Assembly: GCF_001614315.2 (NCBI RefSeq)
Contig: NZ_LVEG02000009.1
Location: 1-64,000, forward strand
Direction of reading: 5' to 3'
Length of the DNA stretch: 64,000 nucleotides
DNA from: Halofilum ochraceum
GTDB lineage: Bacteria > Pseudomonadota > Gammaproteobacteria > XJ16 > Halofilaceae
The notes below the pieces were generated by a model. It was not told the origin of the DNA, made no database searches, and saw only the letters and a program-made list of their open reading frames with translations. Every line of letters begins with the position of its first letter. Within the stretch, counting starts at the first letter, position 1. The position numbers and the translations under genes were made by a program. Below are positions 1 through 64,000 of this stretch, piece by piece.

Positions 1-38
1 ATCGCCCTGCGATACCCTCCCGGGCTGATGGCAGACAC

Positions 39-69
39 AAAAAAAGCCGGATACCTCGCGGTACCCGGC
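39..69 (-). terminator. Rho-independent terminator after the porin gene
   Basis: Read on the minus strand this is a 10-bp stem with one G-T type mismatch (arms 60-69 and 46-55, four-base loop) followed by a run of seven T. It lies about 90 bases downstream of the stop of the minus-strand porin gene and faces the right way to end its transcript. Confidence 0.85.
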
Positions 70-155
70 CCAGGCGGTGCTTCTGTCACAAAGGGAACAA
101 TAGGTGCGGGATCCCTCCCGCCCGCCCGGCACACGCCGGGGCGGTGGTTGCGCGA

Positions 156-1166
156 TCAGAAGCTGTAGATCGCGCCGACTTCGGCCAGGTCACCGGCATC
201 GTTCGGCCGGTCGTACTGGGCGACGTTCACGAACACGTCGAGGTTTTCGTACAGGCCGTGCTTGACGATGGCCGCGACCTCGGTGAACGAGTCGCCCTGA
301 TCCGGGGAGACGTCCTGCACGCCGACGTAGACGTCGCCCGCGCCGTAGTCATAACCGCCCATGGCGCCGGTGTATTCGATGTCGTTGTTGTTGCCGCGGT
401 TGCTCTCGGAGGCGAAGCGCGCCGACAGGCTGAAGGCGCCCATGTTGAAGTAGCCGCCGATGCCGGCCGTGGTCTCGTCATCGTACTCGTCGTTGTCGCC
501 ATCGCCGTCGACGTCCACCGGGGACGCGCCGCGATTGTCGGCGCCGGCAACGACGCCCCAGTTGTCCGCGTCGTAGCGCGCGACGAATGAGATCCCGGTA
601 GCGCTGTCACCGAAGTCCGCGCCATCGTTCTGGATGTTGCCTTCGCCATCCCCCTCGATCTTTGCCTCGAGGCCGAGGCTGAAGCCGCCGAAGCTCGGGC
701 TGACGTAGCGGATCTGGTTGCCTTCGCCGCCGTCCTCTTCCTCGGTCAGCGTGCCGTTCTCGAACTCGTCGACCAGCTCGGCCACGTTGTCCTCGTACAG
801 GCTGTCGGAGGTGCCGGCGCGGATCATGCCGAGATCGCCCTTCATGCCGATGTAGGCCGAGTCGAGGGAGTTGACGCCGCCGCCCGTCGTTTCATCGGCA
901 CCGGACCACTCGTACTCGATGTGGAAAAAGCCGGTGGTGCTGTCGGTCCAGGCGTGTTCGCCGTCGAACTGCAGCGTCGAATCGTTGTCGGTGAACGCGG
1001 AGGCGCTGTCGCCGGTGGCGTCCGTGACGGACTGGTACACGGGCTCGATCGTGCCGCCGACGTTGATGGTCGTGTCCTCGCCGATCTGGAACTCGGCCGC
1101 CTGGGCGGCGGGGGCTGTCACGGCCGCGGATACGGCCAGGGCAATCAGGGTCTTTTTCGTCATCAC
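156..1166 (-). CDS. Gram-negative general porin (outer membrane)
   Basis: A 336-residue outer-membrane beta-barrel porin that should let small solutes diffuse passively. A signal peptide is clear: positive MTKK, a hydrophobic Ala/Val stretch, and an AQA-type cleavage site near residue 23. The mature part shows alternating amphipathic strands (for example around GEHAWTDSTTGFFHIEYEW) and ends in the terminal Phe (IYSF) needed by the BAM machinery. The sequence is very rich in Asp, Glu and Gly, including a DVDGDGDNDEYDDE loop near residue 218. This acidity fits a saline habitat. It has its own terminator and is separated from the next minus-strand gene by 400 bases, so it is probably monocistronic. 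Two adjacent ATGs (1166 and 1163) are possible starts. Solute preference cannot be told. Confidence 0.9.
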   Translation of the reverse strand: MMTKKTLIALAVSAAVTAPAAQAAEFQIGEDTTINVGGTIEPVYQSVTDATGDSASAFTDNDSTLQFDGEHAWTDSTTGFFHIEYEWSGADETTGGGVNSLDSAYIGMKGDLGMIRAGTSDSLYEDNVAELVDEFENGTLTEEEDGGEGNQIRYVSPSFGGFSLGLEAKIEGDGEGNIQNDGADFGDSATGISFVARYDADNWGVVAGADNRGASPVDVDGDGDNDEYDDETTAGIGGYFNMGAFSLSARFASESNRGNNNDIEYTGAMGGYDYGAGDVYVGVQDVSPDQGDSFTEVAAIVKHGLYENLDVFVNVAQYDRPNDAGDLAEVGAIYSF

Positions 1167-1474
1167 TTCCTGCCTCGTTTTCGGATGGTGGTTCGGTCAC
1201 GCTTCGATCGGCGGGACGCTGCCGTCAGTGACGGTTGCGACGTCCCGGGCCGACTACGGAGCGGAGATTACGGGCAGGTAATGAATCGGGCGTGACGCGG
1301 TTGTGACATTCCCGTGAAGGTACATGCCTGGATGCACCGCAGCGCCTCGGGATGGAACAAAAGAACGGAACGTTCAGAGTGGCGATCAATCGGGGGATCG
1401 GTGTTCGCGGATGCGAGGCGATCCGGTCTGGACGGGAAGTGGCACATCCGTGTGCCCCGATCGTCCCTGCTGCT

Positions 1475-1560
1475 CCAGGAGCCTGTCCGAGAAACCATGT
1501 GCCTGCTGCTCGCTGTGCCACGCGCTCGCTACGGCACAGATTTCCCGGACAGGCTCCTGG
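1475..1560. repeat. 86-bp inverted-repeat element between the two porin genes
   Basis: Two 20-base arms (1475-1494 and 1541-1560) are reverse complements with one mismatch. A second pair, ctgtgcc and ggcacag (1513-1519 and 1533-1539), is nested inside. Transcribed, the whole element would fold into a long stem topped by a smaller hairpin. It begins 7 bases beyond the stop of the upstream minus-strand porin gene, so it may act as a terminator or mRNA-stabilising structure, or it may be a small non-autonomous element. The rest of the 1167-1566 gap holds only the promoter region of the first porin; I see no gene in it. Confidence 0.7.
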
Positions 1561-1566
1561 TCGGAC

Positions 1567-2670
1567 TCAGAACGCGTGCTGGAGCTGCACGTAGAGGTCG
1601 GTCACGTCAGCGCCATTCACGCCGTTGGCATCGGTCGTCCGCACCAGGCTCACCTGGAGCTTGTTGTTGTGGCCGTTGATGAAACGATTGAAGCCGATTC
1701 CGGCCTGCGTTTCGGTCTCGTCCCAGGCGTCCGCCTCCTCGGTCCCGAGTCCGCCGACGACTTCCCACGTGCGGGGTACGATCATGTAGCCGCCCTCGAT
1801 GGAGGTGGTCAGCACGTCGGCATCGCCATTCTCGACGATTCCGCCGCTGAACGATCCACTGAGCGTCTCGGCGGTGAAGGCGTTCGCCTCTGCATCGACC
1901 GACCAGCCGCCGTGACGCCAGGCGCCATCGATGCCGAATCCATTGATGCTGTCATAGTCGGAGATGGCGCTCGCAACGCGGTCGTCGTCGTTGGACCAGA
2001 CGAAGCCATTGAGCCCGATCTCCCAGCCCGAAGTACCGCCGAGATTGCCCTGGCCGTACCCGATGTTGCCGCCGGGATGGATCTCGACGCGGCCGCCGAC
2101 GAGTTTGCCCTCGTAGGCCTGCGCGTTGTCGATCTGTGAGCCGAAGGAGATGGTGCCCGTGTTGCTGGCGACGCCGGCTTCCCAGAGACCCGCTTGCCAG
2201 TTGTAGGTATCGGTGCCCCCGGAGAGGCTGACGCCGATCTGGCGTGCGGGGCTGCCGGTGCCGGCCACGGGGGTCTTCTCGATCAGCTGCTGGCGCTTAC
2301 TGGAGGTCAGTTCCTCGCGTGAGAAGGGGACGTAAAAATTGCCGGCCGTCACGGTGGCGAACTCCCAGCCCGTGTACTGGATCTTCGCGTCTTTGGTCGA
2401 ATAACCGCCGTCGAGCTGGAACTGCAGGCGCGCCTCCCAGTCTTCGGTCACCGACCCGTCGAAGGTCAGCCACGCGCGGCGGATATCGAGGCTGTCGGTT
2501 GAGTCTCCGTTGTCCGGGTCCGTGTAGTTGTACTGGACCTGAACGCGTCCGCCCACTTCGAGAAAGCGGGCGCCATCTTCGTACACGGTAATACCGGATT
2601 GCGCGACACCCGGCAGCAGTAGACCGGCCGCGAGGACAGGGTGAACACGGAAAAACGGCGCTCGTTGCAT
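1567..2670 (-). CDS. Phosphate/oxyanion-selective porin, OprO/OprP family
   Basis: A 367-residue outer-membrane porin. After a short signal peptide (about residues 1-25) comes the N-terminal motif of the OprO/OprP family: VGGRVQVQYNYTDPDNGD, then DIRRAWLTFDGSV and a strand with WEARLQFQLDGGYSTKDA, which is the usual start of the barrel. The protein ends in LQHAF, a C-terminal Phe signal for outer-membrane insertion. Family members form trimeric anion-selective channels, the best known for phosphate or pyrophosphate. Here the gene follows two periplasmic oxyanion-binding proteins on the same strand, 45 bases after modA. It may therefore serve molybdate, tungstate or a similar anion, which is inference. 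Residues of the arginine ladder cannot be placed without a structure-based alignment. Confidence 0.85.
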   Translation of the reverse strand: MQRAPFFRVHPVLAAGLLLPGVAQSGITVYEDGARFLEVGGRVQVQYNYTDPDNGDSTDSLDIRRAWLTFDGSVTEDWEARLQFQLDGGYSTKDAKIQYTGWEFATVTAGNFYVPFSREELTSSKRQQLIEKTPVAGTGSPARQIGVSLSGGTDTYNWQAGLWEAGVASNTGTISFGSQIDNAQAYEGKLVGGRVEIHPGGNIGYGQGNLGGTSGWEIGLNGFVWSNDDDRVASAISDYDSINGFGIDGAWRHGGWSVDAEANAFTAETLSGSFSGGIVENGDADVLTTSIEGGYMIVPRTWEVVGGLGTEEADAWDETETQAGIGFNRFINGHNNKLQVSLVRTTDANGVNGADVTDLYVQLQHAF

Positions 2671-2715
2671 GGTTTTTTTCCTTGTCTGATGATTCAGAAG
2701 CCGGCCGCCGACGGG

Positions 2716-3537
2716 CTAGCTGCCCGCCGGCATGAGTGGTGTGTCAAAGCCGTAGTCGGCGAGGATGGACTGGCCGGCCGGCGACAGGATGAAAGTGGCC
2801 AGCCGCACGGCCCGTGGATCCTCCGGGCGGAGGATGCTCAGGCCGTAATCCGCCCCGACGGCCAGCGCCCCGGGCAGCTGCACGACCTGCAGCGAATCGA
2901 CCTCGCGTCGTGCGGCGACCGCATTGGTGCAGTACGTGAGAAAGACGTCCGCTTTGTCCGAATCCATCACCCAGGCGTACTTGTGCCGGCCAGCTGGCGG
3001 CGCGGGCGAATCCGGACCGCCAGTGAGCTGCAGTGATTTGTCCTTGAGGCGTTCGCTCGCGCCTTTGCGGACATCCCCGGCGCGCTCGAACATGGCCCAC
3101 GCGTAATCGCCGGAGGGATCGGCCTTCGGTGTGGAGGTGCCGACCCGGATATCGTCGCGCAACAGGACATCGAGCATGTTGTCCGTGGTGAGCGCGACGT
3201 CCTCCTGCGCGAGCGCGCAGAGGCGGTTGCGCGTGAACAGCACGACCGGTCCGCCCTGGCCCTGATTCGCCAGCTTCTCCGGATGCGCCATGTTCGCGGA
3301 CGCGAACACGTCGGTCTTTTCCCCATCTTCGATGCGTTGGCGCAGGAGACCGGAGGGGGCGAACGTGGGTTCCACGGGCGTACCCGTGCGCTCCGAGAAC
3401 GCCTGAACCACTTCACCCATCGCCTGTTTCAGGCTGCCCGCCGCGTGAATTCGCACCGGGTCGCCGGCCACCGCGGGGCCGGCGACCGCGAGCGCGGCGG
3501 CCAGGGTGGAGATTACGCCGAGCCTGCTCCCGGGCAT
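2716..3537 (-). CDS. modA: Periplasmic molybdate-type substrate-binding protein (ModA-like)
   Basis: About 273 residues, a type-II periplasmic binding protein of the ModA group. Visible are a signal peptide ending near AVAGPAVAG, the ligand loop AAGSLKQAM with its Ser, the second Ser-containing loop FAPSGLLRQRIEDGEKTDVFASAN, and the C-terminal YGLSILRPEDPRAVRLATFILSPAGQ typical of the family. I choose the ATG at 3537, which begins one base after the tupA stop with GGGGACAA just upstream. The longer frame from 3558 would overlap tupA. ModA proteins bind molybdate or tungstate for a ModBC permease, but no permease gene is adjacent. A divergent ligand is possible. Confidence 0.75.
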   Translation of the reverse strand: MPGSRLGVISTLAAALAVAGPAVAGDPVRIHAAGSLKQAMGEVVQAFSERTGTPVEPTFAPSGLLRQRIEDGEKTDVFASANMAHPEKLANQGQGGPVVLFTRNRLCALAQEDVALTTDNMLDVLLRDDIRVGTSTPKADPSGDYAWAMFERAGDVRKGASERLKDKSLQLTGGPDSPAPPAGRHKYAWVMDSDKADVFLTYCTNAVAARREVDSLQVVQLPGALAVGADYGLSILRPEDPRAVRLATFILSPAGQSILADYGFDTPLMPAGS

Positions 3538-3538
3538 C

Positions 3539-4384
3539 TCAGTTGTCCCCGCCGGCATTCGGCATGAACAGCTGCTGCCCGCGCAGCCGATAGCTGGCGA
3601 TCGCGTCCTGACCGTCTTCGGAAGTCAGCCAGTCGATGAACTGCTGGCCCATCTCCGCCTTGACGTGGCCATGCTTCTCCGGGTTCACGAGAATCACGCC
3701 GTAGGGATTGAACAGATCCGGATCGCCCTCGACTAGCAGTTCCAGATCCTGGCGGTTATCGAAACTGATCCAGGTGCCACGGTCCGCGAGCGCGTAGGCG
3801 TTCATGCCCGCCGCCGTGTTCAGCGTGCGGCCCATTCCGGCGCCGGTCTCCCGGTACCAGGAGCCGCCGTCCTCGGCGACGTCGACCCCGGCCTTGTCCC
3901 AGAGGCCAAGTTCCTTCTTGTGCGTCCCGGAATCATCGCCGCGCGATGCGAACGGGGCCTCGGCCTCGGCGATCTCCGCGAGCGCCCCGGGCGCGTTCTC
4001 CATACCCTCGACACCGGCGGGGTCGTCGCCCGGCCCGACGATGATGAAGTCGTTGTACATCACCGGGTGGCGCTTCACGCCGAAGCCGTTTTCGACGAAC
4101 GCCTCTTCCGAGGGTTTGTGGTGCACGAACAGCACATCCGCATCGCCGCGCTTGGCGACCTCGATCGCCTGGCCGGTGCCGACGGCGACCACGCGGACTT
4201 CGATGCCCGTCTCTTCCTCGAACTCGGGGAGTATGTGGCCGAACAGCCCCGAGGCCTCCGTGGACGTTGTGGAGGCCACCGTGATGTATTGGTCCTCGGC
4301 ATGGGCCGGCATCGACAGTGCGACGACTGCCGCCATGCATACCGCACCGAGAACCCCTGCCATTGTTCGTCTTACTGCCTGCAT
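3539..4384 (-). CDS. tupA: Tungstate-binding periplasmic protein TupA
   Basis: A 281-residue secreted binding protein for the TupABC tungstate importer. It has a signal peptide (about residues 1-29, ending AHA) followed by the family signature TVASTTSTEASGLF. Further family blocks are ADVLFVHHKPSEEAFVENGF, VMYNDFIIVGP, FASRGDDSGTHKKELGLW and FNPYGVILVNP, all in the expected order. In TupA proteins the TTST and SRGDDSGTH loops coordinate the oxyanion. Normally tupB and tupC follow. Here the next gene is a ModA-like binder and then a porin, so the permease must lie elsewhere or be shared. It is probably the first gene of a three-gene operon with a promoter in the AT-rich stretch just upstream. 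Confidence 0.9.
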   Translation of the reverse strand: MQAVRRTMAGVLGAVCMAAVVALSMPAHAEDQYITVASTTSTEASGLFGHILPEFEEETGIEVRVVAVGTGQAIEVAKRGDADVLFVHHKPSEEAFVENGFGVKRHPVMYNDFIIVGPGDDPAGVEGMENAPGALAEIAEAEAPFASRGDDSGTHKKELGLWDKAGVDVAEDGGSWYRETGAGMGRTLNTAAGMNAYALADRGTWISFDNRQDLELLVEGDPDLFNPYGVILVNPEKHGHVKAEMGQQFIDWLTSEDGQDAIASYRLRGQQLFMPNAGGDN

Positions 4385-4696
4385 GACCGTCTCCTGATCG
4401 TTTGTGCGTGGTTATCCTGCGTGCAATCGTTTTCTGTTTCAATAGGCGGTCGTAATAGTATTTATGTGCCTAAAAAAACCGGTTTTTGCGCGTACTGAAA
4501 CCGGCTGCCTGACGGGCCAAAGGGGCATGGGGGCGTGGCACCCGACCGTAATTCGCGTGGCGGCTCGACCTCCGTGTCGCAGTGGTCGATCGCGCGTTGC
4601 ACACGTCCTGGCCCGATTTGTGCCATGATTGGCGCAGCGCGCTCGTGGCGCCGTTCATCCGGATCCCTGACGGCCGACTGGCCAGGAGTGGACACC
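4385..4696. promoter_or_regulatory. Divergent promoter region between tupA and the HNH gene, with an AT-rich pocket
   Basis: No gene is seen in this 312-base gap. An AT-rich pocket at about 4430-4490 stands out from the GC-rich surroundings and contains a perfect palindrome, AAAAACCGGTTTTT, at 4474-4487, about 90 bases upstream of tupA. A clear ModE or TupR consensus could not be recognised, so operator function is only a possibility. The segment 4535-4696 remains open in the HNH frame but is better read as upstream of that gene. Confidence 0.4.
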
Positions 4697-5293
4697 GTGT
4701 TGATGGACCGGACACCGATGATCCTCAAGACCGACCCGGGCGGTCGCCCGATCCGCTGGATCGACGTCCGCAATGCGGCCGGTTATCTGCTGCGCGACGA
4801 GGTCGCCTGGGCCTCGCCGGAGACTGCGATCGTGCTGCATGGTGGCACCTGCGCCCGCACCGGCCAGCGCAGCCGGATCGATATACCTTCGATCGTCGCC
4901 GTCTCGGGGGCCCGGGCCGCGTTCTACGATGCCACCGTGCCGCGCCTGACCAACGCCGCCCTGTTCCTGCGCGACCGTCGGCTTTGCTGTTATTGCGGCG
5001 AGGTGTTCGATGGCCGCACGGCATTGCTGACGCGCGACCACGTCCAGCCGATCTCGCGTGGCGGCAGCGATATCTGGGACAACGTCGTCACGAGCTGCCG
5101 GGCGTGCAATCAGAAAAAGGATGACCGGCTGATCGAGGAATGCGCGTTGGAGATGCTCTACATCCCCTACACCCCGTCACGGGCCGAGGCGATGATCCTG
5201 GAGAATCGGCGGATCCTCGCGGACCAGATGGATTATCTACTTGCCCAGGTCCCGCGCCGGGATCGCGCACGGCGACAGGCCGTTCTGGCCTGA
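4697..5293 (+). CDS. HNH endonuclease family protein
   Basis: A 198-residue protein with an HNH fold near residues 95-145. It has a CxxC zinc pair (CCYCGEVF), then LTRDHVQPISRGGSDIWDNVV containing the DH and N of the HNH motif, then a second CxxC pair (CRACNQKK). The N-terminal part (PIRWIDVRNAAGYLL, GTCARTGQRSRIDIPSIVAV) is conserved in a family of chromosomal HNH proteins of gammaproteobacteria whose role is not established. I choose the GTG at 4697 because AGGAG stands 8 bases upstream; an ATG at 4703 is the alternative. The gene ends 16 bases before the Crp/Fnr regulator on the same strand, so the two are probably cotranscribed. No methylase or toxin partner is nearby. Confidence 0.8.
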   Translation: MLMDRTPMILKTDPGGRPIRWIDVRNAAGYLLRDEVAWASPETAIVLHGGTCARTGQRSRIDIPSIVAVSGARAAFYDATVPRLTNAALFLRDRRLCCYCGEVFDGRTALLTRDHVQPISRGGSDIWDNVVTSCRACNQKKDDRLIEECALEMLYIPYTPSRAEAMILENRRILADQMDYLLAQVPRRDRARRQAVLA

Positions 5294-5309
5294 GCTCGCG
5301 AGGTCCCCG

Positions 5310-6041
5310 ATGACGGATTCACATGCGCCCCGGGCGAGCGGGCGACTCGAATCACCGGACTGGCAACTCGTCCGACGGCTCCCGCTCTTCGAGGGCCTCG
5401 AGTCAGGCATGCTTGAGCGCCTGCTGGAGCCGGGCCGGGTCGTGTGTCCCGGTCGCGGCGACCAGCTGTTCGCGCGTGGGCAGCGCGCCGCCTGGTTCTA
5501 TGTCGTGCTCGTGGGCTGGGTGAAGATCTTCCGCACCACGGCCGAAGGGCGTGAGAGCGTTGTCCATGTGTTCACGCGCGGCGAATCGTTTGCCGAGGCC
5601 GCGATCTTCGCCGGCGGTGACTACCCGGTCTCCGCCAGTGCAGCGACGCCGGCGCGTCTGCTCGCGGTCCCAGCTGACCCCTTTCTGGCAATCCTGGAAG
5701 AGGAACCCAGGGTTGCCTGCAATATGCTCGCCGCGATGTCGCGCCATCTGCGCGAACTCGTCACGGCGCTCGAACAGTTGCAGGCCCACTCGGCATCCCA
5801 GCGTCTTGCGACCTTCCTGCTCGGCCTGGTGTCGTCCGACCATGAGGCGGCCGACCTGCACCTGCCGATCGACAAGGGCTTGATCGCCGCACGTCTGGGA
5901 ATGAAACCCGAGACGCTGTCGCGCGCCCTGGCCGCGCTGCGCGAAGAAGGCCTGGAGATCAGCGGCGAACGTGTCCACGTGCCCGATGTCGGACACCTGC
6001 GGTGGATCGCCGGTCATACGGGGGACTCGGCTGCTCCGTAA
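5310..6041 (+). CDS. Crp/Fnr-family transcriptional regulator (Dnr-like)
   Basis: A 243-residue regulator. The N-terminal half is a cyclic-nucleotide-binding-type beta roll (GDQLFARGQRAAWFYVVLVGWVKIF, GESFAEAAIFAG), then a dimerisation helix (PRVACNMLAAMSRHLRELVTALEQLQ). A winged helix-turn-helix follows near residues 165-225 (LIAARLGMKPETLSRALAALREEG), with the E-x2-SR recognition pattern of FNR/DNR proteins. It lacks the N-terminal cysteine cluster of oxygen-sensing FNR, so a heme/NO-type (Dnr) or ligand-independent role is more likely. The start is the ATG at 5310 behind GAGG. A perfect FNR/DNR-type palindrome lies 43 bases beyond its stop, ahead of the azurin gene, which suggests it controls that gene. 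Confidence 0.85.
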   Translation: MTDSHAPRASGRLESPDWQLVRRLPLFEGLESGMLERLLEPGRVVCPGRGDQLFARGQRAAWFYVVLVGWVKIFRTTAEGRESVVHVFTRGESFAEAAIFAGGDYPVSASAATPARLLAVPADPFLAILEEEPRVACNMLAAMSRHLRELVTALEQLQAHSASQRLATFLLGLVSSDHEAADLHLPIDKGLIAARLGMKPETLSRALAALREEGLEISGERVHVPDVGHLRWIAGHTGDSAAP

Positions 6042-6083
6042 GCGCGGTCAGCCGACGAATAGTCACCCGCCCGCGACCTTCGA

Positions 6084-6097
6084 TTGATCCGTATCAA
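6084..6097. promoter_or_regulatory. FNR/DNR box upstream of azurin
   Basis: TTGATCCGTATCAA is a perfect match to the FNR/ANR/DNR consensus TTGAT-N4-ATCAA. It lies 139 bases before the azurin start codon and just after the gene for a Crp/Fnr-type regulator. This indicates anaerobic or NO-linked control of azurin. Confidence 0.8.
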
Positions 6098-6235
6098 TGC
6101 GCCCCATCTCCGCGGCGTCCATGCTGGGTAGTGAGCGCATCCGCCGTGGCCGGCACCGCGAAGTGCGTGCTGACATCCGGCACTTTACCGGGTTGCGCAG
6201 CAAAGATTCCCCATCCAACGAAGGAGTTCGCATCC

Positions 6236-6691
6236 ATGAAAAAGATGCTCTGCATGCTGGGCCTGTTGGGTCTGGCGCTGGGATTCGCCGCGCCCGCGGC
6301 GGCCAAGACCTGTGAACTGACCCTCACCGGCAACGACCAGATTCAGTACAACAAGTCCGAACTGGTAGTCGGTGCCGACTGCGATCAGGTGAAGATCACG
6401 CTGGAACACGTTGGCCAGATGGCGGTCGAGCAGATGGGTCACAACGTGGTCGTAACCGAAACAGCGGCGTTCAAGGCCGTCGCCCAGGCCGGGATGCAGG
6501 CCGGCATGGAACAGGAATACGTGCCTTCCGGCGATGACCGCGTGATCGCCCACACGTCGATGATCGGCGGTGGCGAGACGACCAGCGTCACTTTCGACGT
6601 GTCGAAGCTCGAGTCCGGTGGCGATTACACGTTCTTCTGCTCGTTTCCCGGGCACTACGGGATGATGAACGGGAAGCTCGTAGTCAAATAA
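6236..6691 (+). CDS. azu: Azurin (periplasmic type-1 blue copper protein)
   Basis: A 151-residue precursor of a small electron-transfer protein that shuttles electrons between periplasmic redox partners, classically c-type cytochromes and nitrite reductase. The signal peptide MKKMLCMLGLLGLALGFAAPAAA is followed by a CELTLTGNDQIQYN mature start typical of azurin. Copper ligands are visible: His in QMGHNVV, and Cys, His and Met in the C-terminal loop FFCSFPGHYGMMNGKLVV (C-x4-H-x3-M). A disulphide between Cys of KTCEL and Cys of GADCDQ is expected. AAGGAG precedes the ATG at 6236. The upstream FNR box and the adjacent Dnr-like gene suggest induction under oxygen limitation. Confidence 0.95.
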   Translation: MKKMLCMLGLLGLALGFAAPAAAKTCELTLTGNDQIQYNKSELVVGADCDQVKITLEHVGQMAVEQMGHNVVVTETAAFKAVAQAGMQAGMEQEYVPSGDDRVIAHTSMIGGGETTSVTFDVSKLESGGDYTFFCSFPGHYGMMNGKLVVK

Positions 6692-6707
6692 TCGCAGCCC
6701 CAGGGTC

Positions 6708-6740
6708 GTCCGTCCGGTGCGCAGGGAGTGCCGGACGGAC
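6708..6740 (+). terminator. Hairpin downstream of azurin, probable terminator
   Basis: Arms GTCCGTCCGG (6708-6717) and CCGGACGGAC (6731-6740) form a perfect 10-bp stem 16 bases after the azurin stop. No good T run follows, so termination may be weak or Rho-assisted. Confidence 0.5.
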
Positions 6741-6806
6741 GCTGCTCTTCGGTCGGGCGCATGAACACGGTAGCATCGCGCCTCACATGCCGATGCCGGG
6801 GGCCCT

Positions 6807-7181
6807 GTGAAGATCGAAAACGCGAAGAACGTCATGGGCGAGCCACTCGCGGCCTGCGGGCTCGATCCCCTGACCGGTTTTTATCGCGACGGTTGCTGCA
6901 ATACCGGCCCGGAAGACCTGGGCGCGCATACGATCTGCGTCGAGCTCACGGAGGATTTCCTGGCGTACACGGCCAGTCAGGGCAATGACCTGACGACCGC
7001 GCACCCGGAGTTCGGTTTTCCGGGGCTGCGGCCAGGCGACCGCTGGTGTGTCTGTGCCGTGCGCTGGCAGGAAGCTCGACGGGCGGGACATGCGGCGCCG
7101 GTGTTCCTGGAAGCGACCCACGAGGGCACGCTGGAGATCGTGCCATTGGCGGATCTGCGTGAGTATGCGCGGGATCTGTAG
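6807..7181 (+). CDS. DUF2237 family protein
   Basis: A 124-residue cytoplasmic protein of the DUF2237 family, whose function is unknown. The family pattern is plain: a GxPLAACGLDPLTGFYRDGCCNTGPEDLGAHTIC-type N-terminus with several conserved cysteines, then ELTEDFLAYTASQGNDLTT, FPGLRPGDRWCVCAVRWQEA, and APVFLEATHEGTLE near the C-terminus. The conserved Cys residues (C17, C30, C31, C44 and the WCVC pair) hint at metal or redox chemistry, but this is only a suggestion. The start is GTG at 6807 and the length is usual for the family. It stands alone between azurin and tRNA-Arg. Confidence 0.85.
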   Translation: MKIENAKNVMGEPLAACGLDPLTGFYRDGCCNTGPEDLGAHTICVELTEDFLAYTASQGNDLTTAHPEFGFPGLRPGDRWCVCAVRWQEARRAGHAAPVFLEATHEGTLEIVPLADLREYARDL

Positions 7182-7204
7182 GGGTGTTGTGGAGGGGTAT
7201 TCAT

Positions 7205-7254
7205 AGAAAAGCCGCCTGGTCGGCGGCTTCTTTCATATATGGCGCGCCCGACAG
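7205..7254. repeat. Partial copy of the tRNA-Arg 3' end with its terminator-like hairpin
   Basis: Positions 7238-7254 are identical (17 bases) to 7415-7431, which covers CCA plus the last acceptor/T-stem bases of tRNA-Arg. The preceding hairpin (arms GCCGCC 7211-7216 and GGCGGC 7222-7227, flanked by A and T runs) resembles the terminator at 7384-7407. The spacer between copies is about 160 bases without a gene. This looks like an attachment-site scar or a degenerate tandem copy of the tRNA tail. Confidence 0.65.
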
Positions 7255-7383
7255 ATAGACGGCCGCCATCCATGGCGGCCACCCTTCGGGCGCCTCCCGT
7301 TGGTCGGCGTCCGGATCGGCAGTCCTGCCGATCCGTCGAACGGCAGGTTCAAAACGGAGCCATCGGGCACCCCATACATAAAA

Positions 7384-7407
7384 AAAGCCGCCCTTCGGGA
7401 CGGCTTT
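7384..7407 (-). terminator. Terminator of tRNA-Arg
   Basis: Read on the minus strand, a GC-rich stem (AGCCGTCCC paired with GGGCGGCT with a one-base bulge) is followed by a run of T, starting about 10 bases beyond the tRNA 3' end. Confidence 0.7.
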
Positions 7408-7416
7408 CTTCATGTA

Positions 7417-7493
<77 letters not shown>

Positions 7494-7622
7494 TTGGCGA
7501 CTGATGATGATACGTGGCGGTTGCCGGCGCGTCTATTCGCGGAGGCGGTGGATTGACCGGGGCCGCCTACCGGGTCGCAGGATGATACGCTTGGCCACCC
7601 GGTGGCGTCCATCCGCTGGCGT

Positions 7623-7650
7623 TTTACCGCGGGCGGCCGGGCTGTATAAT
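7623..7650 (+). promoter_or_regulatory. Sigma-70 type promoter of the cytochrome c gene
   Basis: A perfect TATAAT (-10) at 7645-7650, preceded by TG one base upstream (extended -10), with TTTACC (4 of 6 to the -35 consensus) at 7623-7628 and a 16-base spacer. The start codon of the cytochrome gene follows 53 bases later. Confidence 0.6.
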
Positions 7651-7702
7651 CCGGCGCTGGACTGCGCCCGGCGCTGCGCGCGCCCCCTCTCCTGGAGCAG
7701 GT

Positions 7703-8191
7703 ATGGATTCCGAAGAACTGAAGTTTCGCGAGATGTTCCCGCTGGTCCTCGTGATCCTGGGGGCGCTCGCGGTCCTGTTTCTCGTGGCCGCGCTGATGAT
7801 CGGCGATAGCGACGACACGTACGTCCCCTCCGGTATGACCGAGGCGGAAGTGATCGCCGAGCGCGTTGCGCCGATCGGTAAGGTCAACATGGGTGGCCCG
7901 GTCGTGGCCGAGGCCACCGGGGGTGGCAGCGACGAGCCGGCGGAACCGCGTGACGCCCAGGCGGTGTACGAAGGCGTCTGCGCCGCGTGTCACGCGAACG
8001 GGACGCTGGGTGCACCCGAATTCGGTGATACGGCGGCCTGGGAAGAACGTGCCCAGAAGGGCATGGAGACGCTCGTCGATCACTCCGTGAACGGTTTCAA
8101 TCAGATGCCGGCACAGGGGGCTTCCGCCTCCGAGGATGAGATCCAGCGGGCGATCCAATACATGCTCGAAGAAGCGGGTGTTTCGCCCTGA
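7703..8191 (+). CDS. Membrane-anchored class I cytochrome c (c5 type)
   Basis: A 162-residue monoheme cytochrome. One N-terminal transmembrane helix (about residues 11-34, FPLVLVILGALAVLFLVAAL) anchors it with the heme domain in the periplasm. The heme site CAACH is near residue 94 and the axial Met lies in FNQMPAQGA. The pattern VYEGVCAACHANGTLGAPEFGD is that of cytochrome c5. It should pass electrons between the bc1 complex and terminal oxidases or periplasmic reductases. GGAGCAGGT precedes the ATG at 7703. A good promoter lies upstream and a hairpin follows, so it is monocistronic. Azurin, another periplasmic carrier, is encoded 1 kb away. Confidence 0.92.
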   Translation: MDSEELKFREMFPLVLVILGALAVLFLVAALMIGDSDDTYVPSGMTEAEVIAERVAPIGKVNMGGPVVAEATGGGSDEPAEPRDAQAVYEGVCAACHANGTLGAPEFGDTAAWEERAQKGMETLVDHSVNGFNQMPAQGASASEDEIQRAIQYMLEEAGVSP

Positions 8192-8220
8192 TCGGCTGAA
8201 CGCTGAATCGCTCCATCCTG

Positions 8221-8245
8221 CAACGCCGGCCCCGCGCCGGCGTTG
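8221..8245. terminator. Hairpin between convergent cytochrome c and comM
   Basis: CAACGCCGGC (8221-8230) pairs perfectly with GCCGGCGTTG (8236-8245). It sits between two convergent genes and could end either transcript, though the T tract (CTCGTTTC) is weak. Confidence 0.6.
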
Positions 8246-8289
8246 CTCGTTTCGGGCCCGTTGCAATGACGCCTCGGCAGTGCCTGCCA

Positions 8290-9804
8290 TCAGGCGCCGG
8301 CCGCTGGCCGGTCCAGCGCGCGGTAGGACATCGCCTCCACCACCGGCGTCTCATCCACTCCTTCGCTTCCGGCCAGGTCCGCGATCGTGCGCGCGAGTCG
8401 CAGGACGCGGTGGTAGGCACGCGCCGACAGGCCGAGGGCGTCGATCATGCCGTCGAGCCGGTGCAGTGCGTCGCGGTCGAAGCGGCCGGTGCGCTCCATC
8501 TCCGGTCCATCGACCGTGCCGTTCGCCTGGCCATGGCGGGCGAGCGCGCGTTCCCGTGCCGCTTCGACGCGGGCCCGTACACAGGCGCTGGTCTCGGCGG
8601 CGGCCTCGGCGCGCATGCGCTCGCGCGGCACCCGGGGGACTTCCAGATGCATGTCGATGCGATCGAGAAACGGCCCGGAAATCCGACCCCGATAGCGTTC
8701 CACCTGCTCGGGTGAACAGCTGCAGATCGCGGCGGGATCGCCGCGCTGGCCGCAGGGGCAGGGGTTCATGGCCGCGAGCAGCTGGAAGCGGGCGGGGAAC
8801 TCGGCGCGCCGGGCCGCACGCGAGATCGTGATCGCGCCGGTCTCGAGCGGCTCGCGCAGGACTTCCAGTACGCGGCGATCGAATTCCGCCACTTCGTCGA
8901 GGAACAGAACGCCGCGGTGGGCCAGCGATATCTCCCCCGGGCGCGGGTGTCCGCCACCGCCCACCAGTGCCACGCCGGAGGCCGTGTGGTGCGGTGCCCG
9001 GAACGGCCGCACACCCCAATGGCTGGCGGGATCACGCTCGCCGGCGATGGAGGCGATGGTCGCCGCTTCGAGCGCCTCCGCCGGCGTCATTGCCGGCAGA
9101 ATCCCGGGCAGCCTTGAGGCCAGCATCGATTTCCCGGTCCCCGGTGGACCGATGAACAGGAGGTTGTGTTGCCCGGCCGCGGCGATCTCCAGGGCACGAC
9201 GGGCCTGTTGCTGGCCCTGGACGTCGGCGAGATCCGCTGCGGTCGCCCGCTGGTCATGCGCCGGCGCGGGCACGCCGTGGCGCGGACGCTCGCTCTCACC
9301 GCGCAATCCCGTGCACACGTCGAGCAGGTGGTCCGCGGGATGGATCGGTGTGGTGGCCGCCAGGGCGGCCTCGTCGGCGTTGGCGCGCGGCAGGGTCAGC
9401 GCATGCCCGGCGTCCGCCGCGCCGACGGCCGCCGGCAGGGCCCCGCGGATGGGGCGCAGGGTGCCGCCCAGCGCCAGTTCCCCGAGAAACTCCTGCCCGT
9501 CTAGGGCCGCCAGCGGAATCTGGCCCGAGGCCGCGAGGATGCCGAGCGCGATCGGCAGGTCATAGCGCCCGCCTTCCTTGGGCAGATCCGCGGGCGAGAG
9601 GTTGATCGTGATGCGGCGTTGCGGGAATTCGAAGCCGGCGGTCTGCAGGGCGGCGCGCACGCGATCCTTGCTTTCCTTCACCGCCGCTTCGGGTAGACCG
9701 ACGATCGACAGCGACGGCAATCCGCCCGCGAGGTGTACTTCGGCATCGACTGGTGGGGCTTCGATACCCACCAGGGCACGGCTGTGGACGACGGCGAGCG
9801 TCAT
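8290..9804 (-). CDS. comM: YifB/ComM family AAA+ ATPase
   Basis: A 504-residue Mg-chelatase-like ATPase. The N-terminal ChlI domain (LAVVHSRALVGIEAPPVDAEVHLAGGLPSLSIVGLPEAAVKE) is followed by an AAA+ core with Walker A GPPGTGKS, then LFLDEVAEF as Walker B, and ARRAEFPARFQLLAAMNPCPCGQRGD. The C-terminal ChlI-associated helical domain carries SARAYHRVLRLARTIADL. In Vibrio and Haemophilus, ComM is a hexameric branch-migration helicase acting in natural transformation. In organisms without competence its use is unclear. The length is normal. It lies 38 bases downstream of ubiK on the same strand, a common arrangement. Confidence 0.93.
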   Translation of the reverse strand: MTLAVVHSRALVGIEAPPVDAEVHLAGGLPSLSIVGLPEAAVKESKDRVRAALQTAGFEFPQRRITINLSPADLPKEGGRYDLPIALGILAASGQIPLAALDGQEFLGELALGGTLRPIRGALPAAVGAADAGHALTLPRANADEAALAATTPIHPADHLLDVCTGLRGESERPRHGVPAPAHDQRATAADLADVQGQQQARRALEIAAAGQHNLLFIGPPGTGKSMLASRLPGILPAMTPAEALEAATIASIAGERDPASHWGVRPFRAPHHTASGVALVGGGGHPRPGEISLAHRGVLFLDEVAEFDRRVLEVLREPLETGAITISRAARRAEFPARFQLLAAMNPCPCGQRGDPAAICSCSPEQVERYRGRISGPFLDRIDMHLEVPRVPRERMRAEAAAETSACVRARVEAARERALARHGQANGTVDGPEMERTGRFDRDALHRLDGMIDALGLSARAYHRVLRLARTIADLAGSEGVDETPVVEAMSYRALDRPAAGA

Positions 9805-9842
9805 AGGCGAGTTCCCTCTCGCGGGCGGATTGTCAGCGGCGG

Positions 9843-10133
9843 CTATTCGGGGTCGGCGGGGCTGTCGTCGCCGGACGGAGCCGCCGGCTGGATGCCGGCC
9901 TGGCGTTCGAGTTCCGCCACGCGCGCTTCCATCGCCTCGAGCTGCTCGCGCGTATGGGCCAGAACCTCGGCCTGGACGTCGAACTCCTCGCGCGTCACCA
10001 GTTCCATACGCGAGAGCGTCTGCTGCATGACGGTCTTGGCATTGCGCTCGAAGTCGGCGCGCAGTTCGTGCGCGCTCTCGGGCAGCAGGCGGCTCAGGCG
10101 CTCGCTCATTTCTTCAAACGGATTACGCTGCAT
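9843..10133 (-). CDS. ubiK: Ubiquinone biosynthesis accessory factor UbiK (YqiC/BMFP)
   Basis: A 96-residue, mostly helical protein. The N-terminal amphipathic segment (NPFEEMSERLSRLLPE) precedes the family core VTREEFDVQAEVLAHTREQLEAMEARVAELE, a coiled coil with a regular heptad pattern. The C-terminus is acidic and disordered. UbiK proteins form trimers or complexes with UbiJ and help the aerobic ubiquinone hydroxylation steps; they were earlier called membrane fusogenic proteins. It precedes comM on the same strand. Confidence 0.88.
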   Translation of the reverse strand: MQRNPFEEMSERLSRLLPESAHELRADFERNAKTVMQQTLSRMELVTREEFDVQAEVLAHTREQLEAMEARVAELERQAGIQPAAPSGDDSPADPE

Positions 10134-10262
10134 TGATTCGATCTCCGGGTAGTGATGTCACCATAGCCGACCGGCCGGGGTCTCACAAACCCGGTCGCGG
10201 CGCGGGGCGCTGGGCCCGCCCATGAACTCGGCGAACGCCGCGCCCGGGTTCAGCGCGACCCG

Positions 10263-11135
10263 TCAGCGTGCGCCGTCGAGTCGGCGCTGCATGAACGCGG
10301 GTTGGGCGAACGCGGCGCGATGGATGTCGGCGGTGTAGTAGTCCGTGGCGAACGGCAGCGCCTCGGCGGTGGCCGAGCGCTCGAACGCGATCGCCGCGCC
10401 TTTGCGCGCAAGGGTGGCGGTCCACCAGCCCGTTGGATAGATCGGCTGGGGGAAATACAGTGTGTGCGTATCCTCGAAACCGGCGCCGCGCATCGCGACG
10501 TGCATGGGTTCGATGATGCTGTCCAGGTGCGCCAGCGGGGATTCGCTCTGCTGTACCAGCATTCCATCCGCGGCCAGCGCGGTCTGACAATCGCGATAGA
10601 ACGCCTCGGTGAAAAGACCCTCGCCGGGGCCGACCGGATCCGTGCTGTCGACGATGATCAGATCGAGCGAGCCGGCGGGCGTATCCTTGACCCACTGGAT
10701 GCCATCGGCGAAAGCCAGCCGGGCGCGCGGATCGCCGTTGCCCGAGCACAGTTCCGGGAACCATTCCTCGCACACCCGGGTCACACGCTCGTCGATGTCG
10801 ACCTGGGCGGCCTGCTCAACCGCGTCGTGTTTGAGCACCTCGCGCAGCGTCCCGCAGTCACCACCGCCAATGATCAGGACATTGCGCGGATTCGGGTGGG
10901 AGAACAGCGCCGGGTGCGACAGCATTTCGTGGTAGAGGAAATTGTCGCGTTCGGACAGCATCAGGAAGCCGTCGATCACGAGGGTGCGACCGAACCAGAC
11001 CGTGTCGTACACATCGATCGTCTGGAAGTCGGACACCTCGTGGTGGAGCCGCCCCCGCGGGCCGAGTTCGAGCGAGAACGCCGAGCCCGATTCGCGACAG
11101 ACTTCGGTAAACCACTTGTCGTGATCGAGCGTCAT
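10263..11135 (-). CDS. speE: Spermidine synthase (polyamine aminopropyltransferase)
   Basis: A 290-residue class I aminopropyltransferase that makes spermidine from putrescine and decarboxylated S-adenosylmethionine in the cytoplasm. The N-terminal beta domain (FQTIDVYDTVWFGRTLVIDGFLMLSERDNFLYHEMLSH) has the conserved YHEM for polyamine binding. The Rossmann motif LIIGGGDCGTLREVLKH follows, then the catalytic loop IIVDSTDPVGPGEGLF with its Asp and YFPQPIYPTGWW. The start is the ATG at 11135; the longer open frame upstream lacks similarity. It is divergent from speA across 143 bases, so the two polyamine genes can share regulation. Confidence 0.93.
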   Translation of the reverse strand: MTLDHDKWFTEVCRESGSAFSLELGPRGRLHHEVSDFQTIDVYDTVWFGRTLVIDGFLMLSERDNFLYHEMLSHPALFSHPNPRNVLIIGGGDCGTLREVLKHDAVEQAAQVDIDERVTRVCEEWFPELCSGNGDPRARLAFADGIQWVKDTPAGSLDLIIVDSTDPVGPGEGLFTEAFYRDCQTALAADGMLVQQSESPLAHLDSIIEPMHVAMRGAGFEDTHTLYFPQPIYPTGWWTATLARKGAAIAFERSATAEALPFATDYYTADIHRAAFAQPAFMQRRLDGAR

Positions 11136-11278
11136 GCCATCATTCCCCAGGATTGCGGCGGTATCCCCTCTGGCGGAGTATGTGCGGAACCGGAACTTCG
11201 GACTCCGGTCGCGCTCTTGGCCAGAGGTGTCGGATAATGCCGCGGCCCCCGCAGGCACGCAACCGGACATAACCGCCG

Positions 11279-13171
11279 ATGACTGATTGGACTCTCGACG
11301 AGGCTCGCCACGTCTACAACGTCGCCCACTGGGGGGCGGGTTATTTCGATGTCGACGCCGCCGGCCGCTCGGTCGTGTATCCGCGCCGCGACGGTCGCCC
11401 GGTCGTGCTCGCCGAACTGGCCGACGAAGCGCGGGCGGCGGCGCTTCCGTTGCCTGTGCTCGTGCGCTTCGTCGATATCCTGCATGACCGGGTCGACACG
11501 CTCTGCGATGCATTCGAGGGCGCGCGTCAACGCCACGGTTACGGCGGCGCGTATACCGCCGTCTATCCGATCAAGGTCAACCAGCAGCGCAGCGTGGTCG
11601 AGCACATCAAGCGCCCCGATGACCCGCGCGTCGGTCTCGAGGCCGGTAGCAAGCCCGAGCTGATGGCCGTGCTGGCACTGATGGAGGCACGCAATGGCGC
11701 CGTCATCTGCAACGGCTACAAGGATCGGGAGTATATCCGGCTCGCGTTGATCGGTGTGCGCCTTGGCCTGCGTGTACGGATCGTGGTCGAGCAGCCGTCG
11801 GAAGTGGGGCTGGTCGCTGAGGAGGCGGCCCGGCTCGGGGTTGAACCGAGCCTCGGCGTGCGTGTGCGCCTCGCGTCGATCGGGCATGGGCGCTGGCAGA
11901 ACACCGGCGGTGAAAAAGCCAAGTTCGGGCTGTCTGCCCAGCAGGTGATCGATATCGTTGAGCACCTGCGCGAGCGCGGAGCACTGCACTGGCTGCAACT
12001 GCTGCACTTCCATATGGGTTCGCAGGTCGCGAATCTGCGCGACATCGCCGCCGGCATGACCGAGGCGGCCCGCTACTATGCCGAACTGATCAGCCTGGGT
12101 GCGCCGCTGGAGGCCGTCGATGTCGGAGGGGGCCTGGCGGTCGATTATGATGGCTCGAACTCACGCGCCGATTTCTCAATGAACTACGCGATCGAACGTT
12201 ATGCCGATTGCGTCGTTGGTGAACTCGCGCGCGTCTGCAACGAGCGAGGTCTGGTCCACCCCGCGATTTATACTGAGGCGGGACGTGCCATGAGCGCTCA
12301 TCACGCGGTGTTGATTACGGACGTCATCGATACCGAACCGGTGCCGGCGGCAACGCCGGCCGCGCCTGATCCGGAAGCGGTCGTGCCGATGCATGACCTG
12401 TGGTCGCTCTATAGCGATCCGCCGGGTTCGATGGCCGAGCGCTATCAGGACGCCGGCCGCGCGCTCGCGGAAGTGCATGCGCTGTATACGGAAGGCCGGC
12501 TCCGACTCGCGGAACGGGCTGCCGCCGATCGGTTGTTTCTCGCAATATGCCACGATACCCGCGACCGTCTCGTACGCCGCCCGTACCGTGATGCTGAACT
12601 GCGGAGCACGCTGCAGGAGCGGCTGGCGACGAAATACTTCTGCAATTTCTCCGTGTTCCAGTCGATCCCCGATGTATGGGGCATCGGCCAGTTGTTCCCG
12701 ATCATGCCGCTGACGCGCCTCGACGAGCCGCCGGATACCGACGCGATCCTCGAGGATCTGACCTGCGATTCGGACGGTCATGTCGAGGAGTACGTCCACG
12801 GCGACGGCATCTTCAAGACGCTGCCGCTGCACGCGATCCGGCCCGGCGAGGATTACCTGCTCGGCGTCTTCCTGGTCGGCGCGTACCAGGAAATCCTCGG
12901 CGACCTGCATAACCTGTTCGGCGATACGCACTCGGTCAACGTCGAACTCACCGAAGACGGTGGCTGGCGTCTGGTCGATCCGGAGCGCGGCGACCGCGTC
13001 GACGAACTCCTTCGCTACGTCCACTTCGACCCGGATACGCTGCTGGCCCGGTTCCGCGAAAAAATGAGCCGCACCGACCTCGACAAGGAGCAGCGCGCCA
13101 GTCTACTGAGGGAACTGGAAGACGGACTCTCGGCCTATACGTATCTGCAGGGACGAGAGAACCACGAATGA
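11279..13171 (+). CDS. speA: Biosynthetic arginine decarboxylase
   Basis: A 630-residue PLP-dependent fold-III decarboxylase converting arginine to agmatine, the first step of one putrescine route. The PLP lysine lies in VYPIKVNQQ (about residue 99). The barrel continues through LEAGSKPELMAVL, KFGLS, LLHFHMGSQVANLRD and VDVGGGLAVDYDG. The C-terminal beta domain contains FCNFSVFQSIPDVWGIGQLFPIMPL, with the Cys of the second active-site half in LEDLTCDSDG. Length and order match E. coli SpeA (about 630-658 residues). The last four codons and the stop lie inside a tandem repeat of ACACGAATGG type, so the natural C-terminus may have been changed by the repeat. Confidence 0.95.
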   Translation: MTDWTLDEARHVYNVAHWGAGYFDVDAAGRSVVYPRRDGRPVVLAELADEARAAALPLPVLVRFVDILHDRVDTLCDAFEGARQRHGYGGAYTAVYPIKVNQQRSVVEHIKRPDDPRVGLEAGSKPELMAVLALMEARNGAVICNGYKDREYIRLALIGVRLGLRVRIVVEQPSEVGLVAEEAARLGVEPSLGVRVRLASIGHGRWQNTGGEKAKFGLSAQQVIDIVEHLRERGALHWLQLLHFHMGSQVANLRDIAAGMTEAARYYAELISLGAPLEAVDVGGGLAVDYDGSNSRADFSMNYAIERYADCVVGELARVCNERGLVHPAIYTEAGRAMSAHHAVLITDVIDTEPVPAATPAAPDPEAVVPMHDLWSLYSDPPGSMAERYQDAGRALAEVHALYTEGRLRLAERAAADRLFLAICHDTRDRLVRRPYRDAELRSTLQERLATKYFCNFSVFQSIPDVWGIGQLFPIMPLTRLDEPPDTDAILEDLTCDSDGHVEEYVHGDGIFKTLPLHAIRPGEDYLLGVFLVGAYQEILGDLHNLFGDTHSVNVELTEDGGWRLVDPERGDRVDELLRYVHFDPDTLLARFREKMSRTDLDKEQRASLLRELEDGLSAYTYLQGRENHE

Positions 13172-13530
13172 ACACGAATGGACACGAATGGACACGAATG
13201 GACACGAATGGCGCCCTGCAGAGTGAACGCACGGTGGAGCTTCGCTGTCAGTATGGCGGTATGAAGCAGGTCATTCAGGAACCACAGATGGACACAGATG
13301 AACACAGCCGGGCTCAGTGGGAGGTCTTGTCTCTTATGGAGCTTCGCTGAAAGCGTTTTTGGCCAATACAGGTCCGAAGCTGTGCGGAAGCCACGAGGCG
13401 ATGGATTCCGGGCTATCTGTGTTTATCTGTGTCCATCTGTGGTTATTCTCTCCTCGGGTTCAGCGAAGCTCCCCGGAGCCCAAACCAACCCAAAACACCA
13501 TTTGTGTGCATTCGTGTTCATTCGTGGTTC
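13161..13530. repeat. Concentric inverted-repeat locus (CACGAATG and CACAGATG families)
   Basis: This fills the 394-base gap between speA and the hydrolase gene. The outer arms are 13161-13211, a 10-base tandem unit (ACACGAATGG, about four copies after a first AACACGAATG), and its inverse at 13499-13530. The inner arms are 13281-13307 (unit GGACACAGATG) and the inverse at 13412-13444. A shorter motif, GGAGCTTCGCTG, occurs at about 13231 and 13338 and inverted at about 13460. No gene is seen inside. The left outer arm overlaps the stop codon of speA. Confidence 0.85.
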
Positions 13531-13565
13531 GCATTCATCGGCGACTCCCCAGGAGGGCCTGAGCA

Positions 13566-14801
13566 ATGACTGAAGTCGTGACCGAGGAGGTCGAGTTCAC
13601 CGGCAGCGAGGGGCATACGCTGTCGGCGCGTATTGATCGGCCGCGTGAGGGGGCCATCACCGGTTGGGCGCTGTTTGCGCACTGTTTTACCTGCGGCAAG
13701 GACTTTGTCGCCGCGCGGCGGATCAGCCGAGCGCTGGCCGATCGCGGGCTCGCCGTGCTGCGGTTCGATTTCACCGGGCTCGGCGCCTCCGAGGGTGAGT
13801 TCGCGGCGACGACCTTCTCATCGAACGTCGCCGACCTCGTGGCCGGCGCGGACTGGCTGCGGAAAAACCACGCCGGTCCGCGCGTGCTGATCGGGCACAG
13901 CCTCGGGGGTGCGGCGGTGCTGGCCGCGGCCGGTGAGATTCCGGAGGTTACGGCGGTGGCGACCATCGGCGCGCCCGCGGACCCCGCCCATGTACAGCGG
14001 CAGTTCGGCGACGCGGTCGATGAGATCGAGGCAACGGGGTCGGCGGAGATCGAGTTCGGCGGGCGCTCCCTGCGGATCGGCCGGGATTTCCTCGATGACA
14101 TCGCGCGCTGGGATCTGGTGCGCCGCGTACAGCGGCTCGGCCGCGCCTTGCTGGTGCTGCATTCACCGCTGGATCGCGTCGTCGCGATCGAGCATGCGCG
14201 GCGCCTGTTCGAAGCGGCGAAGCACCCCAAGAGTTTCATTTCGCTCGACGACGCGGACCACCTGCTGACGGAGGCGGCCGATGCCGAATACGTCGCGACG
14301 GTTCTGGACGCGTGGGTATCGCGTTATCTTGAACGCGCGGGCAGGGAGAGCCGTCAGGGGCCCTTGCTGCAGCCCGGCGAGGTACGGGTGGCGGAGAACG
14401 GTCTCGGGCATCTCGCCCAGGACGTGCACGCGGGCACTCATCGCATCCCGGCCGACGAGCCGCGCGAACAGGGTGGTGGCGATACCGGCCCGGCGCCGTA
14501 CGATTATCTCCTCGCTGCCCTTGGTGCGTGCACTTCGATGACGCTGCGGATGTACGCTGATTACAAGGGTCTGCCATTGCGCCATGTGTCCGTGCAGTTG
14601 CGCCACGAACGGGTGCATGCCGAGGATTGCGAGAACTGCGAACATAAGTCGGGGCGGCTCGCCCTGATCCACCGGCGGATATCCCTGCAGGGCGACCTGA
14701 GCGAGGCACAGCGGCAGCGGATGCTGGAGATCGCGGACCGCTGTCCGGTGCATCGTACGCTCAAAGGCCAGCTCGAAATCCACACACGCGAATCGGACTG
14801 A
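13566..14801 (+). CDS. Bifunctional alpha/beta hydrolase - OsmC family fusion protein
   Basis: A 411-residue two-domain protein. Residues 1-255 are an alpha/beta hydrolase: oxyanion-hole region ALFAHCFTCGKD, nucleophile elbow IGHSLGG (Ser112), acid and His in HSPLDRVV and DDADHLL. Residues about 270-411 are an OsmC/Ohr-type domain with GPAPYDYLLAALGACTSMTLRMYAD and ADRCPVHRTL, which hold the two cysteines of the OsmC peroxidase site. OsmC proteins reduce organic hydroperoxides; the hydrolase may release or process an acyl or ester substrate, which is inference. This fusion is known in proteobacterial genomes. It precedes pdxB by only 4 bases, so the two are probably cotranscribed. Confidence 0.9.
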   Translation: MTEVVTEEVEFTGSEGHTLSARIDRPREGAITGWALFAHCFTCGKDFVAARRISRALADRGLAVLRFDFTGLGASEGEFAATTFSSNVADLVAGADWLRKNHAGPRVLIGHSLGGAAVLAAAGEIPEVTAVATIGAPADPAHVQRQFGDAVDEIEATGSAEIEFGGRSLRIGRDFLDDIARWDLVRRVQRLGRALLVLHSPLDRVVAIEHARRLFEAAKHPKSFISLDDADHLLTEAADAEYVATVLDAWVSRYLERAGRESRQGPLLQPGEVRVAENGLGHLAQDVHAGTHRIPADEPREQGGGDTGPAPYDYLLAALGACTSMTLRMYADYKGLPLRHVSVQLRHERVHAEDCENCEHKSGRLALIHRRISLQGDLSEAQRQRMLEIADRCPVHRTLKGQLEIHTRESD

Positions 14802-14805
14802 ATCC

Positions 14806-15930
14806 ATGCGTCTGGTTGTTGACGAGAATATGGCGGCGGGCCGCCGGGCCTTCGCCGCGTTCGGCGACGTGGTCACCGTGCCCGGTCGCGAAATCGATAC
14901 GGAAGACGTGTCTCGCGCTGATGCGCTGATGGTGCGCTCGGTGACGCGGGTCGATCGGGCGCTGCTTGGCGGTTCGCACGTGCGTTTCGTGGGGACCGCG
15001 ACCAGCGGCTTCGATCACATCGATCATGAATGGCTCGCCGACCGCGGCATCGGGTTCGCGTACGCGCCCGGTTGCAACGCGAGCGCGGTGGCGGACTGGG
15101 TCATCGCCGCGCTCGCGGCGTTGCATGCCGCGGGCCGCCGGCGCTTCGGCAGCGGCAGTGTCGGGGTCGTCGGCGCCGGCCATGTCGGCGCCCGTGTCGC
15201 CCGCCGGCTCGGCGCACTCGGCTACAGCGTGCGGCTGTGCGATCCGCCGCGCGCGGAGGCTGAGGGAGGCGAAGGCTTCGTGGACCTCGCGACCGCGCTC
15301 GAGTCCGACGTGGTTACGCTGCACGTGCCGCTGGTGGATGAGGGTCCGTACCGGACCCGCGGGCTGATCGATGGCGCGGCGCTGGAACGGATGCCGGCCG
15401 GCAGCGTGCTGATGAACGCCGCGCGGGGTGGCGTCGTGGATGAGGATGCGCTGGCGACGCGCCTCGACGACGGGCCGGACCTCGTCACGGCCATCGATAC
15501 CTGGGCGGGTGAGCCCGCGATCGATGCCGGGCTGCTGCCCCGGATCGATCTCGCGACGCCGCATATCGCCGGCCATACGGTGGAGGGGCGGCTGCGCGGT
15601 ACCGCGATCGTCGCCAAGGCCGCCGCCCGCCATTTCGGGATCGCGAACGGATGGGACTGGTGCAGCGAATTGCCACCAGCGCCGGGCGCGGCGTCCGGAA
15701 CCGATCCGGTCGAGGCCGTGCTGTCGGCATGGGATCCGCGGGCGGACGATGGCCGTCTTCGGGGGCTCCTGCGCCAGCCACCGGGTGAACGTGGGCGTGG
15801 CTTCGACCGGATCCGCGCGTCCTGCCCGCAGCGGCGTGAATTCGGGTCAGTCCGCGTGGGCGGGGATGCGCCGGCGGAGATCGAGGCGACCGGTCTGGGC
15901 GTGTCGGATCCCAACGACCGCATCGATTGA
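14806..15930 (+). CDS. pdxB: Erythronate-4-phosphate dehydrogenase
   Basis: A 374-residue NAD-dependent D-2-hydroxyacid dehydrogenase of pyridoxal-phosphate synthesis that oxidises 4-phosphoerythronate. The N-terminus VVDENMAAGRRAFAAFGDV and the substrate-binding block VRSVTRVDRALLGG...FVGTATSGFDHID are diagnostic of PdxB. The NAD site is VGVVGAGHVGARVARRL. The catalytic Arg, Glu and His lie in LMNAARGGVVDEDAL, IDTWAGEPAID and TPHIAGHTVEGR. The C-terminal PdxB dimerisation domain (about 290-374) is present but short and divergent. It starts 4 bases after the hydrolase-OsmC gene. Confidence 0.93.
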   Translation: MRLVVDENMAAGRRAFAAFGDVVTVPGREIDTEDVSRADALMVRSVTRVDRALLGGSHVRFVGTATSGFDHIDHEWLADRGIGFAYAPGCNASAVADWVIAALAALHAAGRRRFGSGSVGVVGAGHVGARVARRLGALGYSVRLCDPPRAEAEGGEGFVDLATALESDVVTLHVPLVDEGPYRTRGLIDGAALERMPAGSVLMNAARGGVVDEDALATRLDDGPDLVTAIDTWAGEPAIDAGLLPRIDLATPHIAGHTVEGRLRGTAIVAKAAARHFGIANGWDWCSELPPAPGAASGTDPVEAVLSAWDPRADDGRLRGLLRQPPGERGRGFDRIRASCPQRREFGSVRVGGDAPAEIEATGLGVSDPNDRID

Positions 15931-16063
15931 GCCGAACGGGGCCAGTCAGCGGCACAGGCAACCGTTCGACTTTCCTGAACGATCCGATCGGGAGTTTCCA
16001 CCCATCCGCGCCGTCCGTCGCGTCATCATGGGGGCCATACAGTCAACCGACGGAGCGATAGTC

Positions 16064-17056
16064 ATGGGCCTGCTGATCGATGGTGTCTGGCACGACCAGT
16101 GGTACGACACGAAAAGCACGGGTGGGCGTTTCAAACGCGAAAGCCCGCAATACCGAAACTGGATCACACCCGATGGCGCACCCGGGCCGACCGGCGAAGG
16201 TGGGTTCCCGGCGGCGAGTGGGCGTTATCACCTCTATGTCTCGCTGGCCTGCCCCTGGGCGCATCGCGCGCTGATCTTCCGCCGCCTCAAGGGGCTGGAA
16301 GAAGCCATCGGCGTGTCCGTGGTCCATCCGCATATGCTGGAAAACGGCTGGGAATACGCCGCCGATACCAGCGACGACATGCACCGCTTCGAGGGCACCG
16401 GCGACCCGGTCAACGGCGCACGCTACCACCATCAGCTCTACACGATGGTCGATCCGCACTACACGGGGCGCGTGACCGTACCGCTGTTATGGGACCGCGA
16501 GCGGGCCACGATCGTCTCCAACGAATCGGCGGACATCATCCGCATGTTCAATTCGGGGTTCGTCGGCGTCGCCGGCAACGATGCGGATTTTTATCCCGAG
16601 GACCTGCGGGAGACCATCGAGGCGATCAACGAACCGATCTACCACCGCATCAACAACGGCGTGTACAAGACTGGCTTCGCGACCACGCAGGATGCCTATG
16701 AAGAGGCGTTCGACGACCTGTTCGCCGAACTCGATCACGTCGACGCGCGACTCGCCGACAACCGTTATCTGTGCGGGGAGCGCATCACCGAGGCCGACTG
16801 GCGGCTGTTCACCACCCTGATCCGCTTCGACGCGGTCTATGTCGGTCACTTCAAGTGCAACCGGCAGCGGATCGCGGATTATCCGAATCTTTCAGGGTAT
16901 CTGCGCGAGCTGTACCAGTGGCCGGGTGTGCGCGAGACGGTCAACTTCGAGCACATCAAACAGCACTACTACTACAGCCACGGGAACATCAATCCGACCC
17001 GCGTGGTGCCGAAGGGGCCGACACTCGACCTCGAAAGCCCGCACGGGCGAGGCTAA
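16064..17056 (+). CDS. yqjG: Glutathionyl-hydroquinone reductase (Xi-class GST)
   Basis: A 330-residue Xi-class glutathione transferase that reduces glutathionyl-hydroquinones. The thioredoxin-like domain holds the catalytic Cys63 in SLACPWAHRALI. The C-terminal helical domain carries the family motifs SNESADIIRMFN, YPEDLRETIEAINEPIYHRINNGVYKTGFATTQ and DWRLFTTLIRFDAVYVGHFKCN, the latter with the conserved tyrosine. I start at the ATG at 16064; the frame is open for another 600 bases upstream, but that stretch overlaps pdxB and shows no family similarity. It is probably transcribed alone, with an inverted repeat just downstream. Confidence 0.93.
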   Translation: MGLLIDGVWHDQWYDTKSTGGRFKRESPQYRNWITPDGAPGPTGEGGFPAASGRYHLYVSLACPWAHRALIFRRLKGLEEAIGVSVVHPHMLENGWEYAADTSDDMHRFEGTGDPVNGARYHHQLYTMVDPHYTGRVTVPLLWDRERATIVSNESADIIRMFNSGFVGVAGNDADFYPEDLRETIEAINEPIYHRINNGVYKTGFATTQDAYEEAFDDLFAELDHVDARLADNRYLCGERITEADWRLFTTLIRFDAVYVGHFKCNRQRIADYPNLSGYLRELYQWPGVRETVNFEHIKQHYYYSHGNINPTRVVPKGPTLDLESPHGRG

Positions 17057-17086
17057 GTGCGCGATTGCGACGCACAGGCATTACGA

Positions 17087-17160
17087 TCGCGAGCAAGCTC
17101 GCTCCTACAATCCCGGAATATTCCGAGCGATTATGGGTGTAGGAGCGAGCTTGCTCGCGA
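17087..17160. repeat. REP-like inverted pair (family A: GGAGCGAGCTTGCTCGCGA)
   Basis: Two 23-base arms (17087-17109 and 17138-17160) are exact reverse complements, separated by 28 bases. Each arm is itself palindromic (GCGAGC/GCTCGC). Identical arms occur at 30801-30823 and 30922-30944, and related ones at 20590-20614, 20731-20756, 24464-24488 and 24566-24591. The sequence resembles widely distributed bacterial REP elements. The rest of the 17057-17302 gap holds no gene that I can see. Confidence 0.9.
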
Positions 17161-17302
17161 TAGCCGGAGTTCAGGGCCTGCGCGAATATCCGGCGCCTGG
17201 CCGCGGCGGTCTGCTCTGCTTCCGGTGGCTGAGGTCCCCGATTGCCGGCTGGCTCCCTGAGGTCGCAAGCCGGCCTACGCGTGTTCCCCGTTGCGCCGAG
17301 CC

Positions 17303-17512
17303 TCAGCCGTCGAGCGTGAACCCGACCACCACGGTTACCTGCCAGTGGTCGATGCGCCCGTCGATGATATGCCCGCGTGTATCCCGGACCTCGAACCAGC
17401 GCATGTTGTGGACCGATTTGCTGGCGCGTTCGATCGCATTCTGCACCGCGGCCTCGATACCGTCGGGCGAGGAACCGGTCAATTCGATATGTTTATAGAC
17501 GTGATCGCTCAT
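17303..17512 (-). CDS. Dodecin (flavin-binding/sequestering protein)
   Basis: A 69-residue protein that assembles into hollow dodecamers storing flavin (bacterial dodecins bind FMN or riboflavin). The whole family pattern is seen: [20 protein letters not shown], then [17 protein letters not shown] with the flavin-stacking Trp39, and [13 protein letters not shown] with the conserved Gln58. I choose the ATG at 17512, behind GAGAGGACAG, over the longer frame from 17530. It lies 61 bases downstream of the SDR gene on the same strand. Confidence 0.92.
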
Positions 17513-17573
17513 CTGTCCTCTCCAGTCCATCAGCCGGCCGGAACCGCGCGCTCAACCGGCCCTTCGTCCGAGC

Positions 17574-18404
17574 CTAGCTTCCCTTGTCGGCGCCGGCCAG
17601 CAGCGCGTTCCACGGCCCTGAGCCGACCAGGCCACCGCCGCCGTCGACCGCGATCGATGTGCCGCTGACGTAACCGGCTGCGCCGGACGCGAGATAGACC
17701 GCGGCCGCCCCGATATCCGTGGTCTGGCCGAGCCGCCCGAGGGGTACGATGCGGGCCGCCCGGTCCGCGGCCTCGCCCGGCAGCAGCCGGCGCACGCCCT
17801 CGGTGTCGGATACCGGCCCGGGCACGATCGAGTTGGCCCGGATGCCGTATCGACCCCATTCGAGCGCGAGCGTGCGCATCAACTGCTCCACGCCTGCCTT
17901 CGCGGCACCGACGTGCGCCTGTCCGGCATAGGGGGCGGCCGCCTGGGGTGCCGAGATCATGATGATCGAGCCGTCGGTCGTGCGCAGCTGATCGAAGGCG
18001 GCGCGGCAGGCGTGGAAGCTGCCGTTGAGGTCGATATCGACCACCGAGCGGAAACCGTTCGGCGTCAGTTCCTCGGCGGCGGCCGCGAAATTGCCGGCGG
18101 CGCCACAGACCAGCGTATCGAGATCGCCGAGGGCGTCCCGCGCCGCGGCCAGTGCCGCCTCGACCGCCTCCGGTTCACGCACATCCGCCGGCGTCGTCGA
18201 CACGGCCCTGGCGCCGGCCTGTTTCAGTCGCTGTGCCGCGTCTGCGAGACGCTGTTCATTGCGCCCGCAGAGACCGACGGCCGCGCCCAGGCGCGCGAAC
18301 GCCACCGCGACGCCCAGATTGATGCCGCTGCCGCCGCCGGTGACGAATACGGTGTGATTGGCGAGCAGATCGGGACGGAACACGTCGAGTGGATCGTCAG
18401 TCAT
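17574..18404 (-). CDS. SDR oxidoreductase, 2,4-dienoyl-CoA reductase-like
   Basis: A 276-residue short-chain dehydrogenase/reductase. The dinucleotide motif TGGGSGIN (residues 22-29) is followed by CGRNEQRL, which favours NADPH. CGAAGNFAAAAEELTPNGF and DLNGSFHACRA match the DECR subgroup, in which NFxxxxEELxxNGF is typical. The usual SDR Tyr of YxxxK is replaced: the segment reads HVGAAKAGVEQL, so only the Lys is kept, as in peroxisomal and bacterial dienoyl-CoA reductases. It probably reduces an enoyl- or dienoyl-CoA in fatty-acid breakdown. The start codon lies one base after the stop of the rhomboid gene, so they form an operon. Confidence 0.82.
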   Translation of the reverse strand: MTDDPLDVFRPDLLANHTVFVTGGGSGINLGVAVAFARLGAAVGLCGRNEQRLADAAQRLKQAGARAVSTTPADVREPEAVEAALAAARDALGDLDTLVCGAAGNFAAAAEELTPNGFRSVVDIDLNGSFHACRAAFDQLRTTDGSIIMISAPQAAAPYAGQAHVGAAKAGVEQLMRTLALEWGRYGIRANSIVPGPVSDTEGVRRLLPGEAADRAARIVPLGRLGQTTDIGAAAVYLASGAAGYVSGTSIAVDGGGGLVGSGPWNALLAGADKGS

Positions 18405-18405
18405 G

Positions 18406-19086
18406 TCAGCGCATCCGGTCGCGCGGTTGCATCGGCAGCTTGCCGCGCCAGTAGAGGATCATGATCAGCCCGGCCGCCATGCCGCCGAGGTGAGCAAAGT
18501 GTGCCACGCCGGCCTGGGTGCCGGTAATGCCCAGATAGAGTTCAAGCGCGCCGTAGAGGATCACGAACCATTTCGCCTTGATCGGGATCGGGGGGATCAG
18601 CAGCAGGATGTACTGGTTCGGGAAGCGCAGACCGAACGCGAGCAGGATGCCGAACACCCCACCGGATGCCCCCACCGTGGGGTAGATGTCGCCCCCGCCG
18701 CTGGAGGCGACAATCAGCTGTACGAGTGCCGCGCCGATCACGCAGCCGAAATAATAGGTCAGGAAGCGGCGCGAGCCCCAGTCGAGTTCGATCAGGGTGC
18801 CGAACATCCACAGCGCGAACATGTTGAAAAACAGATGCAGCAGATTGCCGTGCAGGAAGGCGTAGGTGACCAGCTGCCAGATCTCGAACTGGGGGACCTG
18901 TTGCAACCCGATGGGGGCGTCGACGTACCGCGGGGTGTTGAGCGGCCACAGCGCAAACGTCTCGATCAACGTCTGAGCGCCACCCAGTCCCTGGAGCAGG
19001 AAGACCACGCAGTTGCCGATCAGCAGCGCCTGTATGACCGGAGGGAATGTGCCGGCGCGATTGGGGTGCTGGAAATAATCGGACAT
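18406..19086 (-). CDS. Rhomboid family intramembrane serine protease
   Basis: A 226-residue polytopic inner-membrane protein with about six transmembrane helices. The catalytic dyad is visible: Ser141 in TVGASGGVFGILL and His199 in VAHFAHLGGMAAG. Other family markers are QLVTYAFLHGNLLHLFFNMFALWMFG (the HxxxHxxxN helix) and an Arg-rich loop after it. These proteases cleave transmembrane segments of other proteins; the substrate is unknown. The start is the ATG at 19086, since upstream residues of the open frame are out of family and overlap the phosphatase gene end region. It is followed directly by the SDR gene. Confidence 0.93.
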   Translation of the reverse strand: MSDYFQHPNRAGTFPPVIQALLIGNCVVFLLQGLGGAQTLIETFALWPLNTPRYVDAPIGLQQVPQFEIWQLVTYAFLHGNLLHLFFNMFALWMFGTLIELDWGSRRFLTYYFGCVIGAALVQLIVASSGGGDIYPTVGASGGVFGILLAFGLRFPNQYILLLIPPIPIKAKWFVILYGALELYLGITGTQAGVAHFAHLGGMAAGLIMILYWRGKLPMQPRDRMR

Positions 19087-19120
19087 GATCCTCGCAGCAT
19101 GCAGCCCCGTCGGTGCGGTT

Positions 19121-19684
19121 TCAACGCGGATTGCACGCCAGTACCCACCGCACCTGTTCGTCGTTCTCGATCGCACCGGGGCGGGCGCGGCGGACCGTGA
19201 TGATCGCCTGTTCCGGCGGCATACCGCGTTCCACCAGTAACCGGGCGGCGACCGCGCCCGAGCGGCCCATGCCCGCATGACAGTGGATCACCACCCGTTC
19301 GTCGACATCGAGGCAGCGATGCAGCGCAGGCCCGGCCTCGGCCCAGCGGGGCTCGAATGCCGAGCCGGGGGCCGTACCGTCGATCACGGGCAGATGCCAC
19401 CACGCGAGCCCCCGGGCCATGGCGCGCTCGCCCAGCCCATCGACGCCCAGCAGGGTCAGCTCGAACGGCTCGACCAGCGTGACAAGCGCCCGGGCGCGCC
19501 AGCCGACGATCCCGGCGAGATCGGCAGCGAGCGCCCCCTCATGGCTCCCGCCGCCCAGCGCCGCCCCGATCCCGGGACAGGCGCTCAGGCCGATCCGCCC
19601 GCCACCCGGTGCCCGCACATTATCGATTGCAGCTTCCACGTCGCGGCTCGAACTCGGACAATCCTTGCGCCATAATGATGGCAT
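19121..19684 (-). CDS. Dual-specificity/tyrosine phosphatase family protein
   Basis: A 187-residue cysteine phosphatase. The signature HCHAGMGRSG holds the nucleophile Cys135 and Arg141 of the CX5R loop, and Asp102 in LPVIDGTAPG is a good general acid. The fold pattern (LVTLVEPFEL, WWHLPVIDG, CLDVDERVVIHC) is like that of bacterial CDKN3-type dual-specificity phosphatases. The substrate is unknown. It ends 34 bases before the rhomboid gene, so it could be the first gene of that operon. It is divergent from a GNAT gene with only 41 bases between the start codons. Confidence 0.85.
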   Translation of the reverse strand: MPSLWRKDCPSSSRDVEAAIDNVRAPGGGRIGLSACPGIGAALGGGSHEGALAADLAGIVGWRARALVTLVEPFELTLLGVDGLGERAMARGLAWWHLPVIDGTAPGSAFEPRWAEAGPALHRCLDVDERVVIHCHAGMGRSGAVAARLLVERGMPPEQAIITVRRARPGAIENDEQVRWVLACNPR

Positions 19685-19725
19685 CGGCCCCGGATGGGCC
19701 AGTCCTGCCGCAAGGGAGTTGCATC

Positions 19726-20181
19726 ATGACCCGCGTGATCCACGTAGAAACCGACCGCTCGTTCAGCCCCGATGAGTACGCCGAATTGATGGCGGCCGTC
19801 CACTGGGGCGAGCCCAGCGATTATGCCGCCGTAAGCGTTACCGCCGCCCTGCAGGCTTACCATTTCGTCGGTCACGTCCGTGATGAAGCCGGAATGCTGG
19901 TGGGCTATCTGTGCGCGTTCAGCGATGGCGTTTTCGCCACCTTCATCGGTGAACTGGTCGTGCATCCGTGTGCCCGTGGCAACGGTGTCGGCGCCGCGCT
20001 GCTGGAGGCCATCGAATCCGAGTGGCCCGGCGTGCCGGTCTTCGCGCTCGGCTTCCGGGATGCCCGGGCGTTCTTTCAGCGTCAGGGCTACAGCCATCCG
20101 CCCCGCCCGATGGAGGTGCTGACCAAGCTGGATACCTGGCCGGTGGAGGCGGGCATTACGCTCGAGGCGAGCGAGGGCTGA
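19726..20181 (+). CDS. GNAT family N-acetyltransferase
   Basis: A 151-residue acetyltransferase of the GNAT fold. The acetyl-CoA site is the block GELVVHPCARGNGVGAALLEAIESEW (Q/R-x-x-G-x-G/A), followed by FALGFRDARAFFQRQGY. The length matches single-domain GNATs. AAGGGAG precedes the ATG at 19726. The acetyl acceptor is not predictable. Its stop is followed at once by a tandem repeat of GGGCCAA. Confidence 0.85.
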   Translation: MTRVIHVETDRSFSPDEYAELMAAVHWGEPSDYAAVSVTAALQAYHFVGHVRDEAGMLVGYLCAFSDGVFATFIGELVVHPCARGNGVGAALLEAIESEWPGVPVFALGFRDARAFFQRQGYSHPPRPMEVLTKLDTWPVEAGITLEASEG

Positions 20182-20182
20182 G

Positions 20183-20229
20183 GGCCACGGGCCAAGGGCC
20201 AAGGGCCAAGGGCCAAGGGCCAAGGGCTG
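20183..20229. repeat. Tandem (GGGCCAA)n heptamer array
   Basis: About six head-to-tail copies of the 7-base unit GGGCCAA, the first and last degenerate, occupy the short gap between the GNAT stop and the convergent SelW-like gene. Because the unit is 7 bases, it would shift frame if translated. It may be a slippage-prone spacer. Confidence 0.9.
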
Positions 20230-20241
20230 GTGACGGCGTGC

Positions 20242-20532
20242 CTAGTTGCGAGGGCGGTCGCTGTGGCCGAGATCTCGGTTCGGCCAGAAGGCGTCGCGGA
20301 GGCGTTGCTTGAGTTCCTTGGCCTCGGGGAAGCGGCCCTCGGCTGCGCGGGACCAGAGTACGGTGCCGTTGTCGGCGGTGATCTCGAATACGCCCTTGCC
20401 CGCCGGCGCGAGTGCGACCTCCGCGAGGTCGTCCTCGAAACTCGACAACAGTTCCTGCGCCAGCCATGCCGAGCGCAGCAGCCAGCGGCAACGCGGACAG
20501 TAGGCGATCGCGATGCGGGGTTTGTCGGTCAT
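20242..20532 (-). CDS. SelT/SelW/SelH (Rdx) family thioredoxin-like protein
   Basis: A 96-residue protein with the Rdx-family redox motif CPRC (Cys12 and Cys15) after the first beta strand (RIAIAYCPRCRWLLRSAWLAQELLSSF). It then has VALAPAGKGVFEITADN and an RFPEAKELKQRLRD helix, all standard for SelW-like proteins. Both motif positions are cysteine, so no selenocysteine is involved. A thiol-redox role is likely but its partner is unknown. It is convergent with the GNAT gene. Confidence 0.88.
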   Translation of the reverse strand: MTDKPRIAIAYCPRCRWLLRSAWLAQELLSSFEDDLAEVALAPAGKGVFEITADNGTVLWSRAAEGRFPEAKELKQRLRDAFWPNRDLGHSDRPRN

Positions 20533-20589
20533 ATCGGTCGGGTGCGGTCAGTAGTCGGTAAGAGTTGTCGCCGGGGCGTCGGGCGCACC

Positions 20590-20809
20590 GTAGGAGCGGC
20601 CTTGGCCGCGAACCGCTTTCTGGGGCGGCCTTCCGGTCCTCGCCGTTACGGCCGCGACACGGCTCGTGTTTCACCGGTTCCAGGGATCGTCGGCGCATCG
20701 AGTGATTCAGTCATGGGTGGACGGGATGCCGGTTCGCGGGCAAGCCCGCTCCTGCAGGTTCTATCCTTCCTTTGCGTCCCCTGGCGCGCTTCGCGCCTTG
20801 GCGATAACC
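20590..20809. repeat. Inverted-repeat locus: family A pair with a family B arm
   Basis: This lies in the 301-base gap between the SelW-like and GNAT genes. A variant family A pair (20590-20614 and 20731-20756, core GGAGCGGCCTTGGCCGCGAA) is followed by one family B arm at 20771-20809 (GCGCCTTGGCGATAACC). A matching left B arm was not found. No gene is seen in the gap. Confidence 0.8.
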
Positions 20810-20833
20810 TGTTCGGTATCCGGTTGGGCGGCC

Positions 20834-21433
20834 TCAAAGGGCTTTCAGCCAGAAGAGCAACGGCTTATCCGTCTCCTCGGTGTCGCCGATGTCGCGCCAC
20901 GGGAAGCTGGCCATGAGGTCCGGGCGGCGTTCGTAGCCGAAGTGCCGCCAGACATCGTCCAGCGGGCGCGCGTCCTGCGGGCGCATCGGGTGGTCATCCG
21001 GGCGCTGCACCGCGCAGTGGGTGATCCAGTCGTAGTCGCCATAGCTGCGCGCCAGGGTCTCGCGCTCGCGGAAAAACGTCCGGTAGAGACCGCGCCCGCG
21101 GTACGCGGGCAGCAGTACCGATTCGGCGTTGTAGTAGATCCGGTTGATATCGAAGCCGGCGGTGCGGAACGGTTCCTTCATCGCCTCGGCCTCATCGGCC
21201 AGCGGCATCGCCGTGGTCGCGCCGATCGGGCGCTCACCGTCGAATACCAGCAGGGCGAACGCGCGCGGACTGTCGACGTAGTACTGCAGGTAACGCCGCT
21301 CGTAGTCGATGTCGCCGTCGTAGAGATACGGCCACTCGCGGAAGACGGTCATGCGCAGATCCGCGAGTTCGTCCATGCGCTCGGCGATGCCACTGCCGTG
21401 CCAGCGCTCGAGCCGCAGTTCCGTTTCCGTCAT
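20834..21433 (-). CDS. GNAT family N-acetyltransferase
   Basis: A 199-residue acetyltransferase. The acetyl-CoA motif is in YYNAESVLLPAYRGRGLYRTFFRERETLARSYG (R-G-x-G-x). The N-terminal part has DLRMTVFREWPYLYDG, a pattern I associate with a group of proteobacterial GNATs of unknown substrate. The C-terminus ends LLFWLKAL. Its ATG overlaps the stop of the RDD gene (ATGA), which shows translational coupling in a two-gene operon. Confidence 0.85.
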   Translation of the reverse strand: MTETELRLERWHGSGIAERMDELADLRMTVFREWPYLYDGDIDYERRYLQYYVDSPRAFALLVFDGERPIGATTAMPLADEAEAMKEPFRTAGFDINRIYYNAESVLLPAYRGRGLYRTFFRERETLARSYGDYDWITHCAVQRPDDHPMRPQDARPLDDVWRHFGYERRPDLMASFPWRDIGDTEETDKPLLFWLKAL

Positions 21434-21915
21434 GGCGTCGTCGCTTCCTCCTCCCGTCTTCCGGCCAGGATGACCCGGGTGCCGGCCATGCGGTCATGCA
21501 GGCCGCGCCGGTCGTTACTGAAGACGATGGGGACGAGGGCGGCCAGCGACAACAGTGCGCCGGCCGGTACGAGTTGCGGATCGATGCCCGCGAGCGCGCC
21601 GGTGAGCCACCATGGCCAGCCGCGCAGCGCGGCCACGGTGAAATCGAGGCGTCCGCCCTCGGGCGGACGCAGCCGCAGACCGAGCAGCCGCTTGCCCGGC
21701 GTGGCCATGCGGGCGGTGCCCTCGGTGAAGATCCGGTAGAACATCGCGATCGCGGCGGTCAGGACCAGGGTGCCCGGCGTCGCTGCCGCCGCCAGTGCCT
21801 GGCCGGAGGCCAGCAGGACCAGCAGCGCAATGACGGCGATCGCCGCCGCGTCGATCAGGCCCGCAGCGATTCTTCGCCCGAGCGGGGCGCTGCGGTCTTC
21901 AACCGGTGAACTCAC
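21430..21915 (-). CDS. RDD family membrane protein
   Basis: A 161-residue inner-membrane protein of the RDD family. The family is named for a conserved Arg-Asp-Asp pattern, here RRIAAGLIDAAAIAVIALLV at the first membrane helix, and NDRRGLHDRMAGTRV near the C-terminus. About three to four hydrophobic segments are visible. ATPGKRLLGLRL is also typical. The function of the family is mostly unknown, though some members take part in ion transport. It is translationally coupled to the following GNAT gene. Confidence 0.85.
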   Translation of the reverse strand: MSSPVEDRSAPLGRRIAAGLIDAAAIAVIALLVLLASGQALAAAATPGTLVLTAAIAMFYRIFTEGTARMATPGKRLLGLRLRPPEGGRLDFTVAALRGWPWWLTGALAGIDPQLVPAGALLSLAALVPIVFSNDRRGLHDRMAGTRVILAGRREEEATTP

Positions 21916-21956
21916 GTCCTCGTGCTCCCTGTCCTGGCCCGCCGGGCCACACGCGG

Positions 21957-23777
21957 TCAGGCGGTCGCCGCGCGGCTCGCCTTTTTGCGCTCGTGTTCCT
22001 TCAGCCAGCGCTTGCGCACGCGCACGGCCTTCGGGGTGATCTCGACCAGTTCGTCATTGTTGATGAACTCGAGCGCCTGTTCCAGATCCAGCTTCAGCGG
22101 CGTGGTCAGGACCACGTTCTCGTCGGAGCCGGCCGCGCGCACGTTGGTCAGTTCCTTGGCCTTGAGCGGATTCACGGTCAGGTCGTTGTCGCGCGAATGA
22201 ATGCCGATGACCATGCCCTCGTAGACCTCGTCGTTGTGGCCGACGAACATGCTGCCGCGGTTCTGCAGGTTGAAGATGGCATAGGCCACGGCCTTGCCGT
22301 TCTCCTGCGAGATCATGACCCCGTTGCGCCGCTGGCCGATGTCCTGCGCGCCCATCGGGCCGTAGTGGTCGAACACGTGCGTGAGGATGCCCGTGCCCGA
22401 GGTGATGCTCATGAACTCGCTGCGGAACCCGATCAGTCCGCGCGCCGGGATCTCGTATTCGAGGCGCACGCGGCCGGTCTCGTCCGGCTGCATGTCCTTC
22501 AGCGTGCCGCGACGCTCGTTCAGGCGCTCGATCACACTGCCCTGGTGCTCGGCGTCGATATCGGCGACCAGGTGTTCGTACGGCTCATGCTTCTCGCCAT
22601 CGACTTCGCGCAGGATCACCGACGGGCGCGAGACCGCGATCTCGTAGCCCTCGCGGCGCATGGTCTCGAGCAGCACCGACAGGTGCAGCAGGCCACGGCC
22701 CGAGACCTTGAACTTGTCCGGGTCGTCGGTGTCCTCGACCCGCAGGGCGACGTTCGATTTCAGCTCGCGGTCGAGGCGCTCGCGGATCTGGCGGCTGGTG
22801 AGGTATTTCCCCTCGCGCCCGGCCAGCGGCGATTTGTTGACCTCGAAGGTCATGTTCACGGTCGGCTCGTCCACCGTCAGCAGCGGCAGCGCCTCGGGGT
22901 GGTTCGGGTCGCAGATCGTGTCCGAGATATCGAGCCCGTCCATGCCGGTCAGGGCGACGATGTCGCCGGCCTCGGCGCTGTCGACCTCGATGCGGTCCAG
23001 GCCCTGGAAGCCGAGGATCTTGAGCACGCGCGCGTTGCGCTGCCTGCCGGTGCGGCCGACGATCTTCACCGGGCTGCTGGGCTTGAGGGTGCCGCGGCGC
23101 ACGCGGCCGATGCCGATCTGGCCGAGGAAGCTGGAGTAATCCAGCGTCGTGACCTGGATCTGGAAAGGCCCGTCCGGGTCGACATTCGGCGCCGGCACGC
23201 GCTCGACGATGGTCTCGAACAGCGGCTGCATGTCGCCCTCGCGCACGTCGTCCGTAAGGCCGGCATAGCCGTGCAGCGCCGAGGCATAGACGACGGGGAA
23301 ATCGAGCTGCTCGTCGGTCGCGCCGAGGCTGTCGAAGAGGTCGAAGGTCTTCTCGATCACCCAGTCCGGGCGCGCGCCGGGGCGGTCGATCTTGTTCACG
23401 ACCACGATCGGCTTGAGCCCGAGGTCGAAGGCCTTCTGGGTGACGAAGCGGGTCTGGGGCATGGGGCCATCGACCGCGTCGACCAGCAGCAGGCAGCAAT
23501 CCGCCATCGACAGCACCCGCTCCACCTCGCCGCCGAAATCGGCGTGGCCCGGGGTGTCGAGGATGTTGATCCGGTAGCCGTTCCAGTCGATCGCGGTGTT
23601 CTTCGACAGGATCGTGATGCCGCGCTCGCGCTCGAGATCATTGGAATCCATGACCCGCTCGGCGCCGGCGTCGCGCGCGGAAAGGGTGCCGGATTCCTGC
23701 AGGAGGCGGTCGACCAGGGTGGTCTTGCCGTGGTCGACGTGGGCGATAATGGCGATGTTGCGCAGTTTCTCGATCAT
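21957..23777 (-). CDS. typA: Ribosome-associated GTPase TypA/BipA
   Basis: A 606-residue translational GTPase related to EF-G that binds the 70S ribosome and supports 50S assembly and stress or cold growth. The G1 motif is in [18 protein letters not shown]3 is [16 protein letters not shown], and G4 is [15 protein letters not shown]. The later domains include [41 protein letters not shown] and [20 protein letters not shown], the TypA-specific C-terminal domain. The start is the ATG at 23777; the frame stays open upstream without family similarity. It is monocistronic and divergent from cspA. Confidence 0.97.
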
Positions 23778-24056
23778 GGGCTTCTGGACCGTTGGGACCG
23801 GGACGACGATACGGTCGGCCCGCAAAACCGGACATTGTAACGCGAATTGGCTTCCGGCGTCTCCCGTAGCAGTCCGGCGAAGCCCGGAATCGGGGCACAA
23901 TTCGCAAAAAAGGGTGGACTACGGCCCGCAGAGTGTGCATCATCGACCTCGCAGTGAGGTTCGAAGGTCCCCGGCAGTACCGCATGGCAGTCTCCGGTTG
24001 GTTCTCAGAACGACCTGCAACAACAGTCCCGACCCAACCATCGAGGAGATGACCCC

Positions 24057-24260
24057 ATGTCGACTGGTACAGTGAAGTGGTTTGATGACGCGAAAGGCTT
24101 TGGTTTCATTCAGCCCGAAGACGGCAGCAAGGACGTATTCGTCCATTTCAGCGCCATCGCGGGCGACGGCTTCCGTAGCCTGACCGAAGGCCAGCAGGTC
24201 GAGTTCGAAACCACCACGACGCAGAAGGGCCTCGCGGCGGCGAACGTTCGCCCCGTCTGA
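24057..24260 (+). CDS. cspA: Cold shock protein, CspA family
   Basis: A 67-residue single-domain RNA/DNA chaperone with an OB fold. RNP1 KGFGFI and RNP2 VFVHF are both present ([29 protein letters not shown]), with C-terminal [23 protein letters not shown] precedes the ATG at 24057. A long non-coding interval upstream (from about 23800) leaves room for the structured 5' leader common to cold-inducible csp genes. A strong terminator follows. The gene could be a constitutive or cold-induced paralogue; this cannot be told. Confidence 0.95.
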
Positions 24261-24300
24261 ATCCCTTTCCGAGCGGCCTGAAGAGGCCACCCGGAAGTGA

Positions 24301-24332
24301 AAAAAGCCCCGCCAATCGGCGGGGCTTTTTTT
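24301..24332 (+). terminator. Rho-independent terminator of cspA
   Basis: A perfect stem AAGCCCCGCC/GGCGGGGCTT with an AATC loop, followed by a run of T and preceded by A's. It begins 40 bases after the cspA stop and could also work from the other strand. Confidence 0.95.
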
Positions 24333-24368
24333 ATGCCTGTTACTTGTACCGGGTGAAGTCAAAGGCGG

Positions 24369-24646
24369 CCTCACGCGGAGGCGCGGAGGGCGCAAAGAAA
24401 AAACCGGTGTCTCGCCAAGACGCCAAGCGCGCCAAGTAAAGAGAAAGGAAGGGATAGAACCTTTAGGAGCGAGCTTGCTCGCGAACCGGTCTGCCGAGTC
24501 CTCCCCCGATCGCGATTGACTCAGGCGCGGCAGGACCGGGCGGGGCGCCGTGTCAACGGCAAGGCGGTTCGCGGCCAAGGCCGCTCCTACAGCACCGTTG
24601 ACTCGATTTTCGATTTTCTCTGCGTGCTCCGCGGCTCCGCGTGAGG
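24369..24646. repeat. Concentric inverted-repeat locus (families C, B and A)
   Basis: This fills the gap between cspA and cysB. From outside in: family C arms 24369-24400 and 24614-24646 (CCTCACGCGGAG...GCAAAGA and its inverse), one family B arm at 24411-24436 (CTCGCCAAGACGCCAAG), and family A arms at 24464-24488 and 24566-24591. The B arm lacks its right-hand partner. The two A arms differ (GAGCTTGCTC against GGCCTTGGCC). No gene is seen inside. Confidence 0.85.
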
Positions 24647-24657
24647 CGAATTCGACC

Positions 24658-25686
<1,029 letters not shown>

Positions 25687-25791
25687 TTATAGTACGCCGC
25701 GAGTTCGCCGGTTTTCAATCTACCGCTGCTCCCCTATCCTGACGCGCCCGTCGTTGGACCGGTGCGTGGCGCCAACCCGAAGAGGGAAGAA

Positions 25792-26553
25792 ATGGACTGG
25801 ATACTCGCCATGGCGGGTCTGGGCGTCGGCGCGCTGGTCGGTCTGACCGGTGTGGGCGGCGGTTCCCTGATGACGCCGTTCCTGCTGTTCTACGGCATCC
25901 CGCCCGCCGTGGCGGTGGGCACGGATCTCGCCTACGCCGCCATTGCCAAGAGCCTCGGTGTCTGGCTTCGCCACAAGGCCCGCTCGATCGATTGGCGCAC
26001 GGCGGTCCTGCTCATGTGCGGAAGCCTCCCGGCGGCGGCCATCGTGATCCTGTCGATGAAGGCATTCGCGCTCGAAACGGAGCTGTTCGGGACGATCATC
26101 ACCCGGTTGCTGGCCGTCAGCCTGGTGCTCACTTCCCTGACCGTGCTGGGGCAGCACTGGCTTCAGGGGGTGCGAACCGATCTGCCGGAAATCCGGGGTC
26201 GCACGGGACTCACCGTGCTCGCCGGGGTCGTGCTGGGCACGCTGGTTACGCTTTCATCGGTCGGATCCGGAGCGATCGGTACCGCGCTCCTGCTGCTGCT
26301 GTATCCGCGCTGGTCGTCGGCGCGCGTGGTCGGGACCGATCTCGCCTACGCCGTGCCGCTCACCGCGACCGCGGCGTTCGGGCACCTGTGGCTCGGTAAC
26401 GTCAATCCCGGTTATGTATTCAGCCTCGTCATTGGGGCGATCCCGGGTATGTATATCGGCACGCGCATGGGATTGCGGTTGCCGGAAGCCCTCGTGCGAA
26501 CGGTGCTGGGCGTTCTGCTGTTCGGGGTGGGGGTCAGTTTGCTCTGGAAGTGA
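25792..26553 (+). CDS. TauE/SafE family transporter (putative sulfite/organosulfonate exporter)
   Basis: A 253-residue polytopic inner-membrane protein with about eight transmembrane segments. The family repeat GxGGGSLxTPxL is in ALVGLTGVGGGSLMTPFLLF and again as TLVTLSSVGSGAIGTALLLLLYPRW, with AVGTDLAYA-type segments in both halves (internal duplication). Members export sulfite, sulfoacetate or related anions. The divergent cysB gene supports a sulfur role. I choose the ATG at 25792 behind GAGGGAAGA. The 3' end overlaps the convergent mltF gene by 20 bases. Confidence 0.85.
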   Translation: MDWILAMAGLGVGALVGLTGVGGGSLMTPFLLFYGIPPAVAVGTDLAYAAIAKSLGVWLRHKARSIDWRTAVLLMCGSLPAAAIVILSMKAFALETELFGTIITRLLAVSLVLTSLTVLGQHWLQGVRTDLPEIRGRTGLTVLAGVVLGTLVTLSSVGSGAIGTALLLLLYPRWSSARVVGTDLAYAVPLTATAAFGHLWLGNVNPGYVFSLVIGAIPGMYIGTRMGLRLPEALVRTVLGVLLFGVGVSLLWK

Positions 26554-28750
26554 CAGCTCCATGACCCGGTCCCGGGCCGAACGGTACCGCCGCTTTGCGG
26601 AAATCGGCGATGGTCGGGTGCGGACTGGGCTGACAACTGGGCCAGCAGTCGTTGGTCCACAGGATGTAGGCCTGATAGCGCTCGCGGATGGCCCGGACGT
26701 ACTGGACCGGTTCATGGCCGCGGACATACCCGAAGCGGGCGTTCCGATAGTACTTCGGCTGTGACAGCTTCTGCATCGCGCGCTCGACGTTGTCGAACCA
26801 GCGGTCGCGATCAAGGCCGAGGCGATCCGCCAGGCGCCGGGCGTCGCGGACGTGGCCGACCCCGGCGTTGAAGGCTGCGAGCATGAACCACATGCGGTCC
26901 TGCACCCGCAGGTCATCCTCGAACCGGTCGCGCAGCCAGTCGAGATACTTGATCCCGGCACGGATGTTGACCTCCGGATCATGGATGGATCCGGTTACGC
27001 CGACCTGGCGGGCGGTGGCCGGCATGATCTGCATGAGCCCCTGGGCACCGACCCACGAGCGGGCGTTCGGATTGAACCCGCTCTCCTGGAAGATCTGCGC
27101 CGCCACCAGCCGCCAGTCGAGACCCTTGCGGTTCGCGTATCGCTGAATGATGTCGTCCCACGGTGAGAGTTGCTGGCCGCTGCCGAGGTCGATCCGCTGC
27201 GCCTGGAATTCGCGGATCCGATCGTGGTCGCGGAAGTACTTCGAATACACGACGTTGTAGAACTCGCTGCGGTAGGTCTGGCCGAGAAAACGGTCGGCCG
27301 CCGCCTGCAGTTGACCGTTATCCTCCCGGAACGCCCAGCGATGTGGGATCGGCTCGCCGATCTCGAGGTACGACTGGACATTCTCTCGCCACGCGGCGGC
27401 ATTGCGGGCGACATGGTCGTCGACCAGGATCAGGTCGTAATCGCCGTTCGCGACGCCCCGGATGGCGGCCTCCGGTGTCGTCCCGGCGGGCAGTACCTCC
27501 ACCTGCAGATCGATGCCCTCTTGGTCACGCAGGCGTTCGGCCGTCTCCCGGGCATCGCTGTCCCGCGGCACGTGGATGCGGCGGCCGGACAGATCCCCGA
27601 TCGCCTTGATCGGGGAATCCGCGACATCCGTGACCACGCGCTTCACCGCGAAATGGTAGGGCCGTGACCAGGCGATGTCCCCGTTGCGGCCACTACGGGG
27701 GGTAAGGAAGGCGGCGGCCATGTCGGCCCGGCCAGAGCGCACGAGTTCGAGCAGCGATTCCTCGGGGTCCGCGACGACGATCTCCAGCCGTACCCCGAGC
27801 TCATCGGCGAACCGCTTCGCCAACTCGTATTCGAAGCCCAGCAGCTGGCCGCGCCAGACGAAGTAGTTCGCCGCGCTGTTGCGCGTGGCGACGCGCAGCG
27901 TGCGCTCCTGCTTGATCACCGGCAGGTCACCGGTGCGCAGCCGCTGGTCGAATTCAGCCAGTTTGCGCTGGGTGATGAAGCGATCCAGGACCGCCTTGAG
28001 TTCTTCAGCGTCCTGCCGCACGCCCCAGGCGATGCCGGTTTCCGCCGAGACCGGGAAGACGCCACGGATGCTCTCGCGGTAGCGGAGCGCGACCTTGAGC
28101 GAATTGCCGTCGACAATGGTCAGATCGATGTCGCCGGCGGCCAGGCGATCCAGCTTACGCTGCGCGGAGAGGGCGGGCAGGCTGTGGAGTTCCAGTCCCG
28201 GATGCTGATCCTGCAGCCGCCGTGCGGCATGCCAGAACCGGGAATCGAAACCCACGGTAATGGCGCGCCCGTCGAGGTCCGTCGGCGTCTCGATCGGATC
28301 GTCTTCACGCGCGACCAGCATCTGGCGGCTGCGGTCAAGCGCGACCGTAAAGCCGATGTCCTCGCGGTGGCGTTCGTTGATCGGCAGATTCGCCACGATC
28401 AGATCCCCGCGGCCTTCGTTCAGCGCGGGGATCAACTGGTCGAAGTGGTCGACGAGGACCACGACCGGCTCAAGTCCGACCGAGCGCGCGAAGCGGGCGG
28501 CGGCGCGCAGCTGTGTGTTCACCGGTGAGCCCGCCCGGGGGAGGTGCGTGACCGCGTCCGGGCGCCGGACCATGAGCAGGCGCAACAGGCCGTGCTCCTG
28601 GATTCCGGCGAAATCCCCGGTCTCCACGTACGGCGACCCCTCGAGCACGCGCGGCGGCTCGAACCGGGTCGGTTCCGGCTGCTGGCAGGCCGTGAGCAGC
28701 GCGGCCGCAAGCGGCAACCAGCAAGTCAGCCATCTCTGCCGTCTTCCCAT
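26534..28750 (-). CDS. mltF: Membrane-bound lytic transglycosylase MltF with two substrate-binding domains
   Basis: A 738-residue lipoprotein that cleaves peptidoglycan glycan strands. The signal ends in lipobox LLTAC (Cys22). Residues about 50-275 and 285-510 are two successive SBP_bac_3-type solute-binding domains (first with LRAAARFARSVGLEPVVV, GRGDLIVANLPIN; second with RTLRVATRNSAANYFVWRGQLLGFEYELAKRFADELG and SGRADMAAAFLTP). Residues about 535-690 are the SLT domain: AAQIFQESGFNPNARS with the catalytic Glu near 556, GLMQIMPATA and LAAFNAGVGHV. E. coli MltF has only one binding domain and is about 518 residues, so this one is enlarged by a tandem duplication. I choose the ATG at 28750 since it sits right before the signal. 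Confidence 0.9.
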   Translation of the reverse strand: MGRRQRWLTCWLPLAAALLTACQQPEPTRFEPPRVLEGSPYVETGDFAGIQEHGLLRLLMVRRPDAVTHLPRAGSPVNTQLRAAARFARSVGLEPVVVLVDHFDQLIPALNEGRGDLIVANLPINERHREDIGFTVALDRSRQMLVAREDDPIETPTDLDGRAITVGFDSRFWHAARRLQDQHPGLELHSLPALSAQRKLDRLAAGDIDLTIVDGNSLKVALRYRESIRGVFPVSAETGIAWGVRQDAEELKAVLDRFITQRKLAEFDQRLRTGDLPVIKQERTLRVATRNSAANYFVWRGQLLGFEYELAKRFADELGVRLEIVVADPEESLLELVRSGRADMAAAFLTPRSGRNGDIAWSRPYHFAVKRVVTDVADSPIKAIGDLSGRRIHVPRDSDARETAERLRDQEGIDLQVEVLPAGTTPEAAIRGVANGDYDLILVDDHVARNAAAWRENVQSYLEIGEPIPHRWAFREDNGQLQAAADRFLGQTYRSEFYNVVYSKYFRDHDRIREFQAQRIDLGSGQQLSPWDDIIQRYANRKGLDWRLVAAQIFQESGFNPNARSWVGAQGLMQIMPATARQVGVTGSIHDPEVNIRAGIKYLDWLRDRFEDDLRVQDRMWFMLAAFNAGVGHVRDARRLADRLGLDRDRWFDNVERAMQKLSQPKYYRNARFGYVRGHEPVQYVRAIRERYQAYILWTNDCWPSCQPSPHPTIADFRKAAVPFGPGPGHGAVTSRAN

Positions 28751-28882
28751 GGCGAAGACCGGTCGGGAGGTGTCCCGCATTCTACCAGTGGCTGCGCAGG
28801 CCGGCCGAAAGGAGGCGTCCGGTCGGTTCCAGCCCGGTCATGATATGTCGCAAGTGGGCTGCAGTTCTTTCGGCGCCAGACC

Positions 28883-28913
28883 GTTGAAAGCGTCAGCGGG
28901 ATACCCCAGATAT
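28883..28913 (+). promoter_or_regulatory. Sigma-32 (heat-shock) promoter of hsp20
   Basis: GTTGAAA (28883-28889) and CCCCAGATA (28904-28912) separated by 14 bases match the sigma-32 consensus CTTGAAA / CCCCATNTA with two differences. The start codon of the small heat-shock gene follows about 40 bases later, with AGGAGG between. Confidence 0.75.
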
Positions 28914-28951
28914 CGGATACGGAACCACCGTATCAACAGGAGGAAACGAAA

Positions 28952-29374
28952 ATGGCTCTGACCCGCTACGAAAACCGTAACCCATGGAGTCAGTTCCATC
29001 AGGAAATGAACCGTCTGCTCGGGGAGAACTCCAGTGTCGTAACCAGCGACTGGGTACCCGTCGTCGATATCAAGGAAGAGAAAGACCGGTTCGTGCTCCA
29101 CGCCGATCTTCCCGGTGTCAACCGCGACGACATCGACATCACGATGGAAGGTGGTGTGCTGAGTATCCGCGGGGAGCGCAAGCTGGAGGACGTCAGCGAG
29201 GGCGGCGAGTACAAGCGCGTCGAACGCATCCATGGCAGCTTCTACCGTCGTTTCGCGCTGCCCGACGAGGCCGACCCGGAAGGGATCAACGCACGTTGCA
29301 ATCAGGGCGTGCTCGAGGTCGTCATCCCGAAGAAGCAGTCGGTACAGCCGCGTCGGATCGAAGTCGGCAGTTGA
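28952..29374 (+). CDS. Small heat-shock protein, Hsp20/alpha-crystallin family
   Basis: A 140-residue ATP-independent chaperone that holds unfolding proteins. The alpha-crystallin domain spans about residues 33-128: VPVVDIKEEKDRFVLHADLPGVNRDDIDITMEGGVLSIRGERK, then YKRVERIHGSFYRRFALPDEAD and the GVLEVVIPK motif. The C-terminal IxI/V anchor is RRIEVGS. AGGAGG stands before the ATG at 28952 and a sigma-32-like promoter lies upstream. An 8-bp hairpin (29391-29410) follows the stop. Confidence 0.95.
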   Translation: MALTRYENRNPWSQFHQEMNRLLGENSSVVTSDWVPVVDIKEEKDRFVLHADLPGVNRDDIDITMEGGVLSIRGERKLEDVSEGGEYKRVERIHGSFYRRFALPDEADPEGINARCNQGVLEVVIPKKQSVQPRRIEVGS

Positions 29375-29456
29375 TGCCGCGGAGGGAAAGGGCAGGCCGC
29401 ATGGCCTGCCCGGCATCCCGGAGAAGGAATATCCGGAGACGGGGCGGAGTGGCGTC

Positions 29457-29891
29457 TCAGCCCTTCGTGTTGTGCTCCACCCAGCGCCCGCCGGACTTGG
29501 TCTGTTCGTGTTTCCAGAAAGGGGCACGCGACTTCAGCGCTTCCATGATCGCGCGCCCGCCCTCGAACGCCTCCCGCCTATGGGCCGACCACACTGCGAC
29601 CAGCACGATCGGCTCACCCGGTTCGATCGGCCCAACCCGATGGATCACGCGCGCGGCAAGCAGGTCATGGGCAGTGCGCTCCGCGTCGATGATCGCTTCG
29701 AGCTGCCGCTCGGTCATGCCCGGGTAATATTCCAGCACCATCCGGCTGACGGCGTCGCCCTCGTTGAAATCGCGCATCGTCCCGGCGAATGCGCAGGTCG
29801 CGCCGTACGCGCCGGCCTCGAGTCCGCCATCCGGCGCATCGGCGAGTTCCCGCCAGGGCTCGAATGCCTCCGTACGCAGTTCCACCGTCAC
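29457..29891 (-). CDS. moaE: Molybdopterin synthase catalytic subunit MoaE
   Basis: A 144-residue large subunit of molybdopterin synthase, which with MoaD thiocarboxylate inserts sulfur into cyclic pyranopterin. Typical blocks are [59 protein letters not shown], and [21 protein letters not shown], which contains the two active-site lysines. It follows moaD by 4 bases on the same strand, so the two subunits are coexpressed. The moaC gene is divergent. Confidence 0.96.
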
Positions 29892-29895
29892 GGCG

Positions 29896-30129
29896 TCAGC
29901 CTCCGGTCACGGGCGGAAAGAACGCGACCTCGTCGCCGTCGTGCACGCGCGTATCGGCCGCCGCGTAGTCGAGATTGACGGCCGCGAGCACATTGCGCGG
30001 CATCTCGCTGCCATCAGTGACCGTCTGCCAGACGTCGAGTACGCGCGCATCGTCCGGGACCTCGGCCGCCTGCTCCGCGAAGCCGAGGCGGTCACGCAGA
30101 TGGGCGAATGTCTTCACGGTAACCTGCAT
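29896..30129 (-). CDS. moaD: Molybdopterin synthase sulfur carrier subunit MoaD
   Basis: A 77-residue ubiquitin-like sulfur carrier. It has the beta-grasp pattern ([46 protein letters not shown]) and the C-terminal Gly-Gly that is adenylated and thiocarboxylated. The FFPPVTGG tail is fully typical. It precedes moaE with 4 bases between. No molybdenum-cofactor riboswitch could be recognised in the 108 bases separating it from moaC. Confidence 0.96.
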
Positions 30130-30237
30130 CGCTATACCGCCCCTGTAGGCTCGACAGATACAATCAGCCTACTGTCGCAGGCGGCCATGGTGCGCGCAAG
30201 ATGCCGCCATCGGATACGCCCCTCCGGAGCCCCATGC

Positions 30238-30723
30238 ATGAGCGAATTCACCCATTTCAATCGCCGCGGCGAGGCCCACGTCGTCGACGTCGGTGGCAAG
30301 GACGCGACCCGGCGGGTCGCGGTCGCCGCCGGGCGGATCCACATGGAGGCGGCGACACTCGAACGGATCGAGTCGGGCGAGCAGGCCAAGGGCGATGTCC
30401 TCGGCGTCGCGCGGATCGCAGGCATCATGGGAGCCAAGCGCACGTCCGAACTGATCCCGCTGTGCCACCCGATCGCGCTGACGAGCGTCGAGGTCGAGTT
30501 CGAGCTGGAGTCCGAGGATTCGGCGATCACCTGCCGGGCGACCGCGCAGACCACCGACCGCACCGGCGTCGAGATGGAAGCGATGACCGCCGTCCAGATC
30601 GCCCTGCTGACGATCTACGACATGTGCAAATCCGCCGATCGCGGCATGATGATCGACGCCATCCGGCTGCTCGAGAAAAGCGGCGGCAAGTCCGGCGACT
30701 GGCGGCGTGAGGATCCCGCCTGA
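30238..30723 (+). CDS. moaC: Cyclic pyranopterin monophosphate synthase MoaC
   Basis: A 161-residue enzyme that, after MoaA, forms cyclic pyranopterin monophosphate in molybdenum-cofactor synthesis. It contains MVDVGGK-type start ([20 protein letters not shown]), [29 protein letters not shown] with catalytic Lys and His, [13 protein letters not shown] and [13 protein letters not shown]. The ATG at 30238 gives the usual length; an out-of-frame ATG lies 4 bases upstream. moaA and moaB are not in the window. Together with moaDE and the Mo/W-binding proteins this shows active molybdenum or tungsten use. Confidence 0.96.
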
Positions 30724-30764
30724 TCGGCTGCAGGGAGGTGTGGTACTGGCTTAGAGCGCGTCAG

Positions 30765-31010
30765 GGTTCTCGCCAAGGCGCCCGAACAAGACGACAACAC
30801 TGTAGGAGCGAGCTTGCTCGCGATCGTGCGCCCACCGCCGATCGAGGCTAACGAGGTATAGCCGAAACCGATTGGCCGAGTCGTTGGCCTTTATGGCAAT
30901 CCGGTTACCGTGCGGGCGCCATCGCGAGCAAGCTCGCTCCTACAGAGCAGGGCCAACACTCAGTTTCGGTCTTCGCGTCCCTTGGCGCCCTCCGCGCCTT
31001 GGCGAGAACC
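30765..31010. repeat. Concentric inverted-repeat locus (family B outside, family A inside)
   Basis: This fills the 315-base gap after moaC. The outer arms are family B (30765-30784, GGTTCTCGCCAAGGCG, and 30971-31010 ending CGCCTTGGCGAGAACC). The inner arms are exact 23-base family A inverted copies at 30801-30823 and 30922-30944. The core (30824-30921) has no gene I can see. It gives the clearest two-layer nesting in the window. Confidence 0.9.
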
Positions 31011-31038
31011 CCACTTGCACGGCGGTTGTCGAGCCCAC

Positions 31039-32103
31039 TCAGCCCTGTTCCAGCAACCGCCGCAGGTCGATCAGTGCCGCGTTCGCCCGCGAGACATACG
31101 ACGCCATCACGAGCGAGTGGTTGGCGAAGAAACCGAAACCGTTCCCGTTGAGCACGATCGGGCTCATGATCGGTCGCTGGGCCGCTTCCAGCGAACGGAT
31201 GAGCTGGTCCATCGTCGCCTCGGCGTTCTTGTCCGCCAGCACGCTGCTGAAGTCCTGCCGGACCGCCTTCAGGAAGTGGTAGTGCGCCCAGGTCGCGCCG
31301 CGGGCGTAATAAAACTCGTTGTCGATCTGGAGCCAGGGCGTCTCGTCGCGGATTTCGCGGGCCGGCGTCTGCGCGGACGTCGCCGCCCGGTCATTGGCAA
31401 GATCGGTATTCACCCGCCATTCGCCGACGCTGGCCGAGAGCCGCTGCACGATGCCGCCAAGCCGCTGGCCCACCGTCTCGAGGTAGCCGCGGAGGTTGTC
31501 TGCCCTGGCGTAGAAGTTGGCATCGCCGGATGCGAGTCGGCTGCGATACGTGCGCAGGTACCCCAGCGCGTCCTCGTACTCGCTCTCCGTCGAGGGGAAT
31601 ATCCACGAATTGGCGTTGAAGTTGAGCCGCGGCTCGGCCTGTGAGAGTTCCTCGTTCTCCCGCGACTGCGACTGCGAACGGCTCATGTCGTTGCGCAGCG
31701 AGCGCGCGAGGTCGCGCATCTGGATCACGGCGCCGTACTCCCAACTCGGTACGTTGTCGAGCAGCACGCCGGGCGGCATGACGTCGTTGAAGAGGTAACC
31801 GCCCGGTTTATGCAGCATGACATCGACCGCGTGGATCAGCGTCACGGTGGTCGTGTAACCGGTAACGATCTCCTCGCCATGGCGTTCTGCGGTCATCTCG
31901 GTCTGGCGGGACGGATCGAAGGTGTCCGGTGGATCGCTCCACCACCAACCGACGACCAGGGTTACGATCACCAGCGCGAGCAGCGCGGTGCCACCGCCGG
32001 CAATCAGGCCGCGTCGGCGCCAGACCATCGGGTTGAAAGCATTGGCAAGGCCACGGCCGATCGTGACCGGTAGCCGGCGCAGGCGGGAAAACTTCGTGGG
32101 CAT
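31039..32103 (-). CDS. DUF2333 family membrane protein
   Basis: A 354-residue protein of the DUF2333 family, known from gammaproteobacteria and without an assigned function. One transmembrane helix near residues 32-53 (GLIAGGGTALLALVIVTLVVGWWW) is followed by a long periplasmic part. Conserved family stretches include LIHAVDVMLHKPGGYLFNDVMPPGVLLDNVPSWEYGAVIQMRDLARSLRNDMSRSQSQS and WAHYHFLKAVRQDF. The C-terminus has NGFGFFANHSLVMASYVSRANAALIDLR. The gene is alone, with mutY divergent. Confidence 0.88.
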   Translation of the reverse strand: MPTKFSRLRRLPVTIGRGLANAFNPMVWRRRGLIAGGGTALLALVIVTLVVGWWWSDPPDTFDPSRQTEMTAERHGEEIVTGYTTTVTLIHAVDVMLHKPGGYLFNDVMPPGVLLDNVPSWEYGAVIQMRDLARSLRNDMSRSQSQSRENEELSQAEPRLNFNANSWIFPSTESEYEDALGYLRTYRSRLASGDANFYARADNLRGYLETVGQRLGGIVQRLSASVGEWRVNTDLANDRAATSAQTPAREIRDETPWLQIDNEFYYARGATWAHYHFLKAVRQDFSSVLADKNAEATMDQLIRSLEAAQRPIMSPIVLNGNGFGFFANHSLVMASYVSRANAALIDLRRLLEQG

Positions 32104-32233
32104 GAGGTTGCTCCGTGCGTGCAGCGCATCACTCTAAACCTGCTTGCGCGAAAGGCAAGGGCCGCAGTGCCTGTGGCGCATGCGGGGCGTTACACTGCCG
32201 ACGCCGCGACCAGGCGATCAAACGGGGACCAGC

Positions 32234-33349
32234 ATGACCGACGACGCCATAACGGCCGCAGCAGACCCCGGCGCGGATTTCGCCCGGCGCGTGCTGGAGT
32301 GGTACGACCGTCACGGACGCCATGACCTGCCGTGGCAGTGCCCGGCGACGCCGTATCGCGTCTGGATCTCCGAGATCATGCTCCAGCAGACCCGCGTCGA
32401 GACGGTGCGCGGTTATTTCGACCGCTTCATGCAGCGCTTCCCGGACGTCGCGAGCCTCGCCGCGGCGGATATCGACGAGGTGCTGGGTCTGTGGTCCGGG
32501 CTCGGCTACTACGCCCGCGCCCGCAATCTCCACCGCGCCGCGCGCGCCATGGTCGCGGAACACGGTGGCGAGGTGCCGGAGGACCCGGAGGCCCTGAACG
32601 CGCTCCCGGGCATCGGCCGGTCCACCGCCGGCGCCATCCTCAGCCTGGGCCACGGCCGCCATCACGCCATCCTCGATGGCAACGTCAAACGCGTCCTCGC
32701 GCGTCACGCAGGCATCGAGGGCTGGCCCGGGCGGGCCCCGGTGCAGCGTGCGCTCTGGGCGGTCGCCGAGGACCGGACACCCGGGGAGCGCACGGCGGCC
32801 TACAACCAGGCGATGATGGACCTGGGGGCCATGGTGTGTCTGCGCCGACCGGTGTGCGACGCCTGTCCGGTCGCGGCCGACTGCAGCGCCCGGAACGAGG
32901 GTCGCACCGCCGAAATCCCGGCCGCGAAACCGAAACGCGAAATTCCGCAGCGCGAGACCGTCGCGCTCGTGATCCAGCGGGGCGATGACGGCGCGATCCT
33001 GCTCGAGCGGCGCCCGCCCAGCGGCATCTGGGGCGGGCTCTGGTCACTGCCGGAGTTCAACGCCGAAGCGGAACTGGAGGCCTGGGTCGCCGCCCGACTC
33101 GGCGACGTCGAGATCGAGCCGCTCGCGCCCGTCGAGCACACGTTCACGCATTTCCGCCTGCGCATCCATCCGCGGCGGGTCCATCTCCACGGGGGCGTGG
33201 ATCCGGTCCGCGAGGGTGCGGATTACGGCTGGTACCTGCCCGATGACGCGCCCGGCGGCCTGCCCGCGCCCATCCGCCGCCTCGCGGATCGCCTCGGTGG
33301 AGCGCCGCACACGGCCGATTTACCCGGAATCAACTCGCATGCGGGTTGA
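32234..33349 (+). CDS. mutY: A/G-specific adenine glycosylase MutY
   Basis: A 371-residue base-excision repair enzyme removing adenine mispaired with 8-oxoguanine. The catalytic Glu is in VWISEIMLQQTRVETV. The helix-hairpin-helix is LNALPGIGRSTAGAIL, followed by HHAILDGNVKRVLAR with the catalytic Asp. The 4Fe-4S cluster cysteines are in CLRRPVCDACPVAADC (C-x6-C-x2-C-x5-C). The C-terminal NUDIX-like domain (ALVIQRGDDGAILLERRPPSGIWGGLWSLPEF) reads 8-oxoG. The ATG at 32234 is chosen for family length. Confidence 0.96.
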   Translation: MTDDAITAAADPGADFARRVLEWYDRHGRHDLPWQCPATPYRVWISEIMLQQTRVETVRGYFDRFMQRFPDVASLAAADIDEVLGLWSGLGYYARARNLHRAARAMVAEHGGEVPEDPEALNALPGIGRSTAGAILSLGHGRHHAILDGNVKRVLARHAGIEGWPGRAPVQRALWAVAEDRTPGERTAAYNQAMMDLGAMVCLRRPVCDACPVAADCSARNEGRTAEIPAAKPKREIPQRETVALVIQRGDDGAILLERRPPSGIWGGLWSLPEFNAEAELEAWVAARLGDVEIEPLAPVEHTFTHFRLRIHPRRVHLHGGVDPVREGADYGWYLPDDAPGGLPAPIRRLADRLGGAPHTADLPGINSHAG

Positions 33350-33416
33350 CGCCGCCGCGCGCGGCCGGTGTAATACGCGCCTTCGGACCGGGCCGTTACC
33401 CGGAACCCGCCTCAAT

Positions 33417-33492
33417 GGCCAGGTAGCTCAGTCGGTAGAGCACGCGACTGAAAATCGCGGTGTCGGCAGTTCGATTCTGTCCCTGGCCACCA
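33417..33492 (+). tRNA. tRNA-Phe (anticodon GAA)
   Basis: A 76-base gene: acceptor GGCCAGG/CCTGGCC, D-arm GCTCAGTCGGTAGAGC, anticodon stem GCGA/TCGC with loop CTGAAAA (anticodon GAA), T-arm GGCAGTTCGATTCTGTC, and an encoded CCA. It marks the left edge of a region with mixed base composition. Confidence 0.97.
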
Positions 33493-33853
33493 TTTTCCTT
33501 GTCTGTCATCCGTTGTGGGGTTCGGAGCGCTTCTCCCCCAACGTCCGAGCCATCGGCGGATGCGCCACAAGGCGAATGGTGCCAAGTCCGGTCTCCTGCC
33601 ACTTCGAATCGCGAGATCCATTCCCGGAGTAGCCTACAGCTAACGGCCTCGACCGCCTGGCTGCCGATTACGAAGCCATTGCACGTCTCCTCTGTAATGG
33701 TCACGCGGGGGCGCCCCGTTCTCCAATAAATCACAGGGCACCAGCAGGTCCTTTTCCCGTCGACCGCTACCTATTCCTGGCCGCCGGTTTTCTGGGCCGC
33801 AAATTGGACGTCATGCAGGTAGGAGAGCACATCAGCGCCTGGAATCCGCCTTG
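33493..33853. other. Gene-free stretch next to tRNA-Phe
   Basis: About 360 bases with no convincing gene. Open frames here are short or run through the tRNA. The base composition is lower in GC than the neighbourhood. A stretch at about 33778-33796 loosely resembles the tRNA 3' end but with several differences. Confidence 0.5.
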
Positions 33854-34114
33854 ATGTCCATTGGCCGGTGCAACTCTTGGATTTCCGAGAGTAACCAGCA
33901 CATTCCCGAATCCTTGACCTCAGTGGTTTTTGGGTCGATTAACGCTCTTGCGCAGCTTGGGCATATCGAGCGGCGCGCGGACGAGCCGGCGGAATACTCC
34001 CTTGTAGTGGACGGCCAGTCCGTCCGATTTATGCGATACGTAGATTTAGAGCGGAATGTCGAGGATTGCGCAGCGCAAGCCCTGAAACGGCTTCGAGACG
34101 AAGGCCACGTGTGA
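33854..34114 (+). CDS. Small hypothetical protein
   Basis: An 86-residue open frame from the ATG at 33854. I do not recognise it. The second half is protein-like and charged (ADEPAEYSLVVDGQSVRFMRYVDLERNVEDCAAQALKRLRDEGHV), with a plausible beta-hairpin then an amphipathic helix. There is no strong ribosome-binding site. Its codon use is less GC-rich than in neighbouring genes, as in the adjoining GntR gene. It may be a fragment of an acquired gene or not a gene at all. Confidence 0.35.
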   Translation: MSIGRCNSWISESNQHIPESLTSVVFGSINALAQLGHIERRADEPAEYSLVVDGQSVRFMRYVDLERNVEDCAAQALKRLRDEGHV

Positions 34115-34181
34115 ATATCGGTGGGGGCGTCGAAACTGCCCGCGGGGACTGGGACTACCAATGAATCGGCGTAATCCATCA

Positions 34182-34823
34182 TCACTTTGGTTCATGAAAG
34201 CGAATATTCTCCCGCACCAGCGATTCAGCCAGCGTCCCGTTGCCATCGCGAATCGCTTTGATGAGGGCTCTATGCGATTCAGCGATTACCTGCGCGGATA
34301 CACGCTGATTAGACATCGAGATATACATCCGAAACTGGTTTGCAACACGGTTATAGTGTTCGATCAGTCGAGAATTCCCGGATCCGTTCATTATTAACGC
34401 ATGAAGCTCAAAATCCAGACGACTCGCTGTACCGTGTTCGTCGCGCGCCGCCGCCTCAAGGATCCGGTCGAAAGCCTCGCCCAACCTTATTACGCCGTCC
34501 TCGGTAAGATTCTCGGCCGCCAGTCTGGCCCCCAAACCTTCAAGCGTGCTTCTTAGGGTCCCTATCTCCCAGATGTCATGCGCACTGAATTCGTAGACCC
34601 GATACCCGGAGTAGGGTACGTGGCAAACGAGGCCTTCATCGATTAACCGTCGGAGTGCTACACGGACCGTGCCTCGCGAGATGCCAAACTCGGCGGCCGC
34701 CTCGCTCTCAAGCAGTCGCTCACCGACCTTGATGTTTCCTTCAACAATCCGCCGCCGGAGGATTGATGTTGCCTGTTCTTCCAGGCTTTCTCGGCTGGGC
34801 TTTTCTCGCTCGTAAATTGTCAT
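34182..34823 (-). CDS. GntR-family regulator, FadR subfamily (FCD domain)
   Basis: A 213-residue regulator. The N-terminal winged helix (EEQATSILRRRIVEGNIKVGERLLESEAAAEFGISRGTVRVALRRLIDEGLV) is typical GntR. The C-terminal FCD ligand domain has LRSTLEGLGARLAAENLTED, DFELHALIMNGSGNSRL (Asp and His of the usual metal site) and ESHRALIKAIRDGNG with a further His. Such proteins generally repress a nearby catabolic operon until a carboxylate ligand binds. It sits downstream of the aldehyde dehydrogenase on the same strand. GC content is clearly lower than in the flanking housekeeping genes. A palindrome at 37601-37628 is its likely operator. Confidence 0.85.
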   Translation of the reverse strand: MTIYEREKPSRESLEEQATSILRRRIVEGNIKVGERLLESEAAAEFGISRGTVRVALRRLIDEGLVCHVPYSGYRVYEFSAHDIWEIGTLRSTLEGLGARLAAENLTEDGVIRLGEAFDRILEAAARDEHGTASRLDFELHALIMNGSGNSRLIEHYNRVANQFRMYISMSNQRVSAQVIAESHRALIKAIRDGNGTLAESLVRENIRFHEPK

Positions 34824-34931
34824 CGGTTGCCTTTAGGGCTTCGCCGTCAAGTCACGCGGCCCACCAGTCCTTTCGAGCGGAAATTTGGCCACGCTGGCAG
34901 CAATTATAACCACTGCCAGCGCTGTGGCTCA

Positions 34932-36452
34932 TCACAACTGAATCCAGGCCGATTTGCCCTGGGTGTACTCCAACAGGCTCTCGAAGCACTTGTCGCGTGA
35001 GTTGCCGGACTGTTTCCAGCCGCCGAACGGCTGCGTCATGTCGCCGTCATCGAACGTGTTGACCCAGATCGTTCCGGCCTCGAGATCCCGGACGCAGCGA
35101 TGGCCCCGGCTTAAATCCGAGGTCCATACGCCGGCGGCCAGCCCGTAGATCGTGTCGTTCGCGATACGGATGGCCTCCTCTTCGGAATCGAAGGGCATGA
35201 TCGCGGCAACGGGCGCGAACAGTTCTTCGCGCGCGATGGTCATGTCCGGGCGCACGTCCGCATACGCCGTCGGCTCCACATACGCGCCCCCGGTGAGCGA
35301 TTCGCTCGCCGTCTCACCGAAGATCTTCTTCGCCCCTTCGTGTTCCGCGCCCTCCATCATGCCGACGACGCGATCGCGCGCGCTGCGGTCGACGAGAGGG
35401 CCACAGCGGACCCCGGGGTCGAGCGGATCGCCCGGTACATAGCGACCGGCGGCCCGCTCGCGGAATTTCTCGATGAACCGATCGTAGATCGAGCGCTCGA
35501 CGAGCAGGCGCGAACCCGCGTTGCAGACCTCGCCCATGTTGACGAAGATCCCGTCGATCGCCGCATCGACCGCGGTATCGAGATCCGGCAGATCCGCGAA
35601 GAACAGCTGCGGGCTTTTGCCCCCGCATTCCAGGGCGAGCTTCTTCATGTTGGAGTCGCCCGCCGCGCGCAGCAGTTCCTTGCCCACGGCCGCGGAGCCC
35701 GTGAAACTGACCTTGTCGACATCCGCGTGTTCGCCGAGCGCCTTGCCGGCCTCCTCGCCAACCCCCGAAATCACGTTCAGCGCCCCGGCGGGGCCGCCCG
35801 CCTCGCGCAACAGGTCCGCGGCGCGAAGCACGCTCAGCGAGGCCTCTTCGGCGGGCTTGAGCACGACACAGTTGCCGGCCGCCAGCGCCGGCGCGATCTT
35901 CCACATCGCCATCATCAACGGGTAGTTCCAGGGCGAAATCGCCCCGACCACGCCGATGGGCTGACGCAGCGTGTAGTGGAGCACGCTGTCATCGGTCGCG
36001 GTCGTCGTGCCGGTCACCTTGTCGATGGACTCGGCGAAGAACCGGATCGTCGTCAGGACCTCGGGCATGTCGTACTCGACCATGTCCGCGATGGGGCGTC
36101 CCATCTCAATGGTATCGAGCGCGCTGAACTCGGAGGCGGCCGCTTCGATGCGGTCCGCCCAGTCGAACATGATCCGCGCGCGCTCGCGCGGTGATTTGCG
36201 ACCCCAGACACCATTGGCGTGGGCCCTCCGGGCGGCCCGGACGGCATGGTCGATGTCGGCTCGGCCGCCGCGGGCGATCGACGCGACCTTTTTTCCGTCA
36301 GCGGGATTGACCGAGTCGATCGTGTCGCCGGATTCGGCGGCCCGCCGTTCGCCGTCAACGAACATGCGGCCATCGATCTCCAGCCGCCCCACGAAGCCGG
36401 TCCAGTCCTCGCGGGTCCATGTGCCCGCCTCGCTCAGATTCATTCCACTCAT
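34932..36452 (-). CDS. NAD(P)-dependent aldehyde dehydrogenase (PuuC-like)
   Basis: A 506-residue aldehyde dehydrogenase. The catalytic Glu is in KLALECGGKSPQLFF and the catalytic Cys in FVNMGEVCNAGSRLLVERSIYD. The cofactor region has PWNYPLMMAMWKIAPALAAGNCVVLKPAE and SFTGSAAVGKELL. The C-terminus carries PFGGWKQSGNSRDKCFESLLEYTQGKSAWI, close to gamma-glutamyl-aminobutyraldehyde/PuuC-type enzymes. The usual CxxG is GEVCNAG. The substrate is unknown. It lies 52 bases after the beta-hydroxyacid dehydrogenase gene on the same strand, so a substrate that is first an alcohol and then an aldehyde is plausible. Confidence 0.88.
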   Translation of the reverse strand: MSGMNLSEAGTWTREDWTGFVGRLEIDGRMFVDGERRAAESGDTIDSVNPADGKKVASIARGGRADIDHAVRAARRAHANGVWGRKSPRERARIMFDWADRIEAAASEFSALDTIEMGRPIADMVEYDMPEVLTTIRFFAESIDKVTGTTTATDDSVLHYTLRQPIGVVGAISPWNYPLMMAMWKIAPALAAGNCVVLKPAEEASLSVLRAADLLREAGGPAGALNVISGVGEEAGKALGEHADVDKVSFTGSAAVGKELLRAAGDSNMKKLALECGGKSPQLFFADLPDLDTAVDAAIDGIFVNMGEVCNAGSRLLVERSIYDRFIEKFRERAAGRYVPGDPLDPGVRCGPLVDRSARDRVVGMMEGAEHEGAKKIFGETASESLTGGAYVEPTAYADVRPDMTIAREELFAPVAAIMPFDSEEEAIRIANDTIYGLAAGVWTSDLSRGHRCVRDLEAGTIWVNTFDDGDMTQPFGGWKQSGNSRDKCFESLLEYTQGKSAWIQL

Positions 36453-36504
36453 ATATCTGCCTACTCCGATTGCCTGTGCACTGCCCGCGCGGATCGCCGC
36501 GGCT

Positions 36505-37452
36505 TTACGGCGTCACCTCGCGCCCCGGCTCCTCGGGCTCGTCATCCACCAGATCGGCGGGGAATCCCGGGGCCCGCAGGCTCACGCCGCAGTCGTCCTC
36601 GAGTTTGCGGACCACCATCGGCGACCACGCCCGGTCGCCGTAGCGCTCCTGCGCGTCGATGAACTGCTTCTGGACGGTCTGCGCGACCTCGGTCGACACC
36701 CCGTTGCGTTCGGCCAGTCCACCGAAGATGCCGATGTCTTTGAGCACGAGATCGAGCGTGAAATTGATGTCGTAGCTGCCGTTGAGGATGATCTGGCTCT
36801 CCGTCTCGTGGACGAACGAGTTGCCCGACGACGCCTTGATCGCCTCATAGGTCGTGGCCATGTCCATGCCCGCCTTCTTCGCGACCACCCACGCCTCGCC
36901 GAGCGCGGCCAGGTGCACCGAGGCCAGATAGTTGGTGATCACCTTCAGTACCGATGCGCTGCCGACCGGCCCCGTGTGCAGGATGCGCCGCCCCATGCAC
37001 TGCAGCACGGGGAAGGCGCGGTCGAAGGCCTCGCGTTCGCCGCCGACGAAGATCGAGATGTTGCCCGTGGCGGCGCGGTGACAGCCGCCCGAAACCGGCG
37101 AGTCGAGCGCCAGCGCCCCGGTCGCGGCGACCCGCTCCGAGAGGCGCACGATCTCCGCCTCCTCGGTGGTACTCATCTCCATCCAGATTTTGCCGGCCGA
37201 CAGGCCCTCGAGCACGCCATTCTCGCCCTCCATGACCGACGCGCTCGCGGCGGGAGACGGCAGGCAGGTGATCACGATGTCGGATCCCCGGGCCAGCTCC
37301 ACGGGCGTATCGGCCCATTTCGCGCCGCCCTCGAGCAGCTCCGCGGCCGCTCCCCGATCCAGTTCGTGGACGGTCAGGTCGAACCCGTTACGCAGGACAC
37401 TGCCCGCGAGCTTGCCACCGACATTGCCCAGCCCGATCACGCCGATTTTCAT
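36505..37452 (-). CDS. Beta-hydroxyacid (3-hydroxyisobutyrate-type) dehydrogenase
   Basis: A 315-residue NAD-binding oxidoreductase of the 3-hydroxyisobutyrate/6-phosphogluconate dehydrogenase family. The Rossmann motif is IGVIGLGNVGGKLAGSVLRNG. An acidic residue after strand two (VHELDRG) favours NAD. The substrate site is DSPVSGGCHRAATGNISIFVGG and the catalytic Lys is in SVLKVITNYLASVHLAALGEAW. The C-terminal tail (about 295-315) is an acidic extension. It is the first gene of a minus-strand operon with the aldehyde dehydrogenase, facing the ProX-like gene across a palindromic operator. Confidence 0.85.
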   Translation of the reverse strand: MKIGVIGLGNVGGKLAGSVLRNGFDLTVHELDRGAAAELLEGGAKWADTPVELARGSDIVITCLPSPAASASVMEGENGVLEGLSAGKIWMEMSTTEEAEIVRLSERVAATGALALDSPVSGGCHRAATGNISIFVGGEREAFDRAFPVLQCMGRRILHTGPVGSASVLKVITNYLASVHLAALGEAWVVAKKAGMDMATTYEAIKASSGNSFVHETESQIILNGSYDINFTLDLVLKDIGIFGGLAERNGVSTEVAQTVQKQFIDAQERYGDRAWSPMVVRKLEDDCGVSLRAPGFPADLVDDEPEEPGREVTP

Positions 37453-37600
37453 GAACTCCCCTTTTTATGTGCGCCAAAAGTGACGAACTCGACCGCAAAC
37501 GAGTCCGAGAAGCCTGAAGTCTCCTGCGCGGGCTCCAAAGCTGGATGTATCCGCAGCAGACAGGACAGCCAGGCTGGATACGCTATTGCTCGTGCTTGGG

Positions 37601-37628
37601 AGGTGTCAACCGTTGACAGTTGACACCT
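37601..37628. promoter_or_regulatory. Palindromic operator between the divergent catabolic and binding-protein genes
   Basis: Arms AGGTGTCAAC (37601-37610) and GTTGACACCT (37619-37628) are exact reverse complements. A second perfect palindrome, TGTCAACCGTTGACA, at 37604-37618 overlaps it. It lies about 150 bases from the dehydrogenase start and 117 from the ProX-like start, in the right place to control both. The GntR regulator encoded 3 kb away is the best candidate ligand. Confidence 0.75.
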
Positions 37629-37744
37629 GATTACCGCCTGTTTAGCGTAGATACGGACACCTTGGCCGGCGTCGACAACGCACTGCGCTTACGCCGAGAG
37701 GTGTATGAAAACGACGAACACATCCGAATAAATAGGGGCGCAAG

Positions 37745-38734
37745 ATGAAGAACCTCGTGCACGCTGCGACAGCGGCCGTTCTCACCCTGTCTATCTCTCC
37801 AATCGCTTACTCTGCTGACGCTGAAGAACTCGCGGCGGATTACGACTGCTCCACAGTACGCTTTGGACAACCGTCCTGGACTGGGGTGAAAGTCAAGACC
37901 GCTGCGGCGACGTGGATACTCGAAAACCTCGATTACGAAACAGAGACGACCACGGCGTCCCTGGCGATCAGCTATAAGGCGATGGAAGGCGGCGACATCG
38001 ACACCATGCTCTCCCAGTGGTTCCCATCTGCGCGACAGATGTTCCGCCCGTTTGGAATCAAGGGATCTCTCGACATGGTCTCGCCGAACCTTACCGGCGG
38101 GACATACACGGTCGCTGTTCCTTCCTACGTCTATGAGGCCGGCGTAACCAGCATCGAAGACCTTGATCAACACCGTGATAAATTTGGCGGAGAAATTTAC
38201 GGCATCGATCCGGGAAGCACCGGCAATGATACCGTCAAGGCAATGATTGAAGACGACTATGCCGGCCTCGGCGACTGGGAGCTTGTCCCATCAAGCGAAC
38301 CCGGAATGCTGGCCGAGGTTGGAAAACGGACTGGCGACAAGGAATGGATCGCGTTCCTCGCATGGTCCCCCCATCCAATGAACATCAATTACGACATCAA
38401 ATATCTGTCCGACGGCGCAAAATACTGGGGTCCTAACAAGGGCGAAGTCATTGTGCAGACCGTCACGCAGGAAGGTTTCGCATGGGCCTGTACCAACGTA
38501 GGCCAGTTCCTCGATAATTATGAATGGACCGTTGAAGAACAAAGTCTCGGTATGAACTACGTGCGGAATGAGGGCATGGAGCCGCTCGCTGCCGCCAAGA
38601 AAGTGATTCGTCAGAATCCGGATATGGTCAGCCGGTGGCTCGATCGTAGTGGGATTTACCAAACCGGCGGGATCACCCGGATGGATGGCTCGGGTGACAG
38701 TGAAGCGATTATCAGGGACGCCCTGAATCTTTAA
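37745..38734 (+). CDS. Betaine/choline-type ABC substrate-binding protein (ProX/OpuAC family)
   Basis: A 329-residue periplasmic binding protein. The signal peptide ends near SPIAYSADA (residue 24-26). The OpuAC family pattern is VRFGQPSWTGVKVKTAAATWILENLDYE, MEGGDIDTMLSQWFPSARQ, GGTYTVAVPSYVYEAGV and YGIDPGSTGND, with aromatic residues (W45, W90, Y117, W205-type) able to form a cation-pi cage around a quaternary amine. No permease or ATPase genes are adjacent, so it must work with a distant ABC system or another partner. Its GC content and codon choice are lower than in nearby housekeeping genes. A terminator follows. Confidence 0.85.
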   Translation: MKNLVHAATAAVLTLSISPIAYSADAEELAADYDCSTVRFGQPSWTGVKVKTAAATWILENLDYETETTTASLAISYKAMEGGDIDTMLSQWFPSARQMFRPFGIKGSLDMVSPNLTGGTYTVAVPSYVYEAGVTSIEDLDQHRDKFGGEIYGIDPGSTGNDTVKAMIEDDYAGLGDWELVPSSEPGMLAEVGKRTGDKEWIAFLAWSPHPMNINYDIKYLSDGAKYWGPNKGEVIVQTVTQEGFAWACTNVGQFLDNYEWTVEEQSLGMNYVRNEGMEPLAAAKKVIRQNPDMVSRWLDRSGIYQTGGITRMDGSGDSEAIIRDALNL

Positions 38735-38761
38735 CTGTCACCTTGTTGTCTCGTGATCCGC

Positions 38762-38796
38762 ACGGCCCCGGCATGATTGTCGGGGCCGTTTTCTTT
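38762..38796 (+). terminator. Terminator of the ProX-like gene
   Basis: ACGGCCCCG (38762-38770) pairs with CGGGGCCGT (38781-38789), followed by TTTTCTTT. It lies 28 bases after the stop codon. Confidence 0.92.
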
Positions 38797-39328
38797 GAAT
38801 GCAGGCGGAAATGGGATCAGCTCCGCCATCTGCATGCCGGCGAACCTGGAGCTATTTCTTAATTCATTGATGGTGACCATTCCCGAGATTCTTTGGCGAA
38901 GAGTAATCCCCCCGTTTCCAGGTGGTGCGAGAAGCGGAACTCGTGCAATCGGCCGAAGGTTAGGCGGAGACGCTCTACATTCTTGATCGCTGGACAATTA
39001 GACGCCCATGGCGAACGTGATTACCGATTGCACCCGTGTGTCGAGCCGGAGAATCCTGAATCGGCCTCGCTCCACTGGGCTGACCGTCTCGGACGAGCGT
39101 TCGATCCAACGTCCGATGCCGGGGCGCCTTCGGTATTGGAAGCTCAGCGACGCATGCATGCCGGATCGATGGGTCCGGAAGGCCCGGGAAAACGCGCTGG
39201 TCCTGGGCGTAACCGCGTTGTCCGCTCTTTTATTCTCCCCGCGGACTCCGCGACTCTGCGAGAAACGCCTTTCTTATCAAGCCTTCCCACGCCCAACAAC
39301 GACTCGCCCAGGGGGAACGGGGTAGCGC
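38797..39328. other. Gene-free stretch between the ProX-like gene and thrC
   Basis: About 530 bases without a supportable gene; all frames are short and unlike known proteins. Near 39231-39272 a stretch (CGCGGACTCCGCGACTCTGCGAGAA) resembles the right arm of family C repeats, without a clear left partner. This may be the right boundary of the acquired segment. Confidence 0.5.
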
Positions 39329-40711
39329 TCAGGCTTGGGTTTCTTCCAACAGCAGATCCCGCAATGCGCCCGCGTCCGCCGCATGGTGGCGGTAGCGTTC
39401 CGGGGCCTCCATGACCGCTTCCAGCAGTTCCGGTCGCGGCGGCTCGTGTCCGGTCGCCTTTCGAGAGGCGTCCGGGAACTTGGCCGGATGCGCGGTCGCG
39501 GCGACCACGACCGGGCCTTCGAGGTCGAGCGTGCGCGCTGCGTGTGCGGCCGTGGCGGTGTGCGGGCAGAGCATCTCGCCGGTTTCCCGCCAGGTACGGG
39601 CCATTTCTTCCAGCGCCTCGGCCTCGGTGCAACGCACCGCGGAGAAGCGCTCGCGCAGGCGGCCAAGCGTTTCGGTGTCGACGTCGAACGCGCGGTCCTC
39701 GGTGAGCGCGCGCTGCCATTCGGTGACGGCCGTCGTGTCGCCTTCCGCGGCGAACCAGAGGGCGCGCTCGAAGTTGCTGGAGACCTGGATGTCCATGCTC
39801 GGCGAGATCGTCTGCCGGGTCTCGCGCCGCTCCATGCGGCCGGTCTCGAAAAAGCGCGGCAGAACATCGTTGTCGTTCGAGGACAGGACCAGGCGGCCGA
39901 CCGGGAAACCGAGCCGGCGGGCGACATCGGCGGCCAGGATGTTGCCGAAGTTGCCGGTCGGGACGATGTAATTGACCGGCCCGCCGCCGCCCAGGCGCAG
40001 GGACGACCAGATGTAATACGCCACCTGGCAGGTGATGCGTGCCCAGTTGATCGAGTTGACCGCCGTCAGGTTCAGCGCTGCCGCCTCCGGGTCGACGAAC
40101 AGCGCCTTGACCATGGCCTGACAGTCGTCGAAATCGCCGTCGATCGCGAAGTTGGCGACGTTGGCGTGGGGCAGGGTGGTCATCTGGCGGCGCTGCACCT
40201 CGGATACCCGGCCTGCCGGGTGCAGTACGACGACCGAGATGTTCTCGCGCCCGGCGAAGGCGGCCGCGGCGGCGGCGCCCGTGTCGCCTGAGGTGGCGCA
40301 GATGACGGTCGCGTGCCGGCCCTCGCGCTTCAACTGCTGCTCGATCAGCTCGCCGACGAACTGCAGGGCGTAGTCCTTGAAGGCCAGCGTCGGCCCGTGG
40401 AACAGCTCCAGGAGCCAACGGTCCTGATCCAGCTGTTTGTGTGGCGCGATTGCGGGATGGGTGAATGCACTGAGTGCCCGGTCGACGCTCGCGGCGACCG
40501 CGGCGGGTTCAATGTCCGGCGCGGCAAATCGGGCGATGATGTCACGCGCGACGGTGGCGTAATCGGCACCGACGAAGTCCGACCGCGTGGACGCCGCGAG
40601 CGGCTCGATCCGCTCGGGCACGAACAGACCGCCGTCGGGGGCAAGGCCGGCGAGCAGGGTGGCGGCGAAGCCATGACTCGTGCCGTCACCGCGCGTGCTG
40701 TGATATTTCAT
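39329..40711 (-). CDS. thrC: Threonine synthase
   Basis: A 460-residue PLP enzyme converting O-phosphohomoserine to threonine. The N-terminus KYHSTRGDGTSHGFAATLLAGLAPDGGLFVPE is diagnostic. The PLP Lys is in HGPTLAFKDYALQFVGELIE. The phosphate loop is TSGDTGAAAAAAF, and NSINWARITCQVAYYIWSSLRLG and VPTGNFGNILAADVARRLG are typical of the long form (group II) found in proteobacteria. Hom and thrB are not adjacent in this window. The start is the ATG at 40711. Confidence 0.96.
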   Translation of the reverse strand: MKYHSTRGDGTSHGFAATLLAGLAPDGGLFVPERIEPLAASTRSDFVGADYATVARDIIARFAAPDIEPAAVAASVDRALSAFTHPAIAPHKQLDQDRWLLELFHGPTLAFKDYALQFVGELIEQQLKREGRHATVICATSGDTGAAAAAAFAGRENISVVVLHPAGRVSEVQRRQMTTLPHANVANFAIDGDFDDCQAMVKALFVDPEAAALNLTAVNSINWARITCQVAYYIWSSLRLGGGGPVNYIVPTGNFGNILAADVARRLGFPVGRLVLSSNDNDVLPRFFETGRMERRETRQTISPSMDIQVSSNFERALWFAAEGDTTAVTEWQRALTEDRAFDVDTETLGRLRERFSAVRCTEAEALEEMARTWRETGEMLCPHTATAAHAARTLDLEGPVVVAATAHPAKFPDASRKATGHEPPRPELLEAVMEAPERYRHHAADAGALRDLLLEETQA

Positions 40712-40933
40712 GTCCTGCGCTCCGGTCAGTGCCGAATCGGTGGGACCCGGCGAACGGGAACCATAAGCGTGGTGCGTGCGCGATCGGCTCGCGTTTTGCC
40801 GGTTGCGGGGGGTGCCCGGTTCCCGTCGGTGATGCCGCCCGGGCGCCGCCCCTCGGGGAGAATCCGTGGGTGGCTGCAGCGGCCCGCATTATAAGGCAGC
40901 AACCCCGGTTTGTGACCGCGCCGCCGGTCGGCT

Positions 40934-41923
<990 letters not shown>

Positions 41924-42026
41924 ACGCGCTCCGGTTGCTGGATCGGCGGGTCGCCCCGATTCGGGGCGCACAGGATAGGCCGATCGCAGGGCCGCTGTCA
42001 GGTGCAGGTCCGCGCATACGCTGGCC

Positions 42027-42224
42027 TCAATGTTCCCGCTGCCTTGCCCGCAGGGCCGCGATTCCGCGCCGAACGGTGCGGACCGTCAGCAGGAATGCGG
42101 CTGCCCGGGCACTGGCCTGCAGCGCGTCGCGCCGTACGGTGATGTCACCGAGGCCCTCGGCCGCGGGCTGCCCCGCGTTGGCGGTACGGGTCGTTGCGGG
42201 GATGTGCGTGTCGATGGTTGCCAT
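42027..42224 (-). CDS. Small hypothetical protein
   Basis: A 65-residue open frame from the ATG at 42224, preceded by a good GGAGG ribosome-binding site. The N-terminal half is polar ([21 protein letters not shown]); the C-terminal half is a basic amphipathic helix ([32 protein letters not shown]). I do not recognise it. It lies 48 bases beyond the stop of the flavodoxin-like gene on the same strand and may be its operon partner. Confidence 0.5.
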
Positions 42225-42272
42225 GAGGTTTTCCTCCACTGTTTCGTCAGGTGGTCTTGTCGGCTGGCCCGT

Positions 42273-43025
42273 TTACTGAAGATTCCACCGCTCGGGTCGG
42301 TCGTGACGTATCACGCCGTCTTCATCCCAGTCGGCCCAGCCTGTGAACGGGATCGGCTCATCGGTTTCGATGTGTTCCAGTCGTTGCGCCCAGTTCTGGA
42401 GGTACGCATCCAGTTGTTTCCGGAAACGCTGTTCCTCCTGGTAGACGAGTCCGCCGCCCTGGATGCCGTAGGCCACGAACGGCGCCAGCACGTCGTAGCC
42501 GACGTAATAGAGCGAGTAGTGCATGCCCAGCATCAGATGCTCCATATGGCCGTTGCGCCCATAGCGGGAGAAGGCCGCGCCCGGGGCACCGGTCGTGACG
42601 GAGCAGATGGCGCGGCGCCCCCGGAAGTACCCGTGGTCGTAGCGCATGCCGCCGGTATAGAGGCCGCCATAGACGAACACCCGGTCGATCCACCCCTTCA
42701 ACAGGGCGGGTTGCGCGTGCCACCAGAGCGGATACTGGAAGATCACCAGATCGGCCCGTTCGAGGCGTTCGATCTCGGCCCGGATTCCGGGCGGGAGCGT
42801 GCCGGATTCCCAGGCGTGGCGCTGCTCCGTGAGCGCGGCGAAGACCGCCGGGTCGGCGCGATCCGTGTAATGGGCCGGTCCCTCGGTCGGATCGAATCCC
42901 TCCGCGTAGAGGTCGGCGACTTCCACGTCGTGACCGGCGCCCGTCAGGGTCTCGACGGCGACCTCCGTGAGCGCGCCATTGAAGGAGCGGCGCTCCGGAT
43001 GGCTGTGAACGATGAGTACATGCAT
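42273..43025 (-). CDS. NAD(P)H-dependent quinone oxidoreductase, flavodoxin-like (KefF/NQO1 type)
   Basis: A 250-residue flavoprotein with the flavodoxin-like-2 fold. The N-terminus LIVHSHPERRSFNGALTEVAVETL binds FMN or FAD phosphate. LVIFQYPLWWHAQPALLKGWIDRVFVYGGLY is the family signature, and the flavin ring loop is SVTTGAPGAAFSRYG. It should do two-electron reduction of quinones. It is divergent from a LysR gene with 89 bases between, so the LysR protein probably controls it. The ATG at 43025 is chosen. Confidence 0.92.
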   Translation of the reverse strand: MHVLIVHSHPERRSFNGALTEVAVETLTGAGHDVEVADLYAEGFDPTEGPAHYTDRADPAVFAALTEQRHAWESGTLPPGIRAEIERLERADLVIFQYPLWWHAQPALLKGWIDRVFVYGGLYTGGMRYDHGYFRGRRAICSVTTGAPGAAFSRYGRNGHMEHLMLGMHYSLYYVGYDVLAPFVAYGIQGGGLVYQEEQRFRKQLDAYLQNWAQRLEHIETDEPIPFTGWADWDEDGVIRHDRPERWNLQ

Positions 43026-43114
43026 GGGACACCCACGGGATTTACCTTGATATGCGCAGCCTATATCGTTGCGTTGGTGCACAGGAATTCCCTGTAGATG
43101 CAATTTAAGTTTGC

Positions 43115-43993
43115 ATGAACGAACAGGAACTCCCATGGGATGATCTGCGGACGATCCTGGCGATCGCGCGCGCGGGATCGCTGTCCGGGGCGGCGCGCAG
43201 ACTGGCGGTCAGTCATGCCACGGTCTTCCGGCGTCTCGGTGCGATCGAGAAACGGCTGGGCGTCAGGCTGTTCGAGCGCGGGTCTGGCGGGTATGCCCCC
43301 ACGCCCGCCGGCGAGGAGGTCGCCGCGGCGGCGGCGCGCATCGAGAGCGAGGTGGTCGGTGTCGAACGGCGCGTGGTCGGGCGCGACCTCAGACCGGCCG
43401 GCACGGTCCGGGTGACGACCACGGACACCTTGCTGATCGGCCTGCTGTCACCGGTATTCGCCGCTTTCCGCGAGGCCTATCCGGATATCGCGCTCGAGGT
43501 ATCGGTCTCGAATGCGCTGGTGAACCTGTCCCGGCGCGAAGCGGACGTCGCGATTCGACCGACCCGGGAGCCGCCCGAGCATCTGATCGGGCGCCGCCTG
43601 CGGACCATCGAACAGGCCGTGTACGGCCCGGCGGGCGTCTTCCGTCAGGGGGATCCGGTGCCGGCCGCGGCGGAGACCGCATGGGTCGGCCCGGACGAGG
43701 CCATGATCTACCGCCAGCTCGACGCCTGGATGGCCGGCCACGGCGCGGATGACCACTGCCGCTATCGGGCGGATACGCTGTTCGGGATGTATGCGGCGGT
43801 CCGCGAGGGTGCCGGCGCCGCGGTGCTGCCCCGCTATCTGTGCGATGGCGACCCGCGCCTCGTCCGGCTGGGGGGAACGATCCCGGAGATGGCAAGCGAA
43901 TTATGGCTGTTAAGCCATCCGGACCTGCGCGGTGTCGGCCGGATCCGCGCATTGACCGGATACGTGGCCGATGCCCTTGCCGCAGGGTCATAG
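43115..43993 (+). CDS. LysR-family transcriptional regulator
   Basis: A 292-residue LysR regulator. The N-terminal helix-turn-helix (WDDLRTILAIARAGSLSGAARRLAVSHATVFRRLGAIEKRLGVRLFER) is clear. The effector domain includes GTVRVTTTDTLLIGLLSPVFAAFREAYPDIALEVSVSN and READVAIRPTREPP. This is the subgroup that often sits beside, and controls, quinone-reductase genes. It is divergent from the NQO-like gene, and the shared 89-base region probably holds its operator. Confidence 0.9.
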   Translation: MNEQELPWDDLRTILAIARAGSLSGAARRLAVSHATVFRRLGAIEKRLGVRLFERGSGGYAPTPAGEEVAAAAARIESEVVGVERRVVGRDLRPAGTVRVTTTDTLLIGLLSPVFAAFREAYPDIALEVSVSNALVNLSRREADVAIRPTREPPEHLIGRRLRTIEQAVYGPAGVFRQGDPVPAAAETAWVGPDEAMIYRQLDAWMAGHGADDHCRYRADTLFGMYAAVREGAGAAVLPRYLCDGDPRLVRLGGTIPEMASELWLLSHPDLRGVGRIRALTGYVADALAAGS

Positions 43994-44066
43994 AGAGCCA
44001 TGGGTTTGGCGGGTGGCACACCCCGCCAGTTTACGGCGTCCGGCGTCCCTGCCGGACACGCGCGGG

Positions 44067-44381
44067 TCAGTGGAAGCGCGCGGGCGCCTCGACGATAAAG
44101 GCGCGCGCGACCTCGATCGCGTGATCCGCATCGGTGGTGCGGATGGGATAGAAGTTCTGGAACTGCCCCTCGTCGTCCACGGACACGCCGTCGTAGACGC
44201 CCTCCGTGTCGCAGAACAGCACCACGCGGGGGGCATCCGGGTTCTGCTCGTAGATCGATGCGAGCACCGAATCGATCGCGCGGCTGACGGACGGACCGCC
44301 GTCATCCTGGTCGAAGATCAGGACCACGTCGTCCCGCACCTGCACGCCCACGGTCACGGTGCCGCCTTCGATATCGTTCAT
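44067..44381 (-). CDS. Acidic conserved-looking hypothetical protein
   Basis: A 104-residue cytoplasmic protein that I do not recognise. It is strongly acidic, and its pattern is one compact alpha/beta domain: VTVGVQVRDDVVLIFDQDDGG, SVSRAIDSVLASIYEQNPDAPRVVLFCDTEGVYDGVSVDD, then DADHAIEVARAFIV. Predicted strands alternate with helices. The start is the ATG at 44381 (GTG at 44384 is also possible), with GGAG upstream. It stands alone, convergent with the LysR gene. It is well formed enough to be a real gene. Confidence 0.6.
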   Translation of the reverse strand: MNDIEGGTVTVGVQVRDDVVLIFDQDDGGPSVSRAIDSVLASIYEQNPDAPRVVLFCDTEGVYDGVSVDDEGQFQNFYPIRTTDADHAIEVARAFIVEAPARFH

Positions 44382-44579
44382 CACGCATCACTCCATCGGC
44401 GTTTTACGCCATGTGTCCTGAGTATCATATTAGGGCGGCAACCCGTCGGTGCAACCCCTCAATCCCGTTGAATTACGGCGCTCCCTGTGCCCCGGGGCCG
44501 CCAGGTTACTGTTTTCCGGGCGAATTACGCGCGCCCTGCATAAGTTCGATTCATAAGGATCCGATGTGTTGTGTAAATC

Positions 44580-44736
44580 GGTTCTCGCCAAGGCGCAAAG
44601 AGCGCCAAGAGACGCGAAGAAGGGAAAATCCCGAAAAAGAACCGGGGCACGCTACAAGAGGCTCGGTGAAACACTTCCAGTCGCCCGGCTTCCCCTTGTC
44701 TGCATTCCTTGGCGTTCTTTGCGCCTTGGCGAGAAC
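44580..44736. repeat. Inverted-repeat locus (family B)
   Basis: Arms 44580-44622 (GGTTCTCGCCAAGGCGCAAA...GACGCGAAG) and 44701-44736 (inverse, ending GCGCCTTGGCGAGAACC) flank about 80 bases of core. It lies in the 409-base gap between the acidic hypothetical gene and gspF, about 55 bases beyond the gspF stop. No gene is seen in the gap, and no gspG follows gspF. Confidence 0.88.
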
Positions 44737-44790
44737 CCTTCGCACAGACTTTCTGGTGAAACGCGATATCCGCCAGCCCAAAACGGCGGG

Positions 44791-46008
44791 TCATCCCACC
44801 AGCTGGTTGAGTTCGAAGATTGGGAGAAGGATCGCGAGGACGATCAGCAGGACGACCACGCCCATGACGAGGATCAATGCCGGCTCGAAGATGTTGACCA
44901 GCAGCGAGATCGTCGTCTTCGTCGTGCGTTCCTGGTAGTCGGCGGCGCGGTGGAGCATCGAGTCGAGCTGGCCGGATTCTTCGCCGATGGCAATCAGATG
45001 CAGGAACATCGGCGGGAAGCGGCCGCTGGTCTCCAGCGAGCGGCTCAGGGCGGCGCCTTCGCGTACCTGCACGGCCGCGCGCTCGACGGCATGGCGCAGC
45101 GGGCGGATGCCGATGACCGTCGACGCGATCGACAGGGCCTCGAGCACCGGCACGCCGCTGCTCGCGAGGATCGAGAGCGTTCGGGCGAAGCGGCCCGTAT
45201 CGGCGTCGCGCAACAAGCGGCCGATGACCGGTACGCGCAGCAGCAGGGCGTGAAATCGGTACCGGAACCCAGGGCTGCGCAGCGCCAGGCGGAAGCCGAT
45301 CACGGCGCCGATCAGGATCAGCAGCGTGAGCGGACCCCAGTCACGCAGGAAACCGCTCAGGGCGAGCAGGCCCTGCGTGAGCAGCGGCAGTTCCGCGTCC
45401 AGGGTGTCGAATACGCCTACGACCTGGGGCACGACATACGTCAGCAGCGCGATGACGATGGCCAGCGCGGCGACCGTCAGGATGACGGGGTAGGCCAGTG
45501 CCGCGGTCACCGAACCCCGGGTGTCCTGGCGCTCCTCGGTGTAGTCGGCCAGCCGCTCGAGCACGCCGCCGAGATGGCCGGACTGCTCTCCCGCCCGCAC
45601 GGTGGCAACGTAGATATCCGGGAACGTGCGCGGGAATTCCGCGAATCCGGCCGCGAGACTATAGCCTTCGACGACCCGCGCACGGACCGCGAGGACCAGT
45701 TTCTGCAGGCGCGCCTTCTCCGAGTAGCGTGCGATCGCGCGCAGCGCCTCCTCGACCGGCATGCCCGACTGCACGAGGGTGGCAAGCTGGCGGCTGAAGA
45801 GCGCCAGATCGGCGCCGCTGATGCCGCGCCGTGGGCCGATCGCCGTGCCGCCGCCGCGCTGCTCGCGCTCCGCGGACTCCGCGACCGACAGCGGTGACAG
45901 CCCCTGGTCGCGCAGCTGCTGGCGCACCTGGCGCGCGGTATCGCCCTCCAGGATGCCGCGCAACTCGCGGCCGTCGGGGTCGAGTGCCGTGTATTCGAAG
46001 GCGCTCAG
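44791..46008 (-). CDS. gspF: Type II secretion inner-membrane protein GspF (probable CTG start)
   Basis: A 405-residue platform protein of the type II secretion system. Two GspF domains are seen: one about residues 70-195 (FSRQLATLVQSGMPVEEALRAIARYS, EFPRTFPDIYVATVRAGEQSGHLGGVL) and one about 275-395 (FARTLSILASSGVPVLEALSIA, FPPMFLHLIAIGEESGQLDSML). Three transmembrane helices are clear. The nearest standard start, TTG 45963, would remove the conserved N-terminus SAFEYTALDPDGRE that is encoded in frame upstream. The only start-like codon after the in-frame TAA (the gspE stop) is CTG at 46008, with GGAG 9 bases before it. I take CTG as the start. It follows gspE by 6 bases. Confidence 0.85.
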   Translation of the reverse strand: MSAFEYTALDPDGRELRGILEGDTARQVRQQLRDQGLSPLSVAESAEREQRGGGTAIGPRRGISGADLALFSRQLATLVQSGMPVEEALRAIARYSEKARLQKLVLAVRARVVEGYSLAAGFAEFPRTFPDIYVATVRAGEQSGHLGGVLERLADYTEERQDTRGSVTAALAYPVILTVAALAIVIALLTYVVPQVVGVFDTLDAELPLLTQGLLALSGFLRDWGPLTLLILIGAVIGFRLALRSPGFRYRFHALLLRVPVIGRLLRDADTGRFARTLSILASSGVPVLEALSIASTVIGIRPLRHAVERAAVQVREGAALSRSLETSGRFPPMFLHLIAIGEESGQLDSMLHRAADYQERTTKTTISLLVNIFEPALILVMGVVVLLIVLAILLPIFELNQLVG

Positions 46009-46014
46009 GGCGGG

Positions 46015-47556
46015 TTACTCCAGGATTTCCGGTTCTTCGCCGCGGTCGCCGGATGGCGTGACCCGCAGGACCTCCTCGACCGAGGTCTGACCGGCGCGGA
46101 TCCGCCGCAGGCCATCCGCACGCATGCCCGGCGAATGGCGGCGCGCATGGTGCTCGAGCTCGAACTCGCCGGCACCGTCATGGATCAGGCTGCGCATCGG
46201 GTCGTCGACGGCCACGAGTTCGTAAATCCCGCTGCGGCCGGCGTAACCGGTGCGATTGCAGTGATCGCAGCCCGTCTCTGAAGGTCCCCAGACGTTCGGC
46301 GGATCGTCCGGGTCGAGGTCGAACAGGTGGCATTCGCCGCGCGTCATGACGTGTTCGACGCGGCAGTGCGGGCAGAGCAGCCGTACCAGCCGCTGGGCGA
46401 GGATGCCGACGACCGACGACGACAACAGGAACGGCTCCACACCCATGTCGCGCAGGCGGGTGATGGCGCCGATCGCGGTGTTCGTGTGCAGCGTCGACAG
46501 CACCACATGGCCCGTCAGGCTCGCCTGCACGGCGATCTGCGCCGTTTCCAGGTCGCGGATCTCGCCGACCATGACTACATCCGGGTCCTGGCGCAGGATG
46601 GCGCGCAGCCCCCGGGCGAAGGTCAGGTCGACTTTCGTGTTCACCTGGGTCTGGCCGATGCCGTCGAGGTAATACTCGATCGGGTCCTCGACCGTGAGGA
46701 TCGTCCGGCTGGCGTCATTGAGCCGGGTGATGGACGCGTACAGCGTGGTGGTCTTGCCCGAGCCGGTGGGGCCGGTGACGAGCAGAATGCCGTGCGGGCG
46801 GTGGATCAGGTCATTCAGCAGGCGCGTATCGCGTGAGGACATGCCGAGGTGTTCGACATCCAGGCGCCCGGCCTGTTTGTCCAGCAATCGCATCACGACA
46901 CGCTCGCCGTGGCCCGAGGGCAGGGTGGACACGCGCACGTCCACCGGGCGGCCGGCGATCTTGAGCGAGATGCGGCCGTCCTGCGGGAGGCGTTTCTCCG
47001 AGATGTCGAGCCGCGCCATGACCTTGATGCGCGAGATGATCAGGGGCGCGATCGAGCGCGGTGGCTCCAGGGTTTCCTGCATCACGCCGTCGACCCGCAT
47101 GCGGACCGAGAGCCGCTGCTCGAATGGCTCGATATGCACGTCGGAGGCGTTGTGGCGGACGGCCTCGGTGAGGATCGCGTTGATCAGGCGGATGATGGGG
47201 GCATCATCCTGCGACTCCATCAGATCTTCCGGTTCGGGGAGTGCCTCGGCCGCGCTCGCCAGATCGGCCTCGTCGCCGAGGTCGTCGACCGCATCCAGCG
47301 CGCCGCCGGCGCCGTGCTCGTAGCGTTGCGTCAGCCGGCGTGCGAAGTCCTCGGCCGAGACGTTCTCGAGCGCGACCGGCGTGCCGATGGCCCGCCGCAG
47401 TTCGAGCACGGCATCCGGTGAGGCGTCCGGGCGCAGCACGGCGGTCGCCTGGCCATCGGCCCGCTCCTCCAGCAGCACGCCGTTGCGCCGGGCAAACGAG
47501 TAGCTGACCCGCAGGGGCCGCGTGGCCGCCTCAGTCGCCGTCGCCGTTTCGTTCAT
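46015..47556 (-). CDS. gspE: Type II secretion ATPase GspE
   Basis: A 513-residue cytoplasmic hexameric ATPase that powers type II secretion. It has an N1E-type N-terminus (about 1-110), then the ATPase: APIIRLINAILTEAVRHNASDVHIEPFE, Walker A GPTGSGKTTTLYAS, the Asp box TVEDPIEYYLDG, Walker B DPDVVMVGEIRD, and the His box LTGHVVLSTLHTNTA. The zinc finger has CPHC and CDHC. The 5' end overlaps the gspD stop by 26 bases, with GGAGGCAACG before the ATG, so translation is coupled. It fits the gspC-D-E-F order. Confidence 0.95.
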   Translation of the reverse strand: MNETATATEAATRPLRVSYSFARRNGVLLEERADGQATAVLRPDASPDAVLELRRAIGTPVALENVSAEDFARRLTQRYEHGAGGALDAVDDLGDEADLASAAEALPEPEDLMESQDDAPIIRLINAILTEAVRHNASDVHIEPFEQRLSVRMRVDGVMQETLEPPRSIAPLIISRIKVMARLDISEKRLPQDGRISLKIAGRPVDVRVSTLPSGHGERVVMRLLDKQAGRLDVEHLGMSSRDTRLLNDLIHRPHGILLVTGPTGSGKTTTLYASITRLNDASRTILTVEDPIEYYLDGIGQTQVNTKVDLTFARGLRAILRQDPDVVMVGEIRDLETAQIAVQASLTGHVVLSTLHTNTAIGAITRLRDMGVEPFLLSSSVVGILAQRLVRLLCPHCRVEHVMTRGECHLFDLDPDDPPNVWGPSETGCDHCNRTGYAGRSGIYELVAVDDPMRSLIHDGAGEFELEHHARRHSPGMRADGLRRIRAGQTSVEEVLRVTPSGDRGEEPEILE

Positions 47557-49504
47557 CGTTGCCTCCGCCGCCGAGGGTCGGATTGCGATGGCGCAGTTCC
47601 AGCTCCGGCAGCTCCGGCAGCTCGTCGATCATGAGCGTCTGTTTCTTGCGCTGCCGGTCGACCTGTTCCGCCCGCATGTAGTTGTACTTCTCGCCCGTGT
47701 AGTAATCCGCGAGCTGCTTTTCGCGCAGGATGCGCGGGTGGAGGAATACCATCAGGTTCTGCTTGATCTTGTTCGTGCGCTGATACCGGAACAGCCGCCC
47801 CAATACCGGGATGTCGCCGAGCAGCGGCACCCGTTCGTCGGTCGTGCGCACGGTGTCGTCGATCAGGCCGCCGAGGACCAGCGTCTGGTCGTCCTGCACC
47901 AGCACCGTCGTTTTCAGCGAGCGCTTGTTCGTAACGACGTCGGAGGTGGTCTGGGCGGACGAGGAGAGGCTGGAGACCTCCTGCTCGATGTTCATCTTGA
48001 CGGTATTGCCCTCGTTGATCTGCGGCTTGACCTTGAGCGTGATACCGACGTCGCGGCGCTCGATCGTCTGGAAGGGGTTGGTCGCACTGCCGCCGGTCTG
48101 CTGACTCGAAAAGGACCCGGTCACGAACGGCACGTTCTGTCCGACGACGATCTCGGCCTCCTCGTTGTCCAGCGTCACGAGACTCGGCGTCGAGAGGATG
48201 TTGTTGTTGGCATCCGAGGCCAGCGCCCGTATCAGGACGCCGAAATCCGTGCCCCCCGAGCCCTCGCTCAGGCCGCCGAGCGTCAGACCGCTGTCGGGCA
48301 GCGCGCTTTCGGTCGCAATCTCGAGGATGTTGCTCCCGCCTGACCCGAAACTCGTCAGTGCGGCCGGGGTGTCACCGTCGCCGCTGGTGTCGGCCGCGAC
48401 GAACTGGACGCCGAGCTCCCGGGCCTTGTCCTGGGAAATCTCCGCGATGATGGCCTCGACCAGGACCTGGGCACGCCGGATATCGAGCTGCCGGATGATG
48501 CTCTCCAGGCCATCGAGCCGCCCCGGCGGGCCGGTCAGGATCAACGCGTTCGTATTCTCGTCGGCCTGGATCACGACCTCCTCGTCGTTGCCGTTGCCGC
48601 CCCCCTGGCCCGTTTGTTCGCCATTCGAGACCTCCGCGTCGCTGACCCCCTGGAGGATCTCCGTCATGTCGGCGGCATTGGCGTACTTCAGGTACACCAC
48701 GCGGGTATTGCCCTCGCGTTCCAGCGGCGTATCCAGATTCGCGATCAGGCCGCGCATGCGCAGCCGCTCTTCGCGGCTGCCGCTGATGAGCACGCTGTTC
48801 GTGCGCGTGTCCGCGGCCAGCCGTGCCTGCCCGCCGGTCTGGTCCTGTCCCTGCTGCCCCTGGCTGGCCAGCTGGCCGAGTATGCGCACGACCTCCGAGG
48901 CCGATGCGTGCTCCAGGCGGACGACGTCGACGTCGCTTTCCACCGGCCGGTCGACCCGGTCGATGATCCGCATGATCCGCTGGATATTCGATGCGCTGTC
49001 GGTGACGATCAGTCGGTTGGTCGGCTGGTACGCCGCGAGGTGCCCTTCCTGGGGGAGCAGCGGGCGCAGAATCGGCACCAGCTGCGCGGAGTTGACGTGC
49101 TGGATCGTTACGACCCGGGTCACGAGCTGGCTGCCGCTCTGCGATTCACCGGATGGGATTGCGTCCTGTTTCGCCGCCACTGCCGGTACGATCTTCGTGA
49201 CATCGCCCTGCGGGACGGCCGCGTAACCGTGTACCGAGAGCACGGACAGGAACACGTCGTACAGTTCGCGGTCGTTCACGGGCGTGGATGAAACGACCGT
49301 GATCTTGGCGTTCACGCGCGGGTCGACGATGAAATTGCGCCCGGTGCGTTTCGATACCGTCTGAATCAGTGAGCGCAGCTCGGCGTTCTGCAGATTCAGG
49401 GTGAATGGTTCGGCCCAGGCACTCGCGGACACCACGATGGCAAGCAGCAGACCGAGGATGAGAGCGCCAGGTGGGCCCGTGCGCGGGCGGCGGGTCAGGG
49501 GCAT
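47531..49504 (-). CDS. gspD: Type II secretion outer-membrane secretin GspD
   Basis: A 657-residue secretin forming the outer-membrane channel. A signal peptide (about 1-32, ending SAWA) is followed by N0-N3 domains (FTLNLQNAELRSLIQTVSKRTGRNFIVDPRVNAKITV; VVTIQHVNSAQLVPILRPLLPQ; RLEHASASEVVRILGQL; VYLKYANAADMTEILQGV). The secretin barrel starts near residue 380 (QVLVEAIIAEISQDKARELGVQF) and includes VPFVTGSFSS and the VPLLGDIPVLGRLFRY signature. A pilotin-dependent S-domain is not obvious. The ATG at 49504 is chosen. Confidence 0.95.
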   Translation of the reverse strand: MPLTRRPRTGPPGALILGLLLAIVVSASAWAEPFTLNLQNAELRSLIQTVSKRTGRNFIVDPRVNAKITVVSSTPVNDRELYDVFLSVLSVHGYAAVPQGDVTKIVPAVAAKQDAIPSGESQSGSQLVTRVVTIQHVNSAQLVPILRPLLPQEGHLAAYQPTNRLIVTDSASNIQRIMRIIDRVDRPVESDVDVVRLEHASASEVVRILGQLASQGQQGQDQTGGQARLAADTRTNSVLISGSREERLRMRGLIANLDTPLEREGNTRVVYLKYANAADMTEILQGVSDAEVSNGEQTGQGGGNGNDEEVVIQADENTNALILTGPPGRLDGLESIIRQLDIRRAQVLVEAIIAEISQDKARELGVQFVAADTSGDGDTPAALTSFGSGGSNILEIATESALPDSGLTLGGLSEGSGGTDFGVLIRALASDANNNILSTPSLVTLDNEEAEIVVGQNVPFVTGSFSSQQTGGSATNPFQTIERRDVGITLKVKPQINEGNTVKMNIEQEVSSLSSSAQTTSDVVTNKRSLKTTVLVQDDQTLVLGGLIDDTVRTTDERVPLLGDIPVLGRLFRYQRTNKIKQNLMVFLHPRILREKQLADYYTGEKYNYMRAEQVDRQRKKQTLMIDELPELPELELRHRNPTLGGGGNDERNGDGD

Positions 49505-49656
49505 GGTGTCGTTTGTTCGTTCCTGGTTTCGGGGATGTGTACGCCTCCCTCGCGCAGCGGCGCGGGCAGGATTCTCATATGCCCGGTTGCGACCGTCAAA
49601 CACGGTATGCGCCACGCGGTGACTGCCTGGTGCCGGTGAGCCAGGGGTGGTCATGA

Positions 49657-50562
49657 TCAGCCGGGGTTACCGAGCGGTATCGAGAGCTGTTCGCTGCGAC
49701 CATCGCGGAGAATGGTCACGTTGATCATGCTCGCGTCCCGCAACTCCCGCAGGGCCCGGTTGCCCTGCGCCCGGTCGTTGAGGGGGATACCGTTGACGCG
49801 GGTGACGACATCACTCGGGCGGATCCCCGCTTCCTCCAGCAGCTGCGCCTCATCGGAGCGCGGTTGGATACGAAAACCCACCAGTTCGCCGTCCTCGACG
49901 TAGGGCTGGAAACGGACCATGCGCGCCAGTTCCAGCGGATTCTGCCGAATGCGCTCGCGCAGCGCCCGGGCGCGCTCGATAATGCCCTGGCCCTGGTCGT
50001 CGCCGCCGGTCTGTACCTGCCGGTCGGACTGGCCGGAGGGGACTTTGGCGAGTTCCATGCGCAGCGTCTCGGCCCGCCCGTCGCGCCGCAGCACGACACG
50101 ATCCTCGAAGATGCCGGTGATCCGTGCGCTGCCGGCAATCGTGTCACCGACGGCGTAGACTTTCTCCGGGCCGCCGCCGGTGGCGATGATGGCCAGACCA
50201 CCGCTCTGGCCGGGCGCATACACGCCCAGCAGGGTCAGATTCAGCTGGGTTTCGGGGGCGTCGGTCTCGGTCTCCGGCGAACGTTGCCCGTCATCGTCGG
50301 CAGGCGGTTCGCCGAACAGATGCAGGCGCGCGAGGCGTGCCGTCGGTGCTTCGCCCGTGCTGCTGCCATCGCGGGGCGTTTCGGCAGCGCTCGCGGCGGG
50401 AATCCGGGCGCTTGCCGGCGCCGGCAGCGCCGCCCAGGTCAGACCAGCCAGCTGCCAACCCAGCGCCACGACCAGTACCAGGCCGACCGCATCCGGCAGG
50501 CGCGGGTGGGCCAGGGCCGCGCGCACGCGCTCGGTCCAGTGATGCATATTCGGTGCGCGCAC
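49657..50562 (-). CDS. gspC: Type II secretion protein GspC
   Basis: A 301-residue inner-membrane protein linking the platform to the secretin. One transmembrane helix near residue 25-45 (DAVGLVLVVALGWQLAGLTWAAL) is followed by the homology region (LNLTLLGVYAPGQSGGLAIIATGGGPEKVYAVGDTIAGSARITGIFEDRVVLRRDGRAETLRM). The C-terminal PDZ-like domain is VGFRIQPRSDEAQLLEEAGIRPSDVVTRVNGIPLND...LREL. The start may be ATG 50562 or 50547. It is the first gene of the gsp block. Confidence 0.93.
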   Translation of the reverse strand: MRAPNMHHWTERVRAALAHPRLPDAVGLVLVVALGWQLAGLTWAALPAPASARIPAASAAETPRDGSSTGEAPTARLARLHLFGEPPADDDGQRSPETETDAPETQLNLTLLGVYAPGQSGGLAIIATGGGPEKVYAVGDTIAGSARITGIFEDRVVLRRDGRAETLRMELAKVPSGQSDRQVQTGGDDQGQGIIERARALRERIRQNPLELARMVRFQPYVEDGELVGFRIQPRSDEAQLLEEAGIRPSDVVTRVNGIPLNDRAQGNRALRELRDASMINVTILRDGRSEQLSIPLGNPG

Positions 50563-50739
50563 TGCGCTTTCCTCCGGTCACGGTCCATCAAGTCTAACAG
50601 CACGGTCGCGCGGCGGCGCGCCGCGTGGGCGCGTACGCCCGGTGCGGGTCCTCATTTGCCGCACAGGCAGTCAAGGGCTCATCAGTCCGGCGTCCGGTCT
50701 GATAAACTATAGACCGAGTACCCACCGCGGAGGTCCGCG

Positions 50740-51066
50740 ATGCACGCAGTCTCCCACACCGCCAGTTTCCGTCTCGGGCAGATCGTCCGCCATAAAGAGC
50801 ACGGTTACCGTGGCGTGGTCTACGACGTCGACCCGGCCTACCAGGGCAGTGAGGACTGGTACGACCGCAATTCCGGAACCGCCTCCGCGAGCCGCGAGGC
50901 GCCATGGTATTACGTGATCGTCGACGAAGAAGATGCGGAAACCTACGTGCCTGAGCAGAATCTCGAGGCCGACGAGACCGGGGAGCCCGTGTGGCATCCG
51001 GAACTCGACGAACTGTTTCTCGATTTCCGGGACGGCGTGTACGTCCCGCGCCAGCTAGCCAACTGA
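50740..51066 (+). CDS. hspQ: Heat shock protein HspQ (YccV family)
   Basis: A 108-residue hemimethylated-DNA-binding-domain protein. The family core FRLGQIVRHKEHGYRGVVYDVDPAYQGSEDWYDRN, PWYYVIVDEEDAETYVPEQNL and HPELDELFLDF is complete. In E. coli HspQ is a heat-shock protein that acts as a specificity factor for Lon protease and affects DnaA turnover. It is divergent from gspC and followed by a TerB-like gene 12 bases later, probably in one operon. Confidence 0.93.
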   Translation: MHAVSHTASFRLGQIVRHKEHGYRGVVYDVDPAYQGSEDWYDRNSGTASASREAPWYYVIVDEEDAETYVPEQNLEADETGEPVWHPELDELFLDFRDGVYVPRQLAN

Positions 51067-51078
51067 CGGTGCCCGTCG

Positions 51079-51531
51079 GTGCTGTCGAAAATCCAGTCGT
51101 TCTTTCAGGAGCACCTCGCGCCGGAAGCGGCGGCTGAGGATGCCGGGCATCGCCGCAACCTGGCGGCGGCCGCCCTGCTGATCGAGGTCGCGCGGGCGGA
51201 TTTCGACTTCGACGAGGCCGAACAGGCGACCATCGAGGCCGCCCTGCGCGCGAGCCTCGACGTGACCGACGACGAGGTCGGTGAACTCGTGCGCCTCGCG
51301 CAGGAGGAAAGCCGCGATGCGACCTCCCTGCACCAGTTCACCCGCCTCGTCCACGAAACGCATTCACTGGAAGAAAAGAAAGCGCTGATGCAGCAGCTTT
51401 GGCGCGTGGCCTGGGCCGATGGGCGCATCGACCGCTACGAAGAACAGATCCTGCGCCGGGTCGCGGATCTGATCCACCTGCGCCACGGCGAGTTCATGCA
51501 GGCCAAGCACGCCGCCGCGCCCGAGGGCTGA
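51079..51531 (+). CDS. TerB-like (tellurite resistance TerB domain) protein
   Basis: A 150-residue helical protein of the TerB/DjlA-like co-chaperone superfamily. The pattern LAAAALLIEVARADFDFDEAEQATIEAALR, EEKKALMQQLWRVAWADGRIDRYEEQILRRVADLIHL shows the two conserved acidic repeats (AxADGxxxxxE) that may bind metal. The start appears to be GTG at 51079. It directly follows hspQ, suggesting stress-linked expression. The name reflects homology only; tellurite resistance is not implied. Confidence 0.87.
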   Translation: MLSKIQSFFQEHLAPEAAAEDAGHRRNLAAAALLIEVARADFDFDEAEQATIEAALRASLDVTDDEVGELVRLAQEESRDATSLHQFTRLVHETHSLEEKKALMQQLWRVAWADGRIDRYEEQILRRVADLIHLRHGEFMQAKHAAAPEG

Positions 51532-51566
51532 TCAGAATCTGCCCAGTTTAGGGTCCTGGAAAAGGC

Positions 51567-51821
51567 GGTTCTCGCCAAGGCGCCAAGCCCGCCAAGGGAC
51601 GCGAAGAAAAAGCCAGAGAAAATTGGCATCTCGCAGAGCGGCGGAGGGTCGGGGGAGCGGTCGCTGTCCCGCTTATTCGGATGGATTGCACCCCGTTAGC
51701 GCGCGGCCCTGTCCAACGCGCGGGCTCGGTGGTCCGCGCACACCGCTACTCCGCGCGAACTTGATCTTCGTTATTTTGTGCTTTGCGTCCCTTGGCGGGC
51801 TTGGCGCCTTGGCGAGAACCG
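51567..51821. repeat. Inverted-repeat locus (family B, near-perfect)
   Basis: Arms 51567-51609 (GGTTCTCGCCAAGGCGCCAA...GGGACGCGAAG) and 51781-51821 (inverse, ending GCGCCTTGGCGAGAACCG) enclose about 170 bases of core with no gene. The right arm ends 6 bases before the stop codon of metW. A degenerate family C-like piece (CTCGCAGAGCGGCGGAGG) lies just inside the left arm. Confidence 0.88.
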
Positions 51822-51826
51822 CTTTT

Positions 51827-52456
51827 TCAGGCCGCCGGGGTTCCAGGCTGGCGTCCCCCGTCGCGTTCGAAGCGAAAGACCGCACTCTCACCGAACAGGT
51901 TGGGCAGGATGCGCGTGGCCGGCGTCTCGCGGTGATGGCGATCCACGGCTGCCCGTTCCAGGACCCGATAGCCGTGCGCGTCGCACAGGCGCTCGAAGTC
52001 GTGGACCGTGCACATGTGGATATTGGGCGTGTCGTACCAGTGGTGCGGCAGCGCCCGCGTCACCGGCATGTGGCCGGCGACCGCGAGCTGCAGCCGACAT
52101 TTCCAGTGACCCATGTTCGGGAACGAGGTGACGGCTTCGCGCCCGATGCGCAGCATCTCCCCGAGGATCCGATCGGGAAAATGCAGCGCCTGCAGCGACT
52201 GCGTCATGATCACGTAATCGAAACCGCCGCTGTCGAACTCCGACAGTCCGCGGTCGAGGTCGATCTGCAGCACGTCCACGCCACGGGCGATGCAGCGCGC
52301 GATGTTGTCGGGGTCGATCTCCAGGCCGTAGCCGGTGATCGATTTCGTCTCCGCCAGATGCGCGAGCAGGGCGCCGTCGCCGCAGCCGAGGTCGAGGACG
52401 TGGCTGCCCGGGCGGATCCAGTCGGCGATCAGTTCCAGGTCCCGACGCAGATTCAT
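51827..52456 (-). CDS. metW: Methionine biosynthesis protein MetW (methyltransferase fold)
   Basis: A 209-residue class I methyltransferase-like protein. [32 protein letters not shown] holds the SAM-binding GxGxG, with the family blocks [63 protein letters not shown] and [19 protein letters not shown]. MetW is a partner of MetX that activates homoserine acylation in several proteobacteria. The ATG at 52456 overlaps the metX stop (ATGA), which shows coupling. The 3' end abuts a family B repeat. Confidence 0.94.
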
Positions 52457-53616
52457 GCCGCCGCCTCCGCGGTCGTGCATTCCGCGGCCACGCGCTCCAT
52501 GTACGCCCCGAATACCGCCAGATACTGATCGATCGGCATCAGGAATGCGTCGTGACCGTGCTCGGCCGCGATCTCCACATAGCTCACACGCTTGTGGTTA
52601 TCGAGAAGCGCCTTGACGATCTCGCGCGAGCGCGCCGGGGAGAAGCGCCAATCCGAGGTGAACGCCATGACGAGGAACCGGGCCTTCGCCGGTTCCAGGG
52701 CCGCGGCCAGGTCGTCGTCGGTTTTCGACGCCGGGTCGAAATAGTCCAGCGACTTGGTCATCAGCAGGTACGAGTTCGCATCGAAACGGTCCACGAACTG
52801 CCGGCCCTGATAACGCAGGTAGCTCTCCACCGAGAACTCCGAGTCGAAGCTGAAAGAGAGTTTCCCGGCCTGCAGCTCGCGCCCGAACTTGGCCCGCATC
52901 GCATCGTCCGAGAGGTAAGTGATGTGCCCGAGCATGCGCGCCAGCATCAACCCGCGCCGCGGCACCGTCCCGTGTTCGTAGTAGCGACCCGCATGGAATT
53001 CGGTGTCCGAGGTGATCGCCTGGCGGGCGACCTCGTTGAAGGCGATGTTCTGCGCGGTCAGTTTGGGCGCCGCGGCAATGACGATCGCGTTGCGCAGGGA
53101 ATCGGGGTAATCGATCGCCCACTGCATCACCTGCATGCCTCCGAGGCTGGGGCCGACGACCGCGGCCCACTGGTCGATGCCAAGCGCGCGCATCAGGCGC
53201 TCCTGGGAGCGCGCCCAGTCGCCGCAGGTCACGATGGGGAAATCGGGGCCGTGGTACTCGCCGGTCGCGGGATTGATCGTGTTCGGCCCGGTCGAGCCCT
53301 TGCAGCTGCCGATATTGTTCGGGCTGACGACGAAGAACCGGCGTGTGTCGATTGGCTTGCCGGGGCCGATGCAGGCCTCCCACCAGCCTGGTTTGCGGTC
53401 GTCCATCGAGTGGTAACCGGCCGCGTGATGATCGCCGGACAGCGCATGGCAGATCAGCACGGCATTGCTCGCGTCCGCGTTCAATTCGCCATAGGTCTCG
53501 TAGACCAGTTCGTACTGGTCGAGCGTACGGCCGCAGTCGAGCGGCAACGGCTCGTCAAAGGCGAGACGCCGCGGTTCGACCAGACCGACGGAATCGGCGG
53601 GAATCGTCTCGGGCAT
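52453..53616 (-). CDS. metX: Homoserine O-acyltransferase MetX
   Basis: A 387-residue alpha/beta-hydrolase-fold enzyme of methionine synthesis that acylates homoserine. The nucleophile is in [17 protein letters not shown], the Asp is in [15 protein letters not shown], and the His is in [26 protein letters not shown] and [20 protein letters not shown] are diagnostic. In gammaproteobacteria MetX may use succinyl- rather than acetyl-CoA; I cannot separate the two by eye. It is first in a metX-metW operon. Confidence 0.94.
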
Positions 53617-53718
53617 GGGCCGGCACAGCGGTTAAGGCGAAACGCGGCAGTATAGCAACCTCGCGCGGTTTTGCGGCTTGCAGAACCGCGGCGAGTGCCG
53701 TGTCGGTACCAGGGCGGC

Positions 53719-54039
53719 TCAGGTATTGTTGTCGTTCGCCAGGCCGATCAGCTCGGCGGGCATTTTCTGGGGCCGTTCGATCCGCACGCGCTTGTCACGA
53801 CCGCGCGAACCCGCCTCGATCGTTACCGCCCCGCGCCCCACGCCGAACGCATCCGCACACCATTGCTCGATGGCGGCATTCGCCTTGCCATCGACCGGCG
53901 GCGCCTGCAGCCGCAGCAGCAGGCGTCCCTGGCGGATACCACCGATCGCGGTCGCTTTGGCCCGCGGGATGACGCGCAGTTCGAGCAGCAGATCCGCCCC
54001 GTCCCAGCGGCACCAGTCACCGGCAACGCTGGCGCTCAC
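53719..54039 (-). CDS. yggU: YggU family protein (DUF167)
   Basis: A 106-residue protein of the DUF167/YggU family, small alpha/beta fold, function unknown. Family blocks: ADLLLELRVIPRAKATAIGGIRQGRLLLRLQAPPVDGKANAAIEQWCADAFGV and VTIEAGSRGRDKRVRIERP. It lies 10 bases after yggT, in the usual proC-yggT-yggU order on the minus strand. Confidence 0.9.
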   Translation of the reverse strand: MSASVAGDWCRWDGADLLLELRVIPRAKATAIGGIRQGRLLLRLQAPPVDGKANAAIEQWCADAFGVGRGAVTIEAGSRGRDKRVRIERPQKMPAELIGLANDNNT

Positions 54040-54049
54040 CGCGTTCCCG

Positions 54050-54649
54050 TCATGCGAGCACGAGCAGCGGTCGCAGCAGCAGCATCTTCAGCAGCTGCAG
54101 GCCGATCAGCACGACCAGCGGAGAGAGGTCGACGCCGCCGATCAGCGGTATGACCCGCCGCACGGGCTGGATCAGCGGGTCCGTGATCCGCCGCAGCATC
54201 TCCATGACCGGATTCGGGCCGGCCGGCGCGATCCAGGACAGAATCGCCATGATCAGGACCGCGAAGAAACCGATATCGATGACCAGCGCGATGAGGTCGA
54301 CCACGCCGATCCACAGCAGACCGCCGAGCCACACATGCTGGATCGGCTGCACGTACCCGCCGATGTAGACCGTCTCGATGGAAAGCAGCCCGTACAGCCC
54401 CAGTTTGATCCACATCAGCGCCAGTGCGAGCAGGAGCGCGGCGTAGTCGTAGCGGCCGGCCGGCGGCAGCACGCGCCGCATCGGCGCGAGGACGGGGCGA
54501 GTGGCCTGGACGACGAACTGGGCGACCGGATTGAAATAATCGGCGCGCACGGCCTGCAGCGCGAAGCGGAGCAGGACCACCACCGCATACAGATCGATCA
54601 GCGTGCGGATCAGGAACTGCAGCGCGTCCGTGCCGTAACCTGCGCCCAT
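54050..54649 (-). CDS. yggT: YggT family membrane protein
   Basis: A 199-residue inner-membrane protein with two YggT repeats, each a pair of helices. The first is YAVVVLLRFALQAVRADYFNPVAQFVVQATRPVLAPMRRVLPP and the second FFAVLIMAILSWIAPAGPNPVMEMLRRITDPLIQPVRRVIP. The NPV...P(L/I)...P pattern of the family is in both. It is involved in osmotic or envelope stress in some bacteria, with no defined mechanism. Its start overlaps the proC stop by one base. Confidence 0.93.
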   Translation of the reverse strand: MGAGYGTDALQFLIRTLIDLYAVVVLLRFALQAVRADYFNPVAQFVVQATRPVLAPMRRVLPPAGRYDYAALLLALALMWIKLGLYGLLSIETVYIGGYVQPIQHVWLGGLLWIGVVDLIALVIDIGFFAVLIMAILSWIAPAGPNPVMEMLRRITDPLIQPVRRVIPLIGGVDLSPLVVLIGLQLLKMLLLRPLLVLA

Positions 54650-55476
54650 TACTTGCCTCCCAGTTGATCGCCCAGCTCCGCGGCGCGCTCGGCGGCCGCA
54701 CCCACGGCGCGATCGACCAGGTCCGCCAGGCCGCCGGCCTCGAACGTATCGAGCGCGGCGGCCGTGGTGCCGCCCTTCGAGGTGACGTTCTGGCGCAGCG
54801 TGCCCGGGTCATCCTCCGATTCCAGCGCCATCCGGGCCGCGCCGAATGCCGTCTCGATCACCAGCAGCCGCGCCTGCTCGCGCGGCAGGCCGCGCGCCAC
54901 GGCCGCCTCCTCCATCGCCTCCATGATGCGGAAAAAGTACGCCGGTCCGCTTCCGGAGATGCCGGTGACGGTATCCATCAGCTTCTCGTCATCCACCCAG
55001 ATGACGCTGCCGCCGGCCCGCAGGATCGACTCGGCCGTCGAGCGCTGGTCCCCGCTGACCCGGTCATTGGGGAACAGCGCGGTAATGCCGGCCTGTACGA
55101 GCGATGGCGTATTCGGCATGCAGCGCACGATGGGGCCGTCGTAGGAGAGCCAGCGGGCGATGGCCTCCATGCGCACGCCGGCCGCGATCGACACGATGAG
55201 CGGCTGGCGCCCGGCGAGTGCCGGTGCAAGGTCCTGGCAGACCTGTTCCATCAGCTGCGGTTTCACGGCCAGAACGACGACATCCGCGTCCGCCACGGCG
55301 GCACGGTTGTCCTCGCTTGTGGTCACGCCGAAGCGCGATGCCAGGCGTTCGCGCTGATCCGGCGTCGGGTCGGTGACGCCGATCCGCTCGGCCGGCCAGC
55401 CGCCGGCGACGAGGCCGCCGATCAGGCTGCGCGCCATATTGCCGCCGCCAATGAATACGATGCGTTCGCGCTCCAT
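54649..55476 (-). CDS. proC: Pyrroline-5-carboxylate reductase
   Basis: A 275-residue enzyme of proline synthesis that reduces pyrroline-5-carboxylate with NAD(P)H. The dinucleotide site is IVFIGGGNMARSLIGGLVAGG. VVLAVKPQLMEQVC and VRCMPNTPSLVQAGITALFPND follow. The C-terminal dimer domain has TGISGSGPAYFFRIMEAMEEAAVARGLPREQARLLVIETAFGAARM and NVTSKGGTTAAALDTFE. The ATG at 55476 is chosen. It begins the proC-yggT-yggU operon; yggS, which commonly precedes proC, is missing here. It is divergent from pilT. Confidence 0.96.
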   Translation of the reverse strand: MERERIVFIGGGNMARSLIGGLVAGGWPAERIGVTDPTPDQRERLASRFGVTTSEDNRAAVADADVVVLAVKPQLMEQVCQDLAPALAGRQPLIVSIAAGVRMEAIARWLSYDGPIVRCMPNTPSLVQAGITALFPNDRVSGDQRSTAESILRAGGSVIWVDDEKLMDTVTGISGSGPAYFFRIMEAMEEAAVARGLPREQARLLVIETAFGAARMALESEDDPGTLRQNVTSKGGTTAAALDTFEAGGLADLVDRAVGAAAERAAELGDQLGGK

Positions 55477-55727
55477 GGGTTTCTCCCGACCTCTGTGAGG
55501 CGCCAAGGATACTGCCCTTCGCCATCCCCAGGCCATAGACCGTGCCGCGATGCGGGCGTGGCCGGATCAATAAGCTTTTCAGCGGCGCCCGCATCGGGCA
55601 GTCTGATGAAGCTCGGTGTGCGCCCGCCGACGACCGGCACGTTTTGCGGGCCCGTCGGTTCGGTCCTGCAGCGCACATCGCCTATACTGCCGGCGCGCCC
55701 GGGGCGGCGCGATTTACGGGGGACTCG

Positions 55728-56762
55728 ATGGATATCTCGCAGCTGCTCGGTTTCAGCGTCAAGAACGGCGCCTCCGACCTCCACCTGTCGGCGGGCCTGC
55801 CGCCGATGATCCGCGTGGACGGCGACGTCCGGCGGATCAATGTGCCGGCCATGGAGCACAAAGAAGTGCATTCCATGGTCTACGACATCATGAACGACCA
55901 GCAGCGCAAGGCGTTCGAGGAATTCCTCGAAACCGATTTCTCTTTCGAGATCCAGGGGCTCGCCCGGTTCCGCGTCAACGCCTTCAATCACAACCGGGGC
56001 GCCGGTGCCGTATTCCGCACGATTCCCTCCGAGATCCTGTCGCTCGAGGACCTCGGCGCGCCCAAGATCTTCGAGAAAATTTCCGAGTACCCGCGCGGGA
56101 TCGTGCTGGTGACCGGTCCGACCGGCTCCGGCAAGTCGACGACGCTCGCGGCCATGGTCAACTACAAGAACGAGAGCGAGCACGGCCACATCCTCACGGT
56201 CGAGGACCCGATCGAATTCGTGCACGAGTCGAAGAAGTGCCTGGTCAACCAGCGCGAGGTCCACCGCGACACGATGGGCTTCACCGAGGCGCTGCGTTCC
56301 GCGCTGCGTGAGGACCCCGATACGATCCTCGTCGGCGAGCTGCGCGACCTCGAGACCATCCGCCTCGCGCTGACCGCGGCGGAGACCGGACACCTCGTTT
56401 TCGGTACGCTGCACACGAGCTCGGCCGCGAAGACGATCGACCGCATCATCGACGTCTTCCCGGCCGCCGAGAAGGACATGGTCCGTTCGATGCTCTCGGA
56501 ATCGCTGCGCGCGGTGATCTCGCAGACGCTGATGAAGAAGACCGGCGGCGGGCGCTGCGCGGCCCACGAGATCATGATCGGGACGCCCGCGATCCGGAAC
56601 CTGATCCGCGAGGACAAGATCGCGCAGATGTACTCCGCGATCCAGACGGGCCAGGGCGTCGGTATGCAGACGCTCGACCAGAACCTCAAGGACCTGGTCG
56701 CGAAAAACAAGGTCTCGAAGGAAGAGGCCAAGCGCAAGGCCACCAATCCCGATTCCCTCTAA
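55728..56762 (+). CDS. pilT: Type IV pilus retraction ATPase PilT
   Basis: A 344-residue hexameric ATPase that depolymerises type IV pili. The N-terminus MDISQLLGFSVKNGASDLHLSAGLPPMIRVDGDVRRI is nearly that of Pseudomonas PilT. Walker A is GPTGSGKST, the Asp box HILTVEDPIEFVHESKK, Walker B EDPDTILVGELRD, and the His box ETGHLVFGTLHTSSAAKTIDRIID. The AIRNLIRE motif in EIMIGTPAIRNLIREDKIAQM is needed for retraction. The ATG at 55728 is chosen. It is followed by pilU and a third homologue. Confidence 0.97.
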   Translation: MDISQLLGFSVKNGASDLHLSAGLPPMIRVDGDVRRINVPAMEHKEVHSMVYDIMNDQQRKAFEEFLETDFSFEIQGLARFRVNAFNHNRGAGAVFRTIPSEILSLEDLGAPKIFEKISEYPRGIVLVTGPTGSGKSTTLAAMVNYKNESEHGHILTVEDPIEFVHESKKCLVNQREVHRDTMGFTEALRSALREDPDTILVGELRDLETIRLALTAAETGHLVFGTLHTSSAAKTIDRIIDVFPAAEKDMVRSMLSESLRAVISQTLMKKTGGGRCAAHEIMIGTPAIRNLIREDKIAQMYSAIQTGQGVGMQTLDQNLKDLVAKNKVSKEEAKRKATNPDSL

Positions 56763-56792
56763 GGGGCGGTATCAACCCGGGAGATACGGTCG

Positions 56793-57983
56793 ATGGACCG
56801 CGAAAAGGCGATCAAGTACATCCACGACATGCTGCGCATGCTCAAGACGCGCGAGGGATCCGATCTCTATCTGGCCGCTGGCGCGCCGCCGACCATGAAG
56901 GTGCACGGCAAGCTCGTTCAGGTCGCCAGCCAGAAGCTGTCACCGGCGCATACGCAGACACTCGTGCGCTCGATCATGAACGACAAGCAGTCCGCGGAAT
57001 TCGAGTCGAGCAACGAGTGCAACTTCGCGATCAGCCTGCCCGGGGTCTCGCGTTTCCGCGTCAATGCGTACGTCCAGCGCGGCACCTCGGCGATGGTCGT
57101 GCGCACGATCACCGACGAGATCCCGAACTTCGAGGAGCTGTTCCTGCCCCCGGTCATGCGCGACATCGGCATGACCAAACGCGGGCTGGTGATCTTCGTC
57201 GGTGGTACCGGTTCCGGTAAATCGACATCGCTCGCCGCGATGATCGACTATCGCAACGAGAACTCGAGCGGTCACATCATCACGATCGAGGATCCGATCG
57301 AATTCGTGCACCAGCACAAGGGCTGCATCGTCAGCCAGCGCGAGGTCGGCACGGATACCGATAACTGGGATATCGCCCTCAAGAATACCCTGCGCCAGGC
57401 GCCCGACGTGATCCTGATCGGCGAGATCCGTGACCGCAACACCATGGAGAACGCGATCGCCTTCGCCGAGACCGGCCATCTGTGCCTCGCGACGCTGCAC
57501 GCCAACAGCACCAACCAGGCGATGGACCGGATCATCAACTTCTTCCCCGAGGAGCGGCGTCATCAACTGCTGATGGATCTGTCGCTGAACATGAAGGCGG
57601 TCGTCTCGCAGCGTCTGTTAAAAACCCCGGACGGCAACGGCCGCCGGCCCGCGGTCGAGGTCCTGCTCAATACGCCACTGATGGCCGACCTGATCCTCAA
57701 GGGCGAGGTCCATGAGATGAAGGCGTTGATGAAGAAGTCGCGCGAGGCCGGCATGCAGACCTTCGATGACGCCCTGTTCGATCTGATCGAGGATGGGCAT
57801 ATCACGGCCGAAGAGGGTCTGCGCAACGCCGACTCGGTCAATGATCTGCGCCTGAAGCTGAAACTCGAAAGCCGCGATTCGAAGAATCAGGACCTGACCG
57901 AAGGCGCCGATTTCGATATCGAGGACAGCGACGCGGACAGAGGCAGCGGTGGTCGTGGCGGCGCCGGCATGCTGCGGCGATAA
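56793..57983 (+). CDS. pilU: PilT-like accessory ATPase PilU
   Basis: A 396-residue PilU. ATPase motifs: Walker A GGTGSGKSTS, Asp box IITIEDPIEFVHQHKGCIV, Walker B APDVILIGEIRD and His box FAETGHLCLATLHANSTNQAMDRII. EVLLNTPLMADLILKGEVHEMK replaces the AIRNLIRE motif of PilT, as usual for PilU. A C-terminal acidic and glycine-rich tail (about 355-396) is longer than in typical PilU. PilU assists PilT in forceful pilus retraction. It starts 30 bases after pilT. Confidence 0.96.
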   Translation: MDREKAIKYIHDMLRMLKTREGSDLYLAAGAPPTMKVHGKLVQVASQKLSPAHTQTLVRSIMNDKQSAEFESSNECNFAISLPGVSRFRVNAYVQRGTSAMVVRTITDEIPNFEELFLPPVMRDIGMTKRGLVIFVGGTGSGKSTSLAAMIDYRNENSSGHIITIEDPIEFVHQHKGCIVSQREVGTDTDNWDIALKNTLRQAPDVILIGEIRDRNTMENAIAFAETGHLCLATLHANSTNQAMDRIINFFPEERRHQLLMDLSLNMKAVVSQRLLKTPDGNGRRPAVEVLLNTPLMADLILKGEVHEMKALMKKSREAGMQTFDDALFDLIEDGHITAEEGLRNADSVNDLRLKLKLESRDSKNQDLTEGADFDIEDSDADRGSGGRGGAGMLRR

Positions 57984-57987
57984 CGAT

Positions 57988-59094
57988 ATGGCGGGAATCG
58001 ATCCGTATCTCAAACGGATGGCCGACAAGGGGGCATCCGATCTGTATTTCACCACCGGGGCGCCGCCGGCGATGCGCATCGAGGGCGAGACCTGGCCGGT
58101 CGGCAAGCAACCGCTGGAGCGGGGCGTCACGGCGAAACTCGCCTATGGCCTGATGTCCGAGGAACAGAAGGCCGATTTCGAGCGCGATCTCGAGCTCAAC
58201 CTCGGTTTCACGCGCGAAGGGATCGGGCGTTTCCGGGTGAACGCCTATTACCAGCGCGGCGAGGTCTCGCTGGTCATTCGCTACATCAAGAGCGATGTCC
58301 CGGAGATCTCGGCGCTCAATCTGCCGCCGGTGCTCGAGGATCTGATGCTCGAGAAGAAAGGCCTGATGCTCGTGGTGGGCTCCACGGGTTCAGGCAAGTC
58401 GACCACGCTCGCCTCGATGCTCGATCACCGCAACCGTACGAAGACCGGGCACATCCTCACGATCGAGGATCCGATCGAGTACGTGTTCACGCACCGCAAG
58501 GCGATCGTCGGCCAGCGCGAGGTCGGGCTCGACACGCACTCCTACGACAACGCCCTGCGCGAGGCGATGCGCGAGGCACCCGACGTGATCATGATCGGCG
58601 AGGTGCGCGACCGCAGAACGATGGAAGCGGCGATCTCCTACGCCGATACGGGCCACCTCTGCCTCAGCACCCTGCATGCGGTGAACGCCTACCAGGCGCT
58701 CGATCGCGTCATCAACATGTTCCCGCCCGAGGCCAAGAACCAGATCCTGATGGATCTGTCGCTGAACCTGAAGGCGGTCATCTCGCAGCGCCTCGTCGCC
58801 GCCAAGTCCGGTGGCCGGGTCCCCGCCGTGGAAGTGATGCTGAATACCTCCTACATCAGCGAGCTGATCCGCGATGGCCGGATCCATGAACTGCGCGAGG
58901 CGATGACAAAAGGCAGCCGCGACGGCATGCAGACGTTCGATCAGTCCCTGTTCGACCTGTACAAGCGTGGCGAAGTGGAATTGCAGACCGCCCTCGACAA
59001 CGCCGATTCGCGCACGGACCTCGAATGGCGCATCAACTTCGGTGGCGGCGTCCCGAGCGGGGACAGCGAGGGGACCAGCGGGGCGTTCGGCTGA
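57988..59094 (+). CDS. Third PilT/PilU-family ATPase
   Basis: A 368-residue ATPase starting at the ATG at 57988, 4 bases after the pilU stop. Motifs: MADKGASDLYFTTGAPPAMRIEGETWPV, Walker A GSTGSGKST, Asp box HILTIEDPIEYVFTHRKAIVGQREVG, Walker B APDVIMIGEVRD, His box ADTGHLCLSTLHAVNAYQALDRVIN. EVMLNTSYISELIRDGRIHELREAM resembles PilU rather than the AIRNLIRE of PilT. It is therefore a diverged PilU paralogue, complete and apparently active. A second PilU directly beside pilT-pilU is not the usual two-gene arrangement. Its role in pilus retraction is unknown. Confidence 0.92.
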   Translation: MAGIDPYLKRMADKGASDLYFTTGAPPAMRIEGETWPVGKQPLERGVTAKLAYGLMSEEQKADFERDLELNLGFTREGIGRFRVNAYYQRGEVSLVIRYIKSDVPEISALNLPPVLEDLMLEKKGLMLVVGSTGSGKSTTLASMLDHRNRTKTGHILTIEDPIEYVFTHRKAIVGQREVGLDTHSYDNALREAMREAPDVIMIGEVRDRRTMEAAISYADTGHLCLSTLHAVNAYQALDRVINMFPPEAKNQILMDLSLNLKAVISQRLVAAKSGGRVPAVEVMLNTSYISELIRDGRIHELREAMTKGSRDGMQTFDQSLFDLYKRGEVELQTALDNADSRTDLEWRINFGGGVPSGDSEGTSGAFG

Positions 59095-59109
59095 CCGGAA
59101 CCGCGAGCG

Positions 59110-60381
59110 CTACCCGCTCCGGACGCGGCCGTCGACCAGCACGGTGCGCACGCGGCCCGGCAGCGTGCGACCGGCCAGGGGCGTGTCGCGGCCGCGGCTG
59201 ACGAAGCGATCCGGGTCAACGACGGTCTCGGTTTCCGGCTCGAATATGCACAGGTCCGCCGGCGCATCCGGCGTGAGCGTGCCGAGGCCGAGGTCGAGAA
59301 TCCGGGCCGGGCCGGCGGTCACCCGGGCCAGGGCGGTCGCGAGATCGCAATCCCCCGCGGCGACCCGCGCGAGTACCAGCCCCAGCAGCGTTTCCAGTCC
59401 CGACAGCCCCGGATCGCTGGCCTCGAAAGGCCGGCGTTTGGCGTCGGGTTCGTGCGGCCGGTGATCCGAGCAGATCGCGTCGATCACGCCTGCACCTACC
59501 GCCTCGCGCAATGCATCCCGGTCGCCCGTCGAGCGCGGGGGCGGGCGCAGGTGGGCGCGCGTATCGAAGCCGGTCAGCGCGGATTCCGTGAGTTCCAGCT
59601 GATGGGCGGCGACATCAGCGGTGACCGGCAGGTCATCCGCCTTGGCGCGGGCGAGCAGATCAACGGCCGCCGCGCTGGACAGGCGGCCGATGTGCACGCG
59701 CGCGCCGGTGTCCGCGACCAGCGCGATGATGCGCGCCACGGCCGTGGTCTCGGCCGCGACTGGAATGCCGGGCAGACCGAGCCCGCTCGCGACCGGGCCC
59801 TCGTGGGCGCAGCCGTGTCCGAGCGATGGGGTGCAGGCGGGCAGGATGACCGGCCGGTCGATGGTGGCCGCGTAGGTCAGGGCCGAGCGCAGCACATGGC
59901 TGTCGCCGACGTCGCGGTCGGCCTGGCCCATGGCCCGGCACCCGGCGCGCGCGAGGGCGCGCATGGGGGCAAGGTATTGGCCGTCGAGGCCCGCGGTCAG
60001 TGCGCCGATCGGGTAGACGCGCGCCTGGTCGGCCTCGATCGCGCGCTGGCGGATCAGTTCGACGGTCGCGGGGGCGTCGACCACCGGCGAGGTGTCCGGG
60101 GGGCAGCAGACGGTGGTGATGCCGCCGGCGATCGCGGCGCGGCTCTCGGACGCGATCGTGCCCTTGTGCCGCTCGCCCGGTTCACGCAGGCGCGCGCTGA
60201 GGTCCACCAGGCCCGGGCAGACGATGCAGCCGCCGGCGTCGATGCGGTCGTGCTCCGGGAACGAGGCCGGCGCGGCACCAATGGCGGCGATACGCCCATC
60301 ATCGATCCACACGTCCGCCTCGCCGTCGTGGCCGCTGGCCGGGTCGATGACCCGCCCGCCGGTGATGCACAGGGCCGTCAT
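59110..60381 (-). CDS. pyrC': Dihydroorotase-like protein, non-catalytic (PyrC')
   Basis: A 423-residue amidohydrolase-fold protein. The typical metal motif D-x-HxH before LREPG is changed: the sequence reads [16 protein letters not shown], so both His ligands are absent. HICHVS is replaced by [30 protein letters not shown] is retained. Such PyrC' proteins, known in Pseudomonas, do not hydrolyse dihydroorotate but are structurally needed for PyrB assembly. A functional dihydroorotase should exist elsewhere. The ATG overlaps the pyrB stop, so coupling is expected. Confidence 0.92.
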
Positions 60382-61352
60382 CGTCCCTCCCGTTGCGGGG
60401 CCGTTCCGGCGACCAGCGCCATGACGGCCATGCGGATGGCGATGCCGTTGGTGACCTGCTCAAGGATCACCGACTGCGGTCCATCCGCGACCCGCGAATC
60501 GATTTCTACGCCCCGGTTGGTCGGCCCCGGATGCATGACGATGGCATCGGGCCGCGCGCGGGCGAGTCGCTCCGGCGTCAGACCCCAGCCGGCGAAATAC
60601 TCGGAGGAACTCGGCAGCAGGGCGTGCTCCATGCGCTCACGCTGCAGCCGCAGCATGACGACGATATCGACATCCGCCAGACCGGCGTCGATGTCCTCGT
60701 AGACGCCCACGCCGAGTCCTTCCAGATCGACCGGCAGCAGCGTGCGCGGCGCGATCGCCCGGATCTCGCCCACGCCGAGCGCGCGCAGCGCATGGATCTC
60801 CGAGCGCGCCACCCGCGAGTGCCGCAGATCGCCGACGATCGCGACGGTGCGCTCGGACAGGTCGGGCTTGTGGCGCCTCATGGTGAACACGTCGAGCAGC
60901 GCCTGGGTGGGGTGGGCGTGCAGGCCGTCGCCCGCGTTGATGACGTGGACATCGTCATCGACGTGGCGCGCGACCAGATGCGCCGCGCCCGACTCCGGGT
61001 GGCGCATGACGAACAGGTCGCACTGCATTGCCTGCAGGTTGGCGATGGTGTCCAGCAGCGATTCGCCCTTGGAGGTCGCCGAGCGCTGGACGTCGATGTT
61101 GAGCACGTCGGCGGACAGGCGCTTGGCGGCGAGCTCGAACGTCGAGCGCGTGCGCGTGCTGCTCTCGAAGAACAGATTGACGACCGTGTGCCCGCGCAGC
61201 AGCGGGACCTTCTTGATGACTTTATCGTTGACCCCGGCGAAGGACTCGGCGAGGTCGAGGATCTCGGTGATGCGCTCACCGCCCATGCCCTCCGTGGTCA
61301 GGCAATGTCGCAGGCGGCCGTCGGGCGCGATCTGGATATCGCCCTCAACCAT
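60378..61352 (-). CDS. pyrB: Aspartate carbamoyltransferase catalytic subunit
   Basis: A 324-residue enzyme making carbamoyl-aspartate in pyrimidine synthesis. The carbamoyl-phosphate motif is [36 protein letters not shown] and [22 protein letters not shown] are typical, as are [16 protein letters not shown] and [14 protein letters not shown]. It overlaps the 3' end of pyrR by 8 bases and the 5' end of pyrC' by 4, as in Pseudomonas, where PyrB forms a dodecamer with PyrC'. Confidence 0.97.
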
Positions 61353-61869
61353 CGATGATCTCCCCCGTCCTCGTATCGCGCAGGCTCAGGCCGAGGTCCT
61401 CGCGATTGAGGCGGACTTGCTGGCCCGGCGCGAGATCGAGGCGCGTCCCGGAGAAATCCGCGCGGATGGGCAACTCATGGCCGGTGCGTTCGACCAGCAC
61501 CGCGAGCAGGACGCGGGCGGGGCGACCGTAATCGAACAGTTCATTGAGCGCGGCGCGGACCGTGCGGCCGCTGTAGAGCACGTCGTCGACCAGCAGGACC
61601 GTGCGGTCGTCCAGCGTGAACGGCAGCTCCGAGCGACGGACCTTCGGGTGCAGTCCGATCCGGCTGAAATCGTCGCGGTAGAAGGAGATGTCGAGCGATC
61701 CCAGCGGGGCCTCGGGCGAGAGGCGCTCATGCAGTGCCTGCGCGACGCGCACGCCGCCCGTATGCACGCCCACGATCAGCAGATCCTGCAGTTCCGGGCC
61801 CAGCGTGTCGGCGATACCCTGGGCCATGCGGTCCAGCCAGCCTTCGACGGTGGCGGCGTCTGTCGACAT
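61345..61869 (-). CDS. pyrR: Pyrimidine operon regulator/uracil phosphoribosyltransferase PyrR
   Basis: A 174-residue PRTase-fold protein. The PRPP motif is [49 protein letters not shown] and [14 protein letters not shown] match PyrR. In Gram-positive bacteria PyrR attenuates pyr transcription by RNA binding; in pseudomonads it has related control functions. The start is the ATG at 61869. It precedes pyrB with an 8-base overlap. Confidence 0.95.
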
Positions 61870-61917
61870 CGTTGCTCCGTGGTCGGTACGCATTCGTGCA
61901 TGCGTCGTTCGGTTGCG

Positions 61918-62349
61918 TCAGTCGGCTATGCGATCCGCGAGCCAGCGCTCCAGGATGAGGGCGGCGGCTATTCTATCGACATCGCCCTTGCGCGTCCTGC
62001 GTCGGCCGCCACTCTGGCGGGCATCGCTCAGCAGCTGCGAGGCCTGTGCCGAGGACAGGCGCTCGTCCGCTTCGTGCACGGGCAGGCCGTAGCGCCCGGC
62101 GAGTTGTCGGGCGAACCGGCGCGCGCGGTGCGTCACGGGCTGTTCCGTGCCATCCATCAGCAGGGGGACGCCGACCACCAGCGCATCCGGCGCCCACTCG
62201 CGCACCGCCGTGTCGATGGTCCCCCAGTCTGGCCGCCCGTCAGTGGCGCTCGCGACGGCCACGGGGCTGGCCGACCCGGTGATCGTCTGGCCGCTCGCGA
62301 TGCCAATCCGGCGGAGGCCGAAATCGAAGCCCAGAACCGTCTGCGTCAT
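61918..62349 (-). CDS. yqgF: YqgF/RuvX family RNase H-fold protein
   Basis: A 143-residue RNase H-like protein, probably taking part in 16S rRNA 5'-end maturation. The catalytic acid is in LGFDFGLRRIGIASGQ, with VVGVPLLMDGTEQPVTHRARRFARQL, VHEADERLSSAQASQLL and DRIAAALILERWL. It precedes pyrR and follows yqgE, the common order. Confidence 0.95.
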   Translation of the reverse strand: MTQTVLGFDFGLRRIGIASGQTITGSASPVAVASATDGRPDWGTIDTAVREWAPDALVVGVPLLMDGTEQPVTHRARRFARQLAGRYGLPVHEADERLSSAQASQLLSDARQSGGRRRTRKGDVDRIAAALILERWLADRIAD

Positions 62350-62373
62350 GATTCGGCCGCGCCGCGTCGCGCG

Positions 62374-62925
62374 TCAGGCATGGCCGGCATCGGAACTCAG
62401 ACGGCTGAGGTCGATCCCCATGCGCGCGGCGGCCGTGGCCAGGCGGTCCTCCGCCGGCATCTCGAACAGAATATCGGCATGCACCGGACCGGTCAGCCAG
62501 GCGTTGTTCGCGATTTCGTCCTCGAGCTGCCCGCCGCCCCAGCCGGAATAGCCGAGCGTCAGCAGGGCCTTCGCCGGTCCTTCACCCCGGGCGAGCGCCT
62601 CAAGGATGTCGCGCGAGGTGGTCAGCGCGAGCTCGTCCGTGAGCGGCATCGAGCCCTCCCAGTGTCCCGGGGGGGAGTGCAGGATGAATCCGCGCTCCGG
62701 TTCCACCGGTCCACCGTAGTGCACGGGCTGCTGCGCGATGGCCTCATCGGTCGGTTCGATCCCGAGATGCTGCAGGATCTCGCCGACCGTCAGTGCCATC
62801 GGGCGGTTGACCACGACGCCCATCGCCCCGTGTTCCGTGTGATCGCAAAGGTAGGTCAACGTGCGCTGGAAATGCGGATCGGCGAGCGATGGCATCGCCA
62901 GCAGGAATTGGTTTCGCAGATCCAT
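62374..62925 (-). CDS. yqgE: YqgE/AlgH family protein
   Basis: A 183-residue protein of the YqgE/AlgH family. The core is MDLRNQFLLAMPSLADPHFQRTLTYLCDHTEHGAMGVVVNRP, YYGGPV-type PVHYGGPVEPERGFILHSP, and LTLGYSGWGGGQLEDEIANNAWLT. The molecular function is unknown; AlgH affects alginate and virulence genes in Pseudomonas. The ATG at 62925, behind GGAGGACC, is chosen over upstream in-frame starts. It overlaps nothing and ends 25 bases before yqgF. Confidence 0.95.
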   Translation of the reverse strand: MDLRNQFLLAMPSLADPHFQRTLTYLCDHTEHGAMGVVVNRPMALTVGEILQHLGIEPTDEAIAQQPVHYGGPVEPERGFILHSPPGHWEGSMPLTDELALTTSRDILEALARGEGPAKALLTLGYSGWGGGQLEDEIANNAWLTGPVHADILFEMPAEDRLATAAARMGIDLSRLSSDAGHA

Positions 62926-63025
62926 CGGTCCTCCGCGCGCCCGTTCATTCATCAGGCCGTCGAAACAGTACTCCGCCTGCAGTTGCACTCTGCGCCGCGT
63001 TGCCGGCGGTCGCAAGCGCCCGGGT

Positions 63026-63895
63026 CTATTCCGTGACCAGCCGATCGCCCTGGGTGAACTCCCAGGTGCGCGTGATGTACAGCAGGTCCGTGCGCTCGCG
63101 CAAATCATCCGAAAACGGCTCGAACGGCGCGGCCAGGCGCACGATGCGCCGGGCGGCGGCATCCAGCACCGGTTCGCCGGACGACGAACGCACTTCGACT
63201 TCATGGAGCGTGCCGTCGGGACGGACCGCGGCCACCAGCACCAGTCCGCCGGACAGCCCCTGAGCGCGGGCCGCCTCGGGGTAATTCGTATTGCCGATCC
63301 GCTCGACCGACTGCACCCAGTCATGCATATAAGTAGCCGCGGGCGACGCCCGTGCCCGCGCGGTCACGAATTTCTTGCGGGGGCGCTGGGCGTACTCGCT
63401 CAGGGCGTTGTCGATTTCGGCCGCGAGGCTCGCCACGCGGGCGTCGTATTCGACGGGGTCGGACTGGCGCTCGCGCGGCTTCTTGGGCTGTTCCTCAGGT
63501 TCCGGTTCCTGCGCGATCCGCTCCTCGCCGGTCGGGCTCGTCAGCACGGGGTCCGGGCTGGCCGGGGCCGGCTCGGGGGCGCCCGCCTCGAGCGGGGCCG
63601 GCGCGAGGCCCGCCCTGGCGGCCTGCTCGGGAGAACTGACGGGCGCGCGCGGGCGTTCACGTTCTTCCGTGTTGCCGCCCCCCTCGGAGTCGGTGTTGCT
63701 GAGGTAATCGGCGGTCTCGGGTTCGTCCCCGGTGCTCTGCTGCAACAGCACGACGTCGAGTGCGCGCGCGGCATCCGGGCCCGGGCCGGGCGGCGCGAAG
63801 CCGACGCCGAGGATCACCAGCCCGTGCAGCGCGCCGGCAAGGAACAGGGTCAGCCCGAGTCGATCGGCCGCGGTGACGGCGGTGGCGGCACTCAT
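63026..63895 (-). CDS. tonB: TonB family protein
   Basis: A 289-residue energy transducer. A short cytoplasmic N-terminus is followed by one helix (LGLTLFLAGALHGLVILGVGF, about 14-34), a long Pro/Glu/Ala-rich periplasmic linker (about 45-150) and a C-terminal TonB domain (IGNTNYPEAARAQGLSGGLVLVAAVRPDGTLHEVEVRSSSGEPVLDAAARRIVRLAAPFEPF). It would couple the proton-motive force to outer-membrane receptors, though exbB/exbD are not in the window. It begins the tonB-yqgE-yqgF-pyrR-pyrB-pyrC' run. Confidence 0.92.
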   Translation of the reverse strand: MSAATAVTAADRLGLTLFLAGALHGLVILGVGFAPPGPGPDAARALDVVLLQQSTGDEPETADYLSNTDSEGGGNTEERERPRAPVSSPEQAARAGLAPAPLEAGAPEPAPASPDPVLTSPTGEERIAQEPEPEEQPKKPRERQSDPVEYDARVASLAAEIDNALSEYAQRPRKKFVTARARASPAATYMHDWVQSVERIGNTNYPEAARAQGLSGGLVLVAAVRPDGTLHEVEVRSSSGEPVLDAAARRIVRLAAPFEPFSDDLRERTDLLYITRTWEFTQGDRLVTE

Positions 63896-64000
63896 CGGGC
63901 CGGTCGGGGGTACGCTCGCATGGCGCGCATTGTAGCCTCGGCGTGGGGTTGCGTTGAGTCCGTCATGATCTTGTTCCCGGAGCGATCAGGCGCCTGCCGA
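63896..64000. other. Window edge upstream of tonB
   Basis: About 100 bases to the window edge. On the minus strand a short frame ends at a TGA near 63965 and could be the 3' end of the next upstream gene, but too little is present to identify it. Confidence 0.3.

Follow-up and report, generated by a model that had tools for sequence, protein, structure and literature searches.

Quaternary amines form a large store of carbon and nitrogen in saline waters, and few routes for their breakdown are known. Here we ask what is done by a small gene cassette beside a tRNA-Phe gene of Halofilum ochraceum, found in a window of 64,000 nucleotides (contig NZ_LVEG02000009.1, positions 1 to 64,000). A preliminary description took the genes for a logical pathway—capture of a quaternary amine or similar solute, then oxidation of an alcohol to an aldehyde and on to an acid, all under one regulator. 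A self-contained pathway is not supported; we consider it probable, with appreciable doubt, that the cassette is one arm, for uptake and oxidation, of a regulon that breaks down a trimethylammonium (quaternary amine) compound and has a second locus on another contig, C14. Gene families, paralogy, a rare shared element and the linkage of related dehydrogenases to TauD and HD genes are what we observe; from these we infer co-regulation, transporter sharing and the class of substrate.

Layout and composition of the tRNA-Phe interval

The conserved left flank is mutY (32144..33349, plus strand; Pfam HhH-GPD and NUDIX_4), whose orthologue adjoins tRNA-Phe in the sister genome G001 (84%) and in G002 (64%); the right flank is thrC (39329..40711, minus strand; Pfam), 90% in G001. 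tRNA-Phe(GAA), at 33417..33492 on the plus strand by ARAGORN and covered at 33417-33489 by the Rfam tRNA model, is the left border of a variable interval. The gene calls of the preliminary description are borne out here by Pfam: a GntR/FCD regulator (34182..34823, minus strand; GntR and FCD), a PuuC/KauB-like aldehyde dehydrogenase (ALDH; 34932..36452, minus strand; Aldedh), a beta-hydroxyacid dehydrogenase of the 3-hydroxyisobutyrate type (HIBADH; 36505..37452, minus strand; NAD_binding_2/NAD_binding_11) and an orphan, choline-type substrate-binding protein (SBP; 37745..38734, plus strand; OpuAC). As had been remarked, there is no ABC permease or ATPase gene inside the cassette. The exception among the gene calls is a low-GC frame of 117 aa (33832-34185, minus strand), which we do not find credible as a gene; neither Pfam nor NCBIfam matches it, and a set of 75 loci yielded no relative at E<=1e-15. 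On the plus strand, a six-frame reading of 33633..34114 reads like a weak, possibly decayed and frame-shifted coding remnant; it is unmatched in the DNA of G001 and G002, and its 3' part is also unmatched in plasmids and Pfam.

The gap between the GntR and ALDH genes holds an inverted repeat (34892..34921) with perfect 9-bp arms and a 12-nt spacer. A terminator-like hairpin of 12 pairs with a T-rich tail lies 3' of the SBP gene (38762..38789, plus strand), in a class of hits whose number is near the shuffled mean (6 against 4.4). A sigma-70 promoter scan of 33400-39400 was uninformative, with none found and a shuffle mean of 1.9.

The mixed composition noted earlier is real. The GntR and SBP genes have GC contents of 0.545 and 0.552, and two gene-poor stretches of 0.583 and 0.591; the ALDH (0.663) and HIBADH (0.675) genes are close to the window (0.661). 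Likewise GC3 is 0.58 and 0.64 for GntR and SBP against 0.85 and 0.90 for ALDH and HIBADH. Ranked by codon usage from the least native, GntR is 6th, SBP 16th, ALDH 126th and HIBADH 157th of 173 frames, a pool that combines the window with ten stretches elsewhere in the same genome and whose simple-script calls include some false frames. Occupancy of the site also differs among relatives, and within the genus: G001 has about 22 kb of other genes there and no match to the window HIBADH at E<=1e-40, while G002 has AraC-type and methyltransferase-like frames and carries its HIBADH at another place. A variable or acquired position is plausible. The preliminary description would have been refuted by a cassette that keeps one place in every relative and has native codon use, which is not what we see, although the codon usage of ALDH and HIBADH is native-like. 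Differing occupancy was the only sign of a tRNA-integrated genomic island, which we do not take as proven; the tRNA-Phe 3' end (last 16-30 nt, 3-9 mismatches allowed) has no second copy within the window, Pfam assigned no integrase among the cassette genes, and the two borders share no exact match above 11 nt, a length that we put down to chance.

A shared element and a proposed partner locus

The gap between the divergent HIBADH and SBP genes contains an operator-like palindrome, AGGTGTCAAC-N8-GTTGACACCT (37601..37628). The pattern TGTCAAC-N6-16-RTTGACA occurs just twice in the 3.64-Mb genome, here (37604-37625) and on C14 (64225-64253), in the gap between an HD gene and an SBP gene; in G001 it occurs only at C3:33587-33615, orthologous to the C14 site. 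The reversed pattern is absent from all 8 genomes and base composition predicts 0.05 occurrences per genome; the pattern was derived from the same three sites by which it is judged, and its rarity alone is independent. It was not found in the G002 genome or in those of four other HIBADH loci (L007, L008, L011 and L056), and a single copy in an Ilumatobacter genome, on a contig with no DNA similarity to the HIBADH locus there, was discounted as support.

The C14 locus encodes TauD, LysR, a class II aldolase-like protein, GntR, HD and SBP, and is syntenic with C3 of G001. Its GntR is 54% to the window GntR—which is also 51-54% to the GntRs adjoining the HIBADHs of L007, L008 and L011—and its SBP is 68% to the window SBP. 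Control by one regulator, as first proposed, is plausible because the palindrome of the divergent promoter recurs at the locus of the paralogous GntR; the operator itself is putative. The GntR/FCD protein would act on the palindrome between the HIBADH and SBP genes, and the same element, with the paralogous GntR and SBP, would control the C14 locus, so that the two loci may be co-regulated.

The C14 TauD-type 2-oxoglutarate (2OG) dioxygenase and HD protein would probably act on the same class of compound. Residues H196, D198, H337 and R349 of this TauD align with 202, 204, 347 and 360 of gamma-butyrobetaine dioxygenase (BBOX), which we take to be the iron-ligand and 2OG-arginine positions; a 2-His-1-Asp iron site and the 2OG arginine are therefore present. 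D185 and S283 replace a pair of asparagines that are presumably N191/N292 in BBOX and N193/N292 in TmpA. In BBOX two asparagines bind the acid group, and the trimethylammonium cage of the bacterial enzyme consists of Phe184, Phe188, Tyr201 and Tyr368, according to excerpts of PMC4736438. The C14 TauD has the same letters in F171, F175, Y188 and Y355, which probably correspond by number to that cage. In the HD protein the metal motif H...HD...H...H...D, described for HD oxygenases in excerpts of PMC8177086, is complete and invariant in 7 sequences (H56, H80-D81, H91, H113/H114, D153), and the YxxE loop of PhnZ/TmpB is replaced by L46..Y49 (LxGY), both residues invariant in 7/7.

For the C14 pair a close known system is TmpA/TmpB of Leisingera caerulea, also a TauD-type dioxygenase paired with an HD protein and having a trimethylammonium cage, which releases phosphate from 2-(trimethylammonio)ethylphosphonate (TMAEP) and leaves glycine betaine, as set out in excerpts of PMC8177086 and PMC10574752. 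The C14 pair might simply carry out that pathway, with the window adding a second TMAEP binder and side enzymes. TMAEP is itself a trimethylammonium compound, TmpA is the closest PDB match of the C14 TauD (214 bits against 106 for gamma-butyrobetaine dioxygenase), the HD protein matches PhnZ/TmpB only, and the highest-scoring NCBIfam model for the GntR of the window describes a phosphonate regulator, albeit far under its cut-off (92.6 against 271.5). We nonetheless think this unlikely, and keep it only as a rival because the defining features failed. The C14 TauD scores 354.7 bits with the TmpA model NF049936 (the G002 TauD 323.2), below the cut-off of 400 that a different TauD of the same genome, on C4 (L201), passes at 403.2; the HD protein reaches 39.2 of 300 bits for TmpB (NF049941) and 46 of 214.6 for TIGR03276, and lacks the YxxE loop; and the asparagines common to TmpA and BBOX are replaced. 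Nor does TmpA/TmpB need the dehydrogenases; HIBADH, ALDH, GntR and SBP are all extra here. A literature search that took in few subscription papers found none pairing a HIBADH with a TmpA/TmpB-like pair, and absence from the literature is unproven. If our reading of a two-locus regulon is right, a TmpA/TmpB-related oxygenase pair with altered substrate-binding residues gains a partner locus, genes known by name and an operator that can be put to the test, through which the substrate of the pair can be sought directly.

The orphan binding protein and a candidate permease

The nearest NCBIfam model of the SBP is the choline ABC binding protein, at 309.1 bits (cut-off 379.05), and residues 34-304 align with ChoX of the ChoXWV choline importer at 200 bits. 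W43, W90, Y119 and W205 of ChoX are all kept, as W45, W92, Y121 and W207; D45, N156 and D157 are replaced by G47, S158 and T159. The four aromatic residues hold choline, and D45 and N156-D157 are the choline-tail residues, according to excerpts of PMC8371380. Because the SBP keeps these aromatics and the nearest HIBADH relatives adjoin a TauD with a trimethylammonium cage, a quaternary amine is our best guess at the substrate; to that extent the original proposal holds, with capture itself read from sequence.

A known parallel in layout for an SBP with no adjoining ATPase or permease is the carnitine operon caiX-cdhCAB of Pseudomonas aeruginosa, where an orphan SBP of the ChoX/OpuAC kind also accompanies catabolic dehydrogenases and their own regulator. 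There the SBP shares one operon with the enzymes and the regulator is CdhR, of the AraC type; here the SBP gene is divergent, and GntR/FCD, HIBADH-like and ALDH proteins stand in place of CdhR, carnitine dehydrogenase and its partners. The permease core of that system, CbcWV, is encoded elsewhere and shared, according to excerpts of PMC5806209. With the Cbc/CaiX system as a precedent for an orphan binder next to a catabolic operon, we suggest that the periplasmic SBP of the window would catch the compound and pass it to a shared ATPase/permease pair encoded elsewhere. By this analogy an SBP-less pair on C4 can stand in as a candidate for the missing permease: no SBP match lies near it in a 15-kb stretch, a pair of this kind also occurs at G001:C49, and the C4 pair resembles one in G002 (ATPase 66%, permease 71%). 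An orphan binding protein would then mark a catabolic cassette while the permease lies elsewhere.

The SBP could alternatively be one of several osmoprotectant binders serving ordinary choline or betaine uptake for salt tolerance, with dehydrogenases unrelated in function. At E<=1e-20 it has 7 relatives in its own genome and 10 in G001, another SBP adjoins a BADH-like ALDH on C4, and the 74 remaining loci of our 75-locus set place no SBP of the window type beside a HIBADH, a point that also counts against our preferred reading. We judge this improbable; the rare shared element links this very SBP to the C14 SBP/HD locus, and the three ChoX residues are changed, although the position of D45 is G in all ten aligned SBPs.

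The dehydrogenases and their possible route

In our preferred reading, a two-locus regulon, the HIBADH-like enzyme and the ALDH, divergent from the SBP gene, would oxidize the compound or an intermediate; a strict alcohol-to-aldehyde-to-acid order on one molecule is not supported. The ALDH carries the customary motifs with Glu275 and Cys310, scores 526 bits with the NCBIfam model PuuC (cut-off 850), and has KauB (6b4r) among its PDB matches. The HIBADH shares with the 3-hydroxyisobutyrate, L-threonate and tartronate-semialdehyde reductases a two-domain beta-hydroxyacid fold, with GxGxxG at 7, SGG at 121, Lys170 and Asn174; it differs in falling below every equivalog cut-off, as does the ALDH, and in forming a well-separated clade with quaternary-amine-type contexts. 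In the tree the window protein groups with Ilumatobacter L014 and with L007, L008 and L011 at 100/97, and G002 joins at 89/92. Four of the five other members adjoin TauD and HD genes, in the order HD-HIBADH-GntR-TauD in L007, L008 and L011 and MR_MLE-HIBADH-ALDH-LysR-TauD-HD in G002; Ilumatobacter, too, has HIBADH and ALDH as a pair (71% and 67%). A Halomonas MAG (L056) has, in one 11-kb stretch, HIBADH, ALDH, LysR-HD-TauD and a full OpuA/OpuB-type importer (two BPD_transp_1, ABC+CBS, OpuAC).

Such linkage is uncommon for the family, with TauD and HD nearby in just 4/69 HIBADH loci from genome contigs and many Rhodobacterales copies among other genes. Across genomes, HD is present in 10/16 with HIBADH and 17/353 without (Fisher p 4.5e-9, or 2.3e-7 once the own genus is left out). 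Most of the wider HD family has no TauD within about 1.5 kb, and the co-occurrence may therefore partly mirror a shared marine lifestyle.

A role for both dehydrogenases in a carbohydrate-acid or branched-chain route (threonate, tartronate, 3-hydroxyisobutyrate or sulfolactaldehyde), with the SBP placed next to them by chance in a composite island, is more doubtful still. The best HIBADH models are of that kind—L-threonate dehydrogenase (186.9 bits, cut-off 350), tartronate semialdehyde reductase (176.6, 397) and HIBADH itself (TIGR01692; 158.9, 291.6)—and homologues elsewhere adjoin MR_MLE enolase-type dehydratases; ALDH and HIBADH also differ in composition from SBP and GntR. Every one of these scores is, however, well below its cut-off, and the closest relatives are accompanied by GntR, TauD and HD, others by MTTB, GMC oxidoreductase and transporters of the OpuA type, a company typical of quaternary amines. 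A carnitine route, with TauD as BBOX and HIBADH as carnitine dehydrogenase, is not favoured, the C14 TauD scoring 242.7 bits against a TIGR02409 cut-off of 414.75.

Within the preferred regulon, the two loci could conceivably form an undescribed route, though we regard this as a long shot: HIBADH and ALDH would convert a hydroxy acid with a trimethylammonium group to a betaine of shorter chain, and TauD and HD would then cut a C-C bond of this betaine to give glycine betaine, much as TmpA/TmpB cut a carbon-phosphorus bond. The head group of DGTA, an algal betaine lipid, would suit as the source, being a 3-hydroxyisobutyrate that carries a trimethylammonium group. From it HIBADH, with loss of CO2, would yield 3-trimethylaminopropionaldehyde, which ALDH would convert to beta-alanine betaine, an analogue of TMAEP with a carboxylate in place of the phosphonate. 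TauD would make the 2-hydroxy acid of this betaine, and HD would release glycine betaine. If this were true, the change from phosphonate to carboxylate would show in the missing YxxE loop and in the substitution of the asparagines that bind the acid group.

Layout and setting of the cassette

The preliminary description placed a catabolic cassette of mixed composition next to tRNA-Phe (33417-39328), and the genes are present as listed between mutY/tRNA-Phe and thrC; the observation is confirmed, and the interpretation attached to it is supported in part. From left to right, mutY and the tRNA-Phe right after it (both + strand) are followed by a gene-poor stretch of 689 bp and then by a GntR/FCD regulator, an aldehyde dehydrogenase (ALDH), and a 3-hydroxyisobutyrate-type dehydrogenase (HIBADH), all on the - strand; a divergent promoter gap of 292 bp separates HIBADH from a choline-type binding protein (SBP, + strand), and a further gene-poor stretch of 594 bp leads to thrC (- strand). 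With spacings of 52 bp (HIBADH-ALDH) and 108 bp (ALDH-GntR), a single transcript for these three genes is possible, and the cassette enzymes retain their usual family motifs in a motif-position check. At 33633-34114 (+), two overlapping frames look like one decayed, frame-shifted gene, to which no match was found.

The mixed composition also holds: GntR and SBP are atypical, with low GC, low GC3, and a low rank for native codon use, and ALDH and HIBADH are native-like in composition and codon use. The cassette is therefore composite rather than a single foreign block.

Comparing the locus in relatives, as had been proposed, we found the mutY/tRNA-Phe linkage in both other genomes of the genus, G001 and G002, with different content downstream in all three. 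G002 continues with AraC-type and methyltransferase-like frames (named from reading of the frames alone), and G001 has about 22 kb between tRNA-Phe and thrC (G001:C21, about 22.9-45.0 kb; L140, L154) holding TniQ, a rve/Mu-type transposase, type I restriction genes, Abi_2, and a KwaB-like plus a Ter-like protein; given this different fill, the stretch between tRNA-Phe and thrC counts as variable in the genus. No repeat of the tRNA-Phe end was found bordering the cassette in G000, the genome carrying the window. At the end of the G001 thrC contig lies a complete tRNA-Phe of identical sequence, and the mutY contig of G001 starts one base outside the same tRNA—most simply a single tRNA-Phe on two overlapping contigs, with a second copy as the possible alternative. 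The G001:C21 content includes a Tn7-like set (TniQ, rve/Mu-type transposase). Elsewhere, window 1509-1560 matches L147 10845-10896 (G001:C23) over 52 bp at 98%, far higher than the surrounding similarity.

A probable partner locus on contig C14

Most likely, the cassette works like caiX-cdh, the Pseudomonas carnitine operon with an orphan binder, and forms one regulon with a locus on C14, with a substrate question that is testable. C14 carries the closest SBP of the same genome (68%), beside TauD, LysR, a class II aldolase-like protein, GntR (54% to the window GntR), an HD protein, and an EamA transporter, in a synteny kept in G001:C3.

The window HIBADH/SBP gap contains TGTCAAC-N8-GTTGACA within a palindrome of 10-bp arms, and the C14 HD/SBP gap contains TGTCAAC-N15-RTTGACA. 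Within the whole of G000, no sites other than these two have the joint pattern; G001 has it at the orthologous place alone, and the genome of Ilumatobacter (L014) has it once; whole-genome searches did not find it in G002, L007, L008, L011, or L056, and a reversed-pattern control gave 0 in 8/8 genomes. As the pattern was derived from these very sites, only its rarity—0.05 expected per genome on one strand from base composition—is independent evidence. Separately, a 34-37 bp sequence at window 13158-13195, like a small dispersed inverted-repeat element, has copies 97-100% identical on C14 (L141 14967-15256), twice and in inverted order.

The solved structure closest to the C14 TauD is that of TmpA, which with the HD oxygenase TmpB acts on 2-(trimethylammonio)ethylphosphonate. 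By residue alignment the C14 TauD retains the iron and 2OG ligands and the F/F/Y/Y trimethylammonium cage, and the HD protein retains its metal motif; the pair differs, however, in that both acid-binding asparagines are replaced, LxGY stands in place of the YxxE of PhnZ and TmpB, and both proteins fall under the TmpA and TmpB cut-offs, respectively. A second pair on C4 (about 441-445 kb, L201) has a TauD above the TmpA cut-off (403.2 vs 400) and an HD protein far under that for HD oxygenases (TIGR03276, 28.4 vs 214.6); it adjoins a GbdR-like AraC regulator, an aminotransferase, and a TPP enzyme.

HIBADH relatives and their association with HD genes

HIBADH matches at E<=1e-40 occur in 5/56 related genomes (G053 has an additional, distant second match), and a genome_contigs scan gave 69 loci, mainly from marine alpha- and gammaproteobacteria and in smaller number from Actinomycetota and Desulfobacterota. 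Neighbourhoods vary. Recurrent neighbours are MR_MLE enolase-type dehydratases, MTTB methyltransferases, GMC oxidoreductase, ALDH, DmdA-like demethylase, and corrinoid proteins, a family context that points to methylated amines. TauD and HD genes lie near HIBADH in 4/69 loci (L007, L008, L011, L056) and also in G002. An 81-row tree places the window HIBADH with L014, L007, L008, and L011 (support 100/97), and G002 joins next (89/92, under the tool's star mark); four of the five other clade members show the TauD/HD linkage, the remaining one, Ilumatobacter, having a HIBADH-ALDH pair (ALDH 67%). Relatives at 46-61% also sit on plasmids of Ruegeria, Ensifer, and others (14 records, H1-H14; 3/14 predicted conjugative).

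Across 369 genomes of the class (HIBADH E<=1e-80, HD family E<=1e-30), HIBADH occurs in 16, the HD family in 27, and both in 10 (Fisher p 4.5e-9; 2.3e-7 without the own genus); counted by family the figure is 5/9, with p about 3e-4 to 6e-4 assuming 180-200 families. An HD match was likewise present in 36 of 50 HIBADH-bearing genomes (50/69 from the genome_contigs scan), and, these being mainly marine alphaproteobacteria, shared lifestyle may account for part of the co-occurrence. Counting against the co-occurrence argument, few HD genes have a TauD match within about 1.5 kb: 5/29 HD loci in the class-genome scan and 3/30 in the HIBADH-bearing genomes; five further loci (L162, L163, L239, L240, L241) have TauD slightly beyond that distance.

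Transport and substrate

Near 525 kb, G000:C4 encodes a permease 71% like the G002 choline-type permease, plus its ATPase (66%), and G001:C49 has the same pair; no SBP of these kinds was matched beside it in either stretch. CbcWV of P. aeruginosa serves several SBPs, CaiX included (PMC5806209), an arrangement that the SBP-less pairs fit. L056, a Halomonas MAG, has a full importer between HIBADH-ALDH and TauD/HD.

The window SBP keeps the choline cage of the reference ChoX and has lost its D45, N156, and D157. All 10 aligned SBPs of the genus share D45->G, which therefore lacks specificity; among the seven closest SBPs, Ser at 156 is confined to the window, C14, and C3 proteins. This residue pattern favours a trimethylammonium compound whose head group differs from that of choline. 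Choline/betaine-type binding proteins are abundant in the genus, with 7 in G000, 10 in G001, and 2 in G002 (E<=1e-20).
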